Positions 1 through 64,000 of a stretch of 64,000 nucleotides of DNA are shown piece after piece. Source of the stretch: Cyanobium sp. FACHB-13342 (GTDB lineage: Bacteria; Cyanobacteriota; Cyanobacteriia; PCC-6307; Cyanobiaceae). How positions within the stretch are numbered: position 1 is the first letter of the stretch; each line of letters starts with the position of its first letter. The translations under genes were made by a program, and so were the position numbers. A model generated the notes under the pieces. That model worked only from the letters and a program-made list of their open reading frames with translations, had not been told where the DNA came from and ran no database searches. Location: assembly GCF_014697415.1 (NCBI RefSeq), contig NZ_JACJRT010000009.1, positions 1-64,000 on the forward strand, written 5' to 3'.

Positions 1-129
1 TTTGAAACCTTCTACACGAAGAACATTCTTCTGAATGAAGGTCTGCGTGCCTGGATGGCACCGGCTGACCAGCCGCACGAAAACTTCGTCTTCCCTGAAG
101 AGGTTCTGCCCCGTGGAAACGCCCTTTAA
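1..129 (+). CDS. psbD: Photosystem II D2 protein, C-terminal end (partial)
   Basis: The first 42 codons read in frame 1 to a TAA stop and give the classic D2 C-terminus, from [14 protein letters not shown] through the ending [13 protein letters not shown]2 is one of the two reaction-centre core subunits of photosystem II in the thylakoid membrane. The 5' part of the gene lies outside the window. The reading frame overlaps the start of psbC by 17 bases, the conserved psbDC arrangement of cyanobacteria and plastids, so the two are expected to be co-transcribed. Identification is secure although only the tail is visible. Confidence 0.97.
97..103 (+). promoter_or_regulatory. Ribosome binding site for psbC inside psbD
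   Basis: GAAGAGG lies nine bases upstream of the GTG at 113 and within the last codons of psbD. It supports the GTG as the translation start of CP43 rather than the in-frame ATG at 35, which would add 26 residues not found in the family. Confidence 0.7.
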
Positions 130-1498
130 TTCCAACCTGGTGGTCGGGGGCAAAGACCTCGACTCCACCGGTTATGCCTGGTGGGCAGGCAATGCCCGCC
201 TGATCAACCTCTCCGGTCGCCTGCTCGGCGCCCACGTCGCCCACGCTGGCCTGATGGTCTTCTGGGCCGGCGCCATGATGCTGTTCGAGGTGAGCCACTT
301 CACCTTCGACAAGCCCATGTACGAGCAGGGTCTGATCCTGTTCCCCCACGTGGCCACCCTCGGCTACGGCGTGGGTCCTGGTGGTGAGGTCGTCGACCTC
401 TATCCGTTCTTCGTGGTGGGTGTGCTGCACCTGATCAGCTCGGCCGTGCTCGGCCTGGGCGGTCTGTACCACGCCCTGCGCGGTCCTGAAGTACTGGAGA
501 ACTACTCCTCCTTCTTCTCCCAGGACTGGCGCGACAAGAACCAGATGACCAACATCATTGGTTATCACCTGATTCTTCTGGGTGTGGGCGCCCTGCTGCT
601 GGTCTTCAAGGCCATGTTCTTCGGCGGTGTCTATGACACCTGGGCACCGGGCGGTGGCGATGTGCGCATCATCACCAACCCCACCCTCAGCCCCGGCGTG
701 ATCTTCGGCTACCTCACCCGCGCCCCCTTTGGCGGCGAGGGCTGGATCATCGGGGTGAACTCGATGGAAGACATCATCGGTGGCCACATCTGGATCGGTC
801 TGATCTGCATCTTCGGTGGCATCTGGCACGCCATCACCAAGCCCTTCGGCTGGGTGCGCCGTGCCTTCATCTGGAACGGTGAGGCCTACCTGAGCTACAG
901 CCTCGGCGCCCTGAGCTTCATGAGCTTCATCGCCTCGGCCTACATCTGGTTCAACAACACCGCCTACCCCTCGGAGTTCTACGGCCCCACCAACGCCGAA
1001 GCCTCCCAGGCCCAGAGCTTCACCTTCTTGGTGCGTGACCAGCGCCTCGGCGCCAACATCGGTTCGGCCATGGGCCCCACCGGTCTGGGCAAGTACCTGA
1101 TGCGCTCGCCCACCGGCGAGATCATCTTCGGTGGTGAAACCATGCGCTTCTGGGACTTCCGCGGCCCCTGGCTGGAGCCCCTGCGCGGCCCCAACGGCCT
1201 GAGCCTCGACAAGCTCCAGAACGACATTCAGCCCTGGCAGGTGCGCCGCGCGGCTGAATACATGACCCACGCTCCCAACGCGTCCCTGAACTCCGTGGGC
1301 GGCATTATCACCGAGCCCAACTCGGTGAACTTCGTGAACATCCGCCAGTGGCTGGCGTCCACGCAGTTTGTGCTCGCCTTCTTCTTCCTGGTGGGTCACC
1401 TCTGGCATGCCGGCCGCGCCCGCGCCGCCGCTGCCGGTTTCGAGAAGGGCATCGACCGTCAGGCCGAGCCCACCCTGGCCATGCCGGATCTCGACTGA
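113..1498 (+). CDS. psbC: Photosystem II CP43 chlorophyll-binding protein
   Basis: CP43 is the inner antenna subunit of photosystem II; it binds chlorophyll a and contributes ligands to the water-oxidising Mn4CaO5 cluster. The 461-residue product begins at a GTG that overlaps psbD, giving the N-terminus [15 protein letters not shown]. Six membrane helices and the large lumenal loop are present. The loop holds [14 protein letters not shown]: Glu342 and Arg345 here correspond to the cluster residues E354 and R357 in the numbering of the longer 473-residue form, an offset of twelve. A strong terminator follows the stop codon. The in-frame ATG at 35 is inside psbD and is not a likely start. Confidence 0.98.
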
Positions 1499-1522
1499 TC
1501 CCGCGAACCGTTCGCACGATTC

Positions 1523-1550
1523 AGCCCCCACCACAGGTGGGGGCTTTTTT
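1523..1550 (+). terminator. Intrinsic terminator after psbDC
   Basis: A perfect 10-bp stem (AGCCCCCACC / GGTGGGGGCT, 1523-1532 and 1536-1545) with an ACA loop runs straight into six T residues. It sits 25 bases beyond the psbC stop and should end the psbDC transcript. Confidence 0.92.
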
Positions 1551-1602
1551 GTGCGGAGGAGCTCCAGCGTGGGTAAGTTTTCGCCAGAGCCTGTCCTCCT
1601 GG

Positions 1603-2625
1603 ATGCCATCTCTGCCACGCCCCCTGATCGGCCTGCTTTCGGCGGGCCTGCTCAGCACCAGCCTTGCCGGATCCATCAGCGGCCACGCCCAAGGGGCCAT
1701 CACCGGCCCTGCCCCCGGCGTGATCTGCGACCAGGCCGGTCCCACCTGCTATGACCGCCAGGGCCCATCGGTGGCCCTCACCCAGACCTACTTCGGCAGC
1801 ATCGCCGCCAACCGGCTCACCGCCGAGCTGCGCAACCGGCCGCTCCCCAACGACTTCCGGCTCAGCAACGGCGCCGTGTGTGACCTGCGCGTGGCAACCT
1901 GCTGGAGCGATGGCTGGCAGAAGGGCCAGCTTGCGCCCAAGCTCACCCAACAGCTGTTCGGCTCGCTGCCGCCAGCGTCCGGCGGATCCGGCAACGGCCT
2001 CCAGGGGCTTCAGGCCCCCCGGGCCGGGGTGGTGTGTGATCCCGGCGGCCAGGTCTGCTACGACCAGGCGGGCCTCTCCCTGGGTCTGACCCGGGAGTAT
2101 TTCGGCGCCTACGCCGAGCAGACGGCCCTGCGCAACCTCGGTGGCCAGGCTCCGCCTCGGCAATTCCGCCTGAGCAATGGCAGCGCCTGCGATGGGATGG
2201 CCCGCACTTGCTGGAGTGATGGCTGGAGCCGGCAGCGGGTGAATGTCGCCCTCTCCAACCAGCTCTACGGCGGAAGTGGGGGAGGAGGTGGCAGCACCCA
2301 GGCCCGACTGGGCCAGTGCAAACTCAGCCGCTGGTTCAAGACCCTGTTCAACGGCAGCTGCGAATTGCGCGAAGTTCGCAGCAACCGAGGACGTCTCCTC
2401 GAGGTGAGTCTTCAGAACGGGAACGTCTACACCATCAGTCGACCGCGCAGTGGGAGCTATCAGATCAGTGATCGCAATGGCACTTCTTGGCCCCTACAGG
2501 TGCGGGACCAGGGCGGCACAACCAGCTTCAGTTGGTCCGATCGGGTGCTCACCGTCACCCCCCAGGTGGCTCCGAGCAGCGGCCTCAGCCTGGGTCAGCT
2601 GATCGACAGTCTGCTGGGTCAGTGA
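1603..2625 (+). CDS. Secreted protein with two YcgJ-like (Fels-1) domains
   Basis: The 340-residue product begins with a signal-peptide-like segment ([17 protein letters not shown]). Two tandem cysteine-bearing repeats follow, about residues 40-125 and 145-222. Each has the pattern GVxCD...CYD, then a LTxxYFG helix, RLSNGxxCD and TCWSDGW. This matches the YcgJ/Fels-1 prophage-protein-like family, usually a single periplasmic domain. The last ~100 residues form a separate beta-rich region with Cys and many Ser/Gly. Paired cysteines suggest disulfides outside the cytoplasm. Function is unknown in the family. The ATG at 1603 is chosen because it places the hydrophobic segment at the N-terminus; there is no clear ribosome site. 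The 3' end overlaps maf on the other strand by 41 bases. Confidence 0.7.
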
Positions 2626-3178
2626 GCCAGCGCCGCAACAGCGGCAGGCTCAGGCCGATCACATTGCTAAAGCAGCCCTCGATCCGCTCCACCAGCAGCC
2701 CACCGCGCCCCTCCAGGGCAAAGCCACCGGCGCACTGGAGGGGTTCCCCACTGGCCACATAGGCGTCGATCTCGGCGTCACTGATCGGTGCAAACTGCAC
2801 CCGGGTCGCCACTACGGCGAGTCGGGGGAGCCATTCGGCCGCTGGATGGCGAGCTGGAAGGAGGCAATGGCCCGTGATCAGCTCCCCCCAGCCCCCAGCC
2901 ATGCGCCGCCAGCGGGCCTGGGCCTCGGCCGCATCGGCGGGTTTGCCGAACACCTCCCCCTCGAACATCAGCAGGGAATCACAGCCCAACACCGCGCTTT
3001 CCGCTGCAACCACGGCGGTGGCTTTGGCCTGGGCCAACTGCTGCACCAGGGTGTGGGGATCGGGGTGGCGGATGGACTCCTCATCCACACCACTCACCTG
3101 CACCCGATGGGCAATGCCCGCCTGCTCCAGCAGACGACGACGGGCTGGGGAGGCCGAAGCGAGAACAAGCATGGGCAT
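2585..3178 (-). CDS. maf: Maf family nucleotide pyrophosphatase
   Basis: Maf proteins hydrolyse non-canonical or modified nucleoside triphosphates to monophosphates and have been linked to septum arrest. The 197-residue product opens with [21 protein letters not shown], the family signature, and keeps the SGVDE and CDSLL acidic motifs and the FGKP motif around residues 30-95. The ATG at 3178 has AGGAGG ten bases upstream; a second ATG two codons later is possible. It is divergent from the next gene with only 16 bases between start codons, and its 3' end overlaps the preceding gene convergently. Confidence 0.93.
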
Positions 3179-3194
3179 CAGGGAGAATCCTCCT

Positions 3195-3590
3195 ATGCAA
3201 CACCGGGCAGAAACCGCCAGCGGCCCTCCCCTCAACGACCGACGCGCCCTGAACCGGGCCGGCCAGGCCCTGCGCTGCCTTCCCTTCCGGCGGGCCTTCT
3301 ACGACGCGGTGACCGACCGGGCCCTGAGCAGCACCGGGCTCTGCAGCCGGAACGACGCCTCCAGCCTCTGCCGGGGAGCCCCCACGCCCGATCGGATTGA
3401 AGCCCACTGGATCTGGCTGATCCAACTGGGGGTGCTGCGGCGGGAGGTGGATGGCCAGGGGCTCACCGAGCGGGTGCGGCTCACGCCCATGGGCCGGGAG
3501 CTGCTGGCCCAATGGCCCGGGGAGATCCCCAACCCCAGCGGGCTCGATCGCCTGCTGCACGGGTTGCGCCGGTGGCGGCCCCGGCTGTGA
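3195..3590 (+). CDS. Conserved cyanobacterial protein, Npun_F0494-like
   Basis: This 131-residue soluble protein is rich in Arg and Leu, with a helical core ([23 protein letters not shown]) and a possible small winged-helix-like C-terminal half ([30 protein letters not shown]). The opening [11 protein letters not shown] segment resembles the cyanobacterial Npun_F0494 family, recalled from memory and not confirmed. The biochemical role is unknown. The start at 3195 is 16 bases from the divergent maf start. The stop overlaps the GTG start of cobQ (GTGA), so the two genes are probably translationally coupled. Confidence 0.72.
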
Positions 3591-5110
3591 ACCCAGCCTC
3601 GCCCCCCCACCCCCTGATGGTGCTGGGCACCAGCAGCGGTGCCGGTAAGTCGCTGATGACCACCGCCCTCTGCCGGGTGCTGCGCCGCCGCGGCGAGACG
3701 CCCCTGCCCTTCAAGGGGCAGAACATGAGCAACAACGCCTGGGTGGACCAGACCGGCGGCGAAATGGCCTACTCCCAGGCGCTCCAGGCCTGGGCCGCCG
3801 GCCTGGAGCCCCACCACACCATGAACCCCGTGCTGCTCAAGCCCCAGGGCGACTCCACCAGTGAGGTGATCCACCTGGGCCAGTCGGTGGGCCAATGCCG
3901 CGCCGAGCACTACTACCGCGACTGGTTCCGCCCCGGCTGGGCCGCCATCCGCGCCGGGCTCAGCGAGCTGCAGGCAGCCCATCCCGGCGGAAGGCTGGTG
4001 CTGGAGGGGGCGGGCAGTCCGGTGGAGGTGAACCTGCAGCCGCGCGACCTCACCAACCTGCGGCTGGCCCAATATCTGCGGGCCCGCTGCATCCTGGTGG
4101 CCGACATCGAGCGCGGCGGCGTGTTCGCCCAGCTGGTGGGCACCCTGGCCCTGCTGCGGCCTGTGGAGCGCCCCCTGATCCGCGGCCTGCTGATCAACCG
4201 CTTCCGCGGCCGCCGCGAGCTCTTCGATGAAGGCCGGCGCTGGCTGGAAGCCCACACCGGCATCCCTGTGCTGGGGGTGATGCCCTGGCTCGATGAACTG
4301 TTTCCGCCGGAAGACTCCCTCGATCTGCTGGAGCGCCGCGGCCGCAAACGGGACGCTGCACTGGAGATCGTCGTGCTGAAGCTGCCGTCGCTGAGCAACT
4401 TCTCCGACCTCGATCCCCTGGAGGCCGAACCCAGCGTCCAGCTGCGCTGGCTGGCGCCGGGGGAGCCGCTGGGGGCCCCCGATGCGGTGATCGTGCCGGG
4501 CAGCAAGCAGACCCTGCGCGACCTGGCATCCCTGCAGCGCTCCGGCCTGGGGGAGGCGCTGCGCGCCTACGCCAGCGATGGCGGCCAGGTGTTCGGCATC
4601 TGCGGCGGCCTGCAACTGCTGGGTCGCCAGCTGCGGGATCCGGACGGCCTGGAGGGCGGCGACTCCAGCACCCCCGCGGGTGGGCCCGTGCCGGGCCTCG
4701 ACCTGCTGCCGCTGCACACCTGCTTCGGTGGCTCCAAAGCCCTGCGCCAGCGGAGCAGCCAGGCACTCTGGCCTGGCCAGGGCCTCAGCCTGGAGGGCTT
4801 CGAGCTGCACCGCGGCATCAGCACCCCTGTGGAGGCCAGCGGCCTGCAGCCCCTGGCGAGCGACCCGGACCTGGGCCATTGGCAGCCTTACGGCACGCAG
4901 GGCGGCGTGGTGGCCGGCACCTATCTGCATGGGGTGTTTGAAAGCGGTCCCTGGCGTCGCCGCTGGCTCAACCAGCTGCGCCAGCGCCGCGGCCTGCCGC
5001 CACTGCCGGAAGATCAACCCCACCACAGTCGCCAGCGGGATGCCCTGCTGGAGCGGCTGGCCGATGCCTTTGAGGCCCATGTGAACCTCGAGCCCCTGCT
5101 GGCAGCCTGA
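3587..5110 (+). CDS. cobQ: Cobyric acid synthase (glutamine-hydrolysing)
   Basis: CobQ/CbiP amidates four side-chain carboxylates of adenosyl-cobyrinic acid a,c-diamide using glutamine and ATP, in cobalamin (pseudocobalamin) synthesis. The 507-residue protein has an N-terminal dethiobiotin-synthetase-like ATPase domain with P-loop GTSSGAGKS near residue 15 and [10 protein letters not shown], and a C-terminal triad glutaminase domain with nucleophile Cys339 in [11 protein letters not shown] and His448 in GTYLHGVFE. The GTG start at 3587 overlaps the preceding stop and gives the usual family length; a longer reading from 3512 is not family-like. A small ferredoxin gene follows 11 bases downstream. 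Confidence 0.96.
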
Positions 5111-5121
5111 CCGATCCGCCC

Positions 5122-5367
5122 ATGGCCGCCACCCCCGTCACCATCCACTGGCCCAACGGCCACACCAGCCAGTGCCAGGCCGGGTGCGACTGGCTGCTGG
5201 CCGCCCGGACGGCGGGGGTCACCATCCCCACCGGCTGCCTGGGGGGCAGCTGCGGCGCCTGCGAAATCGAGGTGAACGGCCAGGTGGTGCGGGCCTGCAT
5301 CGCCACCGTTCCGGCCAGCCGCAGCGGAGCGCTCAACGTGGACCTGGCCAGCGACCCCTACTGGTGA
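5122..5367 (+). CDS. Small [2Fe-2S] ferredoxin
   Basis: The 81-residue protein carries a plant-type [2Fe-2S] cluster motif: Cys in [17 protein letters not shown] (C-x4-C-x2-C) and a fourth Cys in VVRACIATV. It is shorter than photosynthetic ferredoxin PetF and lacks that protein's conserved acidic ends, so it is probably a specialised electron carrier. It lies 11 bases after cobQ and may share its transcript; whether it serves corrin synthesis is a guess from position. Its 3' end overlaps mnmA convergently by 10 bases. Confidence 0.9.
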
Positions 5368-6572
5368 GATCCCGTGGCTGGGGCGGCCTGGATCAGTCCG
5401 CCGCCCAGCAGCACCTCACCGTCGTAGAACACCGCCGCCTGGGCCGGTGTGATCGAGAACTGCTCCTCGGCAAAGGTCAGCTGAACCCGGTGGGGCCGCT
5501 GGGCCGCCCGGTCCGCATCGGTGGCAGGTAGGGGAGTGAGCAGGGCTCGCTCGGGGGCGCTGCGGTAGCGCACCTGCACCGCCACCTCGATCGGGCCCTC
5601 GGGGGGCGGCACCGAGACCCAATTGACGGCGCCCACCACGGCCCCGGCCCGGGCAGCCTCGGCTCTGGGCGCCACCACCACCTGGTTCATGGCGCCGTCC
5701 AGCCGCACCACGTGCAACGGCTCGGACCAGGACACCCCCAACCCTTTGCGCTGGCCGATGGTGAAGTGCTCGATGCCGTCGTGCTCTCCCACGACCGTGC
5801 CATCCACCAGCACAATCTCGCCGGGGCGAGGCGGCAAATAGGCATCCAGGAAGGCCTTCATTGAGCCGTGGTGATCCGCCAGGCAGAGGTCCTGGCTTTC
5901 CGGCTTCTGGGCCGTACGCAGGCCATGGCGCTCCGCCTCGAGGCGGGTGTCGGCCTTGGTCAGCTCCCCGAGGGGAAACACCAGCCGGCCCAGGGCCTCC
6001 TGCGGCAGGTCGTAGAGGAAATAGCTCTGATCTTTCTGGCTATCGAGGCCCCGCAACAGCTGGTGGCGGCCGTTGTTGCTCACGGCCCCATGGCGCACCC
6101 GGGCGTAGTGGCCTGTGGCCAGACGACCGATACCCCGCTCTGTCTCTGCCCACTGCAACATCGGACCAAACTTCACCTCCCGGTTGCAGCGGGAACACGG
6201 CAACGGCGTCACCCCAGCGGCGTAACCCTCCACCAGAAAATCGACAATCTGGGCCTGGAAGTGCTCGCGAAAATCCACCACGTGGTGGGGCACGCCCAAC
6301 TGCTCACAGATGGCGGCGGCGTCCACCAATCCTTCGGCGCAGCAGGCGCCCTTGCCGCTCATCAGCCAGAGGGTGAGCCCCTCCACCTGCCAGCCCGCTT
6401 CCACCAGCAGGGCCGCCGTCAGGGAGCTGTCGACCCCACCGGAGAGGCCCACGGCCACGCGGTGCTCTCCGGGCCAGGTGCGCAACCGATCCAGGGCCGC
6501 CAGGCCGGCCGGAGTGCAAGGCGACCCGGGGCTGCCTGAGGTGGCAACGGAACTGGACAACAGGGCAGACAA
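5358..6572 (-). CDS. mnmA: tRNA-uridine 2-sulfurtransferase MnmA
   Basis: MnmA thiolates the wobble uridine (s2U34) of tRNA-Lys, -Glu and -Gln. The 404-residue protein has the PP-loop motif SGGVDSS at residues 44-50, the first catalytic Cys126 in PCSRCN and the second Cys230 in SQDLCL, so both residues of the persulfide relay are present. The C-terminal beta-barrel ([13 protein letters not shown] onward) is intact. The first start codon is TTG at 6572; the ~35 residues before the conserved core are unusually Ser/Pro-rich, so a later start is possible. Divergent from the next gene. Confidence 0.95.
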
Positions 6573-6616
6573 CGGTCAGATCTCTCCCATCATGAAACCC
6601 AGTTGCCGAAACAGGG

Positions 6617-8242
6617 TTGGTGCACCCAGCCGCATTGCCCGCCTGGCCCGAGCGGGATAGCCGCCATCTGCTGGTGAGCAGCGCCCAGATGGCAGCCCTG
6701 GAGGAGCAGCTGTTCGCCAGTGGCCTGCCGGTGGAGGCCCTGATGGAGAAAGCCGCCCTGGCGGTTACCCGCCGGCTGCTGGAGCAGCACGGCGCATGGC
6801 TGGCGCAGCATGGGGCCCTGGTGCTGGTGGGCCCGGGCCACAACGGCGGCGATGGGCTGGTGATCGCGCGGGAACTGCACCTGGCCGGGGTGGCCACTGC
6901 GATCTGGAGCCCCTTCGACAACCACAAACCACTCACCGCCACCCACCTGCGCCACGCCCTCTGGCTGGGGATCCCCCGGTTGCACCAGCCACCTGCAGCC
7001 CATGGCCCGGAACTCTGGATTGATGCCCTGCTCGGCATCGGGCAACGGCGGGCACCCGATGCGGCACTCGAAGCCCTGCTCGAGGCGCGCCAGCAACGGC
7101 GGCCCGGAGCCCTCGTGGCCGTGGATGTGCCCACGGGCCTCTGTGCCGACAGCGGCCGACCCACCGGCACGGTGAGCGCCCAGGCCAGCACGACCTACGC
7201 CATTGGCCTGGTCAAGATCGGGCTGGTGCAGGACCCTGCCCTGGCTGCCGTGGGCGCCCTGGAGTGGATCGATCTGGGCCTGCCGAGAAGCCTGCTGGAG
7301 ACCCTGCCAAAGGCCACCGTGCTGGGGCTGGGCCAGCGGGATCTGGCCGATCGGCCCCGCCCTGCCCTGGATCCGGCCGCCAGCAAATACCAGCGTGGTC
7401 GGCTGCTGGTGGTGGCGGGCAGTGAGGCCTACCGGGGGGCGGCCAGCCTGGTGCTGGCGGGGGCCACCAGCAGCGGCTGCGGCAGCCTGCGAGCTGCTTT
7501 GCCAGCTGGCCTGGCCAGCAGCCTCTGGCAGCAGCACCCCCATGTGGTGGTGAGCCAGACCCTGGCCTGCCACCACCACGGCAGCCTGCGCCTCGACCCC
7601 CTCCTCGACCTCGATCCCCGGCGCCTTGATGCCCTGCTGATCGGTCCGGGCATCGGCCCCCTGGCACCCCCCGTTCCCCAGACAGGACCGGGGGAAGCGG
7701 ATGGCTGGCAGAGCCTGCTGACCTGGCCGGGACTGCTGGTGCTGGATGCCGACGGCCTCAACCGGCTGGCCGGACCCGTGGCCCAGAGCCTCGGCCTGAG
7801 CGCCGGGGCCTGGCTCCAGCAACGGCTGGGCCCCACCTGGATCACCCCCCACCCCGGGGAATTTGCCCGCCTCTTTCCCGAGCTGGCACACCGGGGCCAC
7901 GACGCCGCCACGGCCCCGGACGCTGCCGCCGCCGCCGCCCGCTTGAGCGGCGCCTCCGTGCTGCTCAAGGGAGCCCGCAGCGTGGTGGCCGCGCCCGATG
8001 GACGCCGCTGGCAACTGCTGGAGGCCGCCCCCAGCAGCGCCCGGGCTGGCCTGGGGGATGTGCTGGCTGGCCATGCCGCCGGACTGGGCGCGATGGCGAT
8101 GGCCGTCACCGGGGATGCCGATGCCAGTTGGCTGGCCGCTGCCGGCCTGGCCCACGCCCAGGCCGGGCTTCAGCTCGGCACAGGAGGACATGGCGCAGCC
8201 AGCCCCATGGCAGTGGCGCAACAACTCGCCAAATTGTGTTGA
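6617..8242 (+). CDS. nnr: Bifunctional NAD(P)H-hydrate epimerase / ADP-dependent dehydratase
   Basis: The 541-residue protein repairs hydrated NADH and NADPH. The N-terminal YjeF_N domain (about residues 15-215) epimerises the R and S hydrates and contains GPGHNGGDGLVIAR and VDVPTGL. The C-terminal ribokinase-like domain dehydrates S-NAD(P)HX and contains KYQRGRLLVVAGS, LIGPGIG, ITPHPGEFARL and the ADP-binding stretch ARAGLGDVLAG. The start is TTG at 6617 or the adjoining GTG at 6620; no ATG is available before the conserved core. It is divergent from mnmA with a 44-base gap. Confidence 0.94.
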   Translation: MVHPAALPAWPERDSRHLLVSSAQMAALEEQLFASGLPVEALMEKAALAVTRRLLEQHGAWLAQHGALVLVGPGHNGGDGLVIARELHLAGVATAIWSPFDNHKPLTATHLRHALWLGIPRLHQPPAAHGPELWIDALLGIGQRRAPDAALEALLEARQQRRPGALVAVDVPTGLCADSGRPTGTVSAQASTTYAIGLVKIGLVQDPALAAVGALEWIDLGLPRSLLETLPKATVLGLGQRDLADRPRPALDPAASKYQRGRLLVVAGSEAYRGAASLVLAGATSSGCGSLRAALPAGLASSLWQQHPHVVVSQTLACHHHGSLRLDPLLDLDPRRLDALLIGPGIGPLAPPVPQTGPGEADGWQSLLTWPGLLVLDADGLNRLAGPVAQSLGLSAGAWLQQRLGPTWITPHPGEFARLFPELAHRGHDAATAPDAAAAAARLSGASVLLKGARSVVAAPDGRRWQLLEAAPSSARAGLGDVLAGHAAGLGAMAMAVTGDADASWLAAAGLAHAQAGLQLGTGGHGAASPMAVAQQLAKLC

Positions 8243-8373
8243 TCAGCACACCGAACACCACCCACTGTTGCGCAGCTTTGTGTTGTTTTGCAATTGAAAG
8301 CTAAAGGGTTGCTGAAAACACACTCTCACGGCTGAATTTGCATCGATAGTCGTCTTCTCCCAAAAGCGATCCG
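8243..8373 (+). promoter_or_regulatory. AT-richer leader of the sigma factor gene
   Basis: The 131 bases before the sigma gene are clearly lower in G+C than the surroundings, with TTGTGTTGTTTTGCAATTG around 8280-8297. They probably hold its promoter and 5' leader. No convincing -35/-10 pair or operator can be fixed by eye. Confidence 0.45.
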
Positions 8374-9300
8374 ATGACATCCTCTCCGCTGCGGGCCAGT
8401 GAAAGCAGTCGCCGGCGAAGTAGCGACCCCATCACTTGGTATCTGGCCACCATCGGCCGGGAACCCCTGCTCACGCCCGCGGAGGAGATCGAACTGGGCA
8501 ACCAGGTGCAAACGATGATGCGCCTGATTGAGGAAGGGGATCGGGAGTACTCCGATCTCGAGAAAAAGCTGCTGCGCATCGGCAAGCGCTCCAAGCAGCG
8601 CATGATGAAAGCCAATCTCCGCTTGGTGGTGAGCGTTGCGAAAAAGTATCAAGGCAAAGGTTTGGAACTCCTGGATCTGATCCAGGAGGGATCTCTGGGA
8701 TTGGAACGGGCCGTTGAGAAATTTGATCCCACCCGCGGTTATAAGTTTTCGACCTACGCCTTCTGGTGGATTCGCCAGAGCATGACCCGGGCCATTGCCT
8801 GCCAGTCCCGCACCATCCGCTTGCCCGTTCACCTGAGTGAACGGCTCACCGCCATCCGCAAAGTGAGCCTGGATCTGGCCCACAAGCTCGGTGCCATGCC
8901 CAGCCGGCAGGAAATCGCCGAAGCGATGGCCATGCCGATCGACGAACTCGATGGGCTCCTGCGCCAGGCCCTCACCACCTCGAGCCTCGATGCACCGGTG
9001 AATGGCGATGAAGGCCGCAGCTTCCTGGGCGACCTGATCGCCGATTCCTCCGAGGAAGAGCCCCTCGATCGGGTGGAGCGGGGCATTCATCAGGAACAAC
9101 TGGGCCGCTGGTTGAGCCATCTGAGCGACCAGGAACGCCAGGTGCTGCACCTGCGTTTTGGACTGGAAGGCGAAGAGCGGCACACCCTGGCTGAAATTGG
9201 CCGCCAGCTGGATGTCTCCCGGGAACGGGTTCGCCAGGTGGAGCTGAAGGCCCTGCGCAAGTTGCGCAACCTCACCCGCCGCACACCCACCAATCTCTGA
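8374..9300 (+). CDS. Group 2 RNA polymerase sigma factor (RpoD-like)
   Basis: The 308-residue protein is a sigma-70 family member without the long N-terminal region 1.1 of the principal sigma. Region 1.2 is DPITWYLATIGREPLLTPAEE, region 2 contains NLRLVVSVAKKYQGKGLELLDLIQEG and the -10 recognition helix FSTYAFWWIRQSMTRAI, region 3 follows, and region 4 has the helix-turn-helix LAEIGRQLDVSRERVRQVE. Cyanobacteria carry several such group 2 factors (SigB to SigE types) that respond to stress, light or nutrients; which one this is cannot be told by eye. It has its own AT-richer upstream region and is probably transcribed alone. Confidence 0.93.
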   Translation: MTSSPLRASESSRRRSSDPITWYLATIGREPLLTPAEEIELGNQVQTMMRLIEEGDREYSDLEKKLLRIGKRSKQRMMKANLRLVVSVAKKYQGKGLELLDLIQEGSLGLERAVEKFDPTRGYKFSTYAFWWIRQSMTRAIACQSRTIRLPVHLSERLTAIRKVSLDLAHKLGAMPSRQEIAEAMAMPIDELDGLLRQALTTSSLDAPVNGDEGRSFLGDLIADSSEEEPLDRVERGIHQEQLGRWLSHLSDQERQVLHLRFGLEGEERHTLAEIGRQLDVSRERVRQVELKALRKLRNLTRRTPTNL

Positions 9301-9337
9301 ATCCCATCCCTGATGGGTTGTCGCTGAGGAGTCGGCT

Positions 9338-10252
9338 CTGGGGCCTCCGCTGATCTATCACCCGGCCTACTCGGCCCCCCTGCCCAGCAGCCATCGCTTT
9401 CCGATGGCGAAATTCCGCCAGCTGCATGACCTGCTGCTGAGCCAGGGGATCGCCACACCGAGCCAGCTGCACACCCCTTTGCCGGCCCCTCGCCGCTGGC
9501 TGGAGCTGGTGCATCCAAGGGCGTACCACCAGGCCTTTGGCCGGGGCGAACTCAGTGCCGCCGACCAGCGCCGCATCGGCCTACCGGCCACCCAGCCCCT
9601 GGTGCGTCGCACCTGGCTGGCCGTGGGAGGCACCGTGCTCACGGCCAGATTGGCGCTCCAGCAAGGCGTGGCCTGCCACCTGGCCGGCGGCACCCACCAC
9701 GCCTTTCCCCTGCATGGCAGCGGCTTCTGCATCTTCAACGACTGCGCGGTGGCCGCCCGGGTGCTGCTGGCGGAGGGCGCGGTGGAACGTCTGATGGTGG
9801 TGGATCTGGACGTGCACCAAGGCGATGCCACGGCGGCGATCTTTGCCAGCGATCCGCGGGTGTTCACCTTCTCCGCCCATTGCGCCAGCAACTTTCCCCT
9901 GCGCAAACAATGCAGTGACGTCGACCTCCCCCTCGACGATGGACTGGAGGATGACGCCTACCTGGCGGCGATTGGCGACTGCTTGCCGGATCTCCTGGAC
10001 CAGGAGCGACCGCAATTGGTGCTCTACAACGCAGGGGTGGACCCCCATCGCGAGGATCGCCTTGGACGGCTCTGCCTGAGTAGCCAAGGTCTGCTGAACC
10101 GCGACCGGCTGGTGCTTGATGCCTGCCTACGGCGGGCCATTCCCATCGCCACGGTGATCGGTGGTGGCTATGACGAGATCGGGCCCCTCGTGCATCGCCA
10201 CAGCCTCGTGTTCCGGGCTGCCAGCGAACAGGCCCGACTCCACCGCTTGTAG
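9338..10252 (+). CDS. Histone-deacetylase-like (AcuC/class II HDAC) hydrolase, probable CTG start
   Basis: A zinc-dependent deacetylase-fold protein; bacterial members deacetylate acetyl-lysine, acetylpolyamines or other amides. Catalytic motifs are present in order: GGTHHAFPLHGSGFCIFND, VDLDVHQGDAT, TFSAHCASNFP, YNAGVDPHREDRLG and GGGYD. The first ATG in frame is at 9404, but codons upstream encode PLIYHPAYSAPLPSSHRFP, the conserved N-terminal strand and loop of the family. No ATG, GTG or TTG precedes it before the stop at 9311. A CTG at 9338 with TGAGGAG (9325-9331) six bases upstream would give 304 residues, the normal family length. The start is therefore an inference; the family call is secure. 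Confidence 0.88.
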   Translation: MGPPLIYHPAYSAPLPSSHRFPMAKFRQLHDLLLSQGIATPSQLHTPLPAPRRWLELVHPRAYHQAFGRGELSAADQRRIGLPATQPLVRRTWLAVGGTVLTARLALQQGVACHLAGGTHHAFPLHGSGFCIFNDCAVAARVLLAEGAVERLMVVDLDVHQGDATAAIFASDPRVFTFSAHCASNFPLRKQCSDVDLPLDDGLEDDAYLAAIGDCLPDLLDQERPQLVLYNAGVDPHREDRLGRLCLSSQGLLNRDRLVLDACLRRAIPIATVIGGGYDEIGPLVHRHSLVFRAASEQARLHRL

Positions 10253-10273
10253 GGGCTCAATCTCCAGCCAGGT

Positions 10274-11422
10274 TCAGTCCTCAGCCCAGATGTAGCGGGT
10301 GAGCTCTTCGGGCTTGGGCTCGGGGGCAGCGAGGGCAAACTCCACGCAGTCGGCCACCTCGGCATCGATCTCCTTCTCGATCGCCTTGAGCTCCTCGGCC
10401 GTGGCCAAGCCCTGTTCGATCAGACGGGACCCCAGGGCCTTGATCGGATCGCGCTTCGCCCAGAACTCCTTCTCCGCCTCGGCCCGCAGCTCATCCGGGT
10501 CGGCCAGGGAGTGGCCACGGAAGCGGTAGGTGAGGCACTCCAGCAGGGTGGGGCCTTCCCCAGCCCGGGCCCGCTCAATCGCCCGCTGGGCGGCAGCGCG
10601 CACCGCCAGCACATCCATCCCATCCACCTCTTCGCCCGCCATGCCGAAGGCGGCGGCCTTGCGCCAGATCTCCGGATCACTGGTGGCGCGGTTGTGGTCC
10701 ATGCCGATGGCCCACTTGTTGTTCTCCACCACAAACAGAATCGGCAACTTCCAGAGGGCCGCCATGTTCAGGCACTCGTAAAACTGACCGATGTTGCAGG
10801 TGCCATCCCCGAAGAAGGCCGCCGTGACGGCGTCGCTGCTGGCATCGCCCAGGGCATCACGCTTGTAGCGGCTGGTGAAGGCGGCGCCGAGGGCCACGGG
10901 GATGCCCTCGCCGATGAAGGCGTAGCCCCCCAGCAGATGGTGCTCCTTGGAAAACAGGTGCATCGAGCCGCCACGACCCTTGCTGCAGCCGGTTTCCTTG
11001 CCGAACAGCTCGCTCATCACCTCCCGGGCCGGGACGCCGCAGCTGAGGGCATGGACGTGGTCGCGGTAGGTGCTGCAGAACCAGTCGTGCTGCATCTTCA
11101 TCGCCTTGATCACGCCCGTGCTCACGGCCTCCTGGCCGTTGTAGAGATGCACGAAGCCAAACATCTTGCCCCGGTAATACATCTCGGCGCACTTGTCCTC
11201 GAAGCGCCGTCCCAGGGTCATGTCGCGATAGAGCATCAAGCCCTCCTCGCGGGTCACCGTTGCCGGAATGGAGGGATAGAGATTCTCCAGGCGCTCGGCA
11301 TGGGCTCCGACCAGGCTGGTGGAGTCGGCAGAGCAGGAAGGGGCCCCGGACGATGCTGCGCCAGGCGCAGCTCCTCCAGTTACAGCCGCGATGTCGGGGC
11401 CCATGTCTGCCTGCGTCATCAA
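10274..11422 (-). CDS. pdhA: Pyruvate dehydrogenase E1 component, alpha subunit
   Basis: This is the thiamine-diphosphate-binding alpha subunit of the E1 heterotetramer, which decarboxylates pyruvate and loads the lipoyl arm of E2. The 382-residue protein has the ThDP motif [15 protein letters not shown]...ENNKWAIGM and the E1-alpha loop [14 protein letters not shown] Ser/Ala-rich stretch of about 40 residues precedes the core; ATG codons at 11422, 11419 and 11404 are all possible starts. The E2 gene is about 50 kb away at the other end of the window, and E1 beta is not in the window, so the complex is encoded at scattered loci, as is usual in cyanobacteria. Confidence 0.95.
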
Positions 11423-11515
11423 GCAACTCTACGAGGTCCAACCTCAGCAGCCCCAAACAAGTTCTGGCAAAACCGCTGACCCTGCCTACAGTCAGCCACC
11501 AGTGACGGGCCTGGA

Positions 11516-13426
11516 TTGGAACTGCCGATCGATCACTTCCGGTTGCTCGGAGTCAGCCCGACCACCGACCTGCAGTCGCTGCTGCGCACCCTGCAGCAAC
11601 GCATCGACCGGGCGCCCGATCAGGGCTTCACCCAGGAGACCCTGCAGGCTCGCGAGGACTTGCTGAGGGCCAGCGCTGATCTGCTCAGTGACGAGCCCCG
11701 CCGCCATGCTTATGAATCCGATCTGACAGCCCTGGCCGGCGATGACCGGTCGGTGATGCCAGCCCTGGATGTTCCCACCAGCAAGGAGGTGGGAGGCCTC
11801 CTGCTGCTGCTGGAGGCGGGTCAGGCCCTCGACTGTTTCGAACTGGCCTGCCGGGCGCTGCAACCGCCCCAGGCCCCCGCCCTGGGCAGCACCCGGGAAG
11901 CCGATCTCACCCTGCTGGCCGGACTCGCCTGCCTGGCCGGCGCTGCCGACCAGCACCAACAACGGCGGTACGAGGCTGCCGCCCAGACCCTGCAGCAGGG
12001 CCTGCAGCTGTTGCAACGGATGGGGCAGCTTCCGGCCATTCGCCAGCAGCTCAACGAAGAATTGGACGGGCTGCGGCCCTACCGGGTGCTCGACCTGCTC
12101 AGCCGCAACCTCACAGCCCAGAGCGAGCGGGCCGAGGGACTGAACCTCCTGGAGGACCTGGTGGTCCGTCGCGGCGGCCTGGAGGGCTTCGGCGACCCCA
12201 GCATGGGGCCGGCCGAATTCCAGGCCTTCTTCAAGCAGATCCGCTCCTTTCTCACCGTGCAGGAGCAGGTGGACCTGTTCAGCCGGTGGGCGCCCACCTC
12301 CGCCGCCGCCGATTTCCTGGCCAGCACCGCCCTCACCGCCTCTGGTTTTGCCCAGCGCAAGCCGGAACGGATCGCGGAGGCCCGCCAGCGGCTGGAAGCC
12401 AGCGGCCAGGAGGGGGTGCAACCACTGGTGGCCTGCCAACACCTGCTGCTCGGCCAGGTGGAATTGGCCCTGGCCACCTTCGAGCGGGGGGCCAGCCCCG
12501 AACTGAGGCGCTGGGCCGAACAACAGAGCTCCGACCCCCTGGCCCAGCTCTGCGCCTACTGCCGCGACTGGCTCACCCGCGATGTGCTCCCCGGCTACCG
12601 CGACCTGGAGGCCGATCCCGACCTGGAGGCCTACTTCGCCGATCGGGACGTGCAGGCCTACGTGGAGCAGCACGACCCACCCAGCGAGCGCCTGCCGGCA
12701 GCGGCCGACAGCGCCCTGTCCTGGGAGATGGCAGCCGATCCGGCCACCCCCGCCGCCGGGGACAGGGACGAGGACGACGAAGACGAAGCCCCCTGGCTGG
12801 ACAGCTGGCTGGCCGACTGGCGCTGGCCCCAGATCCAATGGCCCCAACTGCCGCTGCCCTCGCGCCGCACCGCCACGGTGGCCGCCGCGGGAGCTGGAGT
12901 GGCGCTGCTGGCCATCGCTGCGGCCGTGCGCCTGCGCCCCCTGCCCCCAGGCCCGGGCCGAACCCCGATCGCGGTGCAGCCCGCTCCCAAACCGTTGGCC
13001 AAGCCGCCGGCGCCAGCAGCGCCCGCCATCCCCCTGCGGGCGGAGACCCCCAGCGAAGCCCAGGTGCAGGAGCTGCTCGAGGCCTGGCTGGACGCCAAGG
13101 CCGCCATCCTGGCCGGCAAGGACAGCCGCATCCCCCTCGAGGTGCTAGCCCGACCCAGCCAGGTGGATCGGCTGGAAAGCGAGCGAGCCGCCGACCAGGC
13201 CCGCGGCGAAACCCAGACCATCAGCACGGACATCACGGCGCTGACCATCGAAGAACGGGACCCGAACCGAATTGCCGCCACGGTGAACCTCCGCTACGCG
13301 GACCAGCGGCTCAACACCAAAGGAGACCCGGAAGGCGATCCCACCAAGCTGGACCTGCGCAACCGCTACGTGTTTGCCCGAGATGGGGGCCTGTGGAGGC
13401 TGGCGAGCTTCCAGAAGGCCCCCTGA
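11516..13426 (+). CDS. ftn2: Cell division protein Ftn2/ZipN (ARC6 homologue)
   Basis: Ftn2/ZipN anchors and organises the FtsZ ring in cyanobacteria and is the ancestor of plastid ARC6. The 636-residue protein has a J-like N-terminal region (DHFRLLGVSPTTDLQSL..., residues 4-70), a long helical repeat region, an acidic DEDDEDEA stretch, a single membrane segment near residues 452-472 (TVAAAGAGVALLAIAAAV), a Pro/Ala-rich linker and a C-terminal IMS domain (about 510-636). That order matches ARC6, with the N-terminus in the cytoplasm. The start is TTG at 11516; no ATG fits and the ribosome site is weak. Divergent from pdhA. Confidence 0.9.
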   Translation: MELPIDHFRLLGVSPTTDLQSLLRTLQQRIDRAPDQGFTQETLQAREDLLRASADLLSDEPRRHAYESDLTALAGDDRSVMPALDVPTSKEVGGLLLLLEAGQALDCFELACRALQPPQAPALGSTREADLTLLAGLACLAGAADQHQQRRYEAAAQTLQQGLQLLQRMGQLPAIRQQLNEELDGLRPYRVLDLLSRNLTAQSERAEGLNLLEDLVVRRGGLEGFGDPSMGPAEFQAFFKQIRSFLTVQEQVDLFSRWAPTSAAADFLASTALTASGFAQRKPERIAEARQRLEASGQEGVQPLVACQHLLLGQVELALATFERGASPELRRWAEQQSSDPLAQLCAYCRDWLTRDVLPGYRDLEADPDLEAYFADRDVQAYVEQHDPPSERLPAAADSALSWEMAADPATPAAGDRDEDDEDEAPWLDSWLADWRWPQIQWPQLPLPSRRTATVAAAGAGVALLAIAAAVRLRPLPPGPGRTPIAVQPAPKPLAKPPAPAAPAIPLRAETPSEAQVQELLEAWLDAKAAILAGKDSRIPLEVLARPSQVDRLESERAADQARGETQTISTDITALTIEERDPNRIAATVNLRYADQRLNTKGDPEGDPTKLDLRNRYVFARDGGLWRLASFQKAP

Positions 13427-13510
13427 GGGTCCGGATCGGCGACCCCACTTTTTACGATCACCGCAATCCCGGGGGCTGGCCCCCGCACCTGGCCCCCGAG
13501 CGGCAACGCG

Positions 13511-14977
13511 ATGTTTGACGAGCTTTCGCAGCGATTTGAGGACGCGGTCAAGAGCCTGAGGGGGCAGGCCGCCATCACCGAAACCAACGTGGAGGGGGCG
13601 CTCAAGCAGGTGCGCCGAGCCCTGCTGGAGGCGGATGTGAGCCTGCCGGTGGTGCAGGACTTCGTCGAGGAGGTGCGGCGCAAGGCCGTCGGGGCCGAGG
13701 TGGTGCGGGGGGTGAGCCCGGATCAGAAATTCATCCAACTGGTGCACGAGCAGCTGGTCGAGACCATGGGCGGCGAGAACGCCCCCCTGGCCGCCGGTGG
13801 GAAAGCCGGGGAGCCCTCCGTGGTGCTGATGGCCGGCCTGCAGGGGGCTGGCAAAACCACCGCCACCGCCAAGCTCGGCCTGCACCTCAAGGAGCAGGGC
13901 CGCAAGGCCCTGTTGGTGGGGGCGGACGTCTACCGGCCCGCGGCCATTGAGCAGCTGAAAACCCTCGGCGGCCAGATCGGGGTGGAGGTGTTCAGCCTCG
14001 GCATTGACGCCAAGCCGGAAGCCATCGCCGCGGCCGGCATCGCCAAGGCGAAGGCCGAGGGCTTCGACACGGTGCTGGTGGACACCGCTGGCCGCCTCCA
14101 GATCGACACCTCGATGATGGAGGAGATGGTGCGGATCCGCGAAGCCGTGCAGCCCGATGAGGTGCTGCTGGTGGTGGATTCAATGATCGGCCAGGAAGCG
14201 GCCGAACTCACCCGGGCGTTTCACGACCAGGTGGGCATCACCGGCGCCGTGCTCACCAAGCTCGACGGCGACTCCCGCGGCGGTGCCGCCCTCTCGATCC
14301 GCAAGGTGAGTGGCGCCCCGATCAAGTTCATCGGCACGGGCGAGAAGGTGGAGGCGCTGCAGCCCTTCCACCCCGAGCGGATGGCCAGCCGCATCTTGGG
14401 CATGGGCGATGTGCTCACCCTGGTGGAGAAGGCCACCAAGGAGGTGGAGCTGGCCGATGTGGCGAAGATGCAGCAGAAGCTGCAGGAAGCCAGTTTCGAC
14501 TTCTCCGACTTCCTGCAGCAGATGCGCCTGATCAAGCGCATGGGCTCCCTGGGCGGCCTGATGAAGCTGATCCCCGGCATGAACAAGATCGACGACGGCA
14601 TGCTCAAACAGGGCGAGCAGCAGCTCAAAAAGATCGAGGCGATGATCGGCTCGATGACCGAGGGCGAACGGCAGCAGCCAGAACTGCTGGCGTCCCAGCC
14701 CTCCCGCCGTCGCCGGATTGCCGCGGGCAGTGGTCACACCCCGGCCGACGTGGACAAGGTGCTGGCCGATTTCCAGAAGATGCGCGGCTTCATGCAGCAG
14801 ATGACCAAGGGCGGCGGCATGCCGGGAATGCCTGGAATGCCAGGCATGGGCGGCATGCCCGGGATGGGCGGGATGCCCGGAATGCCCGGCATGCCTGCCA
14901 TGGGCGGCATGGGCGGTGGTGGCGGACGCCGGCCGTCGCGGCCCGCCAAGAAGCGCAAGGGGTTCGGGGAGCTCTGA
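13511..14977 (+). CDS. ffh: Signal recognition particle protein Ffh
   Basis: Ffh is the GTPase of the bacterial SRP; it binds signal sequences and the 4.5S RNA and delivers ribosomes to FtsY. The 488-residue protein has the N bundle (residues 1-90), the G domain with [14 protein letters not shown] at 109-122, DTAGR, TKLDGD and GTGEK, and a methionine-rich M domain with the [14 protein letters not shown] segment. The C-terminus is a long run of GMP/GMG triplets followed by a basic end ([12 protein letters not shown]). The 4.5S RNA gene was not seen nearby. rpsP follows, a conserved arrangement. Confidence 0.97.
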
Positions 14978-15027
14978 GCACCCGAGCAGGTACATTGGTT
15001 GTTTGGACACCTAGCGGCAAGGCCACG

Positions 15028-15453
15028 ATGATCAAGCTCCGCCTGAAGCGGTTTGGAAAGAAGCGGGAAGCGAGTTTCCGCCTCGTGGCCACCAACAGCA
15101 CGTCCCGCCGCGATGGGCGCCCGCTTGAGGAGCTCGGCTTCTACAACCCCCGCACCAAGGAAACCCGCCTCGACACCGAAGCGATCCGGGCCCGCCTGAG
15201 CCAGGGCGCCCAGCCCACGGACACGGTGCGCTCCCTGCTCGAGAAAGGCGGATTGGTGGAAAAGACCGTCCGTCCCGCCGAAGTGATCGGCAAGCAGAAG
15301 CAGGCTGAAGCCCGCGACGCTGCGGCCAAGCAAGCCGCCAAGGATGCGGCTGCAGCCAAGGCTGCCGAGGCCGCTGCCGCCGCCGAAGCCAAGGCCGCTG
15401 CAGAAGCCGCTGCCGCTGAGCCCGCTGCAGAAGCTGCTGCCGCCGAAGCTTGA
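15028..15453 (+). CDS. rpsP: 30S ribosomal protein S16 with long alanine-rich tail
   Basis: S16 is a small-subunit protein needed for 30S assembly. The start at 15028 gives [12 protein letters not shown], the family N-terminus; an upstream GTG would add eleven non-conserved residues. The conserved domain covers about residues 1-82. The remaining ~58 residues consist almost only of Ala, Glu, Lys and Asp, making a flexible or helical tail well beyond the ~80 residues of the E. coli protein. Its stop overlaps the TTG start of the PhoH-like gene. Confidence 0.95.
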
Positions 15454-16514
15454 TCCCTCGCCCCACGGCTGAGCCAGATCCCAGGGCTGAGCCACAGGGG
15501 CGGACCAGCTTTTCCATCCCCCTGCCCAACCCCGCCGCGGCCCTGGCCCTGGCGGGCGACGCCGAGTCGTCGACTCTGCATCGCCTGGAAGCCCTCACCG
15601 GCGCTTCCCTGGTGCTGCGGGGCCTCGACCTGGTGATTCAGGCCCGCCCCAGCCAACTGGAGCGGGCTTCTGCGTTGGTGGAACTGCTGCGCCCCCTCTG
15701 GGAAGAGGGGCAGGCCATCGGCGCGGTGGACGTGCAAACCGCCCTGCAGGCCCTCGACACCGGCCGGGGCGAGGAGCACCAGCAGCTGGGACGCCAGGTG
15801 CTGGCCCGCAGCCAGAGCGGCAACCTGCTGCGCCCACGCACCCTGCGGCAGAAGACCTACGTGGAGGCCATGGAGCGCCACGACCTCACCCTTGCCCTGG
15901 GGCCCGCCGGCACCGGCAAGACGTTTCTGGCCACCGTGCAGGCGGTGCGGATGCTCACGGAACGCAAGGTGGAGCGACTGGTGCTCACCCGGCCTGCGGT
16001 GGAGGCGGGGGAGCGGCTGGGATTTCTGCCCGGCGACCTGCAGCAGAAAGTCGACCCCTACCTGCGCCCCCTCTACGACGCCCTCCATTCCCTGCTGGGG
16101 GCGGAACGCACCTCCGCCCTGCTGGAGAAGGGCGTGATCGAGGTGGCTCCTCTGGCCTATATGCGAGGCCGCACCCTGGCCGATGCCTTTGTGATCCTCG
16201 ATGAAGCCCAGAACACCACCGCCGCCCAGATGCGGATGGTGCTCACCCGCCTGGGCGAACACTCCCGCATGGTGGTCACCGGGGACCCCACCCAGATCGA
16301 CCTCCCCGCCGGCCAACTCAGCGGCCTGATTGAGGCGGCCCAGGTGCTTCAGGGGGTGGAGGGCGTGGCGATCTGCGAACTCACGGCGGCCGATGTGGTG
16401 CGCCACCCGCTGGTGCAGCGGCTGGTAACCGCCTACGCCAACCGGGATGCCCAAAGGCTGGCAGCCACGGGACCAAAGCGGTTCGATGGCCAAAACCGTC
16501 GCCTGGATCCTTGA
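15450..16514 (+). CDS. phoH: PhoH-like ATPase
   Basis: PhoH-like proteins are cytoplasmic P-loop ATPases linked to RNA metabolism and phosphate response. The 354-residue protein has an N-terminal KH-like segment, Walker A GPAGTGKT at 151-158, [18 protein letters not shown], Walker B VILDEAQN near 250 and [12 protein letters not shown], all typical. The only reasonable start is TTG at 15450, which overlaps the rpsP stop as TTGA, so translation is probably coupled to S16. The next gene is joined the same way. Confidence 0.93.
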
Positions 16515-17017
16515 ACAGCCCGGAGCGCCTGCGCATCCCCGCCGAAATCGCCGTGGCCGCCCTGGTGGCCTACCTGCTCGGCTTCTGGTTCACGGGCCTG
16601 TTTCCGGGCTATCTGCCCAAGATCGGCGGGCTCTGGTCGGCCATCTCGGCGATTGTGGTGACCCAGTCCAGCCGCAGGGAAACGACCTCCTCCGCCTCCC
16701 TGCGCATTCTGGGATCGGCCATCGGTGCTGGCGCCAGCGCCCTCTACCTAACCCTGCTGCCCTTTCACCCCCTGGGCATGGCCCTGGCGATCTTCGCCAC
16801 GGTGCTGCTCTGCACCAGCATCCACATCCCGAGCCACGGGCGCCTGGCTGCGATCACGGTGCTCGTGGTGATGGTGACCGGCAGCCTGGATCCCAAGCTG
16901 AGTCCGGGTCTGAACGCCCTGCTGCGCTTTGTTGAATCCTGCATTGGCACCGGTGTTGCGGTGCTCGCGGTGAGGTTGTGGCCGGGATCCGGGCGCGAGG
17001 GCGACGGCAACTCCTGA
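16511..17017 (+). CDS. Small FUSC/aromatic-acid-exporter-like membrane protein
   Basis: The 168-residue protein has about six hydrophobic segments, among them AEIAVAALVAYLLGFWF, LWSAISAIVV, GMALAIFATVLLC and AAITVLVVMVTGS. The pattern, with TQSSRRETTSSASLRILGSAIGAG after the second helix, resembles the membrane half of FUSC/ArAE proteins (DUF939 type). It lacks the cytoplasmic domain, so it would have to oligomerise to form a transporter. The substrate is unknown. The TTG start overlaps the PhoH stop (TTGA); no ATG fits. Confidence 0.72.
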   Translation: MNSPERLRIPAEIAVAALVAYLLGFWFTGLFPGYLPKIGGLWSAISAIVVTQSSRRETTSSASLRILGSAIGAGASALYLTLLPFHPLGMALAIFATVLLCTSIHIPSHGRLAAITVLVVMVTGSLDPKLSPGLNALLRFVESCIGTGVAVLAVRLWPGSGREGDGNS

Positions 17018-17159
17018 AACCGAAGGTTTGAAGCCGGCAACAACCCCACACCCGTGTTTGGCCTGCATGGGGAGATCCGCACCCCCCAGCGGCCCAGGAG
17101 CCTCCCAATGGCTGAAAACCGCTGGCAGGATGGATGAAGTTTCCTTCCACTGGTGCGCC

Positions 17160-17894
17160 ATGCCGGCCAGCAGCAATTTTCAGCAAGCGATCCGTGAGGC
17201 GCAGTCGAGCGCCCTGGTGGGGCCCAATGTGGTCAACAAGGCGCTGCCCTATGTGGGCGGCGGCATGGTGCTCACCGCCGGTGGCGTGATCGGCGGCCTG
17301 GCCCTGATGGCCAGCAATCCCACCCTGTTCATGCCCCTGTTCTGGGTGGCCCTGATCGGCAACTTCATCCTGTTCTTCGTGGCCCAGAACGTGGCGATGA
17401 AGGGCAACAACAGCACGGCCCTGCCGCTGCTGACGGCCTACAGCCTAATCACCGGCTTCACCCTCAGCGGCATCGTGGCGATGGCGATCGGCACCGCCGG
17501 CATCGGCGCGATCGGCACGGCCGCCCTGGCCACCGGCATCACCTTTGTGGCGGCCTCGTTCATGGGTCGCCGCATGAGTGACAACGTCGGCCAGGCCCTC
17601 AGCGGGGTGGTGGGCCTGGGCATCCTCGGCCTGCTGATCGCCATGGTCGTGCAGATTGTGGGCGGCATCTTCGTGCCTGGCTTCGGCGGCGGTGGCATGG
17701 AGCTGCTGATCGCCGGCTTCGGCACCGTGCTGTTCGTGGGGGCCGCCTTTGTCGACTTCTACACGATGCCCCGCACCTATAGCGACGACCAATACCTGGC
17801 CGGTGCGCTGGGGATGTATCTCACCTACATCAACCTGTTCATCTTCATCCTGCGCCTGATCATTGCCCTCAACGGTGGCGGTCGCCGCGACTGA
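17160..17894 (+). CDS. Bax inhibitor-1/YccA family membrane protein
   Basis: The 244-residue protein has seven predicted membrane segments and the family layout: a short N-terminal cytoplasmic part (SSNFQQAIREAQ), pairs of small-residue-rich helices, and a C-terminal segment FVDFYTMPRTYSDDQYLAGALGMYLTYINLFIFILRLI with the acidic residues of the putative pore. BI-1 family proteins act as pH-sensitive calcium leak channels or interact with membrane proteases such as FtsH. The ATG at 17160 is chosen because the conserved part begins there. A bidirectional-looking terminator follows. The 142 bases upstream show no gene. Confidence 0.85.
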   Translation: MPASSNFQQAIREAQSSALVGPNVVNKALPYVGGGMVLTAGGVIGGLALMASNPTLFMPLFWVALIGNFILFFVAQNVAMKGNNSTALPLLTAYSLITGFTLSGIVAMAIGTAGIGAIGTAALATGITFVAASFMGRRMSDNVGQALSGVVGLGILGLLIAMVVQIVGGIFVPGFGGGGMELLIAGFGTVLFVGAAFVDFYTMPRTYSDDQYLAGALGMYLTYINLFIFILRLIIALNGGGRRD

Positions 17895-17916
17895 TCTCCC
17901 AGGCCAGCGGTCTCTC

Positions 17917-17944
17917 AAGCGCCCCCACCAGGGGGCGCTTTTTT
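17917..17944 (+). terminator. Intrinsic terminator after the BI-1 gene
   Basis: A perfect 10-bp stem (AAGCGCCCCC / GGGGGCGCTT, 17917-17926 and 17931-17940) with an ACCA loop is followed by a T run to 17944. The stem begins with AA, so it may also work weakly for the convergent minus-strand gene, whose stop codon lies at 17943. Confidence 0.88.
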
Positions 17945-19526
17945 ATGGCTGGCCCGCCGCTGGGGCCACCACCCGGGGCAGGGCGGTGGTCACGTCCCGC
18001 AGGGGATGGCTTGGGCTTCCCCATCCGCCGCCCGGCAGCTGGGGAGCGGTCCCCGGCGCAGCCTGCGCGGCCGCGTTGAACCAGGCCAGCAGCAGGCCCC
18101 GCAGGGGGCCGCCACCATCCTGCTGGGACGAGCGCAGATTGAAGTGGTCGGCCCGTTCCGCCAGCACCAAGCGGTGGCCGCTGTCGCCGGAGCGGGTGGC
18201 CCTGGCCATGGGCTCGATCGCCTCTGGCCCCGGGGGCACCACCCAATCGCTGCCGCCCGTGACCACCAACACCTTGGCGGACATCGCTCGGGCTGACTCC
18301 GTATCAAACAGCAGCCGCATCAGCGGACTCACCGCCACAGCGGTCACCACCCGGGGATCGGCGAGGGCCGCCGCTGCAGCCGTCCCCACGAAGTTGCACT
18401 GCAGCACCCAGCTGAGGTTGCGGGAGGGATCGGCCAGCTGATCACACAGCTGCTTGAGCCTGCTGTCGGTGGGCCGGGCCCCGGCCAGCTGCAGGGCCGT
18501 GGTGGCACCCCAGGAATGGCCGGCCACCAGCACCGCCTGGGTATTCACCGGCCGGCTCAGGCCCAGCCGGCCCTGAGCCGCCGCATCGATCACTGCCGAC
18601 ACATCCTTGGGCCGTAGCGCCAGCTCCTCAGGCTTGGGTGGCGGCTGCTGACCCAGCAGCATGGCCCGCTGCTGGCTCTGGTCGCTGCCGGGATGGCGGG
18701 GCAGCACCACCGTGTAGCCGTGGCTGGCGAGGTGGATCGCCCACCCCTCAAAGTTGCTGGGGTCATCCCACAGACCATGGGAAATCACCACCAACCGGTT
18801 GGGAGTGGCCGTGGATCCCCGGTTGGGCTCAACCACCACCACGGCGAGGGGCTCGGGGCGATGGGGCGCGCTGATGGAGACATCGCGGCGGGCCGGCGTG
18901 GAAAGGCCCGCCACCAGGAGGCGCCCCTCGCTGCTTACCGGCGGCACGGCGGCAATCAGCTGGTCCGCGGGCAGGCGCTGGCGGCGAAATCGCTGCACGG
19001 CGGAGCCCAACCGGCCCAGCTGCACCGTGACGCTCTCGCCCGGCAGCTGCTCCAGCACATCCAGCAGGCTGATGCCCCCCTTGGCGGCGGCCCGTTCCAT
19101 CGCCTGCTGGAACTGCGCCGGCTGCAGGGGATCGGGGAGGCCATCAATGTCGCCGAGGGCTCCCACCACCAGCAGCACCTGGTCCAGCAGGGGCGACCCC
19201 TGGGCGTTGCGCACCACGGCCCGAAGCTCCAGGGGCAAGTTGGATTGCAGCACCGCCTGGAGCTTCCGGCCGATCACCCCATCGGTGGCCCGATCGAGCT
19301 CGGCCAGATCGCTGTCGCCGGCCATCAGGGCCTGGGGACTGCGCAACTCGGCCACCCGGATCGTGAAGTCGGTGTCGAGCAGCGGCAGACGCAGCTTGAT
19401 GGTTTCGATCGCCCGGGCCGCCGTTGGGGCCAACAGCGCGGCCGAGCCCAGTCCCAGGGCCAGGGCGCGCAGGGCCCGGGGGGCAAAGGGGCGAACAACC
19501 ATGGGGAGGGCCGGCATTGGGGCCAT
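17943..19526 (-). CDS. Exported alpha/beta hydrolase with N-terminal DUF1400-like region
   Basis: The 527-residue protein begins with a signal-peptide-like segment (ALRALALGLGSAALLAPTAARA). About 180 residues follow that resemble the DUF1400 region found ahead of cyanobacterial hydrolases. The catalytic part contains VVISHGLWDDPSNFEGWA (oxyanion side), the nucleophile elbow GHSWGA with Ser338, and VTGGSDWVVPP and ADHFN near the expected Asp and His, similar to platelet-activating-factor acetylhydrolase-like enzymes. Substrate unknown. Possible ATG starts are 19526, 19517 and 19502; the first lies 11 bases after the upstream gene's stop, so the two probably form an operon. Confidence 0.8.
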   Translation of the reverse strand: MAPMPALPMVVRPFAPRALRALALGLGSAALLAPTAARAIETIKLRLPLLDTDFTIRVAELRSPQALMAGDSDLAELDRATDGVIGRKLQAVLQSNLPLELRAVVRNAQGSPLLDQVLLVVGALGDIDGLPDPLQPAQFQQAMERAAAKGGISLLDVLEQLPGESVTVQLGRLGSAVQRFRRQRLPADQLIAAVPPVSSEGRLLVAGLSTPARRDVSISAPHRPEPLAVVVVEPNRGSTATPNRLVVISHGLWDDPSNFEGWAIHLASHGYTVVLPRHPGSDQSQQRAMLLGQQPPPKPEELALRPKDVSAVIDAAAQGRLGLSRPVNTQAVLVAGHSWGATTALQLAGARPTDSRLKQLCDQLADPSRNLSWVLQCNFVGTAAAAALADPRVVTAVAVSPLMRLLFDTESARAMSAKVLVVTGGSDWVVPPGPEAIEPMARATRSGDSGHRLVLAERADHFNLRSSQQDGGGPLRGLLLAWFNAAAQAAPGTAPQLPGGGWGSPSHPLRDVTTALPRVVAPAAGQP

Positions 19527-19537
19527 CCTGGCCTGGC

Positions 19538-20062
19538 TCAGCCCTCCGCCACCGCCTCGATCGCCGCCGCGATGGCCTGGCGCTGGTCGGCGTCGTAGCC
19601 CCAACGCTCCAGGAAGGCCACGTCGTCACCCTCGCCTGCTGTTGCAGCCAGCAGGGTTTCCAGGCGCTGCTTCACCGCCTGGGGCTCCAGGCCCCGCAGC
19701 AATTCGGTGCAGCGGGCCTGGACCCGCTCGGAGGCAGCCTGCTGGGCCCCATCCCCGGTCCGCCGGTGGTGCAGCACCATCGCCGTGCTCATCGCCAGGT
19801 TGCGGGCCGACAGGTCCACCACCCCCTCCCCGGCCAGCCGCAGCTGCAGCAGCAGCGGTTCGGGCAGCCGATCCATCAGGGGGGCATCACCGGCCAGACT
19901 CACCACGAAAAAACCGCGGGCGCCATCCCTGCTGGCCACCAGCTCGGCCACCCGATCAGCCAGCACCTCGTCGCTGAGTTCCCCGTTCTCCCAGAGGGCC
20001 AGCCACTGGGCGGTGATCTCCATGGCCTGCTGGAAGGTGGGTTGGCGAGGAGCTGGGGTCAT
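19538..20062 (-). CDS. Conserved hypothetical protein
   Basis: A 174-residue soluble, mostly helical protein beginning MTPAPRQPTFQQAMEITAQW. It is rich in Leu, Ala and Glu, with a central ARGFFVVSLAGD stretch and no catalytic motif that can be recognised. The start at 20062 is chosen because upstream residues are Arg/Cys-rich and do not look like coding sequence. It precedes the exported hydrolase by 11 bases and is divergent from the acetolactate decarboxylase gene. Confidence 0.7.
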   Translation of the reverse strand: MTPAPRQPTFQQAMEITAQWLALWENGELSDEVLADRVAELVASRDGARGFFVVSLAGDAPLMDRLPEPLLLQLRLAGEGVVDLSARNLAMSTAMVLHHRRTGDGAQQAASERVQARCTELLRGLEPQAVKQRLETLLAATAGEGDDVAFLERWGYDADQRQAIAAAIEAVAEG

Positions 20063-20120
20063 CGCGGTGGACAGAAGTGGCATGCAACAGCAGCCTATGG
20101 GCGTTGCCCGCATCGCTTCG

Positions 20121-20975
20121 ATGTCCCGCCACCGCCATGGGTTGCAGCTGCACCTGCCGGAGGGCCACCGCCGGGCCCTGGAGGACCATTGCCGTCGCAC
20201 GGGCGAGAGCGCCGACCACGTGCTGCGGGCGGCCCTGGGCGACTATCTCGACCTGGAGCACCACACCCTCTGGCAGGTGTCCACCTCCACGGCCGTGGTG
20301 GAGGGCGTGTCCCAGGGCTGCCTGCGGGTGGGCGAACTGGCCAGCCACGGCGATTTTGGCCTGGGCACCTTCGACCACCTCGATGGCGAAGGGGTGCTGC
20401 TGGAGGGCGAGTGCTGGCAGGCCCGGGCCGATGGATCCCTGAGCCGAGCCCCCGACGACGAACTGACGCCGTTCTTTGTGGTGACCCATTTCCACAGCGA
20501 CCAGCAGCACCAGTTCGAGCAGGTGACCAGCTGGGCCGACCTCTGCAGCCGCCTCGACGCGTTGCGGCCCAGCGACAACCTCTTCATGGCCATCCGGGTG
20601 CGCGGCCTGCTGGATCGCCTTGAGGTGCGCACCGTCAGCGCCGTGGAGACGGGCACGGACCTGGAGGCCGCCGCCGCGGTCCAGACCGTGTTTGACCACC
20701 GCAACCTGGGCGGCACCCTGGTGGGCTTCTGGTCGCCGCGTTACGTCAGCAGCCTGAACATCCCTGGTTATCACTTCCATTTCCTCAGCGACGATCGCCA
20801 GTGCGGCGGCCACGTCCTGGAGAACGGCGCCCTGGAAGCCGCCCGGTTGACCGTGGAGTTGCACCTGGAATCCGACCTGCGGGTGGCCCTGCCCCAGACG
20901 CGCGACTTCCTCCAGGCTGACCTCAGCCGCGATCCCAGCGAAGCCCTGGCCCGGGCCGAAGCCAAACCCTGCTGA
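20121..20975 (+). CDS. budA: Alpha-acetolactate decarboxylase with N-terminal ribbon-helix-helix-like extension
   Basis: Acetolactate decarboxylase converts (S)-2-acetolactate to acetoin, diverting carbon from valine/leucine synthesis. In this 284-residue protein the catalytic domain begins near residue 49 (LWQVSTSTAVVEGV). It has GDFGLGTFDHLDGEGVLLEGE, FFVVTHFHSD, SPRYVSSLNIPGYHFHFLSDDRQCGGHV. His218, His220 and His231 keep the spacing of the known zinc ligands (H194/H196/H207 in the Brevibacillus enzyme), so activity is likely. The first ~45 residues (LQLHLPEGHRRALEDHCRRTGESADHVLRAALGDYL, split here for length) are not part of the family and look like a CopG/Arc ribbon-helix-helix. Start codon uncertain among 20121, 20097 and 20082. 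Confidence 0.87.
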   Translation: MSRHRHGLQLHLPEGHRRALEDHCRRTGESADHVLRAALGDYLDLEHHTLWQVSTSTAVVEGVSQGCLRVGELASHGDFGLGTFDHLDGEGVLLEGECWQARADGSLSRAPDDELTPFFVVTHFHSDQQHQFEQVTSWADLCSRLDALRPSDNLFMAIRVRGLLDRLEVRTVSAVETGTDLEAAAAVQTVFDHRNLGGTLVGFWSPRYVSSLNIPGYHFHFLSDDRQCGGHVLENGALEAARLTVELHLESDLRVALPQTRDFLQADLSRDPSEALARAEAKPC

Positions 20976-21001
20976 GGCCTGCCGGCTGCCAGGCTGGACC
21001 G

Positions 21002-21931
21002 ATGGAGTTTCCCGCGACCATCCCGGCCCTGCCCACGAGCCCTGAGGGCTTTCGCTCCGGCTTCGTGGCCCTGATCGGCCGGCCCAACGTGGGCAAATCC
21101 ACCCTGCTCAACCAGTTGGTGGGCGAAAAGGTGGCGATCACCTCGCCGGTGGCCCAGACCACCCGCAACCGGCTGCGAGCCATCCTCACCACCCCGGCAG
21201 CCCAGCTGGTGCTGCTCGACACCCCGGGCATCCACAAGCCCCACCACCTGCTCGGAGAGCGGCTGGTGCAGAGCGCCCGGGGCGCCATCGGCGAGGTGGA
21301 TGTGGTGCTGCTGCTGGTGGACGGCAGCGAACCCGCCGGCCGGGGTGATGGCTTCATCGTGGAGCTGCTGCAGCACTGCCGCGCCCCGGTGCACGTGGCC
21401 CTCAACAAGAACGACCTGGTGGATCCGGAGCGGGCCGAAGGGCTGGCGCAGAGCTACCGCGAGCTGGCGGGCGACTGGCCCCTCCACCCGGTGAGCGCCC
21501 TCAGCGGCGAGGGCACCGAAGCCTTGGTGGCCGCCCTGGCCGCCGACCTGCCGGAGGGGCCCCACCTCTATCCCCCGGATGCGGTGAGCGATCAGCCCGA
21601 GCAACTGCTTCTGGCGGAACTGATTCGCGAGCAGGTGCTGCACCACACCCGCGAGGAGGTGCCCCACTCGGTGGCGGTGCAGATCGAGCGCATCGTTGAC
21701 GACGGCCCCCGCACCGCCGTGCTGGCCACCGTGCTTGTGGAGCGCAGCAGTCAGAAGGGGATCCTGATCGGCAAAGGTGGCCGCATGCTCAAGGAGATCG
21801 GCAGCGGCGCCCGCCAGCAGATGCAGAAGCTGATCGACGGGCCGGTGTATCTGGAGCTGTTCGTGAAGGTGGTGCCCAACTGGCGCCGCAGCGCCGCCCG
21901 CCTGAGCGAACTGGGCTACCGGGGCGACTAG
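21002..21931 (+). CDS. era: GTPase Era
   Basis: Era is a Ras-like GTPase that binds 16S rRNA near its 3' end and helps 30S maturation. The 309-residue protein has G1 GRPNVGKS, switch II DTPGIHKP, NKND as G4 and SALSGEG as G5, followed by a C-terminal KH domain with the GKGGRMLKEIGSGARQQMQKL signature. Length is normal. It stands 26 bases after the decarboxylase gene, and a toxin-antitoxin pair follows. Confidence 0.96.
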   Translation: MEFPATIPALPTSPEGFRSGFVALIGRPNVGKSTLLNQLVGEKVAITSPVAQTTRNRLRAILTTPAAQLVLLDTPGIHKPHHLLGERLVQSARGAIGEVDVVLLLVDGSEPAGRGDGFIVELLQHCRAPVHVALNKNDLVDPERAEGLAQSYRELAGDWPLHPVSALSGEGTEALVAALAADLPEGPHLYPPDAVSDQPEQLLLAELIREQVLHHTREEVPHSVAVQIERIVDDGPRTAVLATVLVERSSQKGILIGKGGRMLKEIGSGARQQMQKLIDGPVYLELFVKVVPNWRRSAARLSELGYRGD

Positions 21932-21971
21932 GCCGCTGCTGCTTAGCCGCTTTGCCGGCTAAGCTGAGCGA

Positions 21972-22199
21972 ATGCAGGTCAACCTCCACGACGCCAAGAC
22001 CCATCTCTCCCGCTACGTGGAGCAGGCACTCGATGGCGAGGAGGTGGTGATCGCCCGGGCCGGCAAGGCCCTGGTGCGTCTGGTGCCGGTGGATGAGACC
22101 CCTCGCCAGCGCGAACTCGGCTTTCTACGGGGGTCTGCTGTTCTGGACTGCGACCTCAAAGCCGACTTCCAGGAGGACATCGAATCGATGTTCGGCTGA
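21972..22199 (+). CDS. Phd/YefM-type antitoxin
   Basis: The 75-residue protein has the N-terminal DNA-binding fold of Phd antitoxins (MQVNLHDAKTHLSRYVEQAL...GEEVVIARAGKALVRLVP), and a short C-terminal tail (FQEDIESMFG) that would wrap around the toxin. Its stop codon shares one base with the start of the PIN-domain gene. Such antitoxins usually repress their own operon. Confidence 0.9.
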   Translation: MQVNLHDAKTHLSRYVEQALDGEEVVIARAGKALVRLVPVDETPRQRELGFLRGSAVLDCDLKADFQEDIESMFG

Positions 22200-22639
22200 T
22201 GGAAACAGCCAGCTCAAGCCAACCGAATTTGAGCCCGCAACTGCTCGACACCCAGCTGCTGCTCTGGCTGGCCATCTCCCCGGAACGCCTACCGGCAGCG
22301 TTGTGTGGAAACCTCCGTGATCGCCGCTTGCCGTTGCTGTATAGCGTTGTGAGCCTCTGGGAAGTGGCGATCAAAACCTCCCTCGGCAAACCCGGATTCC
22401 TCGTCGACGCCACGCAGTTGCGTGACGGGCTGAAACAGCAGGGTCTTCAGGAACTGGGAATCGCGCCTGAACACTGCCTGGCCGTGCAGCACCTGCCCTG
22501 GATCCATCGCGACCCCTTCGACCGGCTGCTGGTGGCCCAGGCCATCCAGGCGGAGCTCACCCTGCTCACGGCCGATCGCATCCTCAGCGGCTACGGGGCC
22601 CAGGTGGTTTGGGTGGGCAACGCGAGTCCTGGCGACTGA
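22199..22639 (+). CDS. vapC: PIN-domain ribonuclease toxin (VapC-like)
   Basis: A 146-residue PIN-domain protein of the type paired with Phd antitoxins. The metal-binding acids are all present: Asp in LLDTQLLLW, Glu in SLWEVAIK, Asp in HRDPFDRLLVAQA and Asp in LLTADRIL, so the nuclease is probably active, cutting tRNA or other RNA. Its G+C is slightly below its neighbours. It starts on the last base of the antitoxin stop, the usual coupling. The pair sits between two core genes, era and the lyase gene. Confidence 0.9.
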   Translation: METASSSQPNLSPQLLDTQLLLWLAISPERLPAALCGNLRDRRLPLLYSVVSLWEVAIKTSLGKPGFLVDATQLRDGLKQQGLQELGIAPEHCLAVQHLPWIHRDPFDRLLVAQAIQAELTLLTADRILSGYGAQVVWVGNASPGD

Positions 22640-22652
22640 GAGAATCGTCCCC

Positions 22653-23165
22653 ATGACCGAGCCCAGCACCGACACCGCCCCCTTCCCCCCTGAGGAGATC
22701 GGTGCCTTCCTGCGCCACTGCGCCGGCGAATGGATGAGCCTGCGCAGCCAGTTCAGCCTGGGCACGGTGAGCACCGGCGCAGACCCCGACGCGGAAGACA
22801 GTGACGTCTGGCACAGCAGCGAGCGGGGCGAACTGGTGGTGACCTTTCTGGAGCCCGAAGCCCCCGGTGGCCCCGGGGGTCTGAGGGTCGGCCCGAAGGA
22901 TGGCGGAACCCAGGACCTGCAATTCAGTGGGGATGGGGTGTTCCGCAACGGCCCCCAACAGGGCCGCTGGCAGCTCTGGCCCGACGGCAGCCTGGAGCTG
23001 GTGATCACCACCGAGGGCCGGGAGGTGCGCGAGCGCATCTGGTTCACCAAGCCCAACCTGCGCCTGCGCAGCACCGTGGTGACCCGGGCCGATGGCCTCC
23101 CGGATCGGGCCAGCTTCAGCTCCGAGATCCGCCGGGTGAGCCGGCCCGCCGAACCCGCCACCTGA
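22653..23165 (+). CDS. Phycobiliprotein chromophore lyase, CpcS/CpeS family
   Basis: CpcS/CpeS lyases attach phycocyanobilin or phycoerythrobilin to a conserved cysteine of phycobiliprotein subunits. The 170-residue protein is a lipocalin-like beta barrel with the family features: N-terminal FLRHCAGEWMSLRSQF, and near the C-terminus ERIWFTKPNLRLRSTVV and RASFSSEIRRVS. The exact subfamily (CpcS, CpeS, CpeU) cannot be set by eye. The gene implies phycobilisomes, consistent with OCP elsewhere in the window. trmD follows five bases later. Confidence 0.87.
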   Translation: MTEPSTDTAPFPPEEIGAFLRHCAGEWMSLRSQFSLGTVSTGADPDAEDSDVWHSSERGELVVTFLEPEAPGGPGGLRVGPKDGGTQDLQFSGDGVFRNGPQQGRWQLWPDGSLELVITTEGREVRERIWFTKPNLRLRSTVVTRADGLPDRASFSSEIRRVSRPAEPAT

Positions 23166-23169
23166 GCCC

Positions 23170-23871
23170 ATGCGCCTCGATGTGGTGAGCCTGGCCCCGG
23201 AGGCCTTCGCGCCCCTGCTGGAGCTGGGGGTCATCGGCCGGGCCTTTGCCGCTGGCATCGCGGCGCTGCACACCCACAACCCCCGCGACTACGCCACCGA
23301 CAAGTACCGCAAGGTGGACGACGAGCCCTACGGCGGTGGAGCAGGCATGGTGCTCAAGCCCGAGCCGGTGTTTGCGGCGGTGGAGGCGATTCCGGTGCTG
23401 CCACGGCGGCGGGTGCTGCTGATGAGCCCCCAGGGCAGCCCGCTGCAGCAGGCCGACCTGCGCCGCTGGGCCGGTGGCTACGAGCAGCTGGTGCTGATCT
23501 GCGGCCACTACGAGGGCTTCGACGAGCGCATCCGCGCCCTGGCCGATGAGGAGGTGTCGATCGGCGATTTCGTGCTCACCGGCGGCGAGCTGCCGGCGGC
23601 CGTGATCATCAACGGGGTGGTGCGACTGCTGCCCGGCACCGTGGGCAGCGAGGCCTGCCTGGAGGAGGAGAGCCACAGCGCCCTGCTGCTGGAACACCCC
23701 CACTACACCCGCCCCGCCAGCTTCCGGGAGCTGGAGGTGCCCACGGTGCTCCGCAGTGGCGACCACGGCGCCATCGCCCGCTGGCGCGCTGAGCAGCAGC
23801 AACAGCGCACAGCTGAGCGCCGCCCAGATCTCTATGCCCGCTGGCGGCAGCAACAGCAGATTCAGCAGTAG
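23170..23871 (+). CDS. trmD: tRNA (guanine-N1-)-methyltransferase
   Basis: TrmD methylates G37 of tRNAs that read CNN and other codons, preventing frameshifting. The 233-residue protein has the SPOUT-fold trefoil knot: [23 protein letters not shown] and [17 protein letters not shown], plus the N-terminal [26 protein letters not shown]. It is full length with a Gln-rich C-terminal end. It follows the lyase gene by four bases. Confidence 0.97.
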
Positions 23872-23929
23872 GAAGCATCTGGCCTCAAGCGAAGCCAGGC
23901 TGGGAGGTACCAACGCTCCTCCGCCAACG

Positions 23930-24319
23930 ATGCTGCTCACCACCACCCCCAGCCTGGAGGGGCGGCCGATCTGCCATTACCTCGGCTTGGTGCACGGCGA
24001 GACGATCCTCGGTGCCAACCTGTTTCGCGACATCCTCGCCTCGATCCGCGACCTGGTGGGCGGCCGGGCCCGGGCCTACGAAACCACCCTGGAGCGGGCG
24101 CGGGAGATGGCGCTGCAGGAGCTCAGCCGGCGGGCCCGGCTGCTGGGCGCCGATGCCGTGGTGGGCGTGCGGATGGATTACGAAGTGCTGGGCCAGGCGG
24201 GCGGCATGCTGATGGCCTGCGCCAGCGGCACGGCCGTAAGGCTCGAGCCTGCTGGGAATTGGGCGCCTGGAGATGGGGGCCTCCTGCCGCCACCGCCGCC
24301 CCGGCCGCCTCAGCCCTGA
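23930..24319 (+). CDS. YbjQ/UPF0145 family protein
   Basis: The 129-residue product matches the small YbjQ family, which forms pentamers of unknown function: [34 protein letters not shown], then the [39 protein letters not shown] region. The last 20 residues are Pro/Gly-rich and not family-like. The ATG at 23930 is chosen because it starts the conserved part. The 3' end overlaps the SPFH gene by ten bases. Confidence 0.88.
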
Positions 24320-25191
24320 CCCTGCTGCAAATTGCGCAGGGCCGTCAGCAGGGCCGCCGGGCTCTGGGGATCCACCATCAGCACGCTGCCGCCGGGGGCC
24401 TGGGCCATCTGCTCACCCATGGCCATCCAGTCGCTGGCCAGCAGCAGGCGCAGCGCTTCGGCCGCCGCCGGGTTGCCGCCAATCGCTTCGGCCAGGCGGG
24501 TGGCGGCATCGGCCCTGGCCTGGGCCAGCAGGGTTTGTTGCTTGGCCTGGGCTTCGGCATCCAGCAGCAGGGCTTCGGCCCGGCCCCGGGCCGCATTCAC
24601 CTGGGAGTCGCGCTCGCCCTCGGAGCGCAGGATCGCCGCCCGCTTCTCCCGCTCGGCCGTCATCTGCTGCTCCATCGCCTGCTGCACCCCACGGGAAGGC
24701 TGGATGTCGCGCAGCTCCACCCGGGTCACCTTCACGCCCCAGGGATCGGTGGCCTGATCGAGCTCCTGGAGCAGCGTCTCATTCACCTCGCTGCGGGTGG
24801 TGAAGGTCTGGTCGAGGTCGAGCTTGCCCATCTCGGCCCGGATCTGGGTGAGCACCAGGTTCACCATGGCCGCCTGCAGGTTGTCGACGGCGTAGTAGGC
24901 CCGGGCGTGCTCCAGCAGCTGCCAGTACACCACCGCATCCACCTCGATGCCGACGTTGTCGCGGGTGATGCACTGCTGGGGCGGGATGTCGAGCACCCGC
25001 TCCTTGAGCGATTCATGGCTCACCACCTTCTCCAGCACCGGCAGCACCAGCGACAGGCCGGGCTGCAGCTGGCGGTCGTACTTGCCGAGCCGCTCCACCA
25101 GCCGCGACTGGCCGCCGCTGGTGACCTTGACGCTGCTCACCCCCAGCAGGGCCATCAGCACCAGGGCGGGCAAAGACAACAGCGCTTCCAC
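24310..25191 (-). CDS. SPFH/stomatin-like membrane protease-associated protein
   Basis: A 293-residue stomatin-type protein: N-terminal membrane anchor ([14 protein letters not shown]), SPFH domain with [24 protein letters not shown] and [15 protein letters not shown], a conserved [25 protein letters not shown], then a coiled-coil rich in Ala, Glu and Arg. These proteins form ring-like scaffolds in the membrane. An NfeD-like gene begins 67 bases away on the other strand; NfeD and SPFH proteins commonly work as partners. Confidence 0.92.
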
Positions 25192-25258
25192 GGCAACGCC
25201 CCAAGCATCAGGGCCTCACGCTAGTCAGCATGGGTGGGCTGAACCAGCAGCCCCTGCC

Positions 25259-25684
25259 ATGGCCCCCGTTCCGATCCTCTGGCTGCTGCTGGCCTGCGGC
25301 CTGCTGGGGCTGGGCCTGGTGGGCGCCGACGTGGACGGCCTGCTGCCCGCTGCGGTCGTGGCCCTGGGGCTGTCGCTGGCCACGGTGTGGTGGCCGCTGC
25401 CGCCCCTGCTGCAGCTGGGATTGCTGGTGGGTCTCACCGGTCTGGGGGTGCTGGGCCTGCGGCGCTGGTCAGGGCGGCAACGCCACCACAACCTGGCGCC
25501 AGCGGAGACGGCCGAGGTGATCAGCGGCTTTGGCGAGGGCGAGACGGGCCGGGTGCGCTGGCAGGGCCAGAGCTGGAGCGCCATCAACCTCAGGGGAAGC
25601 CAGCCGCTGGCACCGGGCAGCTGGGTGACCGTGATGGGCCGCGACGGCAACCAGCTGCAGGTGATGGAGCCTGGGGGAGACTGA
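25259..25684 (+). CDS. NfeD-like membrane protein
   Basis: The 141-residue product has two to three membrane segments ([51 protein letters not shown]) followed by an OB-fold-like C-terminal domain ([24 protein letters not shown]...[17 protein letters not shown]), which is the short NfeD architecture. Its divergent neighbour is an SPFH protein, the normal partner. ispF follows after 19 bases. Confidence 0.83.
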
Positions 25685-25703
25685 GACCAGAGATCAGGGG
25701 CAG

Positions 25704-26189
25704 ATGCAACTCCGCATCGGCAACGGCTACGACATCCACCGCCTCGTGCCGGGGCGGCCGCTGATCCTCGGCGGCCAACGGCTGGAGCACCCCGCCGGCC
25801 TGGGACTCGATGGCCACAGCGATGCGGACGTGCTGGTGCATGCCGTGATGGATGCCCTGCTGGGCGCCCTGTCCCTGGGGGACATCGGCCTCTACTTCCC
25901 CCCCGATGACGCCCGCTGGCAGGGAGCCGACAGCCTGGAGCTGCTGGAACAGGTGGTGGCCCTGGTGATGGAACGGGGCTGGAGCGTGGTGAACCTGGAC
26001 ACGGTGGTGGTGGCCGAGCGCCCCAAGCTCAAACCCCACATCGCCGCCATGCGCGCGGCCATTGCCAGCCACATGGGCCTCGATCCAGGCCAGGTGGGCG
26101 TCAAGGCCACCACCAACGAACAACTGGGCGCCGAAGGCCGGGAGGAGGGCATCTCCTGCCACGCCGTGGCCTTGCTGCAGAAGCCATGA
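25704..26189 (+). CDS. ispF: 2-C-methyl-D-erythritol 2,4-cyclodiphosphate synthase
   Basis: IspF is the fifth enzyme of the MEP isoprenoid pathway, which in this organism supplies carotenoid and phytol precursors. The 161-residue protein has [11 protein letters not shown], with the Asp-x-His metal ligands, [27 protein letters not shown], and [17 protein letters not shown] near the C-terminus. Full length. The stop overlaps the ATG of the next gene (ATGA). Confidence 0.97.
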
Positions 26190-26647
26190 CCCCCCTTCGC
26201 TGGCGCCGGGTTTCTAGCCTGATCGGACTGTTGTTGATTCAGGGGGTGACGCTGGTGCTGTTGCTGTCCGGCCATGCCGCGCCGGTGCGGGCGGCCTTTG
26301 CCGAGCCCGATGGCGCCTACGACGTGGTGGTGGTGGAGCACCTGCGGCTGAAGGTGCCGGCCGAGGCCCGCCAGGCCTGGATCCAGGCCGAGCAGGGCAG
26401 CTGGGAGCCCTGGCTGGCCCAGCAAGAGGGTTTCCTCGATCGCCAGCTGCTCTGGGATCCGGCCACCGAAGAGGGCACCCTGCTGATCCGCTGGGCCGAT
26501 CGGGAGCACTGGAAGGCGATTCCCGATGCCGAGGTGCAGGCGGTGCAGGAGCGGTTTGAGCGGCTGGCCCGCGCCGCCACAGGCAGCAGCGACAGCGACG
26601 ACAATCCCTTCCCGCTCGTGTTCGAAGGTGAGCTGCTGACGCCATGA
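26186..26647 (+). CDS. TIGR03792 family cyanobacterial protein (exported)
   Basis: A 153-residue protein with a signal peptide or membrane anchor ([25 protein letters not shown]) and a ferredoxin-like alpha/beta domain with [43 protein letters not shown] (shown in part), the cyanobacterial TIGR03792 pattern, resembling antibiotic-monooxygenase-like folds. Function unknown. It overlaps both neighbours by four bases, so it belongs to the ispF transcript. Confidence 0.82.
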
Positions 26648-27465
26648 GCGCCGCCGCGGCCAGCTACGTGCTCGGCAGCCACGCCGAGGAACGCACTCGC
26701 CTGCAACGCCAGCACGCCATCTGGCGCGAGGCCATGCTCGCCGCCTGGGATCGGGCCGGGTTTGGCCCAGGCCAGCGCCTGCTCGACCTCGGCTGCGGCC
26801 CCGGTTTCGCCAGTCTCGAGCTGGCCGAGCGGGTGGGCCCCGACGGCGAGGTGCTGGCGATCGACAATGCGTCGGCCTACCTGGAGCACTTGGAGCAGCA
26901 GCGGGGCCTGGGCCAGGTGCCCCAGTTGCGCACCCTGCAGCACGACCTCGCCCTGGCGGCCGCGGAGCTGCATTCGGGCAGCTGGGACGGGGCCTGGTGC
27001 CGCTGGGTGGCGATGTTTCTGCCCCGGCTCGAGCCGTGGCTGGATCTGGTGACAGAGGCCCGGCGGCCCGGCGGCCGGCTGGTGCTGCACGAGTACGTGC
27101 AGTGGAACACCTTCGGCCTCTATCCCGGTGGCCGCCAGCTGGCCGTGTTCGTGGAGCGCTGCATCCAGCACTGGCGCGACCACGGCGGCGACCCGGATGT
27201 GGCCCAACGGCTGCCGGCCCTGCTGGAGGCCCGCGGCTTCCGGCTGTTGCACAGCCGCAGCCTGATGGCCTGCTCCCCCAGCGATCACCCCAAGGCCCGC
27301 TGGCTGCAGGATTTCCTCGCCAGCTACCCGGCCCAGCTGGCGGCCGCTGGCCGCTGGACCGCCGAAGAGCAGGCCGCCCTGGAGGCCGAGCTCCGCCTGG
27401 CCCAGGAGCGGACCAGCCTGTGGGTGACCCCAGCCCTGGTGGAACTGGTGTGGGAGCGGCAATGA
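26644..27465 (+). CDS. Class I SAM-dependent methyltransferase
   Basis: The 273-residue protein has motif I LLDLGCGPGFASLELAERVG near residue 44, an acidic motif II VLAIDNASAYLEHLE, and a post-I region HDLALAAAELHSGSWDGAWCRWV. The C-terminal half contains aromatic residues that could form a small-molecule pocket. The substrate cannot be told. ATGA overlap with the preceding gene and larB 16 bases after suggest one operon. Confidence 0.85.
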   Translation: MSAAAASYVLGSHAEERTRLQRQHAIWREAMLAAWDRAGFGPGQRLLDLGCGPGFASLELAERVGPDGEVLAIDNASAYLEHLEQQRGLGQVPQLRTLQHDLALAAAELHSGSWDGAWCRWVAMFLPRLEPWLDLVTEARRPGGRLVLHEYVQWNTFGLYPGGRQLAVFVERCIQHWRDHGGDPDVAQRLPALLEARGFRLLHSRSLMACSPSDHPKARWLQDFLASYPAQLAAAGRWTAEEQAALEAELRLAQERTSLWVTPALVELVWERQ

Positions 27466-27481
27466 CCCCACGGGAAGCGCC

Positions 27482-28183
27482 ATGAGCAGCAACACCGGGA
27501 ACGACACCGAGCACCGGCTCGATCTGGACCGCCGCCAGCGGCTGGGGATGGTGGAGGCGATCTGGGGCGAGCACAAGAGTGCCGAACAGATTGTCCGGAT
27601 CTTGGAGACGCTGCACGCCGCCGGCGAACTGGCCCTGGCCACCCGCATCACCCCCGAAAAAGCCGCGGCAGTGGCGGCGCTGCTGGAACCGGCCAGGGAG
27701 TTCCAACTGCAGCACCACCCCCAGGCCCGCTGCCTCACCGCCGGCAGCCTGCCCTCAGCGGATCCCAACCGGGGCCGGGTGGCGGTGCTGGGCGGCGGCA
27801 CCAGCGATCTGCCCGTGGCGGCCGAGGCCCAACTGGCCCTAGCCTGCCACGGCATCGCCAGCGAACTGGTGCTGGATGTGGGCGTGGCGGGCCTGCACCG
27901 CCTGCTGGATCGGCTCGACGCGCTGCGCAGCGCCACGGTGCTGATCGCCTGTGCCGGCATGGAGGGGGCCCTGCCCACCGTGCTGGCGGGGCTGCTGCCC
28001 CAGCCGGTGATCGGCGTGCCGGTGGCCGTGGGCTACGGGGTGAGCGCCGGCGGCACGGCAGCGCTGCACGGGATGCTGGCCAGTTGCGCCCCCGGCCTCA
28101 CGGTGGTGAACATCGACAACGGCTATGGGGCCGCCATGGCCGCCCTACGCATCCTCAGCAGCCGGGCCGCAGCGGCGTCGTAG
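27482..28183 (+). CDS. larB: Nickel-pincer cofactor biosynthesis protein LarB
   Basis: LarB carboxylates and hydrolyses nicotinic acid adenine dinucleotide, the first step to the nickel-pincer nucleotide of lactate racemase and relatives. The 233-residue protein has the PurE-like core: RVAVLGGGTSDLPVAAEA, LDVGVAGLHRLL, LIACAGMEGALPTVLAGL and PVIGVPVAVGYG, all characteristic. larC and larE are not in the window. It ends the ispF-to-larB run and overlaps a small minus-strand reading frame by 29 bases. Confidence 0.93.
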   Translation: MSSNTGNDTEHRLDLDRRQRLGMVEAIWGEHKSAEQIVRILETLHAAGELALATRITPEKAAAVAALLEPAREFQLQHHPQARCLTAGSLPSADPNRGRVAVLGGGTSDLPVAAEAQLALACHGIASELVLDVGVAGLHRLLDRLDALRSATVLIACAGMEGALPTVLAGLLPQPVIGVPVAVGYGVSAGGTAALHGMLASCAPGLTVVNIDNGYGAAMAALRILSSRAAAAS

Positions 28184-28313
28184 GGGGCTGGTCGATGTCG
28201 AGCAAGGTCTGGATCCAGAGCTGCATCGAGCGGGGCAGACGGCCCTGTTCGTAGCGCTCGATCGCCTGCAACAGCACGGGAGTGTTCACCCAGGACGGCG
28301 AGCGACGACCCAT
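28155..28313 (-). CDS. Small hypothetical protein
   Basis: A possible 52-residue protein: MGRRSPSWVNTPVLLQAIERY then QGRLPRSMQLWIQTLLDID and a Pro-rich end. The amphipathic helix and GC-ending codons look like real coding, but the frame overlaps the larB 3' end and the length is near the limit of what can be judged. No ribosome site stands out. Confidence 0.5.
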   Translation of the reverse strand: MGRRSPSWVNTPVLLQAIERYEQGRLPRSMQLWIQTLLDIDQPPTTPLRPGC

Positions 28314-28429
28314 CGGTGCAACCGGCAGTGAAGCGTAGTGTGGGAAGCCCACGGGCCCGCCGCAAGGGCCCCGGGAGCAATCTCCCTGGGCCGTTTGCGA
28401 CTCGTGCCAGGACTGCCGTTCCCGCAGGC

Positions 28430-29404
28430 CTAGAGGTGCTGGAGCTGGGGATAGGCGGTGAGCAGCTCTTCGGTGCTGAGCACTTCGCCGGCACCTTCCG
28501 GCTGCCAGATCACCTCGATCGCCAGCAGGTTGTCCGCACCCACCGCCCCCAGCTGTTGGAGCGACTCGCGCAGTTGGTCGGCACTGCCGGCCCCCTTGAA
28601 GTTGATGCGGTTGCGGCTGGCCACCAGCAGGGTGACGGCGATGAAGTCGCTGCTGGCATCGCTGTCGCCGGCGGCGACGCTGGCATCGCTGTAGCGCTGG
28701 CCGGCCACGTTGCTGGTCACCTCCCGCTGGAGCTTGCTGCGCTCGGCCATCGACAGGCGGTTGAAGGTGGCTTCGGCGCTGGCAAAGGGCACCTGGCCCA
28801 CCTCGCCGTTGGCGTAGACCCAGAGATCGGGGTGGCGCAGCAGGGCCAGGGTGGTTTCCTGCAAGAGCACCTGGAGCCCCGCTGAGCGACTGGTGTCGGA
28901 ACTGCCGGCCAGACGACGCAGATCCGTCTGCAGCTCGCGGGCCGAGGCGAGCAGTCCCACCTGCACCTGGCTGATCGTCACCGGGCCATCGGGTCGGCCA
29001 CCGCCCATGAGCTCGCCGCCCCGGCCAGTGCCCAGGGCAGGCCCCTGACCACCGCCACCGCGCACCGCGTTGAGCAGCAGACCCACCACGGCCATCAGCA
29101 CCAGGAAGCCGAACAGGCCGCCCCCACCAAACCCGAAGATCGGTATCAGGAAGGGAAAGCCAATGCCGCCCCCACCCCCATAGCCGCCGCGATAGCCACC
29201 GCCGTACCCGCCGCCGCCATAACTGCGGGGCATCGAAGGTGCTGATCGGAAGCTGCCACCGCCGATGCGGCCGCCACTGGCCGCCCAGCTGGGGCTCGGG
29301 TGCACCACCAGCAAGGTGAAGGCCAGCACCGGCACGGCCAGCCAGCTGAGGCAGCGCCGCAGGGTCAGGCTGGGTCCGCAGGTGGGACGGGTCGGAAGCG
29401 CCAA
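28430..29404 (-). CDS. DUF1517 family membrane protein
   Basis: The 324-residue product has an N-terminal signal-like helix (LSWLAVPVLAFTLLVVHPSPSWAA), a Gly/Tyr-rich stretch of about 40 residues (RSYGGGGYGGGYRGGYGGGG), a hydrophobic helix (FLIPIFGFGGGGLFGFLVLMAVVGLLL) and a soluble domain with VTISQVQVGLLASARELQTDL. This is the DUF1517 layout found in cyanobacteria and plastids; function unknown. The start is set at TTG 29404; the frame is open further upstream into thiS, but those residues do not look coding. It follows thiS by 25 bases. Confidence 0.82.
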   Translation of the reverse strand: MALPTRPTCGPSLTLRRCLSWLAVPVLAFTLLVVHPSPSWAASGGRIGGGSFRSAPSMPRSYGGGGYGGGYRGGYGGGGGIGFPFLIPIFGFGGGGLFGFLVLMAVVGLLLNAVRGGGGQGPALGTGRGGELMGGGRPDGPVTISQVQVGLLASARELQTDLRRLAGSSDTSRSAGLQVLLQETTLALLRHPDLWVYANGEVGQVPFASAEATFNRLSMAERSKLQREVTSNVAGQRYSDASVAAGDSDASSDFIAVTLLVASRNRINFKGAGSADQLRESLQQLGAVGADNLLAIEVIWQPEGAGEVLSTEELLTAYPQLQHL

Positions 29405-29429
29405 GGCTCCGGAAGCAAGTGGCTGGAAT

Positions 29430-29636
29430 CTAGGAACCGCCACCCACGATGGTGACGACCTCCAGCACATCGGATTCCCCCACAATCTGGGCGGGCCAGG
29501 CCTGGCGGGGCAGGATCGTGCCGTTGAACTCCACCACCACCAGCCGGGGCTGATAGCCGAGTTCCGCGAGCACCTGCTCGAGGTTGAGCCCTGCGGAGCA
29601 GCGGCGCCGCTCCCCATTCACCTGCAGGCTGATCAC
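29430..29636 (-). CDS. thiS: Thiamine biosynthesis sulfur carrier ThiS
   Basis: ThiS carries sulfur as a C-terminal thiocarboxylate for thiazole formation. The 68-residue ubiquitin-like protein begins [12 protein letters not shown] and ends VVTIVGGGS. The usual end is Gly-Gly, so there may be one extra residue after the di-glycine, which the sequence shows but whose effect is unknown. The ATG overlaps the thiE stop (ATGA), giving a thiE-thiS operon. Confidence 0.93.
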   Translation of the reverse strand: MISLQVNGERRRCSAGLNLEQVLAELGYQPRLVVVEFNGTILPRQAWPAQIVGESDVLEVVTIVGGGS

Positions 29637-30727
29637 AGCGGGGGAGCCTCCAGGGCAGCGAGCAACGCGGCGGCAGCTGCGCCCGGATCCACCGCCTCGG
29701 TGATCGCCCGCACCACCGCCACCCGATCGGCACCGGCGGCCCGCACCGCCGCCAGGTTGCTTGCCTCCACCCCGCCGATGGCAAAGAAGGGGATCGGACT
29801 GGCCGCCGCGGCCTGGCGCACGTAGTCGAGCCCCACCGGCTCCCGCCCGGGCTTGGTGGGGGTGGCATGCACGGGCCCGACGCCGACGTAATCACAGCCC
29901 TCGCTGACGGCCTGCTGCAGCTGGGCGAGGGCATGGGTGCTGCGGCCAATCAGCCGATCCGGGCCCAGCAGCTGGCGCGCCAGCGCCGGCGGCAGATCCC
30001 CCTGGCCCAGGTGCACCCCATCGGCTTCCACCGCCAGGGCGATGTCGATGCGATCGTTGACCAGAAACAGGGCGCCATGGGCCGCGCAGAGCTGGCGCAG
30101 GGCCCTCGCCTGGCTGAGTTTCTGCAGGTCGTCGAGACCCGCAGCTTCTTTGGCGCGGTATTGCACCAGGCGCACGCCCGCCCCAAGGGCGGCGGCCACC
30201 ACCCCCTCCAGATCGGGCACCGGCGAAGTGACCAGATACAGGCGGCAACGGGCCAGGAGCTCCCGGCGCCCCTCCCCCCCCGTCGCCGCCAGACGACAGG
30301 CCTGCAGCAGGTCGACCTCCACGTCGTAGAGGAGGTAGCGCAGGGCGGCGGCCTCCTCGGCCAGGTGTGGATCGCTGCTGCGCCCAAATTCCTCCAACAC
30401 CCGCAGGGCCTCCTGCACCCGGCCGGCATTCGCCCCCACCACGGCGCTGGGGCTGCGGCGCTCCGCCTGATCCGGATGGCCGAGGCCGGCGGCCGGGTCG
30501 GTGGCCGTGTGGCGGGCGAATTTGTAGGCGTCCCGATGGAGCCGGCCCAGCCGCTGGCGCATGTCCTTGGTGCGCACCACCAGGTCGCGCCGATCCAACC
30601 CGAAGCGGGCCCAGTCCTCCAGCACCCGCAGCCCCTCCCGGGCGCGGTCGAGATTGGCGTCGATCAGGCGATCGCGAGCTGGGTCATCCAGACCTTCGGG
30701 AGCCATGCTGATTAGGTTGGGTTCCAT
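29633..30727 (-). CDS. thiE: Thiamine phosphate synthase, long cyanobacterial form
   Basis: ThiE joins the pyrimidine and thiazole moieties to thiamine phosphate. The 364-residue protein is about 150 residues longer than E. coli ThiE. The N-terminal helical domain (residues 10-140, [23 protein letters not shown] and [20 protein letters not shown]) is typical of cyanobacteria and some other bacteria. The C-terminal TIM barrel has [57 protein letters not shown] and [11 protein letters not shown]. The ATG at 30727 is chosen; 30706 is an alternative. Overlaps thiS by four bases. Confidence 0.95.
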
Positions 30728-30740
30728 CGCGCAGGGGCCA

Positions 30741-30878
30741 ATGGCAGGCGAACCGGGCGGAGCCGACCAGGGCAACTCCGACAGCCCGATGCTCGTGCTG
30801 GTTTCAGGGATTCTGCTGCTCGGCGGGATTGCCACCTTCATTGGCTGGGGCCTGACCCACGCCTACCCCGGCAGCTAG
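30741..30878 (+). CDS. Small single-helix membrane protein
   Basis: A 45-residue reading frame begins MAGEPGGADQGN and continues with one clear membrane helix (MLVLVSGILLLGGIATFIGWGL), ending HAYPGS. AGGGG lies four bases before the ATG, and the frame stands divergently 13 bases from thiE. Its last 75 bases overlap the 3' end of ribF on the other strand, so one of the two C-termini is unusual. The hydrophobic block and ribosome site support it; function unknown. Confidence 0.5.
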   Translation: MAGEPGGADQGNSDSPMLVLVSGILLLGGIATFIGWGLTHAYPGS

Positions 30879-31832
30879 GGCCCTGGCCCGGTCGGCATCG
30901 AGGGCAATCTGGGCGCCCAGCTCCTCAAAGCTGGCGAAGGTCTGCTGGCGGCGCAGCAACTGCAGCGGCTCCACCACCAGCTCCACGCCCACCAGCTCCA
31001 CCCGCCGATCCAGCAGGTGCACCTCCACCGCCGAGGGAGCCAGCGGATCCACCGTGGGCTGGGAGCCCAGGTTCATCACCGCAGGCAGCATCGGCCCACC
31101 CGCCACCGAGGCCGTGGCGGCGTACACCCCCTCCAGGGGCAGAAACTTGCGCCCATCCACCTGCAGGTTGGCGGTGGGCCAGCCCAGTTCCCGGCCGAGG
31201 CCGCGGCCCCGCACCACCCGCCCGCTGAAGCGATAGGGCCGCTCCAGCAGGCGACGGGCCTCGGCCACATCCCCTGCCGCCAGGGCCCGGCGAATCCGAC
31301 TGCTGCTGACCCGCTCCGGGCCATCCCAGAGCATCGGCAGCACCTGCACCGCGATGCCGTGGCGCGCGCCGATGGCCGCCAGGGCCTGGCTGTCACCGCT
31401 GCGGCCCACCCCGAAGCGGAAGTTGTCGCCCACGGCGATGCGCTGGGCTTGCAGCTGGCCCACCAGCACCTGCTCCACGAAGGCCTCGGGGCTCAGGGCC
31501 GCCAGCTCGGTGGTGAACGGCACCAGCACCAGCTGCTCAATGCCCAGCGGCTCCAGCAAATGCAGCTTCTCAGCGGGCAGATCCAGCCGCAGCCGCGCCT
31601 CCCCGTGCAGGACCTCCCGGGGGTGGGGCCAGAAGCTCACCACCGTGGGCGTTGCGCCGCCAGCCTCCACGGCCGCGCCGGTGACGGCCGCGATCACGCG
31701 GCGGTGGCCCCGGTGCAGGCCGTCGAAACTGCCGAGGGCGATGGCGGTGGGCCGCCGCGCCTCCTGGGGTGATCGCAGGGGTATCAACGCTACGGAACCC
31801 AAAGGCAACGGGAGCCAAATCGATCCTCCCAT
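30804..31832 (-). CDS. ribF: Bifunctional riboflavin kinase / FAD synthetase
   Basis: RibF makes FMN then FAD. The 342-residue protein has the N-terminal adenylyltransferase (IALGSFDGLHRGHRRVI, SFWPHPREVL, VGDNFRFGVGRSGD, SSSRIRRAL) and the C-terminal kinase (GRVVRGRGLGRELGWPTANLQV, GVYAATASV, NLGSQPTV). The last ~25 residues (ALAAGVGVGQAPANEGG) are not family-like and overlap a small gene on the plus strand. Start at ATG 31832 is likely, with 31856 possible. Divergent from the DUF3611 gene. Confidence 0.94.
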   Translation of the reverse strand: MGGSIWLPLPLGSVALIPLRSPQEARRPTAIALGSFDGLHRGHRRVIAAVTGAAVEAGGATPTVVSFWPHPREVLHGEARLRLDLPAEKLHLLEPLGIEQLVLVPFTTELAALSPEAFVEQVLVGQLQAQRIAVGDNFRFGVGRSGDSQALAAIGARHGIAVQVLPMLWDGPERVSSSRIRRALAAGDVAEARRLLERPYRFSGRVVRGRGLGRELGWPTANLQVDGRKFLPLEGVYAATASVAGGPMLPAVMNLGSQPTVDPLAPSAVEVHLLDRRVELVGVELVVEPLQLLRRQQTFASFEELGAQIALDADRARALAAGVGVGQAPANEGGNPAEQQNP

Positions 31833-31865
31833 GGCACCTTTGGGGCAACTCACCAAGATGGCTGG

Positions 31866-32447
31866 ATGGCTGACCGCCTCGACCTGCAGCTGATCGCCGC
31901 GGCCCTGCGGCGCATGGGCTGGGTGCGCTTCTGGGCCCAGGTGGTGCTGGGGGTGGTGGTGGTTGGGGTGCAGCTGTTCAACAACATCGGCGGCCGCCTG
32001 GCGGCCAACTCCTCCCGGGCCCTGGGCCTGGGGCCCGGCATTTCACTCACCACCCTCGCCTTCCTGCTGCTGCTCTGGTGCATCTGGCAGAGCTGGCTCG
32101 TGGTGCGCTGCGGCCGCGCCCTGGCCAGCCCGGTGCACCCCAGCAAGGGGGAAACGGCGCGGCTGATCAAGCGCGGCGTGCTGGCCGACCTGGTGGGCAT
32201 CACCCTGGCCGTGGTGGGCTACCAGTCGCTGGCGGGCAGTCTGTTCGTGCAGGCGTCCCAGCAGGTGCCAGGGTTCTTCGGCGCCCAGATCCAGGCCACC
32301 CCCGGAGCCGCCGGGCGGGTCGTGGGCCTGCCCATCACCTCAATTGAAATGCTCTCGGTGCTGGGCAACACCCAGGTGCTGTTCGCCCACCTGATCGGCC
32401 TGTGGATCAGCCTCTGGTTGCTGCAGCGGATCTACCGCCAGGCCTGA
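31866..32447 (+). CDS. DUF3611 family membrane protein
   Basis: A 193-residue protein with four hydrophobic segments (FWAQVVLGVVVVGVQLF, LTTLAFLLLLWCIWQSWLV, LADLVGITLAVVGYQSLAGSL, LFAHLIGLWISLWLL), matching the plant and cyanobacterial DUF3611 family. Function is unknown; plastid members are envelope or thylakoid proteins. It is divergent from ribF and converges with surE, seven bases apart. Confidence 0.82.
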   Translation: MADRLDLQLIAAALRRMGWVRFWAQVVLGVVVVGVQLFNNIGGRLAANSSRALGLGPGISLTTLAFLLLLWCIWQSWLVVRCGRALASPVHPSKGETARLIKRGVLADLVGITLAVVGYQSLAGSLFVQASQQVPGFFGAQIQATPGAAGRVVGLPITSIEMLSVLGNTQVLFAHLIGLWISLWLLQRIYRQA

Positions 32448-32454
32448 TCCACAG

Positions 32455-33261
32455 CTACTGGTCAGGCTCCATCGCTGCCAGCTCGGGCAGGTCGCGGGTG
32501 ACTCCACGCCAGAAAATGTCGGGCTGGAGCGGGGTGAGGGCAGCCCCGCCGCCATTGATCTGGGCCACATCGGTGGGCCAGGCCGCCGGCCCCGACACCT
32601 GGGCCTCCAGGTCGTTGACCACCTCGCCGGCCAACCAGTAGTAGGTGTGGCCGCGGGGATCGACCCGCTGCTCGAACTGGTCGGTGTAGCGGCGCACCGC
32701 CGAGCGGCACCAGCGCAGGGGGCCGATCGCTTCGGCGGGCCTGGGCGGCACGTTGAGGTTGAGCAACATGTTCTCGGGCCAGCCCTGGGCGAGCATCTGC
32801 TCGGCCACGTCGAGGGCCAACCGGGCCGCCGGGGTGAACTGGCGCCACTGGAAGTCGGCACTGCTGACGGCCAGCGCGGGCAGGCCCTCGATCGTGCCTT
32901 CCATCGCGGCGCTCACCGTGCCGGAGTAGATCACGTCCGTGCCCAGGTTGGGCCCGTGGTTGATGCCGGAAAGCACCAGATCCGGCCACTCTTCCAGCAG
33001 GGAAAAGAGGGCGAGCTTGACGCAGTCCGAGGGGGTGCCACTGCAGGCCCAGGCCTGCACCCCGTCGTCGAACAGCTCATCGGCCCGCTCCGCCCGGATG
33101 GGGGTGTGGAGGGTGAGGCCATGGCCGGTGGCCGAGCGCTCCTGATCCGGACAGACCACGCTCACCTGGTGGCCGCGGGCCAGGGCCGCGTTGGCCAGGG
33201 TGCGGATGCCTTCAGCGAACACCCCATCGTCGTTGCTGATCAGGATCCTGAGCGGTGCCAT
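32455..33261 (-). CDS. surE: 5'/3'-nucleotidase SurE
   Basis: SurE hydrolyses nucleoside monophosphates and some polyphosphate. The 268-residue protein has the metal-binding [14 protein letters not shown] at its start, [19 protein letters not shown] and [28 protein letters not shown] at 33261 (second in-frame) is preferred since the family begins right there; 33276 adds five residues. Divergent from pheS. Confidence 0.96.
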
Positions 33262-33333
33262 CGGGCCCAGCGCCATCTCGCCGCAAGGTAACTGGGGCGG
33301 CTCCTTACAGTCGCCATTCCCTCAGCCCCTGCC

Positions 33334-34341
33334 GTGAGCGCCACCGTGTCCCTGCAGCAGCTCACCGACCAGCTTCAGGAGCTGGAAACCCAGGCCGCGG
33401 CTGAGATCTCCGCCGCCACCACCGCCGCCGAGCTCGAACAGCTGCGGGTGGGGCTCCTGGGCAAGAAAGGGCGCCTCTCGGGCGTGCTCGGGGCCATGGG
33501 CAAGCTGCCCGGCGACGAACGGCCGTTGATCGGCCAGCGGGCCAACGTGCTCAAGGAGCAGGTGCAGGCGCTGCTCGGCGAACGGCTCACAGCCGTCAAC
33601 CGGGCAGCCATGGCCGAACGGATCGCCCGGGAGAGCCTCGATGTCACCGCCCCCTGCAGCTACACGCCACCGGGGCACCGCCACCCCTTGATCAGCACGA
33701 TCGAGGAGATCGTCGACATCTTTTCCGGCCTGGGCTACCGGGTGTCGGAGGGCCCCGAGATCGAAACCGACTACTACAACTTCACCGCCCTCAACATCCC
33801 GGAGCACCATCCGGCCCGGGACATGCAGGACACCTTCTACCTGGAGGACGGTCGCCTGCTGCGCACCCACACCTCACCGGTGCAGATCCGCTACCTAGAG
33901 AACAACCCACCGCCGGTGCGGGTGATTGCCCCGGGCCGCGTTTATCGCCGGGATGCGGTGGATGCCACCCACTCGCCGGTGTTCCACCAGGTGGAGGTGC
34001 TGGCCCTTGATGAGGGGCTGGATTTCAGCCACCTGCGCGGCACCGTCACCGCCTTCCTGCAGCAGTTCTTCGGCGACCTACCCGTGCGCTTCCGGGCCAG
34101 CTACTTCCCCTTCACCGAGCCCAGCGCCGAGGTGGATGTGCAGTGGCGCGGCCGCTGGCTGGAGGTGATGGGCTGCGGCATGGTCGACCCCGCCGTGCTC
34201 ACCGGCATGGGGCTCGATCCTGAGCGCTGGAGTGGCTTTGCCGCCGGCCTGGGCGTCGAGCGCTTCTGCATGGTGCGCCACGGCATCGACGACATCCGCC
34301 GCCTCTACACCAGCGATCTGCGCTTCCTCGAGCAGTTTTAG
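33334..34341 (+). CDS. pheS: Phenylalanyl-tRNA synthetase alpha subunit
   Basis: PheS holds the catalytic core of the (alpha-beta)2 enzyme. The 335-residue protein has an N-terminal coiled coil (residues 1-85), then class II motif 1 near [21 protein letters not shown], motif 2 with [12 protein letters not shown] and [20 protein letters not shown], and motif 3 [18 protein letters not shown]. The start is GTG at 33334. pheT is elsewhere, as in many cyanobacteria. Confidence 0.96.
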
Positions 34342-34395
34342 GAGGGCGGTTTAAAAGGGGCCCCATAAACTCAGGCAGTCCTCCGCTCCCGATCG

Positions 34396-35313
34396 GTGCC
34401 CCGCGTCGGACTGATCGTGAATGACGGCAAGGACCTGGCCCTGGCCACCGCCGATGCCATCGAGGCCCGCTTCCGTTCGGCCGGCTATGGCGTGGTGCGG
34501 GTGAGCAGCTCGGGCGGCATGGTGGGTTTCGCCAACCCCGACCAGCACCTGCGCACCCGCGGCTACGCCGCTTGCGTGCCGGCGGATTTCGATCGCGACC
34601 TCAGCCTGGCGGTGGTGCTCGGCGGCGACGGCACCGTGCTCTCCGCCGCCCGCCAGACGGCCCCGATCGGCGTGCCGATCCTCACGGTCAACACCGGCCA
34701 TCTGGGCTTTCTGGCCGAGGCCTACCTGCACCAGCTGGAGGCCGCCCTCGACCAGGTGCTCACCGGCGAGTGGACGGTGGAGGAACGCACGATGCTGATC
34801 GTCAGCGTGATGCGCGGCGACCAGCGGCGCTGGGAGGTGCTGTGCCTCAACGAGATGGCCCTGCACCGCGAGCCACTCACCTCGATGTGCCACTTCGAGA
34901 TCGCCATCGGCCGCCATGCCCCGGTGGACATCGCCGCCGACGGGGTGATCCTGGCCACACCCACGGGCTCCACCGCCTATGCCCTCAGCGCCGGCGGCCC
35001 GGTGATCACCCCCGACTGTCCGGTGCTCCAGCTCACGCCGATCGCGCCCCACTCCCTGGCCTCGCGGGCCCTGGTGTTCAGCGACCGGGAGCCGGTGACC
35101 GTGTTTCCGGCAACGCCGGAGCGGCTGATGATGGTGGTGGACGGCAGCGCCGGCTGTTACATCTGGCCGGAGGATCGGGTGCTGGTGCGCCGCAGTGAGC
35201 AGCCGGTGCGGTTCGTGCGCCTGGCCGACCACGAGTTCTTCCAGGTGCTGCGCAACAAGTTGGGCTGGGGCCTGCCCCACGTGGCCAAGCCCGGCAACGG
35301 CACGGCGCCGTGA
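34396..35313 (+). CDS. nadK: NAD kinase
   Basis: NadK phosphorylates NAD to NADP. The 305-residue protein has the GGDGT motif in [35 protein letters not shown] and the conserved [21 protein letters not shown]. The start is GTG at 34396, which gives the normal N-terminus [10 protein letters not shown]. Its stop overlaps the GTG start of the response regulator (GTGA), so the two are probably coupled. Cyanobacteria usually have two NAD kinases; only this one is in the window. Confidence 0.95.
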
Positions 35314-35975
35314 GCGATCCCCAGATCCTGCTGCTGGGCCCGGAGGCCGAAGCCCTGGCCGCACGGCTGGAGGCCTCGGGCTACGCCTGCAGCCGCGGGG
35401 GCCAGGGCCCGGAGGGCAGTCCGGATGCGGTGCTGCTGTCGGCGGGGGAGGCAGGCCGCATCGCCGCCTTGCGGGCCCGGTGGGGCAACGTGCCCCTGCT
35501 CCTGGACGTGGGCGATGACACCGTGGAGGCCCGGGTGCACTGCCTCAGCTCCGGCGCCGACGACTTCTGGCTCTCCAACCTGGGGCCCAGCGACCTGCTG
35601 ATGCGGCTGCGGCTGCACCTCGATCTCACCCGCCGCGCCAACGTGCCGGCCCAGTTGCTTCAGGTGGGTGACCTGGTGGTGAACCCGAGCACCCGCCAGG
35701 TGAAGCGGGGCCCCCGGCCCGTGGGACTCACTTCACGGGAATACCAGCTGCTCCTGCTGCTGCTCGAGCGCAAGGGCACGGTGGTGAGCCGGGATCTGAT
35801 CCTGCGCCAGGTGTGGAAGGACGATCAGGCCACCACCAGCAATGTGATCGAGGTGTACGTGCGCTACCTGCGCCAGAAGCTGGAAGAGGGCGGCGAACGG
35901 CGGCTGATCCACACCATTCGCGGCCAGGGCTACTGCCTCAGCGAGCGGCTGCCCCACCTGGAGGAGCGCGGCTGA
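35310..35975 (+). CDS. OmpR/PhoB-family response regulator with degenerate receiver domain
   Basis: The 221-residue protein has a receiver-like N-terminal domain (residues 1-110) and a clear winged helix (about 125-215, [34 protein letters not shown]...[24 protein letters not shown]). In the receiver, the N-terminal acidic pair is missing ([10 protein letters not shown]) and the strand that should end in the phosphorylated Asp reads [11 protein letters not shown], with no acid at that point. It should therefore act without classical phosphorylation. It is coupled to nadK upstream and DUF192 downstream. Target genes unknown. Confidence 0.87.
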
Positions 35976-36454
35976 TGGCCCCCCGTGCCTGGATGGCGGG
36001 CCTGGGACTTCCCGGGATGGCGGCCCTGCTGAGCGGCTTCACGCCACCGCCCCAATGGCTGCCGGTCTCGGCCCAGTGGTGCCTGGCCCCCGATCGCTGC
36101 ATTGCGCTGGAGGTGGCCGACACCCCCGAGAAACAGAGCAAGGGCCTGCAACTGCGGCCCGCCCTACCGCCGCTGCGGGGCATGTGGTTCCCCTACAGCC
36201 CGCCCTCACTGGCCCGCTTCTGGATGCACCGCACCCCCGAGCCCCTCGACATGCTGTTCGTACGGGGCGGCCGGGTGGTGGCGATCGAGGCCCGCACCGC
36301 CCCCTGCCTGCGGCTGCCCTGCCGCAGCTATGGCCCCGACCAGGAGGTGGATGGGGTGCTGGAACTGGCCGCCGGCCAGGCCGAAGCCCTCGGGATCGCG
36401 GTGGGCAGCCCAGTGCGGATTGAACCGGTCACCATCACCACCGGGCAGCCCTAG
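35975..36454 (+). CDS. DUF192 family protein (exported)
   Basis: The 159-residue protein has a short hydrophobic start (AWMAGLGLPGMAALLSGF) and a DUF192 domain: [55 protein letters not shown] and a Cys-containing loop APCLRLPC. The family is small, secreted and of unknown function. The ATG shares a base with the preceding stop, and the 3' end overlaps cobL by 20 bases. Confidence 0.86.
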   Translation: MAPRAWMAGLGLPGMAALLSGFTPPPQWLPVSAQWCLAPDRCIALEVADTPEKQSKGLQLRPALPPLRGMWFPYSPPSLARFWMHRTPEPLDMLFVRGGRVVAIEARTAPCLRLPCRSYGPDQEVDGVLELAAGQAEALGIAVGSPVRIEPVTITTGQP

Positions 36455-37730
36455 GCAGGCCCCCCTTCAACACCAGCACCGGATTGAGCGGCGCCAGGCG
36501 GGTGCCGTCGGCCAGGGGGGCACCGCGCCAGGCCTGGTGCTGGGCCACCGCCACCCGGCAGCCAGCCTGCTCCAGCAGGGGCCGCAACTCCGCCAGGGCC
36601 TCCAGCGTGGCCAGCGGGATCACCACCATCCCGCCCGGCCGCAGCCGCTGCAGCACCGCCGCCAACACGGCCGCCCGCTCACGGCCGCCGCCACCGATCA
36701 ACACCCGGTCGGGATCGGGAAGTTGGGCCAACGCCTCAGGCGCCCGGCCCTGGTGGATCCCCGCCGGCTGCACCCCGAGCCGCTCGGCATTGGCCGCGAT
36801 CAACGCCGCCGAGCCACCCCGTTGCTCCACAAACCAACCCTCCAAGCCCGGCCGCAGCCGCAGGGCCTCCAGGCCCACCGACCCCACGCCGGCACCCACG
36901 TCCCAGAGCACGCCAGCCGCAGGCAGCTCCAGATCGGCCAGCAGCTGGATGCGCACCTCCCGCTTGGTCATCAGACCCGGGCGATCCTCGTGCTGCAGGA
37001 ACAGGCCATCGTCCAGACCGAACAGGGGCAGGGCGGCCGGGTCCGCAGGCGGCGGCGGGGGCTCGGCGATCAACAGCACCAGGTGCAGGGGATCGCAGTC
37101 GACGGGCACGGGCTCGCCGGGGGCCAACCGCTGCACCCGCTCCTCGGGGTGGCCCAGCCGCTCGCCCAGCCAGAAGGCGTAGGCCGCCTCCAGGCCTGAG
37201 GCCGCCAGGATCCGCCGCACCTCGTCCGCACCGCCGCGGCCCGGGTCGGTGAGCACGGCCAGGGCGGCAGGCCGTTTCTGCAGGGCCGCCGCCAGAGGTT
37301 CCGGGTCGCGGCCGTGCAGGCTGATCCAACTGGCGTCCTGCCAGGGACGGCCGAGGCGGGCGAAGGCCAGCTGCAACGAGCTGGGGGCCGGATGGAAGCG
37401 CAGCCGCGCGGGGCCGAAGTGCTGCAGCAGCAGCCGGCCAATGCCAAACCAGAGCGGATCTCCGCTGGCCAGCAGCACCGCCGGCCGGCCCGCGGCGAGC
37501 GCGTCCTCCACGGGCCCAACGATCTGCTCCGGCCGGTCGCTGGCCAGGAGCTGGGGGCAGGGGCTCTCCACGGGGATTCGGCCAGCCGCCTGCTCGGCCT
37601 GCCACCAGGGCTCCAGCTCCCCCAGCAGCCGCGCCGGCGCCATCAGCAGCTGGGCCTGCCGCACCAGCCCCAGGCTGCGGGGAGCCAGGCCCGCCAAGCC
37701 CCCCGCATCGGTGCCGATCACCTCCAACAC
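36435..37730 (-). CDS. cobL: Precorrin-6Y C5,15-methyltransferase (decarboxylating), CbiE-CbiT fusion
   Basis: CobL methylates C5 and C15 and decarboxylates the C12 acetate side chain in corrin synthesis. The 431-residue protein is a fusion: the N-terminal CbiE domain (IGTDAGGLAGLAP, VLLASGDPLWFGIG, PAPSSLQLAFARLG) and the C-terminal CbiT domain (LMTKREVRIQLLADLELP, LWDVGAGVGSVGLEALR, VLIGGGG). It starts at GTG 37730. With cobQ at 3.6 kb it shows that the organism makes a cobamide de novo. It converges with the DUF192 gene. Confidence 0.94.
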   Translation of the reverse strand: MLEVIGTDAGGLAGLAPRSLGLVRQAQLLMAPARLLGELEPWWQAEQAAGRIPVESPCPQLLASDRPEQIVGPVEDALAAGRPAVLLASGDPLWFGIGRLLLQHFGPARLRFHPAPSSLQLAFARLGRPWQDASWISLHGRDPEPLAAALQKRPAALAVLTDPGRGGADEVRRILAASGLEAAYAFWLGERLGHPEERVQRLAPGEPVPVDCDPLHLVLLIAEPPPPPADPAALPLFGLDDGLFLQHEDRPGLMTKREVRIQLLADLELPAAGVLWDVGAGVGSVGLEALRLRPGLEGWFVEQRGGSAALIAANAERLGVQPAGIHQGRAPEALAQLPDPDRVLIGGGGRERAAVLAAVLQRLRPGGMVVIPLATLEALAELRPLLEQAGCRVAVAQHQAWRGAPLADGTRLAPLNPVLVLKGGLPRAARW

Positions 37731-37801
37731 GGCCAGCTCCGCCAGGGCGCCCCACGGTCACTGGAGCCATGATGCTCAGCCACGTGCCCCCCGGCCTGGC
37801 C

Positions 37802-38044
37802 ATGAGCAACCGCCGCCAGCGGATTCACGACCTGGTGCTGGCCCTGCTGGCCCAACAGAACGACCTGGAGCTGCTGGCCGGGGACGGCACGGGCCTGCCC
37901 AGCGGCGATCCCGGCAATTGGATCGAACGCAACCGCCGGGTGGTGCAGCGCTACCAGGCCCTGGTGCGCTCCGCCGTCACCCTCGACGCCCTGGTGGACC
38001 AGGAGGTGAACGGGGGCTTCCCCTCCCAGGCCAGTGACCTCTGA
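37802..38044 (+). CDS. Small conserved hypothetical protein
   Basis: An 80-residue basic, helical protein (MSNRRQRIHDLVLALLAQQN, then GNWIERNRRVVQRYQALVRSAVTLDALVDQEV). No known domain recognised. The codon use is typical of the genome. Start could also be ATG at 37769 or 37772, which add 10-11 residues. It is divergent from cobL and precedes the glycosidase gene by 27 bases. Confidence 0.65.
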   Translation: MSNRRQRIHDLVLALLAQQNDLELLAGDGTGLPSGDPGNWIERNRRVVQRYQALVRSAVTLDALVDQEVNGGFPSQASDL

Positions 38045-38071
38045 CAAGCTGGGCAAACCTTTTCTGGCCCC

Positions 38072-40600
38072 ATGGCGCGCTTCGGCCTCTCTGCCCTGAC
38101 CACGCTGCTGAAGGGCAAAGGCTCCCCGCGAGCAGGCGCCCCTGGCGACCCGGCCCCCGCCGCCAGCTGGAGCCGGCCCTTCGGCCTGGGCTGGGAGCAG
38201 CCCTACACGGTGCGCTACGCCAGCAACCTCGACGACGGCCCCAACCACGGCATGCCCCTGGGGGGCTTCGGCGCCGGCTGCATCGGCCGCGCCCCCGACG
38301 GCAGCTTCAACCTCTGGCACCTCGACGGCGGCGAGCACTGGTTCGGCACCCTGCCCGACTGCCAGTTCGCCCTGTTTGAAAGCGACGGCGAGCAGAGCCG
38401 GGCCCACGCCCTGGCGGTGAAGCCCGAGGCCGATGCCTCCCGGCCCGGGGCAGGCGAGCCCCTCAGCGCCTGGAGCTGGTACCCCGCCAGCACCCCCGAC
38501 CAGGCCACCGGCACCTATGCCGCCCGCTACCCCCTCAGCAGCACCCAGTACACGGGCGTGTTCAACGCCGAGGTGCACTGCGAGGCCTTCAGCCCCATCC
38601 TGCCCGGTGACTACCAACGCACCAGCTACCCGGTGGCAGTGTTCGTCTGGACCCTCACCAACCCCACCAACCGCCCGCTCGACCTCTCGCTGCTGCTGAG
38701 CTGGCGCAACACCACGGGCTGGTTCACCAACACCGACCCCACGGCAGCGGTGGAGTTCCGCGACGACGGCAGCCCGGAGCACAACTATGTGCCGGCCATC
38801 GGCCGCAGCCAGGGCCAGCGCAACCGCTGGGTAGACCAGCCGGGCCTCCAGGGGGTGCTGCTGGAAGGGGAGCGCGCCACGCCGGTCGCTGAGGGCCAGG
38901 GCCAGTGGTGCCTCGCCACTGATGCCGGCCTGATCGAGCGCCACCCGGGCCTGAGCATCCAGCGCTGCAGCCGCTGGGATCCCAGCGGCAGTGGCGCCGA
39001 GCTGTGGGAGCCCTTCGCACGCGATGGCTCCATTCCCGACAGCAACAACGACCGCCGCAGCGCGGACCAGGGTCCGGCCAGCGCGGCCCTGGCGGTGCGC
39101 TGCCAGCTGGAGCCCGGACAGAGCCTTGAAATCCCGCTGGTGATCAGCTGGGATCTGCCGGTCACGGCCTTTGCCACCGGCACCCGGGCCCTGCGCCGCT
39201 ACACCGATGTCTTTGGCAGCAGCGGCGACAATGCCGCCGCCATCGCCGCCGAGGCCCTGCGCGACTGGCGCGACTGGCGCGCCCAGATCGAGGCCTGGCA
39301 GCGGCCGGTGCTGGACCGCGCCGACCTGCCGGAGCCGCTGCGCATGGCCCTGTTCAACGAGCTCTACGACCTGGCCAGCGGCGGCAGCCTCTGGAGCGCC
39401 GCCAGCCCCGAGGATCCCGTGGGCCGTTTCGGGGTGCTCGAGTGCCTCGACTACGCCTGGTACGAGAGCCTCGACGTGCGGCTCTACGGCTCCTTTGCCC
39501 TGCTGCAGCTCTGGCCCGAGCTCGACAAGGCGGTGCTGCGCAGCTTTGCCCGCGCCATCCCGGCCGCCGATGCCACCCCCCGGCCGATCGGCTGGTATTT
39601 CACCCAGGGCAAGGGCCGGGTGGAGGCCGCCCGCAAGTTGGCCGGCGCCACCCCCCACGATTTGGGCGCGCCGAATGAGCGGCCCTGGGATGCCACCAAC
39701 TACACCGCCTACCAGGACTGCAACCTCTGGAAAGACCTGGCCAGCGACTTCGTGCTGCAAGTGTGGCGCACCTTCCGGCTCGCCCCCAGCGGCGAAGACC
39801 TGCGTTTCCTGGCGGACTGCTGGCCGGCGGCGGTGCAGGCCCTGCGCTACCTGAAAACCTTCGACGCCAACGACGACGGCCTGCCCGACAACGGCGGTGC
39901 CCCCGACCAGACCTTTGACGATTGGCCCCTCAAGGGGGTGAGCGCCTACTGCGGCGCCCTCTGGATCGCAGCCTTGGAGGCGGCCCTGGCCATGGCCCAG
40001 CGGCTCCAGCTGGATCTGGGGCTCGACACGAGCGGCGAGCAGCGGGAGTTTGGCAGCTGGCTGGAGCAGAGCCGCGCCCATTTCGACGCCCTGCTCTGGA
40101 ACGGCGAGTACTACAACATCGACGCCGAAAGCGGCACCCCCGTGGTGATGGCCGACCAGCTCTGCGGCGATTTCTACGCCCGCCTGCTGGGGCTGCCCGC
40201 CGTGGTGGCTGATGAGCGGGCCCGCAGCTCCCTGAAGGCTGTGAAGGAGGCCTGCTTCGAGGGCTTCCGCGGTGGCCAGCTCGGGGTGGCCAACGGCCTG
40301 CGCCGCGACGGCACCCCCCTCGATCCCAACGGCACCCACCCCCTGGAGGTGTGGACCGGCATCAACTTCGGCCTGGCGGCCTACTACCGCCTGATGGGCG
40401 ATACGGGCACGGCTTTCGCCATCACCGGTGCCGTGGTGAAGCAGGTGTACACCGGCGGCCTGCAGTTCCGCACCCCGGAGGCGATCACGGCGGTGAACAC
40501 CTTCCGCGCCTGCCACTACCTGCGGGCGATGGCGATCTGGGCGGTGTGGGCTACCCATACCGACTGGCAGGCGATTCCGGGGGCGGAGCGCCAGCCATGA
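38072..40600 (+). CDS. GH116 family beta-glucosidase/glucosylceramidase-like protein
   Basis: GH116 enzymes (human GBA2, TxGH116) are retaining beta-glucosidases or beta-xylosidases. The 842-residue protein has the N-terminal beta-sandwich domain (MPLGGFGAGCIGRAPDGSFNLWHL) and the C-terminal (alpha/alpha)6 catalytic domain. The likely nucleophile is Glu457 in GVLECLDYAWYESLDVRLYG and the acid/base is Asp612 in APDQTFDDW, followed by GVSAYCGALWIAALEAAL and WTGINFGLAAYY. No signal peptide is visible, so the enzyme is probably cytoplasmic. The natural substrate in cyanobacteria is not clear. The next gene overlaps by four bases. Confidence 0.9.
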   Translation: MARFGLSALTTLLKGKGSPRAGAPGDPAPAASWSRPFGLGWEQPYTVRYASNLDDGPNHGMPLGGFGAGCIGRAPDGSFNLWHLDGGEHWFGTLPDCQFALFESDGEQSRAHALAVKPEADASRPGAGEPLSAWSWYPASTPDQATGTYAARYPLSSTQYTGVFNAEVHCEAFSPILPGDYQRTSYPVAVFVWTLTNPTNRPLDLSLLLSWRNTTGWFTNTDPTAAVEFRDDGSPEHNYVPAIGRSQGQRNRWVDQPGLQGVLLEGERATPVAEGQGQWCLATDAGLIERHPGLSIQRCSRWDPSGSGAELWEPFARDGSIPDSNNDRRSADQGPASAALAVRCQLEPGQSLEIPLVISWDLPVTAFATGTRALRRYTDVFGSSGDNAAAIAAEALRDWRDWRAQIEAWQRPVLDRADLPEPLRMALFNELYDLASGGSLWSAASPEDPVGRFGVLECLDYAWYESLDVRLYGSFALLQLWPELDKAVLRSFARAIPAADATPRPIGWYFTQGKGRVEAARKLAGATPHDLGAPNERPWDATNYTAYQDCNLWKDLASDFVLQVWRTFRLAPSGEDLRFLADCWPAAVQALRYLKTFDANDDGLPDNGGAPDQTFDDWPLKGVSAYCGALWIAALEAALAMAQRLQLDLGLDTSGEQREFGSWLEQSRAHFDALLWNGEYYNIDAESGTPVVMADQLCGDFYARLLGLPAVVADERARSSLKAVKEACFEGFRGGQLGVANGLRRDGTPLDPNGTHPLEVWTGINFGLAAYYRLMGDTGTAFAITGAVVKQVYTGGLQFRTPEAITAVNTFRACHYLRAMAIWAVWATHTDWQAIPGAERQP

Positions 40601-41085
40601 AGCCGCTGCTCTCCCTGCTGCTCGTCCCAGTGCTGGCCCTGGCCCTGTGGCTGGGCCTACCCAGCGCCGCCCAGGCCCTGGTGCACGCCCACAACGACGA
40701 GAACGGCACCCCGGTGGTGCGCAGTCTCGAGAGCCTGCGCGACCTCGACTACCAGAGCTGGCAGGTGGTGGCCTACCGCGAAGGTCCTCCGGGCGGGCCG
40801 CTGAAGCTGCGGATTGTGGGCTACCCGGGCAAGGTGCGGCTCGACCACCCCACCGCCCTGCAGGTGCAGAGCGGACGCTTCCACTGGGAGCTGGCCGATG
40901 TCACCCTCGCCAACCCCCAGCTGGCCGCCGATGGCCGCGCCGCCGCCGCCGAATTCGACCTGGCTCCCCTGCTGGCCGACCTGCACCAGGATCGGCCGCT
41001 GCGCTTGGTGCTCCCCGGGGTGTTCGTGGAGCTACCGGTGCCGCCCTTTGTGGTGGCCGAGTGGCGCAGCCTGCCCATGGCCTAG
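40597..41085 (+). CDS. Exported DUF3122-like protein
   Basis: A 162-residue protein with a signal peptide (LLSLLLVPVLALALWLGLPSAAQA) and a beta-rich body (VVRSLESLRDLDYQSWQVVAYRE, LRIVGYPGKVRLDHP, LVLPGVFVELPVPPFVVAEWRSL). The pattern resembles the cyanobacterial DUF3122 family, judged from memory. ATGA overlap with the GH116 gene implies co-expression. Confidence 0.72.
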   Translation: MKPLLSLLLVPVLALALWLGLPSAAQALVHAHNDENGTPVVRSLESLRDLDYQSWQVVAYREGPPGGPLKLRIVGYPGKVRLDHPTALQVQSGRFHWELADVTLANPQLAADGRAAAAEFDLAPLLADLHQDRPLRLVLPGVFVELPVPPFVVAEWRSLPMA

Positions 41086-41258
41086 CCCAAAAGCCACTCA
41101 CCCCAAGGGAGCTTTCAACAGTCCCATCGGGCCAGGATTGTTAACAACAGCTCCTCTGAAAGCCAACGCTTATCCATCAAGGCGACGCACCGCCCCTCCA
41201 GACACGATTGGATTAATCAAGGTAGAGTCACGACAACGTTGTGCACCAGGATGGCCCT

Positions 41259-41558
41259 ATGGTTAGCTTTTCCAAAAGCATCGCAGTCGTTGCGAGCCTG
41301 ACAACCATTGCGGTTGCTGCCGTTGCCGCCGTGAGATACTTTGACGGCATGGATGGGCAAATAAAAGAACAAAAGACCTTGATTGAGAAGCTACAAAAAG
41401 AGCTCAAAGACCGTGGAAATGGCAGCCAAAATCCCCAATCCCAATCTCCTACAACTCCATCACTGAGCGCCCCACCTGCTGCGCCCCTGCAGGAGCCTCC
41501 CCCCCTGCCGCCCATCCCAGCTGCAGACGAGACCAAACCTGCAGCATCCGCGCCTTGA
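41259..41558 (+). CDS. Small membrane-anchored coiled-coil protein
   Basis: The 99-residue product has an N-terminal hydrophobic segment (SIAVVASLTTIAVAAVAAV), a short coiled coil with charged residues (IKEQKTLIEKLQKELKDRG) and a Pro/Ser/Gln-rich tail (SLSAPPAAPLQEPPPLPPIP). Codon usage is AT-richer than the rest of the window, with many AAA, CAA and ATT codons. ATG at 41259 is chosen; a GTG at 41241 is in frame. No family recognised. Confidence 0.6.
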   Translation: MVSFSKSIAVVASLTTIAVAAVAAVRYFDGMDGQIKEQKTLIEKLQKELKDRGNGSQNPQSQSPTTPSLSAPPAAPLQEPPPLPPIPAADETKPAASAP

Positions 41559-41573
41559 CGCCATCATGCAGCC

Positions 41574-41786
41574 ATGAACGTGCTGATCGGCCTTGGTTTG
41601 TCGATGACCATCATCTGGATGGTTGTAAAAGTCCTGTCGGGGAGGCCTCGGCCCCACCGCGAGGATTTCAAGCCAATCTCCTTGGATCAGGAACGCCCTA
41701 GGGCCCTCTCCTACACGGAAATGATGAATTCAGGGAAGCAACGGATGGCTCCCACATCCCACGGCGACGACTGGACTCTCTCTTAG
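41574..41786 (+). CDS. Small single-helix membrane protein
   Basis: A 70-residue protein with one N-terminal membrane helix (VLIGLGLSMTIIWMVVKVL) and a charged cytoplasmic-like tail (RPRPHREDFKPISLDQERPR). It is 15 bases after the preceding small gene and shares its lower G+C. No family recognised; likely co-transcribed. Confidence 0.6.
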   Translation: MNVLIGLGLSMTIIWMVVKVLSGRPRPHREDFKPISLDQERPRALSYTEMMNSGKQRMAPTSHGDDWTLS

Positions 41787-41825
41787 CTTTTCCCGCTCGA
41801 TTTGTAGCTCTTCCACGCCTGTTCA

Positions 41826-42956
41826 GTGCCACCCCCCGCCCCAAGCCCCTGGCGCCCCTGGATGCAGCGGGCCCTGCAGCTCGCCGCCCTCGGTGCCGGC
41901 CGCACCAGCCCCAACCCCCTGGTGGGCGCCGTGGTGATCGATGCCAGCGGGGCCCTGGTGGGGGAGGGCTACCACGCCCGGGCCGGCGAACCCCACGCCG
42001 AGGTGGGCGCCCTGGCCCAGGCCGGCGAACGGGCCCGGGGCGGAACCCTGGTGGTGACCCTGGAGCCCTGCTGCCACCACGGCCGCACACCCCCCTGCAG
42101 CCAGGCGGTGATCGCCGCCGGCATCGCCCGGGTGGTGGTGGCCATGGCCGACCCCAACCCCCAGGTGGCCGGAGGCGGGCTGGCCCAGCTGCGGGCTGCC
42201 GGCATCGACGTGATCTGCGGCGTGGCTGAGGCCGAAGCCCGCGCCCTCAACCGCCCCTTTCTCCACCGCATCGCCACGGGCCGGCCCCTGGGACTCCTCA
42301 AGTGGGCCATGGGCATCGACGGCCGCACCGCCCTCAGCAATGGCGCCAGCCAGTGGATCAGCGGGGCTGAGGCCCGCACCTGGGTGCACCGGCTGCGGGC
42401 CGGCTGCGATGCGGTGATCGTGGGCGGCGGCACCGTGCGCGGCGACGATCCCCTGCTCACCAGCCGCGGCCAGCGCCAGCCCGAGCCCCTGCGGGTGGTG
42501 CTCAGCCGCAGCCTGGACCTGCCGGCCAGCGCCCAGCTCTGGGATCAGGCCAGCGCCGCCACCCTGGTGGTCCATGGCCCGGAAGCACCGCGCGAGGCCC
42601 GCCAGCAGCTCGCGGCCCTGGGCGCGGCCCACCCCGGCCTGCAGAGCCTGGAGCTGCCCCAATGCCGCCCCAAGCTGCTGCTGGAGGCCCTGGCCGAGCG
42701 CGGCTGCAACCAGGTGCTGTGGGAGTGCGGCCCTGAACTGGCCGCAGCGGCCCTGGGCGAGGGCTGCGTGCAGGAGGTGGCTGCGGTGATCGCGCCCAAA
42801 CTGATGGGGGGCCTGGCCGCCCGCACACCCCTGGGCGAGCTGGGCTTCACCGCCATGGCCCAGGTGCCCAGCTGGCAGACCCTGGCGCCCGAGGCCCTCG
42901 GCGACGACTGGCTGTGGCGGCTCAGACCAGCTCCGGATGCAGCGGATCGCCCTTGA
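41826..42956 (+). CDS. ribD: Riboflavin biosynthesis deaminase/reductase
   Basis: RibD deaminates and reduces the GTP-cyclohydrolase product in riboflavin synthesis. The 376-residue protein has the N-terminal deaminase domain with zinc motifs HAEVGAL (HAE) and EPCCHHGRTPPC, and the C-terminal reductase (LKWAMGIDGRTA, VIVGGGTVRGDDPLLT, LWECGPELAAAAL). Starts at GTG 41826. ribF is in the window at 31 kb. The 3' end overlaps a convergent gene by 35 bases. Confidence 0.95.
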   Translation: MPPPAPSPWRPWMQRALQLAALGAGRTSPNPLVGAVVIDASGALVGEGYHARAGEPHAEVGALAQAGERARGGTLVVTLEPCCHHGRTPPCSQAVIAAGIARVVVAMADPNPQVAGGGLAQLRAAGIDVICGVAEAEARALNRPFLHRIATGRPLGLLKWAMGIDGRTALSNGASQWISGAEARTWVHRLRAGCDAVIVGGGTVRGDDPLLTSRGQRQPEPLRVVLSRSLDLPASAQLWDQASAATLVVHGPEAPREARQQLAALGAAHPGLQSLELPQCRPKLLLEALAERGCNQVLWECGPELAAAALGEGCVQEVAAVIAPKLMGGLAARTPLGELGFTAMAQVPSWQTLAPEALGDDWLWRLRPAPDAADRP

Positions 42957-43413
42957 ACGGCCCCTCCACCTGGGAGGCGATCCAACCGCCGTAGAAGCCC
43001 CCCGGCTGGGGCGTCACCCGCTCGCCATCGAGCCAGCAGCCATCCATCAGGGCTGGATACACCGCCAACCAGCCGGCCAACGCCGCAAAGGCTGCCGTGG
43101 GCTCGGAGTAGGTCCACACCGCCCGCCGCAGGCGGCGCTCGGCCGGGCCACCCGGATCCACCACCACATCGAAGTAGCGGGCCACCCCCTTCCACTCGCA
43201 GAAGCTGGCACCGGCACTGGGCTGCAGCAACTCCTGCCGCACCGCCTCGGGCGGCAGGTAGACGGTGGGCGGATGGAAGGTTTCCAGAACTCGCAGGCTG
43301 CGGTGGGTGTCAGCGAGCAGCTCACCAAGGGCCTCCACCCGCACGTGGGCAGTGCTCTCCACCAGCGCCGGCGGGCGTGGATAGTCGCAGACCCGCTCGG
43401 CGGCGGCCGCCAT
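42922..43413 (-). CDS. DUF427 family protein
   Basis: A 163-residue beta-rich protein with the DUF427 pattern: RVEALGELLADTHRSLRVLETFHPPTVYLPPE, FCEWKGVARYFDV, AVWTYSEPTAAF and the conserved GFYGGWIASQVEGPFKG at the C-terminus. Function unknown. Start at ATG 43413, which follows the Nif11 gene stop by seven bases, so it lies in the same minus-strand run as SRAP and Nif11. Confidence 0.87.
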   Translation of the reverse strand: MAAAAERVCDYPRPPALVESTAHVRVEALGELLADTHRSLRVLETFHPPTVYLPPEAVRQELLQPSAGASFCEWKGVARYFDVVVDPGGPAERRLRRAVWTYSEPTAAFAALAGWLAVYPALMDGCWLDGERVTPQPGGFYGGWIASQVEGPFKGDPLHPELV

Positions 43414-43420
43414 GGGGAAC

Positions 43421-43666
43421 TCAGGCAAGGATGAAATTGCGCAACCGCCGACCTTCCACTCCGGCTCGCTCCTGCAGCTCCGCATCGCTGAGGCTGGCCT
43501 CCTGCCGCTGCTGCGCGGCGATCACATCCGCCTCATCCAGGCTGTAGCCAGCGCCGCGGGCCAGGTCGAGGAAGGTCGGCAACTCCAGGGGCTCCGCCAG
43601 CTGGGAGGCCAGCGCCGGGGTCTGCCGGGCATGCACTAGGAAGGCATCCAGTTGCTCGAGGCTCAA
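43421..43666 (-). CDS. Nif11-like small protein
   Basis: The 81-residue product begins SLEQLDAFLVHARQTPALASQL, the N-terminal helix typical of the Nif11 family, followed by FLDLARGAGYSLDEADVIAA, the second conserved helix. In picocyanobacteria many Nif11 proteins are precursors of peptides. Here no double-glycine cleavage site or Cys-rich core is visible, and it ends RRLRNFILA, so it is probably not a prepropeptide. The start is TTG at 43666, overlapping the SRAP stop as TTGA. Confidence 0.82.
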   Translation of the reverse strand: MSLEQLDAFLVHARQTPALASQLAEPLELPTFLDLARGAGYSLDEADVIAAQQRQEASLSDAELQERAGVEGRRLRNFILA

Positions 43667-44301
43667 AGATCCAGCTCCAACTGGGGCTGGTCTAGCCACA
43701 ACGGTGCGCCATCGGCTTGCCAGTCGCCCGGGTCCCAGGGCAGCAGCAGGGGTTCCAGGGCCCGCAGGCCCGGGCCGTCGGCAGGCTCGAGCCAGGCGTC
43801 CTCCAGGCCCGTGGGAATCACCACCGGCATGCGCCGGTGGATCGGGGCCAGCAGGGCATTGGGGGCCGTGGTGAGCACGCAGCAGGTGTCCAGCTCGCTG
43901 CCATCGGGGCCGATCCAGCGGTCCCACAGACCGGCCAGCCAGAACAGGTCGCCGTCGCGGCGGCGCAGCCAGCGCCCCTTTTCCCAGAAGGCATCGGCTG
44001 GGATCAGGCAGCGACGGTGCCGCCAGGCGCCGCGGAAACTCGGCTTGAGCGCCACGGTTTCGGAGCGGGCGTGCAGGGGGCGGTGGGCGGTGGCTGGGTC
44101 CTTGACCCACTCGGGCAGCAGGCCCCACAGGGCCAGGGCCACCTGCAGCTGGCCGTTCTCCTGGCACTGGATCAGCAGGGGCTCACCCGGGCACACCTCC
44201 GCGCGCGGCGCGTAGTGGCTGCGCAGGCCCGGCGGCCAGGGCCCCTGCAGGCGCGGCAGCAGGCGCTCCAGCTGGGCGGTGAGGGAAAAGCGACCGCACA
44301 T
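43663..44301 (-). CDS. SRAP/HMCES (YedK) family abasic-site-binding protein
   Basis: SRAP proteins form a thiazolidine crosslink to abasic sites in single-stranded DNA and protect them. The 212-residue protein starts MCGRFSLTA, so the catalytic Cys2 is exposed after removal of Met1, and it keeps HARSETV, RCLIPADAFWEK and the active-site His in APIHRRMPVVI. Start at ATG 44301. Its stop overlaps the Nif11 start. Confidence 0.94.
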   Translation of the reverse strand: MCGRFSLTAQLERLLPRLQGPWPPGLRSHYAPRAEVCPGEPLLIQCQENGQLQVALALWGLLPEWVKDPATAHRPLHARSETVALKPSFRGAWRHRRCLIPADAFWEKGRWLRRRDGDLFWLAGLWDRWIGPDGSELDTCCVLTTAPNALLAPIHRRMPVVIPTGLEDAWLEPADGPGLRALEPLLLPWDPGDWQADGAPLWLDQPQLELDL

Positions 44302-44414
44302 GGCGCATCAGGGGGCTGGGTTCGGAAAGAGCAGCGTTCGGTTCTCCCAACCCCCCGTTGGATCGAAGCCGGGAACAACAGGCCTAGTTTGGTTTCACCT
44401 TTGGCTGCCGCACC

Positions 44415-46295
44415 ATGGCGATCCGCCAGGACGACAACCGCCCCAACCGCCGCTTCGGAATCATCAACCTGGTGTTGATCGGCTTCGGTGTGCTGCTGCT
44501 GTTCAGCAACTTCCTGCCCAACCCGGCCGCCCAGGTGCCGCGGGTGCCCTATTCGCTGTTCATCGACCAGGTGAACAGCAGCAACGTCAAGCGCGCCTAC
44601 ATCACCTCCGACCAGATCCGCTACGAGCTCAAGGAGCCCGAGGCGGAGGGTGCCCCCACCGTGCTCTCCACCACGCCGATCTTCGACATGGATCTGCCCC
44701 AGCGGCTGGAGCAGCACGGGGTGGAGTTCGCCGCTGCGCCGCCGCAGAAGCCCAGCTTCATCACCACGGCCCTGAGCTGGGTGGTGCCGCCACTGATTTT
44801 CATCCTGGTGCTGCAGTTCTTTGCCCGCCGCCAGATGGGCGGTGGGGCCCAGGGCGCCCTGAGCTTCACCAAGAGCAAGGCCAAGGTGTATGTGCCCGAT
44901 GAGGAATCCCGGGTCACCTTCGCCGACGTGGCCGGTGTGGATGAGGCCAAGGCCGAACTGGCAGAAATCGTCGACTTCCTCAAAAAGCCTGAGCGCTATG
45001 CGGCCATCGGCGCCCGCATTCCCAAGGGCGTGCTGCTGGTGGGCCCTCCCGGCACCGGCAAAACCCTGCTCTCCAAGGCCGTGGCGGGCGAGGCGGAGGT
45101 GCCCTTCTTCATCATCTCCGGCTCGGAGTTCGTGGAGCTGTTCGTCGGCGCCGGCGCCGCCCGGGTGCGCGATCTGTTTGAAGAGGCCAAGAAAAAGGCT
45201 CCCTGCATCATCTTCATCGACGAACTCGACGCCATCGGCAAGAGCCGCTCCGGCTCCATGGGCGTGGTGGGGGGCAACGACGAGCGGGAGCAGACCCTCA
45301 ACCAACTGCTCACGGAGATGGACGGCTTCACCGGTCAGGACAAACCGGTGATCGTGCTGGCCGCCACCAACCAGCCCGAAACCCTGGATGCGGCGCTGCT
45401 GCGGCCCGGTCGCTTCGACCGCCAGGTGCTGGTGGACCGCCCCGACCTTTCGGGCCGCAAGCTGATCCTGGAGATCTACGCCAAGAAGGTGAAGCTCTCC
45501 CCCAGCGTCGACGTCGACAAGATCGCCCAGGCCACCAGTGGCTTCGCCGGGGCGGATCTGGCCAACCTGGTGAATGAAGCGGCCCTGCTGGCCGCCCGCG
45601 CCTACCGCACCGAGGTGGAACAGGCCGACCTCAACGAGGCCATTGAACGCGTGGTGGCGGGCCTGGAGAAAAAGAGCCGGGTGCTCCAGCCCGACGAGAA
45701 GAGGGTGGTGGCCTATCACGAGGTGGGCCACGCGATCGTGGGGCACCTGATGCCCGGCGGCAGCAAGGTGGCCAAGATCTCGATCGTGCCCCGCGGCATG
45801 AGTGCCCTGGGCTACACCCTGCAGCTGCCCACCGAAGAGCGCTTCCTCAACTCCAAGGAAGACCTCGAAGGTCAGATCGCCACCCTGCTGGGTGGGCGCA
45901 GCGCCGAGGAGATCGTGTTCGGCGAAGTCACCACCGGTGCCGCCAACGACCTGCAACGGGCCACCGATATTGCCGAGCAGATGGTGGGCACCTTCGGCAT
46001 GAGTGAAACCCTCGGCCCCCTGGCCTACGACAAGCAGGGCGGCAGCCGGTTCCTCGGCGGCGGCAACAACCCCCGCCGCTCCGTCAGCGACGCCACGGCC
46101 CAGGCCATCGACAAGGAGGTGCGCACCCTGGTCGACAACGCCCACGACAAGGCGCTGGCCATCCTGCGCCACAACCGTGAGCTGCTGGAGAGCATCTCCC
46201 AGCAGATCCTCGAGAAGGAGGTAATCGAAGGAGACAACCTCAAGGAGCTGCTGGCCAGCAGTGTGATGCCCGAGCAGGTTCAGGTGGCGGCCTGA
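44415..46295 (+). CDS. ftsH: ATP-dependent zinc metalloprotease FtsH
   Basis: FtsH is a membrane AAA+ protease; cyanobacterial forms degrade damaged D1 in photosystem II repair and other membrane proteins. The 626-residue protein has two N-terminal membrane helices ([34 protein letters not shown]), the AAA domain with Walker A GPPGTGKT near residue 210, Walker [12 protein letters not shown] and the second region of homology, and the HEVGH zinc site near 435. Cyanobacteria have four ftsH genes; which one this is cannot be settled by eye. Confidence 0.95.
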
Positions 46296-46349
46296 ACCCT
46301 TGACGCCGGGGCCCCCGATCACGGATAAGGGTTCTTTAGAGCTGCAGCG

Positions 46350-47300
46350 ATGGCTGCCATCAACGGATACCCGGCCCTGGCAGAGCTCCACGGCCGGGAT
46401 CTCCTCTCCTCCGCCGACCTGACTGCCGAGCAGACCCTGGCCCTGCTGCAGCTGGCGGCCGACCTCAAGGCGGGCCGCATCCAGGTGGATCTGGCCGGCA
46501 AAACCCTGGGCCTGATCTTCAGCAAGGCCTCCACCCGCACCCGGGTGAGCTTCACCGTGGCCATGGCGCGCCTGGGCGGTCAGACCCTCGACCTCAACCC
46601 CCAGGTGACCCAGGTGGGACGGGGCGAACCCGTGGCCGACACCGCCCGGGTGCTCAGCCGCTACGTGGATGCCCTGGCCATCCGCACCTTTGCCCAGGAG
46701 GAGCTGGCGGACTACGCCCACTGGGCGTCGATCCCCGTGATCAATGCCCTCACCGACCTGGAGCACCCCTGCCAGACCCTGGCAGACTTTCTCACCCTGC
46801 AGGAGGCCTTCGGCGAGATCGGCGGCCTCACCCTGGCCTACGTGGGTGACGGCAACAACGTGGCCCACTCGCTGATGCTCTGCGGCGCCCTGCTGGGGGT
46901 GCACGTGCGGATCGGCTGTCCGGTGGGCTTCGAGCCCGACGGGGCCGTGCTCGAGCAGTCGCGCACCCTGGCGGCCGCCCACGGCGGCAGCGTGGAGGTG
47001 CTGCATGGGCCGGTGGCAGCCGTGCGCGGAGCCCACGCCCTCTACACCGATGTGTGGGCCTCGATGGGCCAGGAAGAAGAAAAGGCCGAGCGGGAACGGG
47101 CCTTTGCCGGCTGGTGCCTGAATGAGGAGCTATTGGCAGAGGCCGATCCGCGGGCCATCGTGCTGCACTGCCTGCCGGCCTACCGGGGGCTGGAAATCAG
47201 CGCTGGTGCCATGGAAGGCAGCGCCAGCCGCATCTTCGACCAGGCCGAAAACCGCCTCCATGCCCAGCAGGCCCTGCTGGCAGCGCTGCTGGGCCGCTAG
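46350..47300 (+). CDS. argF: Ornithine carbamoyltransferase
   Basis: ArgF makes citrulline from ornithine and carbamoyl phosphate in arginine synthesis. The 316-residue protein has the carbamoyl phosphate motif FSKASTRTRVSF, the region AIRTFAQEELADYAHWASIPVINALTDLEHPCQTLADF, and the ornithine-binding HCLPAYRG (Cys in the active site). ATG at 46350. Full length. lexA follows 71 bases later. Confidence 0.97.
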   Translation: MAAINGYPALAELHGRDLLSSADLTAEQTLALLQLAADLKAGRIQVDLAGKTLGLIFSKASTRTRVSFTVAMARLGGQTLDLNPQVTQVGRGEPVADTARVLSRYVDALAIRTFAQEELADYAHWASIPVINALTDLEHPCQTLADFLTLQEAFGEIGGLTLAYVGDGNNVAHSLMLCGALLGVHVRIGCPVGFEPDGAVLEQSRTLAAAHGGSVEVLHGPVAAVRGAHALYTDVWASMGQEEEKAERERAFAGWCLNEELLAEADPRAIVLHCLPAYRGLEISAGAMEGSASRIFDQAENRLHAQQALLAALLGR

Positions 47301-47359
47301 GGAAGCCCGCCCGCCCCGGGCTGGACAAAGCGCGGGCGACCTGGCAAAACTGGGCCAGT

Positions 47360-47373
47360 GGTTCATCTGTATT
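47360..47373 (+). promoter_or_regulatory. Possible LexA operator overlapping the lexA start
   Basis: GGTTCATCTGTATT resembles the cyanobacterial LexA box as remembered (RGTACNNNDGTWCB), with about two mismatches. It covers the likely TTG start of lexA, so LexA could block its own transcription or translation. A single short match of this quality could be chance. Confidence 0.3.
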
Positions 47374-47989
47374 GCCGGTGCCCGAACAGCAACTGCTCAC
47401 CACGGCCCAACAGGAGCTGTACGACTGGCTGGCCGACTACATCGGCGCCCACCGCCACAGCCCCTCGATCCGCCAAATGATGGAGGCCATGGGCCTGCGC
47501 TCCCCGGCGCCGATCCAGAGCCGGTTGCGCCACCTCCAGCAGAAGGGCTGGATCACCTGGCAGGAAGGTCAGGCCCGCACCCTGCAACTGCTGGGGGGCA
47601 TGGCCGGGGGCATCCCCGTGCTGGGCGCCGTGGCCGCTGGCGGGCTGGTGGAAACCTTCGACGACGTGCAGGAGCACCTCGACCTGGCCCCCGTGCTCGA
47701 CACCCGCGGCCTGTTCGCCCTCACCGTGAATGGGGACTCAATGGTGGATGCCCACATTGCCGATGGCGACGTGGTGCTGCTGGAGCCCGTGCCCGACCCC
47801 AGCCGCCTCAAGCCCGGCACGATCGTGAGTGCGCTGGTGCCCGGCAGCGGCACCACCCTCAAACACTTTCACCGCAAGGGAGCCACGGTGACCCTCGAAG
47901 CCGCGAACCCCGCCTACGCGCCGATCGTGCTTCCCGCCGACCAGGTGACGGTGCAGGGCAAGCTGGTCGCCGTCTGGCGCCAGGTCTGA
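47372..47989 (+). CDS. lexA: LexA repressor
   Basis: LexA represses SOS genes and cleaves itself when RecA is activated. The 205-residue protein has an N-terminal winged helix (LTTAQQELYDWLADYIGAHRHSPSIRQMMEAMGL) and a peptidase S24 domain. The cleavage site is Ala89-Gly90 in GAVAAGGLVE, and the Ser-Lys dyad is Ser123 in NGDSMVDAHI and Lys164 in TLKHFHRKG, so it should be cleavable, unlike the LexA of some other cyanobacteria. The start is TTG at 47372 (or GTG at 47378). Confidence 0.93.
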   Translation: MPVPEQQLLTTAQQELYDWLADYIGAHRHSPSIRQMMEAMGLRSPAPIQSRLRHLQQKGWITWQEGQARTLQLLGGMAGGIPVLGAVAAGGLVETFDDVQEHLDLAPVLDTRGLFALTVNGDSMVDAHIADGDVVLLEPVPDPSRLKPGTIVSALVPGSGTTLKHFHRKGATVTLEAANPAYAPIVLPADQVTVQGKLVAVWRQV

Positions 47990-48077
47990 CCCCTCGGCGT
48001 TGTAAGCTCAAACAGCGCTAGGCAAGGCCCCAGGGCCAAGCGAATCGACCAGCGGTTCGTTGCCAACGCGTCCTATC

Positions 48078-48150
48078 GGGGCCATAGCTCAGCTGGTAGA
48101 GCACCTGCATGGCATGCAGGGGGTCAGCGGTTCGAGTCCGCTTGGCTCCA
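48078..48150 (+). tRNA. tRNA-Ala (anticodon GGC)
   Basis: A 73-nt cloverleaf: acceptor GGGGCCA / TGGCTCC with the G3-U70 wobble pair that identifies alanine tRNA, D-arm AGCTCAGCTGGTAGAGC, anticodon stem CCTGC / GCAGG with loop ATGGCAT (anticodon GGC), T-arm with GGTTCGAGTCC, discriminator A at 48150. The CCA end is not encoded. It reads GCC and GCU codons, which are abundant here. Confidence 0.97.
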
Positions 48151-48206
48151 TATTCATCCATTCCCTGCTCCGCAGGGAGTTGATCTCTTCCGTACTGGCT
48201 CGTTCC

Positions 48207-48503
48207 ATGCCCCCAAGCCGAGAGCAGATCCTTGCAGCCTCGGCCGGTTGGGTGGCCGTTGTTCTGAATGTGGTGCCGGGCCTGGGAGCCGGCTACCTCT
48301 ACCAGCGGCGCTGGAAGGCCTACTGGATCACCTCAGCCCTGGCAACCAGCTGGTTCGTTGCCGGTGCCCTCTTGGGGCAGAACGCAGACGCTGCCGCAGA
48401 AACCCAAAACCAACTGGTGGGGTTGGTCGGCCTGCTGCTCCTGGCCGGCGTAACCGCCACCGAAGCGGGCCTGGCGGTCAAGCGCGTTCGGCCGAGCAGC
48501 TGA
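48207..48503 (+). CDS. Small two-helix membrane protein
   Basis: A 98-residue protein with a short soluble start (PPSREQILAASAGW), a first hydrophobic region (VAVVLNVVPGLGAGYLYQ), a second (YWITSALATSWFVAGALLG) and a third (LVGLVGLLLLAGVTATEAGLAV). The GLGAGYLYQRRWKAYWITS motif resembles the TM2-like or ER-type membrane domains seen in many small cyanobacterial proteins. The ATG at 48207 is downstream of the tRNA; an upstream in-frame reading passes through the tRNA and is not real. Function unknown. Confidence 0.7.
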   Translation: MPPSREQILAASAGWVAVVLNVVPGLGAGYLYQRRWKAYWITSALATSWFVAGALLGQNADAAAETQNQLVGLVGLLLLAGVTATEAGLAVKRVRPSS

Positions 48504-48669
48504 GCGGCTAGGCGATCAGCGCCAGGACCAGAACCAGAGAAATCAGCCGGCGGCAGCGAGCACCCAGGAGACCGCAACAACAGTGCCCTCATGGTGCTGA
48601 CAGGCCTCGACCAGAAGGTAGAACAGGCCAAGGCCAGCGTTCTCTGCGCCCCAACCCCATGGTCTTCAT

Positions 48670-48906
48670 CTGAACAAGTCACCACGCCCCGAAATCAACC
48701 GCCACGACGAGGACGACTGGCCCATCGATCGGGGGCGCCCCTGGCTGCTGCGGCTGCTCGCCCTGGTGGGAGCCCTGTCTTTCGTGATGCTGGGCCTCAA
48801 CAGCCTGTTGCCGGTGCTGCAGGGTCCGGCTCCGCTTCCCAGCCCCAGTTCTCCCTCTCCCCAGCCTGAGCAACGGGATGGAACGGGGGATCCTTCGGTG
48901 AGCTGA
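48670..48906 (+). CDS. Small membrane protein without a canonical start codon
   Basis: The frame from 48670 encodes about 78 residues with strong GC-ending codon bias: NKSPRPEINRHDEDDWPIDR, a membrane helix (PWLLRLLALVGALSFVMLGLNSLLPVL), and a Pro/Ser-rich tail. There is no ATG, GTG or TTG between the upstream stop near 48620 and the conserved-looking start; the best candidate is CTG at 48670 before NKS. Either the start is CTG, or the gene begins at an internal GTG and loses its charged N-terminus. Function unknown. Confidence 0.55.
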   Translation: MNKSPRPEINRHDEDDWPIDRGRPWLLRLLALVGALSFVMLGLNSLLPVLQGPAPLPSPSSPSPQPEQRDGTGDPSVS

Positions 48907-48910
48907 GGCC

Positions 48911-49270
48911 CTAGAAGCGCGACATCGCGACAATCTTGGCCAGCTTCTCGGCATCGAGGCCGGCCAGTTCATCGATCTGGAGCAGGCTCTCCTTCACCAG
49001 GCTGGCGAACACAAACAGGATGCCGTCGAGGCGGAAATCGAAACGTCCTTCGATGGTGTGGCGCTCGATGCTGAGGAAGTCATGCAGTTGCCACACCGAG
49101 TCGGCGGAGCTCAGCTCCTCAGCCCGAGACCGAACCGTGGCCACCAGCTGGTCTACGGCGCGGCTGTAGGCCCGGTCAAACGCCTCCCGAGCCACGGCCT
49201 GTTCTGGTTCGGTCCAGCCTTCGAGCATGGTGTCCATCATCCCTGTGGCCATCTCGGTTGAACCTTCCAT
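48911..49270 (-). CDS. frp: Fluorescence recovery protein
   Basis: FRP binds the activated red form of OCP and speeds its return to the orange state, detaching it from the phycobilisome. The 119-residue helical protein matches Slr1964-type FRP: AREAFDRAYSRAVDQLVATVRSRA, then VWQLHDFLSIERHTIEGRFDFR, with Trp, His and Arg residues at conserved places, then ILFVFASLVKESLLQIDELAGL and KLAKIVAMSRF. ATG at 49270 has AAGGAGAT five bases upstream. It is the last gene of the ocp-crtW-frp run. Confidence 0.93.
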   Translation of the reverse strand: MEGSTEMATGMMDTMLEGWTEPEQAVAREAFDRAYSRAVDQLVATVRSRAEELSSADSVWQLHDFLSIERHTIEGRFDFRLDGILFVFASLVKESLLQIDELAGLDAEKLAKIVAMSRF

Positions 49271-49304
49271 GGCGATCTCCTTGGCAGTGACGCTAGTCGG
49301 GGTG

Positions 49305-50087
49305 TCAGGCCGGCGCGAGGGGAACGGAGCAGCGGCGCTGGCGGGGCAGCTGGAACCAGGCCAAATCGGGACGGTCGTGGTGCTCCCGGTGATAGCCGAA
49401 GTGGTAGCAAGCCAGCAGCGACAGCCAGGGGGGCAGATCAAGGCTTTGGGGCCTGGCCTGGGACTGGGGAGAACGCTGGCTTCGGTGGGGCAAATAGGTG
49501 CCCACCAGGAACAGCTGGAGCGAACTGAGCAGCAATGGCAGGGTGCAGAACAGCAGCACGTTCCAAGCGCCCAGGGGAGTGAACCCGCGGGCGATCAGGG
49601 CCAGCAGCCCCCAGGCGGCCAGCAGGAGGGCCATCTGGCCAACGGTCAGATAACCGGCCATGAACCGGCGGTACCAGCCCCACACCCCCGCACCCACATC
49701 GCCATGGAAATCGGGGTCCTTGCCACTGGCCGTGAAGCGGTGATGGCGCTGGTGGTTGGCCCGACACCGCCCGTAGGGCAGGGCGGCATACAAAGCCAGG
49801 GAAAGGGTTCCCAGGCGGTCATTCCAGCCCCGGGATTCGGGCAGCAACACCCGATGCATGGCGTCGTGGCCGACGATGAACAGGCCGGTCTGCAGCAGGG
49901 TGCGGATCAAAACGGCCCCGATCACCAGAGGGCCCAAGACGGGCCCTGGAAGCTGGCCGAGATCCAGCTGGAGCAGGCCGATCAGGGAGATCAGCCAACC
50001 CAGCAGGATCAGGGCGGTGAGCAGCAGTCCCCGGCGGGTGGTGCTGCGCAAACCGGAGAGTCCAGTCCGATTGGGACTTCTGCTCAA
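49305..50087 (-). CDS. crtW: Beta-carotene ketolase CrtW-type
   Basis: CrtW adds 4-keto groups to beta-carotene; in this context it supplies echinenone or canthaxanthin for OCP. The 260-residue membrane protein has the di-iron histidine motifs HDAMH, NHQRHHRF and YHREHHDRP in the expected order, and four hydrophobic segments. The TTG start overlaps the OCP stop (TTGA), so its translation is coupled to OCP. frp follows 34 bases later. Confidence 0.92.
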   Translation of the reverse strand: MSRSPNRTGLSGLRSTTRRGLLLTALILLGWLISLIGLLQLDLGQLPGPVLGPLVIGAVLIRTLLQTGLFIVGHDAMHRVLLPESRGWNDRLGTLSLALYAALPYGRCRANHQRHHRFTASGKDPDFHGDVGAGVWGWYRRFMAGYLTVGQMALLLAAWGLLALIARGFTPLGAWNVLLFCTLPLLLSSLQLFLVGTYLPHRSQRSPQSQARPQSLDLPPWLSLLACYHFGYHREHHDRPDLAWFQLPRQRRCSVPLAPA

Positions 50088-51037
50088 CGGCCGAACTTGA
50101 GCAGCTCGGCGGGGGAGGCCAGCAGGTCGATGGCCACGAAGTAGATCTTGCCCTCAGGGTTGAGCAGGAAACGCCAGGCCACGTTCATGCCGATGCCGGC
50201 GCCGAACCAGGGGGTTTGCACCTTGCCGGTGACCTTGATCTGGGTGAAATCGCCCTCGGTGGGTTCGGCAAAACCGCGCTCAGGCAGCAGCTTCAGGTTC
50301 TGGCAGTCTTCGCGGAAGAAGCGCAGAACAGCCTCCCGGCCCACGATCGGCTTTTGGAAGGGGGGCTGGAGGGCACCGTCCGGCAGGAACAGCTCGATCA
50401 GGTTGTCGAAGTCGTTGGCGTTGAGCAGGTCCATGTAGCTGTTCACCGTGGGGTTGATCACCCCCTCGATGAACACGCGCTTGCGTTGGTCCTCCGGCGT
50501 GGGAGCGGCGATCGGCTCCATCACCCGCTGGCCTTCGCCCTTGGCGGGGTCGTAGCCCATGTCCACCACGAAGTTGCGCAGCAGGGTGATCTGCTGGCCC
50601 TGGTCCACGCCCTTCACCGAACTGAGCACGGCCGAGGCGTTGGCCGACAGCTGGTAGCCCTCGGGGATCGGCGCCACCAGACCGGCGGCCATCCATTCAC
50701 CGAGCTGATACCAGAAGCCCAGCTTGATGTTCACCGACCAGCAGGAGTAGGTGCGACCGATCTGGGTGTCGGTGCGGTTGGCGAGGTCGCACATCACCTG
50801 GCTCTGCTCGGCGAAGTTCATCGCCTTGATTTGGTTGAGCACGGGCTCGGCAAACTGCATGCGCGCCGCGCCAGGGGCGGCCACCGTGATGGTGTTGCCC
50901 ATCTCGAGGTAGGCGTACCAGATCAGGGCCAGCTGATCCTCGGCATTGAGCAGCTGGAAGCGAGCCGTGATCGCCGGCACCACATCGGCCGAGAGGGTGT
51001 CGGGAAAGATCTGGGTGGCTTTCTCAAGCGTGAACAT
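50084..51037 (-). CDS. ocp: Orange carotenoid protein
   Basis: OCP binds a ketocarotenoid and, in strong blue light, quenches phycobilisome excitation. The 317-residue protein has the all-helical N-terminal domain (1-160) and the NTF2-like C-terminal domain (190-317). Key residues match Synechocystis OCP: Trp40, Tyr43, Trp109 and Arg154 (W41, Y44, W110, R155) and the carotenoid hydrogen-bond pair Tyr201 and Trp288 with the same numbers. Full photoactive OCP is therefore expected, probably of the OCP1 type since frp is adjacent. ATG at 51037; the preceding ~90 bases hold the promoter region shared with the divergent methyltransferase. Confidence 0.97.
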   Translation of the reverse strand: MFTLEKATQIFPDTLSADVVPAITARFQLLNAEDQLALIWYAYLEMGNTITVAAPGAARMQFAEPVLNQIKAMNFAEQSQVMCDLANRTDTQIGRTYSCWSVNIKLGFWYQLGEWMAAGLVAPIPEGYQLSANASAVLSSVKGVDQGQQITLLRNFVVDMGYDPAKGEGQRVMEPIAAPTPEDQRKRVFIEGVINPTVNSYMDLLNANDFDNLIELFLPDGALQPPFQKPIVGREAVLRFFREDCQNLKLLPERGFAEPTEGDFTQIKVTGKVQTPWFGAGIGMNVAWRFLLNPEGKIYFVAIDLLASPAELLKFGR

Positions 51038-51130
51038 GCGCGAATGGCCCCAATTGTTAAGGAGATTTGCAAACTCTAGCCCCTAGCCGCTCCATCTGAT
51101 AATGCGAACCGCAATTACCCCTGCTCCGCC

Positions 51131-51778
51131 ATGGCCGTGACCGTCCTGAGCCCGGCCGAACGCGACAAGCTCGATCGCTCCGACGACAGCCTCTTCTACG
51201 CCGAACCGCGCTTCGTGCACCACCTGGACGCCAGCTTCCGGGCCCGACTGACCCAGCTCTACCGCGAACGCATCCCAGCCTGCGCCGTGGTGCTGGACCT
51301 GATGAGCAGTTGGGTCAGCCACCTGCCCGAAGACATCACCTACCAGGAGGTGATCGGCCATGGCCTCAACGCCGAGGAGCTGGCCGCCAACCCGCGGCTC
51401 GATCGCCACTGGCTGCAGAACCTCAACACCACCCAGCAGCTCCCCCTGGCCGATCACAGCGTCGATGCGGTGCTGATCGTGGCCGGCTGGCAGTACCTGC
51501 AACAACCGGAGGCGGTGGCGGCCGAGCTGTGGCGGGTGGTGCGTCCCCGCGGGGAGGTGATCGTGGCCTTCAGCAACCGCATGTTTTTCCAGAAGGCGCC
51601 TCAGATCTGGGCCGACGGCAGCGACCGGGACCATCTGGCCTACGTGGCGAAGGTGCTGACGGCCCAGGGCTGGCCCTCGCCCCAGCTGGTGGCCGAAGAA
51701 ACCCCAGCCCCAGGCGTGCTCGGCTGGATCGGCGGCAAGGGCGATCCCTTTTTTGCGGTGATCGCCACCAAAGCCTGA
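51131..51778 (+). CDS. Probable SAM-dependent methyltransferase
   Basis: A 215-residue Rossmann-like protein. The usual motif I glycine-rich loop is replaced by AVVLDLMSSWVSHLPEDITYQEVIGHGLNAEELA; a later DHSVDAVLIVAGWQYLQQPEAVAAELWRVVRPRGEVIVAFSN resembles motifs III-IV of methyltransferase 11-like proteins. The binding loop lacks the GxGxG pattern, so activity is uncertain. It is divergent from ocp with a 93-base gap. Confidence 0.7.
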   Translation: MAVTVLSPAERDKLDRSDDSLFYAEPRFVHHLDASFRARLTQLYRERIPACAVVLDLMSSWVSHLPEDITYQEVIGHGLNAEELAANPRLDRHWLQNLNTTQQLPLADHSVDAVLIVAGWQYLQQPEAVAAELWRVVRPRGEVIVAFSNRMFFQKAPQIWADGSDRDHLAYVAKVLTAQGWPSPQLVAEETPAPGVLGWIGGKGDPFFAVIATKA

Positions 51779-51800
51779 CGCCTCCGGTCCATCCCCACAA

Positions 51801-51834
51801 AAAAGCCCGGGCGGGGGCATCCGTCCAGGCTTTT
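51801..51834. terminator. Bidirectional terminator between the methyltransferase and hli genes
   Basis: A 14-bp imperfect stem (51801-51814 with 51821-51834, one mismatch and one G-T pair) has AAAA on one side and TTTT on the other. It lies between two convergent genes and could stop transcription from both. Confidence 0.75.
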
Positions 51835-51879
51835 CGTGCTTTTGAGGAGCTTGGTTCAGGGCGTTAGCCCGGGGGCAGA

Positions 51880-52023
51880 TCAGCCCAGACCCAGCTGGCC
51901 CAGGATGCCCTGGCCGGTGAGCAGCTCAGTGCCCAGGCCGATCACGAAGCCCAGCATGGCCAGGCGACCATTCCAGGTTTCTGCAAAGGCCACAAAACCA
52001 AAACGGGTGGTGGATTCAGCCAT
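51880..52023 (-). CDS. hli: High-light-inducible protein (HLIP/Scp)
   Basis: The 47-residue product is a single-helix chlorophyll-binding HLIP: ESTTRFGFVAFAETWNGRLA followed by MLGFVIGLGTELLTGQG. The chlorophyll-binding ETWNGRLAMLGF motif (ExxNxRxAMxGF) is complete. HLIPs associate with photosystem II assembly complexes under high light. The ATG at 52023 lies just downstream of an inverted repeat. No strong ribosome site is seen. Confidence 0.96.
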   Translation of the reverse strand: MAESTTRFGFVAFAETWNGRLAMLGFVIGLGTELLTGQGILGQLGLG

Positions 52024-52035
52024 GGATGTTCGGGA

Positions 52036-52061
52036 GTTACGAAACTTGAACTGATCGTAAC
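52036..52061. promoter_or_regulatory. Inverted repeat upstream of hli
   Basis: GTTACGA (52036-52042) and TCGTAAC (52055-52061) are perfect inverted copies separated by 12 bases, starting 13 bases upstream of the hli start codon. The layout is typical of an operator for a dimeric regulator or an RNA hairpin in the leader. No known high-light motif fits it. Confidence 0.5.
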
Positions 52062-52434
52062 AGATCGTGAAGGGAGGTGGCTCGGTGATGAGCGCTGCTG
52101 CAGGCCAGCCTGGGATTGATCACCACTGCTGAGCAGTGATCTTTTCCCCAATCGGTTGGCCTTCTCCCCAGTTTCGGGGTTGCTTTTCCACAGGAGCAGG
52201 ATCCGGAAAGGGCCGCGTCCACCCCACCTCTGGGCTGGAGATGGGGAAAAAGGACCCGCCCCTTGACGGCTCAGGCGGGCCCACTTCCGAGCCCGAGCCA
52301 GGCGGCAGAAAAGGCTGAGAATGCCGTTGGGCCGGTCGATGAGCCCATGGGTCTTGCCGGACTCAAGCGCTGGAGCCCCCTTTGACGCCGGGGGGCTGAC
52401 CATGGCCTGATGGGGGCCCCAGGCCGTTGCCTCC
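52062..52434. other. Long intergenic region, no gene seen
   Basis: This 373-base stretch between divergent hli and DUF2811 genes is lower in G+C than most of the window and contains no good reading frame in either direction. It holds a small hairpin (CACTGC-TGA-GCAGTG, 52124-52138) followed by ATCTTTT. It likely carries the promoters of both genes; a small RNA is possible but not shown. Confidence 0.5.
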
Positions 52435-52686
52435 ATGCTGCAGATCCCGGACCACGCCCCCAACTCCGTTTCGGTCGAAAACCAATTTCCGGAAGACCTG
52501 TACGACGCGATGCGGGAGTTTGTCCGGCTCCATCCCCAATGGGATCAATACCGTTTGATGCAGGCCGCCCTGGCCGGTTTTCTGTTTCAACACGGCTGCC
52601 AGGACCGCGCCGTGGCCCGTCACTATCTCGATGGTCTCTTCCGCCGCCAGGATCCGAGCGGCAAACTCACGGAGCCCCAGCGCTGA
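52435..52686 (+). CDS. DUF2811 family protein
   Basis: An 83-residue protein with VSVENQFPEDLYDAMREFVRLHPQWDQYRLMQAALAGFLFQHGCQDRAVARHYLDGLF (shown in part), the conserved DUF2811 pattern in cyanobacteria. It may bind nucleic acid or a partner as a small helical protein; function is unknown. Start ATG 52435. crcB begins three bases after its stop. Confidence 0.85.
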   Translation: MLQIPDHAPNSVSVENQFPEDLYDAMREFVRLHPQWDQYRLMQAALAGFLFQHGCQDRAVARHYLDGLFRRQDPSGKLTEPQR

Positions 52687-52689
52687 ACC

Positions 52690-53079
52690 ATGGCCGCAGG
52701 CATGTCCGGCAGCGAAGCCCTGCTGGTGGCCATCGGCGCCGTGCCCGGAGCCTGGCTCCGCTTTCGGGTGGTGGATCACCTGGAGCCGGTGCTGCCTCGC
52801 CGCCACTGGGGCACCTTCGGCGTGAACGTGATCGCCTGTTTCGCCCTCGGCCTGATGGTGGGCCTGGAGCAGAGCTGCGGAGAGGCGTCCCGTCGGGTGC
52901 TCCTGTTGGTGGGCACGGGCTTTCTGGGCAGCTTCAGCACCTTCTCCACGTTCAGCGCCGAACTGTGGGCCCAGCTGTTGGCACGCCACTGGCGGGAGGC
53001 CGCCGTCCTGGCCGGCGGCTCCGTGGGCGGTGGCTTGCTGGCCCTGCTGACGGGCCTATCCCTTGGGGCCGGGTCATGA
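52690..53079 (+). CDS. crcB: Fluoride channel CrcB/Fluc, subunit 1
   Basis: CrcB/Fluc channels export fluoride and work as antiparallel dimers. This 129-residue protein has four membrane segments and the conserved core WGTFGVNVIACFALG and VGTGFLGSFSTFSTFSAE, with the Asn and the double Phe-Ser-Thr track. A second copy follows directly, overlapping by four bases (ATGA), so the two may form a heterodimer. Start ATG 52690 is three bases past the DUF2811 stop. Confidence 0.92.
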   Translation: MAAGMSGSEALLVAIGAVPGAWLRFRVVDHLEPVLPRRHWGTFGVNVIACFALGLMVGLEQSCGEASRRVLLLVGTGFLGSFSTFSTFSAELWAQLLARHWREAAVLAGGSVGGGLLALLTGLSLGAGS

Positions 53080-53456
53080 GCGTCCCACCGCCCCGCAGCC
53101 TGCAGGGCGACCTGCGGGACCTGGCCTTGGTGGCTACCGGGGCCATCCCGGGGGCCCTGCTCCGCTGGCGCCTTGAGGCCGACTTCGTCGCCAACATGGT
53201 GGGCTGCCTGCTGTTGGGGCTGGTGCTGGCCCAGCCGGCCCGGCGCAGGCCGCTGATGCTGTGGGCGGGCATCGGCTTCTGCGGTTCCCTCACCACCTTC
53301 TCCACCTGGATGCTGCAACTGGCCCGCGCCCTGCGGGCCGGTGAGGTCTGGGAGAGCCTGTTGGTGCTGATGGCCAGCCTGCTGGGCGGCTTGGCTCTGG
53401 TGGCCCTGGGCCACGCCCTCGGGCGGTGGCGGCCAGACTCCCCAACGGCACGATGA
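53076..53456 (+). CDS. crcB: Fluoride channel CrcB/Fluc, subunit 2
   Basis: The 126-residue second copy has four membrane helices, FVANMVGCLLLGLVL (the Asn-containing helix) and WAGIGFCGSLTTFSTWMLQL, the Thr-Phe-Ser-Thr track. It is shorter at the N-terminal side and diverges strongly from copy 1, so the pair probably forms an obligate antiparallel heterodimer as in other split systems. It overlaps copy 1 by four bases. Confidence 0.9.
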   Translation: MSVPPPRSLQGDLRDLALVATGAIPGALLRWRLEADFVANMVGCLLLGLVLAQPARRRPLMLWAGIGFCGSLTTFSTWMLQLARALRAGEVWESLLVLMASLLGGLALVALGHALGRWRPDSPTAR

Positions 53457-53472
53457 ACCCCTCCCAGGGCCC

Positions 53473-54012
53473 ATGGCTCGTCCGACCCAACCCGGCCTGC
53501 TACGCGTTCTGCACGGCACCACGGCCTTGGCCGTGCTGGGCTGCTGGCTGAGTGGGCTGGTGGTCTACAGCACCTACGACGGCCGCTGGGGACGGTTGCC
53601 CTTCACTGTGCCGGGCAACTGGATCGACATCCACGGCAGCCTCGGTGTGGTGCTCTTGCCCCTGGCCGTCCTGCTGGCGGCCTATGCCCTCACCAAGGGC
53701 CGCCGGCGGCTGCGGCGACCGACCAATGCGATCCCCCTGCTCGCCCTGGGGCTAGCCATCGGCAGCGGCAAGTTGATGCAGGAGGACTGGCCGCGCACGG
53801 GCCAGCTTCACCACGTCGTGTACAGCCTGCACCTGCTGGCCTGGCTGTTAATCGCCGCCGCCGTCGCGACCCACCTCTGGGGGGTGCTGCGGCTTGGCGG
53901 CTGGCCCCTGGCCCAATCGATGCTGAGCACCAAGTTCAGCCGCAACCTGGCAGCAGGGCCGCCACCAGGGCATCCAAGCGGGGCTGTTCCAAACCATCGC
54001 GAGACGCTTTGA
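53473..54012 (+). CDS. Cytochrome b561-type membrane protein
   Basis: A 179-residue protein with four membrane helices and histidines placed for two b hemes: His in LLRVLHGTTAL, His in WIDIHGSLGVVLLPLA, and the helix with HHVVYSLHLLAWLL and AAVATHLWGVLRLGG. This fits small cytochrome b561/Ni-hydrogenase b-type subunits. The electron partner is unknown. The 3' end overlaps a convergent gene by 77 bases, so the last ~25 residues (PPPGHPSGAVPNHRETL) may not be conserved. Confidence 0.83.
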   Translation: MARPTQPGLLRVLHGTTALAVLGCWLSGLVVYSTYDGRWGRLPFTVPGNWIDIHGSLGVVLLPLAVLLAAYALTKGRRRLRRPTNAIPLLALGLAIGSGKLMQEDWPRTGQLHHVVYSLHLLAWLLIAAAVATHLWGVLRLGGWPLAQSMLSTKFSRNLAAGPPPGHPSGAVPNHRETL

Positions 54013-54580
54013 CGTCCACCACCTCCCGGCCGATCTCCACCAAGCGACCCCGCAGAGCCGGCTCCAGGCTGGTGAGCTGCTCCAACGCTGCCTGAAACCG
54101 CTCCTCCGAGGGACTCGCCAACCAGCTGAGCTGGGGAGCGATCTCCGCCGCGGGAGGGCTGGCCGGACCGGCCCGTTCCACCAGGTAGGCAGCGATGCGC
54201 TGCTTCTCCTGGGTCTGCAACACCCCGTCGGCCCGGCCCAGATGGAGCAGCACCGCCAGCTCATCGGCGAACTGACCCATCAGCCGCTCCAACCGGCCTT
54301 GGCGGGAGGCGCCGTAGCAGGACGAGAGAAAGGCCGGAAGGTCCTCGATCACCGCGGCGGATTCCGGATCCAGGCATTGCAGGATCGCCGCGGAGTCAAA
54401 GTCCTGAAAGTCTCCCCGGTGGTGGCAGTGGGCCCCCAGGGTCACCCCCGTGCCACCCGGGCTCAGGCGAAAGCGCTTCACCGTGATCCGGCGGCGCAAG
54501 GTGGTGCCATCCGCCTCGGCCGTCGCAATCTCAAGCTCCAGATTCAGCGGGCGATCTGACTGATCCGGCGGCCAATCCAT
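53936..54580 (-). CDS. Conserved hypothetical protein with a TerB-like C-terminal part
   Basis: The 214-residue soluble protein has a beta-rich N-terminal part (LNLELEIATAEADGTTLRRRITVKRFRLSPGGTG) and a helical C-terminal half (LERLMGQFADELAVLLHLGRADGVLQTQEKQRIAAYLVERAG) that resembles the TerB-like domain of cyanobacterial proteins. No function can be given. ATG at 54580 is preferred; 54610 would overlap lnt by four bases. Overlaps the cytochrome gene convergently. Confidence 0.62.
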   Translation of the reverse strand: MDWPPDQSDRPLNLELEIATAEADGTTLRRRITVKRFRLSPGGTGVTLGAHCHHRGDFQDFDSAAILQCLDPESAAVIEDLPAFLSSCYGASRQGRLERLMGQFADELAVLLHLGRADGVLQTQEKQRIAAYLVERAGPASPPAAEIAPQLSWLASPSEERFQAALEQLTSLEPALRGRLVEIGREVVDVKASRDGLEQPRLDALVAALLPGCG

Positions 54581-54606
54581 CGCGAGCCCAGCTGAAGATG
54601 CTGAGA

Positions 54607-56070
54607 TCAAGCTAGGGATGGGCGCCAGCGCCGCACCCCTGCCCCTGCCAGCAGCAACACCAACGGGGCCTCACCCCAGCGGTCGTAGGGGGTCAGGCCC
54701 TGGAGGCGGGGCAGGTCGAACACCCCGGTGGCGGCCCGGCCCGCAGGGAGGGAGGCCACCAGCTCGCCCCGGGCATTCACCAGCAGGCTGGGGCCCGTGT
54801 TGGCCGCGCTCACCAGCCAGCGGCCTGTCTCGATCGCCCGCAACTGGGCCAGGGCCTGAAATTGCCGCTGGAGCATCAGCGGGTAGGGATCGAGGTTGGC
54901 ACTGGCCAACAGCCAGCCCGCCCCATCCCGGCTCGCGGTGGCCAGAGCAGCGCCATCGGAGAGCTCGTAACAGATCGCCCCGGCAATGGCTCCGGCTGGG
55001 CGCAGCAACAGCCGGGAAGAGGGGCCTGGCTGGAGCCCCCCCACCGCCGACAGGCCGCTCCAGCGGATCAACCCGGCCAGGGGCACCCATTCGCCCAGCG
55101 GCACCAGGCGGTGTTTGTCGAGCCAGCTGCTGGCCTGCCGCTCCCCAGGGGCAAAGCGCAACAGGGCACTGCGCTGCTCCGGCTCGCCAGCCCGCTCGAG
55201 GGCGTGGAAGCCGCCGCCGATCAGCTCCACGGCCGCACCCGCTTCAAGTTGGGGCTCCAGCCCCAGGGCCCCCTCAGGCAACAGCACCACCGTGGCCCCG
55301 CGCTGCTTGGCCTCCAGCAGGGCTGCCGCCAGCCGCTGCTGGAGCCGCTGCTGCTGGGCCCACGCAAACTTCTGGCGGGTGGGGATCGCTGGCTGCAGCA
55401 CCAGCACCCGCTCGGACTCGCGGCCCTCGGCGGGCGCCGCCAGCAGCTGGGCAGCACCGAGACCATGGCTGAGCAGCACCGCCGCAACCGTGCCGGCAAT
55501 CCAGCGCTGCCGCTGGGGTGCCGTGCAGCAGCGCCACAGGCACCAGCCCAGCATCAGCTGCACCGCCGCCAGCAGCCCACTCCCCCCCAGGGCCGCCAGG
55601 CCGGCCAGGGGTCGGTCACCCGGCAGGGCCGCCGCCCCCAACCCCAGCCAGAACAGGGGGCCCTTGGCCAGCCCCACCTCCACCAGGCCCCAACCGCCAC
55701 TGAGCAACAGGGCACTGCTGGGCCGACGGGGATCGAGGCGGCGAGCCAGCCCCACCCACAGCCCCACCAGCACCGCCCCCGCCAGGGCGCAGATCGCCAA
55801 CAACGAGGCTGCCAAAGGCAGGCTCAGGGGGCCCGGCACACCAATCCAGTCGAGGGGATGGAGGCCCAGCAACCAGCGGTGACTCACCAGCACGGCGGCA
55901 CCGCCCCAGAGCACCCCACCGCGGGCCCCAAGGGCCGAGCCCGGCAGGGCCCAGAGCCCGGCCAATGCCAACCACAGCAGGGGTGGCCAACCCAGAGGAG
56001 GCAGCGCCAGGCCGGCCAGCAGGCCACCGCCCCCAGCCAGCCACCATCCCCCCAGCCGGTCATTGCCCAT
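54607..56070 (-). CDS. lnt: Apolipoprotein N-acyltransferase
   Basis: Lnt adds the third acyl chain to bacterial lipoproteins. The 487-residue protein has N-terminal membrane helices (LAGGGGLLAGLALPPLGWPPLLWLALAGLW and others) and a C-terminal nitrilase-fold domain with the Glu of VVLLPEGAL, Lys of WLDKHRLVPLGEWVPL and Cys of AGAICYELSDG, the catalytic triad. Later RQFQALAQLRAIETGRWLVSAANTGPS fits the family. Start ATG 56070. Confidence 0.93.
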   Translation of the reverse strand: MGNDRLGGWWLAGGGGLLAGLALPPLGWPPLLWLALAGLWALPGSALGARGGVLWGGAAVLVSHRWLLGLHPLDWIGVPGPLSLPLAASLLAICALAGAVLVGLWVGLARRLDPRRPSSALLLSGGWGLVEVGLAKGPLFWLGLGAAALPGDRPLAGLAALGGSGLLAAVQLMLGWCLWRCCTAPQRQRWIAGTVAAVLLSHGLGAAQLLAAPAEGRESERVLVLQPAIPTRQKFAWAQQQRLQQRLAAALLEAKQRGATVVLLPEGALGLEPQLEAGAAVELIGGGFHALERAGEPEQRSALLRFAPGERQASSWLDKHRLVPLGEWVPLAGLIRWSGLSAVGGLQPGPSSRLLLRPAGAIAGAICYELSDGAALATASRDGAGWLLASANLDPYPLMLQRQFQALAQLRAIETGRWLVSAANTGPSLLVNARGELVASLPAGRAATGVFDLPRLQGLTPYDRWGEAPLVLLLAGAGVRRWRPSLA

Positions 56071-56118
56071 GGCACGGAAGCGTAGGAAGCGCCAGGGTGA
56101 GGCAGACCAGTTGCCACC

Positions 56119-56475
56119 ATGGATCCCAACAACCCGCTCCAACAACTGCTGCTGCGCGGCCTCGGCACCACCTCCCTGGTGTCGGAACGGCTGCGCACCG
56201 TGACCCAGGCCTGGGTGCGGAGCGGCAAGCTCGATCCCAGCCAGGCCCCAGCCCTGGTGGACGATGTGCTCAAGGCCCTGCGCGGCGAGACGCCGGAACT
56301 GGAACAACAGGCAGAGCGCCAGCTGGAGCGCAACAAGGACCAGCTGCTGCAGGACCTCGGCCTGGCCCGTCAGCGGGAACTGGATGAACTGCGGGGGCGG
56401 ATCGACCGGTTGGAGAGGGCCCTGCGCCAGCGCCCGGGCGCTGAGGTCTCCGAAGACCTGGACATTCCCGATTGA
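56119..56475 (+). CDS. Phasin-like helical protein
   Basis: A 118-residue protein with an N-terminal segment [32 protein letters not shown] and a long coiled coil ([43 protein letters not shown]). The layout resembles the polyhydroxyalkanoate granule-associated (phasin/PhaF) type proteins found in cyanobacteria. No PHA synthase is in the window, so a role at granules is not established. Divergent from lnt. Confidence 0.7.
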
Positions 56476-56510
56476 TCAGGCGGCAGAATCAGGCCAACCC
56501 GCGGGTTCCC

Positions 56511-57152
56511 ATGCGCGACATCCTGATCAGCTCCGCCGTGTTTGTGGCCTGCCTGCTGCTGGCCCTGGTCAGCCAGCTGGTGAGCCCCACCACCGTGGCG
56601 GCGGCCAGTGCCGCTGGCGCGCCAGCCGAGGCGGCGCTCGCCACCTCAGCGCCGGCCAGCCCCCGGAGCCAACCGGCGGTGAGCAGCAGCTTCGAACTGG
56701 ACCCGGACGACCCCAACCCCACCCTTTTTGTTATGGCATCGGACGACGGCATGGCCTCCAGCGGCGATCTGGCCCAGGCCGCTGGCCTCGGCGGCGAGCT
56801 CAATGCCCCCAAGGAGCGCACCACCCCCAGCGGCCTCCGCATCACCGACCTGGTGGTGGGTGACGGCGCCGAGGCCATCGCCGGTCAGACGGTGGTGGTG
56901 AACTACCGCGGCACCCTGGCCAACGGCACCGAATTCGACAGCAGCTACGGCCGCGGCCCCTTCTCCTTCCCCCTGGGCGGCGGCCGGGTGATCCAGGGCT
57001 GGGATGAGGGTGTGGCCGGCATGAAGGTGGGCGGCAAGCGCAAGCTGGTGATCCCCCCGGATCTGGCCTACGGCGAGCGGGGGGCTGGCGGCGTGATTCC
57101 TCCCAATGCCACCCTCACCTTTGAGGTCGAACTGGTGCGCATCGGCGGCTGA
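56511..57152 (+). CDS. FKBP-type peptidyl-prolyl isomerase, membrane-anchored or exported
   Basis: The 213-residue protein has an N-terminal hydrophobic helix ([23 protein letters not shown]), a Ser/Ala-rich linker, and a complete FKBP domain from about residue 105: [92 protein letters not shown] (in part). The isomerase acts on the lumenal or periplasmic side. A TTG start at 56472, overlapping the preceding stop as TTGA, would add 13 residues and is an equally fair choice. Confidence 0.92.
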
Positions 57153-57204
57153 GGGGCGGGGCGGGGCGTGATCGTTAAGATGCAGCCTCGCCTTATCCCC
57201 CTTC

Positions 57205-57804
57205 ATGGCTCATACGCTGCCCGCGCTGCCCTACGGCCTCGATGCGCTCGAGCCCCACATCTCCCGCTCCACCCTGGAGTTCCACCACGGCAAGCACCAC
57301 GCTGCCTACGTCACCAACCTGAACAACCTGGTGGCAGGAACCGACCTGGAGAGCAAGAGCCTCGAGGACACCATCACCGCCGTGGCCGGGGATGCTGGCA
57401 AGGCCGGCGTGTTCAACAACGCCGCCCAGGTGTGGAACCACAGCTTCTACTGGCAGTGCATGAAGCCCGGTGGCGGCGGCCAGCCCACCGGCGCCCTGGC
57501 CGACAAGATCAACGCTGACTTCGGCAGCTACGAAGCCTTCGTGGAGGCGTTCAAAGCTGCCGGCGCCACCCAGTTCGGCAGCGGCTGGGCCTGGCTCGTG
57601 CTCGACAACGGCACCCTGAAGGTCACCAAGACCCCCAACGCCGACCTGCCCCTGGCCCACGGTCAGAAGGCCCTGCTCACCATGGATGTGTGGGAGCACG
57701 CCTACTACCTCGACTATCAGAATCGCCGCCCCGACTACATGACCACCTTCCTGGAGAAGCTGGTGAACTGGGACTTCGTGGCCGCCAACCTGGCTGCCGC
57801 CTGA
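57205..57804 (+). CDS. sodB: Iron superoxide dismutase
   Basis: SodB removes superoxide in the cytoplasm. The 199-residue protein has the metal ligands His27 ([13 protein letters not shown]), His79 (VWNHSFYW), Asp161 and His165 ([20 protein letters not shown]), and the second-sphere residues of the Fe type ([10 protein letters not shown]). Full length. A strong terminator follows. The 52 bases before it are G-rich then AT-rich and hold the promoter or leader. Confidence 0.96.
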
Positions 57805-57850
57805 TTCCGTCCCGGCAACGGTGACCCGACAGGGAGCTTGTCTCCCCATG

Positions 57851-57876
57851 GCCCCCGGAGATCCCGGGGGCTTTTT
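57851..57876 (+). terminator. Intrinsic terminator after sodB
   Basis: An 8-bp stem (GCCCCCGG / CCGGGGGC, 57851-57858 and 57864-57871) with a five-base loop is followed by TTTTT. It lies about 45 bases beyond the sodB stop and in front of the convergent queA stop. Confidence 0.88.
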
Positions 57877-57883
57877 GTTGTCC

Positions 57884-59023
57884 TCAGCCTGATCCCGTTG
57901 GTCGAGCGCTGCTGAGCACCGCCTGCGGCGCGATCCACATGGCATCGCCGTAGGAAAAAAAGCGGTACTGGCGCTCGATCGCCTCGGTGTAGAGGGCCAA
58001 CAGGCGCTCGCGGCCGATCAGGGCACTCACCAACAGCAGCAGGGAGCTCTTGGGCAGGTGAAAGTTGGTGAGCAGGCCCTGCACCACAGCAAAGCGATAA
58101 CCGGGCTGGATCACCAGGTTCACCGGGCCGGTGTGGGGTTTGAGCTCGCCACCATGCAGCTGGGCCACCGCCTCCAGGCTGCGCACCGAGGTGGTACCGA
58201 TGGCGATCACGCGGCCGCCGCGCGCCCGGCAGGCCGCCACCGCGGCCACCAGATCCGGGCTCACCTCCACCCACTCGCTGTGCAGCTGCAGCTGGCTGAG
58301 ATCTTCCGTTTCCACCGGCCGGAAGGTGCCCAGACCCACATGCAGGGTGGTCGTGGCCAGGTCCACCCCGCGCCCGCGGATCGCCGCCAGAAGTTCGTCG
58401 CTGAGGTGCAAGCCCGCCGTTGGCGCTGCAACGGCTCCGGGGCGCGCGGCATAGCGGGTCTGGTAGCGCTCGTTGTCGCTGGCGTCGTGCTCGTGGATGT
58501 AGGGGGGCAGTGGAATGGCGCCGTACTGCACGAGCAACGGCTCGAGGGCCGCCGCATCCCCGCACTCGGCCGGAAACTGCACGATGCGACCGCCGGTGGC
58601 GGGGTCACGGCCCCGCACCTGCACGGGCAGGGGGGGCTGATCGGCGGCCACCAGCTCAATCCAATCGTCCGGCTGGAGCTTCTTGGCCGGCTTGGCCAGG
58701 CACAGCCATTGGCCGGCCTCCTGGCCCTCGCCCTGCCAGGGCTCGAGCACCAGCAGCTCCACGGCGCCGCCGCTGGGCCGGCGCGCCTCCAGGCGGGCTC
58801 GCAGCACCCGGGTGTCATTCACCACCAACAGATCCCCCGGCTGCAGCTCCTGCTGCAGGTCCCACACGTTCAGATGGCGGGCATGGCGGGCAGGGCCCTC
58901 CCCGGGGGGATTCACCACCAGCAGGCGAGCGGCATGGCGGGGCTCCACCGGGCGCTGGGCGATGCGCTCTTCGGGCAGCTGAAAGTCGTAGCTGGAGAGC
59001 CGCTGATCGGCGGGATCGCTCAT
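57884..59023 (-). CDS. queA: S-adenosylmethionine:tRNA ribosyltransferase-isomerase
   Basis: QueA transfers the ribosyl moiety of SAM to 7-aminomethyl-7-deazaguanine in tRNA, the penultimate step to queuosine. The 379-residue protein has [78 protein letters not shown], and the C-terminal [22 protein letters not shown] 59023. It follows the KimA-like gene by 16 bases. Full length. Confidence 0.96.
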
Positions 59024-59039
59024 GCAGTCGGGCCTGGGC

Positions 59040-60905
59040 TCATGCCGGCAGGTAATAGCGCACGAGGGTAAACACCCGGTTGCCACTGGCATCGAGGGCC
59101 CGGTGCATGTTGATGCCGCGCTGATTGAGCAGCAGGGAATCAAAGCGGTAGCGGGGGATCGCCATCGGCATCACGATGGTGTGACTCACCTCCGGATGGG
59201 CCTGCTCTTCGGCGGCCACCAACGCCACAAACGGATCGATCAGCGAGGCGTAGGGGCTGTCCAGAATCCGCAGGCCGATGCCGGGCGACTCGCCCACCAG
59301 CCGCCGCCAATCGCGCTGAATGGCATCGATGTCGTCCCCCTCGGAGCGCACCCACACGGCGGTCACCTGATCCGACACGGTGGCCGCATAGCGCAGGGCA
59401 TCCAGGGAGGGACGGGAGAAGGAAGCCATCCAGACGATGCTGCGGTTGCCCACCGGGTCCCGCCGGGCAGGCAGAGAGAGGCTGCTGCTGGTGTCGGCCG
59501 GCAGGGCGATGGCGGCATACACGCGGCGATAGCGGCTGCGGATACTGGCCAGCAGCCACACCAGCAGGGGGATGGCTATCACCACCGTCCAGGCCCCCTC
59601 CCCAAACTTGCTCACCACGATCACCAGCAACACCACCAAGGTGGTGAAGGCCCCCAGCGCATTGATGGCCAGCCGCCCGAACCAACCGGCACCGCGCCGC
59701 CGCCACCAGCGCACCACCATCCCGGCCTGGGAGAGGGTGAAGGCCATGAACACACCGAGGGCATAGAGATTCACCGCCACGGTGGTATCCCCCCGGCACA
59801 CCAGGATGATCAGGGCCGTTGCCGCCAGCAGCACGGCAATGCCGTTCTGGAACACCAGCCGGTCGCCGATCCAGCCCATCTGGCGGGGTAGAAACCGATC
59901 CTGGGCCAACATCGCGGCCAGGCGTGGGAAGCCCGCGAAGGCGGTGTTGGCCGCCAGGGTGAGGATCAGCAGGGTGGTGATCTGCAGCGCCCAGAAGAGG
60001 GGACTGCCCGCACCGAACACCCGCAGGCCCACCTGGGCCAGCACGGTGCGATCGGGATTGGGAGCAATGCCGTACAGATAGGCCAGGCCACTGACGGCCA
60101 GGAACATGGCCCCCAACATCAGGCCCATCACCAACAGGGTGGCGCGGGCGCGGCGCGCGGCTGGCTCACGAAACACCGAAACCCCATTGGCAATCGCCTC
60201 GATGCCCGTCATGGCCGAGCAACCAGAACTGAAGGCCCGCAGCACCAGAAAGGCTCCGAGGGGCTCCACGGCCCGGATGGCCGGTGGGGCATCGGGGCTA
60301 AAGCCATGGGCCCCCACCAGGTTTTGGAGGCCGAACACCGCCAGCAAGGCCACCATCACCACAAAGGCGTAGGTGGGCAGGCTGAAGGCCTGACCGGCTT
60401 CCCGCAGGCCCCGCAGGTTGGCCCACCCCACCCCCAAGAGCAACAGGAGGGCCAGGGGCACCTCATGGGGCAGCAGGGCTGGCCAGAGGGAGGAGAGGGC
60501 CTGGGTGCCGGCCATCAGACTCACCGCTGCCGTGAGGGTGTAATCCACCAGCAGGGCCGCCGCCGCCACCAGGGAGGGGCCAGTGCCCAGATTCTCGCGG
60601 GCCACCACGTAGGAGCCGCCGCCCTGGGGGTAGGCGTCGATGGTCTGGCGGTAGGACGCCACCACGATCGCGATCAGGGCAATGATCGCCAGGGTGATCG
60701 GCAGGGACAGCCGCAGCGCCTGGCTGCCGGCCAACACCAGCACCCCCAGGGCCGCCTCCGTGGCGTAGGCCACCGAGGACAGGGCGTCGGAGGCAAGGAT
60801 CGGCAGGGCCTGCAGGCTGGGCAGGCGCTCCGAAGCTGCGGCAGCTTTCGGCAGAGGCTTGCCGAGCAGCCTGCGAAACAGGGCCGTGGCCGCCGGCTGG
60901 TTCAC
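59040..60905 (-). CDS. APC-superfamily permease, KimA/YdaO-like
   Basis: The 621-residue protein has about 12 membrane helices and a C-terminal cytoplasmic domain (about residues 470-621). The N-terminal [23 protein letters not shown] and [23 protein letters not shown], and the C-terminal [19 protein letters not shown] domain, are the pattern of the Bacillus potassium importer KimA (YdaO). That transporter is inhibited by cyclic di-AMP. Substrate here (K+ or an amino acid) is unproven. pdhC lies 13 bases upstream and queA 16 bases downstream, so the three may form an operon. No riboswitch was recognised upstream. Confidence 0.82.
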
Positions 60906-60918
60906 GGTGATCAGGAGA

Positions 60919-62244
60919 TCAGAGCGCCAGACTCTCCGGGTTGGTCTCGATCAACTGGGCCAGGTCCTTCAGGAAGGCGGCGGCATGGGCGCCGTAGATG
61001 GTGCGGTGGTCGCAGGTGAGGTTCACCTGCATCTGGTTGGCCACGCGCATGGAGCCGTCCTTGCCCGCCACCACGGTGGGACGCGACGCCGCCACCGCCA
61101 GAATCGCCCCGGTGCCCGGGGGAAGGATCGCATCGAAGCGATCGACGCCGAACATGCCCAGGTTGGAGAGGGTGAAGGTGCCGGTGCTGTACTCCTCAGG
61201 CTGCAGCTGCTTGCTGCGGGCCCGGGCCACCAGATCGGCCCAGGTGCGAGCCATTGAATAGATGTCGGTCTTGTCGGCGTTGGCCAGCACCGGGGTGATC
61301 AGGCCCCCGTCTTCCATGGCCACGGCCACCGCCACGTTCACGGCGGCGGGGAAGCTCATGGCACTGCCATCGGCACTGGTGGCGGCGTTCACCTGGGGAT
61401 GGCGGGCCAGCGCCACGCCCACGGCCTTGGCCAGCAGGGCCGTCATCGTGACGCCCTTGGGCTTCACCTGCTTGTACAGGGCATCCAGCTTGGTGGTGGT
61501 GATCGTGTACCCCACCCGGAAGCAGGGCACCGCCAGGCTGGCCACCATGTTGCGGTTCACCGCCCCCTGGAGGGTGTTGAAGGCCACGCTCTCGCCGGGG
61601 CGCCCGAAGGCCTCACCGGCAGGGGCGGGAGCCGCTGCGGCCCCGTTGGTGCCGGCAACCACCACGGCAGCACCGGAGCCTTCCGCCACCCGGGGCACGG
61701 CCACAGTCAGGCCCAGGGCCCGCTCCACATCCTCCGCCTGGATTCGGCCGTGGGGGCCACTGCCCCGCAGGCTGTCGAGGGCCACGCCGTGCTGACTGGC
61801 CAGTTTCTTGGCCCGGGGGGAGGCCACCACCCGGCCGGAAGCCACGGGAGCCGGCGCCGCAACAGGAGCGGGCGCGGGAACCGCCACCGGTGCGGGAGTG
61901 GGGGGGGCGCTGACGGGGGGGGGAGTGGCCGCCACCGGCGCGGGAGCCGCGGCTGCAGCCGGAGCCGCCGGAGCCTTGGCGGCCGCTTCAGCAATCTCGG
62001 CCTCGGTTTCCACAATCAGGCCGATGGTTTCGCCCACGGGGGCAGTGCCGCCAGCGGGCATCAACACGGCCGCCAGGAACCCCTCATTGAACGACTCCAC
62101 ATCCATGTCGGCCTTGTCGGACTCCACGACAAGCACCGACTCACCACGCTCCACCTTGTCGCCGGGCTTCTTGAGCCACTCCACGATCTTGCCCTCCGTC
62201 ATGGTGGACGAGAGGGCCGGCATGAAGATTTCGTGGGTGGCCAA
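60919..62244 (-). CDS. pdhC: Pyruvate dehydrogenase E2, dihydrolipoamide acetyltransferase
   Basis: E2 carries the swinging lipoyl arm and transfers acetyl groups to CoA. The 441-residue protein has a single lipoyl domain with the lipoylated Lys44 in VVESDKADMDVES, an Ala/Pro-rich linker, a peripheral subunit-binding domain (SPRAKKLASQHGVALDSLRGSGPHGRI) and the catalytic domain ending VNLTCDHRTIYGAHAAAFL. The usual HRxxDG catalytic motif reads HRTIYG, the cyanobacterial version with Tyr in place of Asp. E1 alpha is at 10.3 kb. Confidence 0.94.
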   Translation of the reverse strand: MATHEIFMPALSSTMTEGKIVEWLKKPGDKVERGESVLVVESDKADMDVESFNEGFLAAVLMPAGGTAPVGETIGLIVETEAEIAEAAAKAPAAPAAAAAPAPVAATPPPVSAPPTPAPVAVPAPAPVAAPAPVASGRVVASPRAKKLASQHGVALDSLRGSGPHGRIQAEDVERALGLTVAVPRVAEGSGAAVVVAGTNGAAAAPAPAGEAFGRPGESVAFNTLQGAVNRNMVASLAVPCFRVGYTITTTKLDALYKQVKPKGVTMTALLAKAVGVALARHPQVNAATSADGSAMSFPAAVNVAVAVAMEDGGLITPVLANADKTDIYSMARTWADLVARARSKQLQPEEYSTGTFTLSNLGMFGVDRFDAILPPGTGAILAVAASRPTVVAGKDGSMRVANQMQVNLTCDHRTIYGAHAAAFLKDLAQLIETNPESLAL

Positions 62245-62294
62245 CGGGGGTCTGCCGCGAGTTGGGCGGATTTTACGTGGCTCCTGGCCAGGGC

Positions 62295-62738
62295 TCAGGC
62301 GCCGGCTTCGATGGCCTCGATCACACCGTCACGCACCAGCACGGCCGCCTGGAGCTTCTCCACCAAGTTGTCGCCCACCCGCACCTCGCAGAGGCTCTCG
62401 ATCTGCCCCTGCTCCACGATCTGTTCCATCTCCAGCTCGCGCACCTGGCGCTGCTGCTCAAGCATCTGACGCTTCTGCTCCTCCAGCTCGGCCCGCTTGG
62501 CGGCCACCTGCTGCTGCACCGACGCCACCTGGTCCTGCACGCGGGGGTCGAGCGGGTTGGCACTCTGGCGGCGGATCTCGTCGATCAGCTGCTGCCCCTC
62601 CTGCTCCAGCTGGGACAGCTGGGCATCCACGTTGGCAATGGCGTTGCTGAGTTCGCGCTCGGCGTCCTCTTTCCAGCGGGGCGTGACCACGGCACGCACG
62701 GTGATCGTGCGCTTGATCGTCAGGGAGCCGTCGGCCAT
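62295..62738 (-). CDS. YlqD family coiled-coil protein
   Basis: A 147-residue protein: a short beta-rich start (SLTIKRTITVRAVVTPRWKED), a long coiled coil with Gln/Glu (VDAQLSQLEQEGQQLIDEIRRQ ... VASVQQQVAAKRAELEEQKRQ), then QIESLCEVRVGDNLVEKLQAAVLVRDGVIEAIE. This is the YlqD layout seen in cyanobacteria and Firmicutes. Function unknown. pdhC begins 50 bases later. Confidence 0.8.
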   Translation of the reverse strand: MADGSLTIKRTITVRAVVTPRWKEDAERELSNAIANVDAQLSQLEQEGQQLIDEIRRQSANPLDPRVQDQVASVQQQVAAKRAELEEQKRQMLEQQRQVRELEMEQIVEQGQIESLCEVRVGDNLVEKLQAAVLVRDGVIEAIEAGA

Positions 62739-62820
62739 GGGTCATGCAAAGCAGCGCCCAGGCTGTCAGTGCGGCGGGCCCGGGTCAACGGCCGGTTGGC
62801 CGCACCTCACAGCCGGGCCT

Positions 62821-64000
62821 TCAGCGGGGCGCGTAGATGGCCGCAATCGCCTCACCATCCCGGGCAGCGATGCGGTCGCGGCGCTGCTTGAGGGTCTGGG
62901 TAAGCAGGCCATTGTCGAGGCTGAAAGGCTCCACCAGGGCCACACCGGCCAAGCGCTCTTCGGGCCGGGAGCCCGGGCGGGCGGCCAACAGCCGGTTGCA
63001 TTCGCGGGTGAGGGCCCGCAGCAGGGCGCCATCGGCCGGATCCCACTCCGGGGCCAGGCCCGCAGCCACGGCAAAGGCAGCCAGGGCCTCGGACTTGGGC
63101 ACCAGCAGGGCACCGAGCTGTTTGCGGTCCTGGCCCACCAGCATCACCTGCTCGATCAGGGGACTGGCCACCAGGGCCTCCTCCAGCGGGCCGGGCTCGA
63201 TGTTTTCGCCACTGCTGAGCACGATCGTGTCCTTGGCCCGGCCGGTGAGCACCAGGGATCCATCGGGCAGCAGCTGGCCCAGGTCGCCGGTGTCAAACCA
63301 GCCCTCGCCATCCAGCACCGCCGCGGTGGCCTCCGGCTTGCGCCAGTAGCCCGCCATCACCTGGGGCCCCCGGGCCAGCACCCGTCCCCGCTCGCCGATG
63401 GCCAGCAGCGCACCCGTGTCGGGATCGACGATCCGCAGGCTGGTGGCCGGCAGGGGCTGGCCGGCACTGCCGCGGCGATTGCTCCAGCTGCGGCGGCAGG
63501 TGAGCACCGGGCTGGTTTCGGTGAGGCCGTAGCCCACCAGCAGCTCGACGCCGATCGCCTCAAAAAAGCCATCCACGTGCAGGGCCAGGGCGCCGCCGCC
63601 GCTGATCGCCGTGCGCAGCCGCCCGCCCACCAGCTGCTGGCGCAGTTTGGGCCACAACAGGGCTGCAGCCAGGCGGTGCAGGGGCCAGCGCAACAGCGCC
63701 TGCGCAGCCGCCACCAGTCGGGCCGGCAAGGCTTCCGGGGTGAGGGTGAGATCGAGGGCCTGACGGCGCCGCTGGCCGTAGGCGCGGCTGTTGGCCAGGG
63801 CGGCCCGCAGCACCCGCTGCCGGGACGCCGGCATCGCCGCCAGGGCGTCGTCAAAGCCCGAGAGCAGCGCCTCCCACAGGCGCGGCACGCTAATCAGATA
63901 GTGGGGCCTCACCCGCTGCAGGTCGGCCCGCAACTGCTTGAGGGTGGTGTAGGTCTGCCGGCAGCCACAGGCCAGCAAAAAGTATTCGGCGCTGCGCTCG
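62821..64000 (-). CDS. aas: Acyl-ACP/acyl-CoA synthetase, C-terminal part (partial)
   Basis: This is an ANL-superfamily acyl-activating enzyme; in cyanobacteria the Aas type activates free fatty acids for re-use. The visible part begins inside the typical ERSAEYFLLACGCRQTYT at the window edge and runs to the C-terminus. It has HYLISVPRLWEALLSGFDDAL, the AMP-binding YGLTETSPVLTCRR, GRVLARGPQVMAGYWRKPEATA, WFDTGDLG and GRAKDTIVLSSGENIEPGPLEEAL (P-loop and hinge). The N-terminus lies beyond 64000. The Aas assignment rests on the cyanobacterial context and an acyl-CoA synthetase is possible. Confidence 0.88.
   Translation of the reverse strand, partial: ERSAEYFLLACGCRQTYTTLKQLRADLQRVRPHYLISVPRLWEALLSGFDDALAAMPASRQRVLRAALANSRAYGQRRRQALDLTLTPEALPARLVAAAQALLRWPLHRLAAALLWPKLRQQLVGGRLRTAISGGGALALHVDGFFEAIGVELLVGYGLTETSPVLTCRRSWSNRRGSAGQPLPATSLRIVDPDTGALLAIGERGRVLARGPQVMAGYWRKPEATAAVLDGEGWFDTGDLGQLLPDGSLVLTGRAKDTIVLSSGENIEPGPLEEALVASPLIEQVMLVGQDRKQLGALLVPKSEALAAFAVAAGLAPEWDPADGALLRALTRECNRLLAARPGSRPEERLAGVALVEPFSLDNGLLTQTLKQRRDRIAARDGEAIAAIYAPR

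Follow-up and report, generated by a model that had tools for sequence, protein, structure and literature searches.

An acetolactate decarboxylase with an N-terminal ribbon-helix-helix-like domain in Cyanobium sp. FACHB-13342 and its relatives

Described relatives and the gene in the window

In repressors of the ribbon-helix-helix (RHH) type, the outward residues of the strand read DNA, and in antitoxins the RHH domain binds a toxin partner. To our knowledge, enzyme-fused RHH domains are known chiefly from PutA. The trifunctional PutA, in which an N-terminal RHH domain is likewise joined to a metabolic enzyme (proline dehydrogenase/P5C dehydrogenase), is a proven RHH enzyme-repressor, and an RHH domain can turn a monomeric enzyme dimeric, according to the passages on these subjects in PMC5293562. 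Acetoin fermentation has been credited to Black Sea Synechococcus from gene content (PMC6776005, PMC8955281), and the extra N-terminal domain described here goes unmentioned in the passages of both papers on acetoin fermentation. No description of an RHH domain fused to acetolactate decarboxylase (ALDC) was found in the open-licence literature searched.

In the present study, such a fusion was analysed in a 64,000-nucleotide stretch of Cyanobium sp. FACHB-13342 (contig NZ_JACJRT010000009.1, positions 1 to 64,000), hereafter the window; the genome as a whole measures 2.37 Mb. The reading frame opens with an ATG at 20121 and its stop codon ends at 20975, and the closest named matches of the encoded ALDC are Cyanobium and Synechococcus records. 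In the window's lineage, synteny places era on one side of the gene and, on the other, a divergent gene whose family is unknown; the features are as follows.

19538..20062, minus strand: conserved gene in divergent orientation, 174 aa, family unknown, adjacent to the ALDC gene in the window's lineage (synteny; no Pfam or NCBIfam match at E<=0.01)
20063..20120, no strand: 58 bp separating the divergent gene from the start codon of the ALDC gene, taken to be the promoter region; a conserved palindrome was not observed there
20121..20975, plus strand: gene for the fused protein, RHH module plus ALDC, 284 aa (translation; Pfam PF03306, E=6e-68; TIGR01252 over cut-off)
20136..20249, plus strand: RHH module, residues 6-43, with a presumed strand at about 8-12, helix A at 14-27 and helix B at 31-42 (AlphaFold2 models; RHH_1 on orthologues; profile match)
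20250..20264, plus strand: short junction, residues 44-48 (DLEHH), pLDDT 66 for the block 41-50 (full-protein model; alignment)
20265..20933, plus strand: ALDC catalytic domain, residues 49-271 (Pfam, NCBIfam and PDB alignment; Foldseek to 4bt3)
20772..20813, plus strand: H218, H220 and H231, presumed zinc ligands, invariant in 40 sequences
21002..21931, plus strand: era GTPase gene, directly downstream of the ALDC gene in the window's lineage (NF000908 and TIGR00436 over cut-off; synteny)

The window protein shares its catalytic fold, zinc histidines, E90 and R170 with the known ALDCs (AlsD/BudA, PF03306, TIGR01252; PDB 4bt3 and 5xne). PF03306 covers residues 50-269 with 228.9 bits against a cut-off of 25, and the NCBIfam model TIGR01252 scores 202.8 bits against 180.65. 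The AlphaFold2 model of the full protein, obtained from a 40-sequence alignment, has a mean pLDDT of 89.8 and superposes on ALDC crystal structures, with a Foldseek TM-score of 0.95, normalised by the target, for 4bt3. H218, H220 and H231, which we take to be the zinc ligands, and E90 and R170, which we take to be active-site residues as in ALDC structures, are unchanged in all 40 aligned ALDCs, consistent with the earlier claim that the zinc ligands are intact. By its sequence, the window protein is a zinc-dependent ALDC with intact catalytic residues and predicted activity. In contrast with the solved ALDCs, which align only from residues 47-50 of the window protein onward, it carries an extra N-terminal RHH module. 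Hydrophobic N-termini that look like signal peptides by eye are found instead in many plain ALDCs, a second cyanobacterial type among them. A signal peptide was considered and rejected, none being seen by eye in the fused members, and from this a cytosolic location is inferred.

The N-terminal module and its distribution

The module is faint in the window copy and clear in its relatives. The window's own N-terminus matched NF048017 (RelB-like antitoxin) weakly (E=0.011, 15.9 bits against a cut-off of 50), the Pfam scan of the window protein gave no family match in the N-terminus, and an RHH_1 (PF01402) search of the window's genome returned three matches, the ALDC not among them. Among aligned ALDC N-termini tested singly, RHH_1 matched 13 of 23 at E<=1 (best 4.3e-6). 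With a query free of ALDC sequence, the search of 101 family genomes placed the N-termini of four ALDC orthologues, those of G061, G111, G101 and G024, over the cut-off of 20.5 bits (the four scores being 31.5, 24.8, 24.1 and 22.6 bits). When eight N-termini were scanned alone, two exceeded the cut-off (32.0 and 23.2 bits), one was a near miss at 20.1 bits, two scored 15-16 bits and three had no RHH_1 row. The RHH_1 search also revealed another RHH fusion in the window's genome (L169, G000:C17:257539), with an N-terminal RHH_1 domain of 25.2 bits, over the cut-off, and a DnaJ-like C-terminus of 26.3 bits, just below its cut-off of 27.8; RHH_1 matches in open frames of about 340-375 aa recur across many genomes of the window's family.

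The alignment of the 23 N-termini is almost ungapped, with G28, L39, L43, T49 and Q52 invariant. A profile built from it selected 50 of 130 unique ALDCs at E<=1.4e-5, with the next best at E=0.37; many of the 50 belong to the profile itself or lie close to its rows, and 17 of the 130 gave no row (no match or a stretch shorter than 20 residues). Six of the 50 came from a search of another phylum and lie outside the profile (L182 with 72.5 bits, L184-L186 with 41-42 bits, L183 and L187 with 18 bits). The same profile matched short open frames in 8 of 59 genomes of the window's phylum at E<=0.001, the window's genome included; three of these frames were inspected and each has an RHH-like stretch by eye, and two of the free-standing RHH proteins have coiled-coil-like tails by eye.

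Structure prediction is consistent with these profiles. In AlphaFold2 models, residues 1-52 alone (11 sequences, pLDDT 78.7) form helices at 14-27 and 31-50, and in the full protein the helices span 14-27 and 31-42, with pLDDT falling by block from 87 through 84 and 75 to 66 between residues 11 and 50. Residues 8-12 are non-helical and unpaired, and DSSP assigns no strand in these single-chain models, as would be expected of a ribbon that pairs only in the dimer. Foldseek gave 58 matches to the module at E<=10 and none at E<=0.001, the E-values beginning at 0.32, and the leading matches include 3ft7, CopG, StnY, the RHH domain of PutA, VapB, CdbA, MatP and Arc. VIA-align placed 32 of 62 chains at Z>=5, with a best Z of 6.4 and none above 8. 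The matches of both programs, which we take from their names to be mostly RHH proteins, are suggestive and agree with the sequence profiles, but are not proof. In a PDB profile search, CopG appeared at E=0.021. TALE repeats from that search were treated as chance, because each repeat scores below 4 bits in the three alignments shown and low whole-sequence E-values arise only from summed repeats; designed proteins and the glucokinase regulatory protein were likewise set aside as chance.

An RHH-like domain on an intact ALDC is confirmed as real and conserved. It resembles RHH_1/CopG and RelB-like antitoxin domains in the profile that relatives match, in the two-helix spacing with a G-x-S/T turn and in predicted structure, and differs from them in being fused to an enzyme and in having strongly variable outward strand residues. 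The first-pass annotation had proposed such a domain ahead of the decarboxylase, and RHH_1 on orthologues, the AlphaFold helices and the module profile bear it out; its helix boundaries were right to within a few residues. Of the two findings that would have spoken against it, neither occurred: homologues keep the two-helix pattern in the profile matches, and the N-terminus is not a normal extension of the decarboxylase. The latter idea is rejected because PDB ALDCs begin to align only at residues 47-50, which puts the N-terminus outside the solved fold, and because the module has a profile of its own. The fusion was also found in other cyanobacteria, in genome searches and by the module profile.

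In the window's family, 42 of 300 genomes have a match, of which 36 show one stretch that begins at residue 19 or earlier; 35 of these stretches are free of internal stops and the remaining one (G259) contains two. In G112 the module is covered by a second piece of the match, the RHH-ALDC there (L045, G112:C1:827097-827923) being broken into two frames near residue 84, either a decayed copy or a sequencing error. Partial matches make up the other five (in G105 beginning at residue 38; in G212, G099, G173 and G279 as fragments), and no intact plain ALDC was seen among the 300 genomes. In the window's class, 35 of 388 genomes have a match, some of which are plain ALDCs with hydrophobic N-termini. 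In the phylum of a metagenome-assembled genome titled Deltaproteobacteria, 46 of 297 genomes have a match to a query that starts at module residue 8; in seven of the 46 the match begins within the first six query residues, with N-termini that read as RHH (20 loci from the 46 genomes were inspected). The fusion is also carried by a plasmid of the alphaproteobacterial genus Ancylobacter, the one record inspected of the 30 listed from 171 in the plasmid search. One scan of viral contigs yielded no relative, and a viral origin was set aside.

For a first, quick tree, 130 rows were reduced to 83 by removing near-copies (>=85%) and 12 rows that were partial or divergent. The second tree, of 83 catalytic domains, left out L100 and added the Ancylobacter protein; in it the 28 fused rows all cluster together with seven plain rows (support 100/99). 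The plain rows are nested beside fused L183, and the branch uniting the 27 other fused rows has a support of 59/64. The fused or plain label needs two changes on the tree, which fits one gain and one loss, the tree being unrooted so that the direction of change is not readable from it. Judged from these comparisons, the fusion is old and common to Cyanobacteria, the deltaproteobacterial-type phylum and the Ancylobacter plasmid. L183 and L187 (G724 and G850) are fused, and yet their catalytic parts resemble a Geobacter-type ALDC branch otherwise without the module, L187 being placed there by sequence comparison outside the tree.

Gene neighbourhood and the probable source of acetolactate

The neighbourhood of the fused gene differs among lineages. 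In a second cyanobacterial branch, an acetolactate synthase gene lies upstream, and the one copy scanned (G223) is AlsS by TIGR02418 (622.9 bits against a cut-off of 551.1). In eight contexts of this branch, an alsS match over the first 165 residues was present in six, broken in L133 and not found in L147. The alsS of L133 (G033:C27) lies in pieces with stops upstream of an open RHH-ALDC frame, as if the synthase were being lost and the decarboxylase were staying. The synthase gene lies directly downstream of the fused gene in L101, in G724 and in Ancylobacter, where plasmid pB of A. polymorphus (L200, 4986-7512) carries budA, its product having an RHH-like N-terminus, and alsS immediately after it. 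The seven contexts L137-L143 and the examined stretches of G719, G847 and G850 showed no alsS neighbour.

In nine genomes of the window's lineage, the protein closest to AlsS over its full length is 28-30% identical and is probably IlvB, and the nine yielded no AlsS-like gene; there, the amino acid pathway should therefore supply the substrate. In seven cyanobacteria that carry the fusion and are more distant, a match of 35-38% to AlsS lies elsewhere in the genome. Downstream of era, the window carries a pair of Phd/YefM antitoxin and PIN toxin genes (21972-22639, plus strand) before a CpeS-like gene; a PIN match was also present in L004/L057, and L002 and L003 lack a match to the PIN protein and have era closely followed by the CpeS-like gene.

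Pairing, DNA reading and other possible roles of the module

We favour, at a probability of about 0.5, a cytosolic ALDC that has captured a CopG/RelB-like RHH domain and uses it mainly as a built-in dimerisation module. Two N-termini would pair strand to strand with their helices interlocking, and this pairing would hold two catalytic domains together, or more with the ALDC's own interface. For the window's organism, the probable role of the enzyme is to divert acetolactate from an IlvB-type branched-chain amino acid synthase into acetoin, a source proposed because the search for an AlsS-like gene was negative; in sister lineages it would work beside AlsS. Dimerisation of the module within the full protein, and selection of the module for that function, are inferred.

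The main alternative is moonlighting of the PutA kind, in which the RHH dimer would act as a repressor at an operator close to the gene that encodes it or to the alsS-alsD operon, binding would be gated by the enzyme's substrate state, and each lineage would have evolved its own operator. This reading is possible, though we consider it rather unlikely. It has on its side the membership of the module in the RHH family, seen with RHH_1 on orthologues and the module profile, and the precedent of PutA (PMC5293562, in its passages on that protein). The alsS neighbours in six of eight contexts of one cyanobacterial branch, L101, G724 and Ancylobacter would suit an operon regulator too, whereas many fused genes have no such neighbour (the window type, L137-L143, G719, G847 and G850).

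The strand residues weigh against it. The module's strand positions 7, 9 and 11, which we take to be the outward, DNA-reading residues, have weighted entropies of 3.19, 2.57 and 2.30 bits, the first, eighth and eleventh most variable of 38 positions (42 rows), and the core positions 8, 12, 20, 38, 39 and 43 range from 0 to 1.0 bit. Outward residues differ even between close relatives: the RHH-ALDC triplets include GQH, AEH, DHR, HNS, PYN and VLA among others, position 9 is acidic in L002-L004 and L023, and L042/L046 carry Val-Leu-Ala. PutA, an unrelated enzyme, has T-G-K or T-G-R in the eight copies used, a uniformity that arises partly because the strand was located by a pattern asking for T, G and K or R; the rows were picked by eye and other triplets could be missed. 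The RHH was present in 9 of 30 PutA loci within the last 150 residues before the domain, and eight were used since L227 equals L225 there. At helix identities of 0.2-0.4, 0.4-0.6 and 0.6-0.8, outward residues were identical in 92, 95 and 85% for PutA (4, 7 and 11 pairs) and in 11, 24 and 43% for 41 RHH-ALDCs (334, 334 and 92 pairs). The presumed DNA-reading residues are thus not kept in this family as in PutA (11-43% against 85-95%). The variation argues against one conserved operator, not against lineage-specific ones, and in 13.4 of 21.1 weighted rows position 11 carries R, K or H, a feature shared with DNA-binding RHH proteins.

A minor point is the mean net charge, which is -0.12 for RHH-ALDC modules (n=41) and +1.23 for other RHH_1 domains of the same bacterial family (n=26; Mann-Whitney p=0.0009), minor because rows are related, ranges overlap and the 26 reference domains were hand-aligned. 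The reference comprises 30 loci minus L154 and L163 (domain misplaced), L164 (fused ALDC) and L175 (near copy of L166). L040, padded by two residues, counts among the 42 rows of the entropy set and the 41 of the charge set and was dropped from the 41-row identity test.

The upstream regions likewise offer little to a repressor. No shared operator was seen upstream of alsS, where the regions of seven genomes did not align, or in 16 sequences upstream of the window-type gene. Some of the 16 contain a short block like CAGNCTATGGGC, which would resemble a -10 region rather than an operator. A sigma-70 scan of the window's presumed promoter region found nothing, and the one palindrome near the window gene's start is not kept in L002. 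Conserved DNA binding by the module is not supported by these comparisons. A bolder version, in which the RHH-ALDC would have arrived at the PutA principle a second time and independently, as an acetolactate-sensing enzyme whose idle form represses alsS-alsD through operators that diverge fast in each lineage, seems more doubtful still.

Of the two functions offered in the first-pass annotation, then, oligomerisation is favoured over regulation, since most core positions are kept and outward strand residues vary; the moonlighting regulator found neither a shared operator nor PutA-like conservation of those residues. The module has more the look of a device for pairing than of a conserved DNA-reading domain. 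Several points count against the dimerisation reading. First, position 10, in the core of the strand, also varies (2.03 bits, 42 rows). Second, the strand core identity of a third cyanobacterial group is 0.40. Third, R, K or H is frequent at position 11. Moreover, ALDCs may already be dimeric without an RHH domain, in which case the need for a further pairing module is not obvious.

Docking of the enzyme to another protein, such as AlsS or a toxin-like partner, is quite unlikely: alsS adjoins in several lineages, and small free-standing RHH proteins, two of which end in coiled-coil-like tails by eye, are among the matches of the profile, but the window's lineage keeps the module and yielded no AlsS-like gene, and the turn G28-[EQ]-[ST] is the only exposed patch that stands out in the entropies. 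Least probable, and improbable by a wide measure, is a relic of an old fusion that still folds but has no function, a reading that the apparent single loss of the module (the seven plain rows beside L183) would suit and that the matches in the family genomes (36 of 42 beginning at residue 19 or earlier, 35 without an internal stop) and the module pattern kept across phyla oppose.

Preferring the dimerisation module, we regard the RHH-ALDC clade as a second natural system for the question whether an RHH fusion serves oligomerisation first and gene control later. In picocyanobacteria, for which acetoin fermentation has been proposed from gene content (PMC6776005, in its passages on this pathway), the fusion marks the branch point at which acetolactate goes to acetoin or to branched-chain amino acids.
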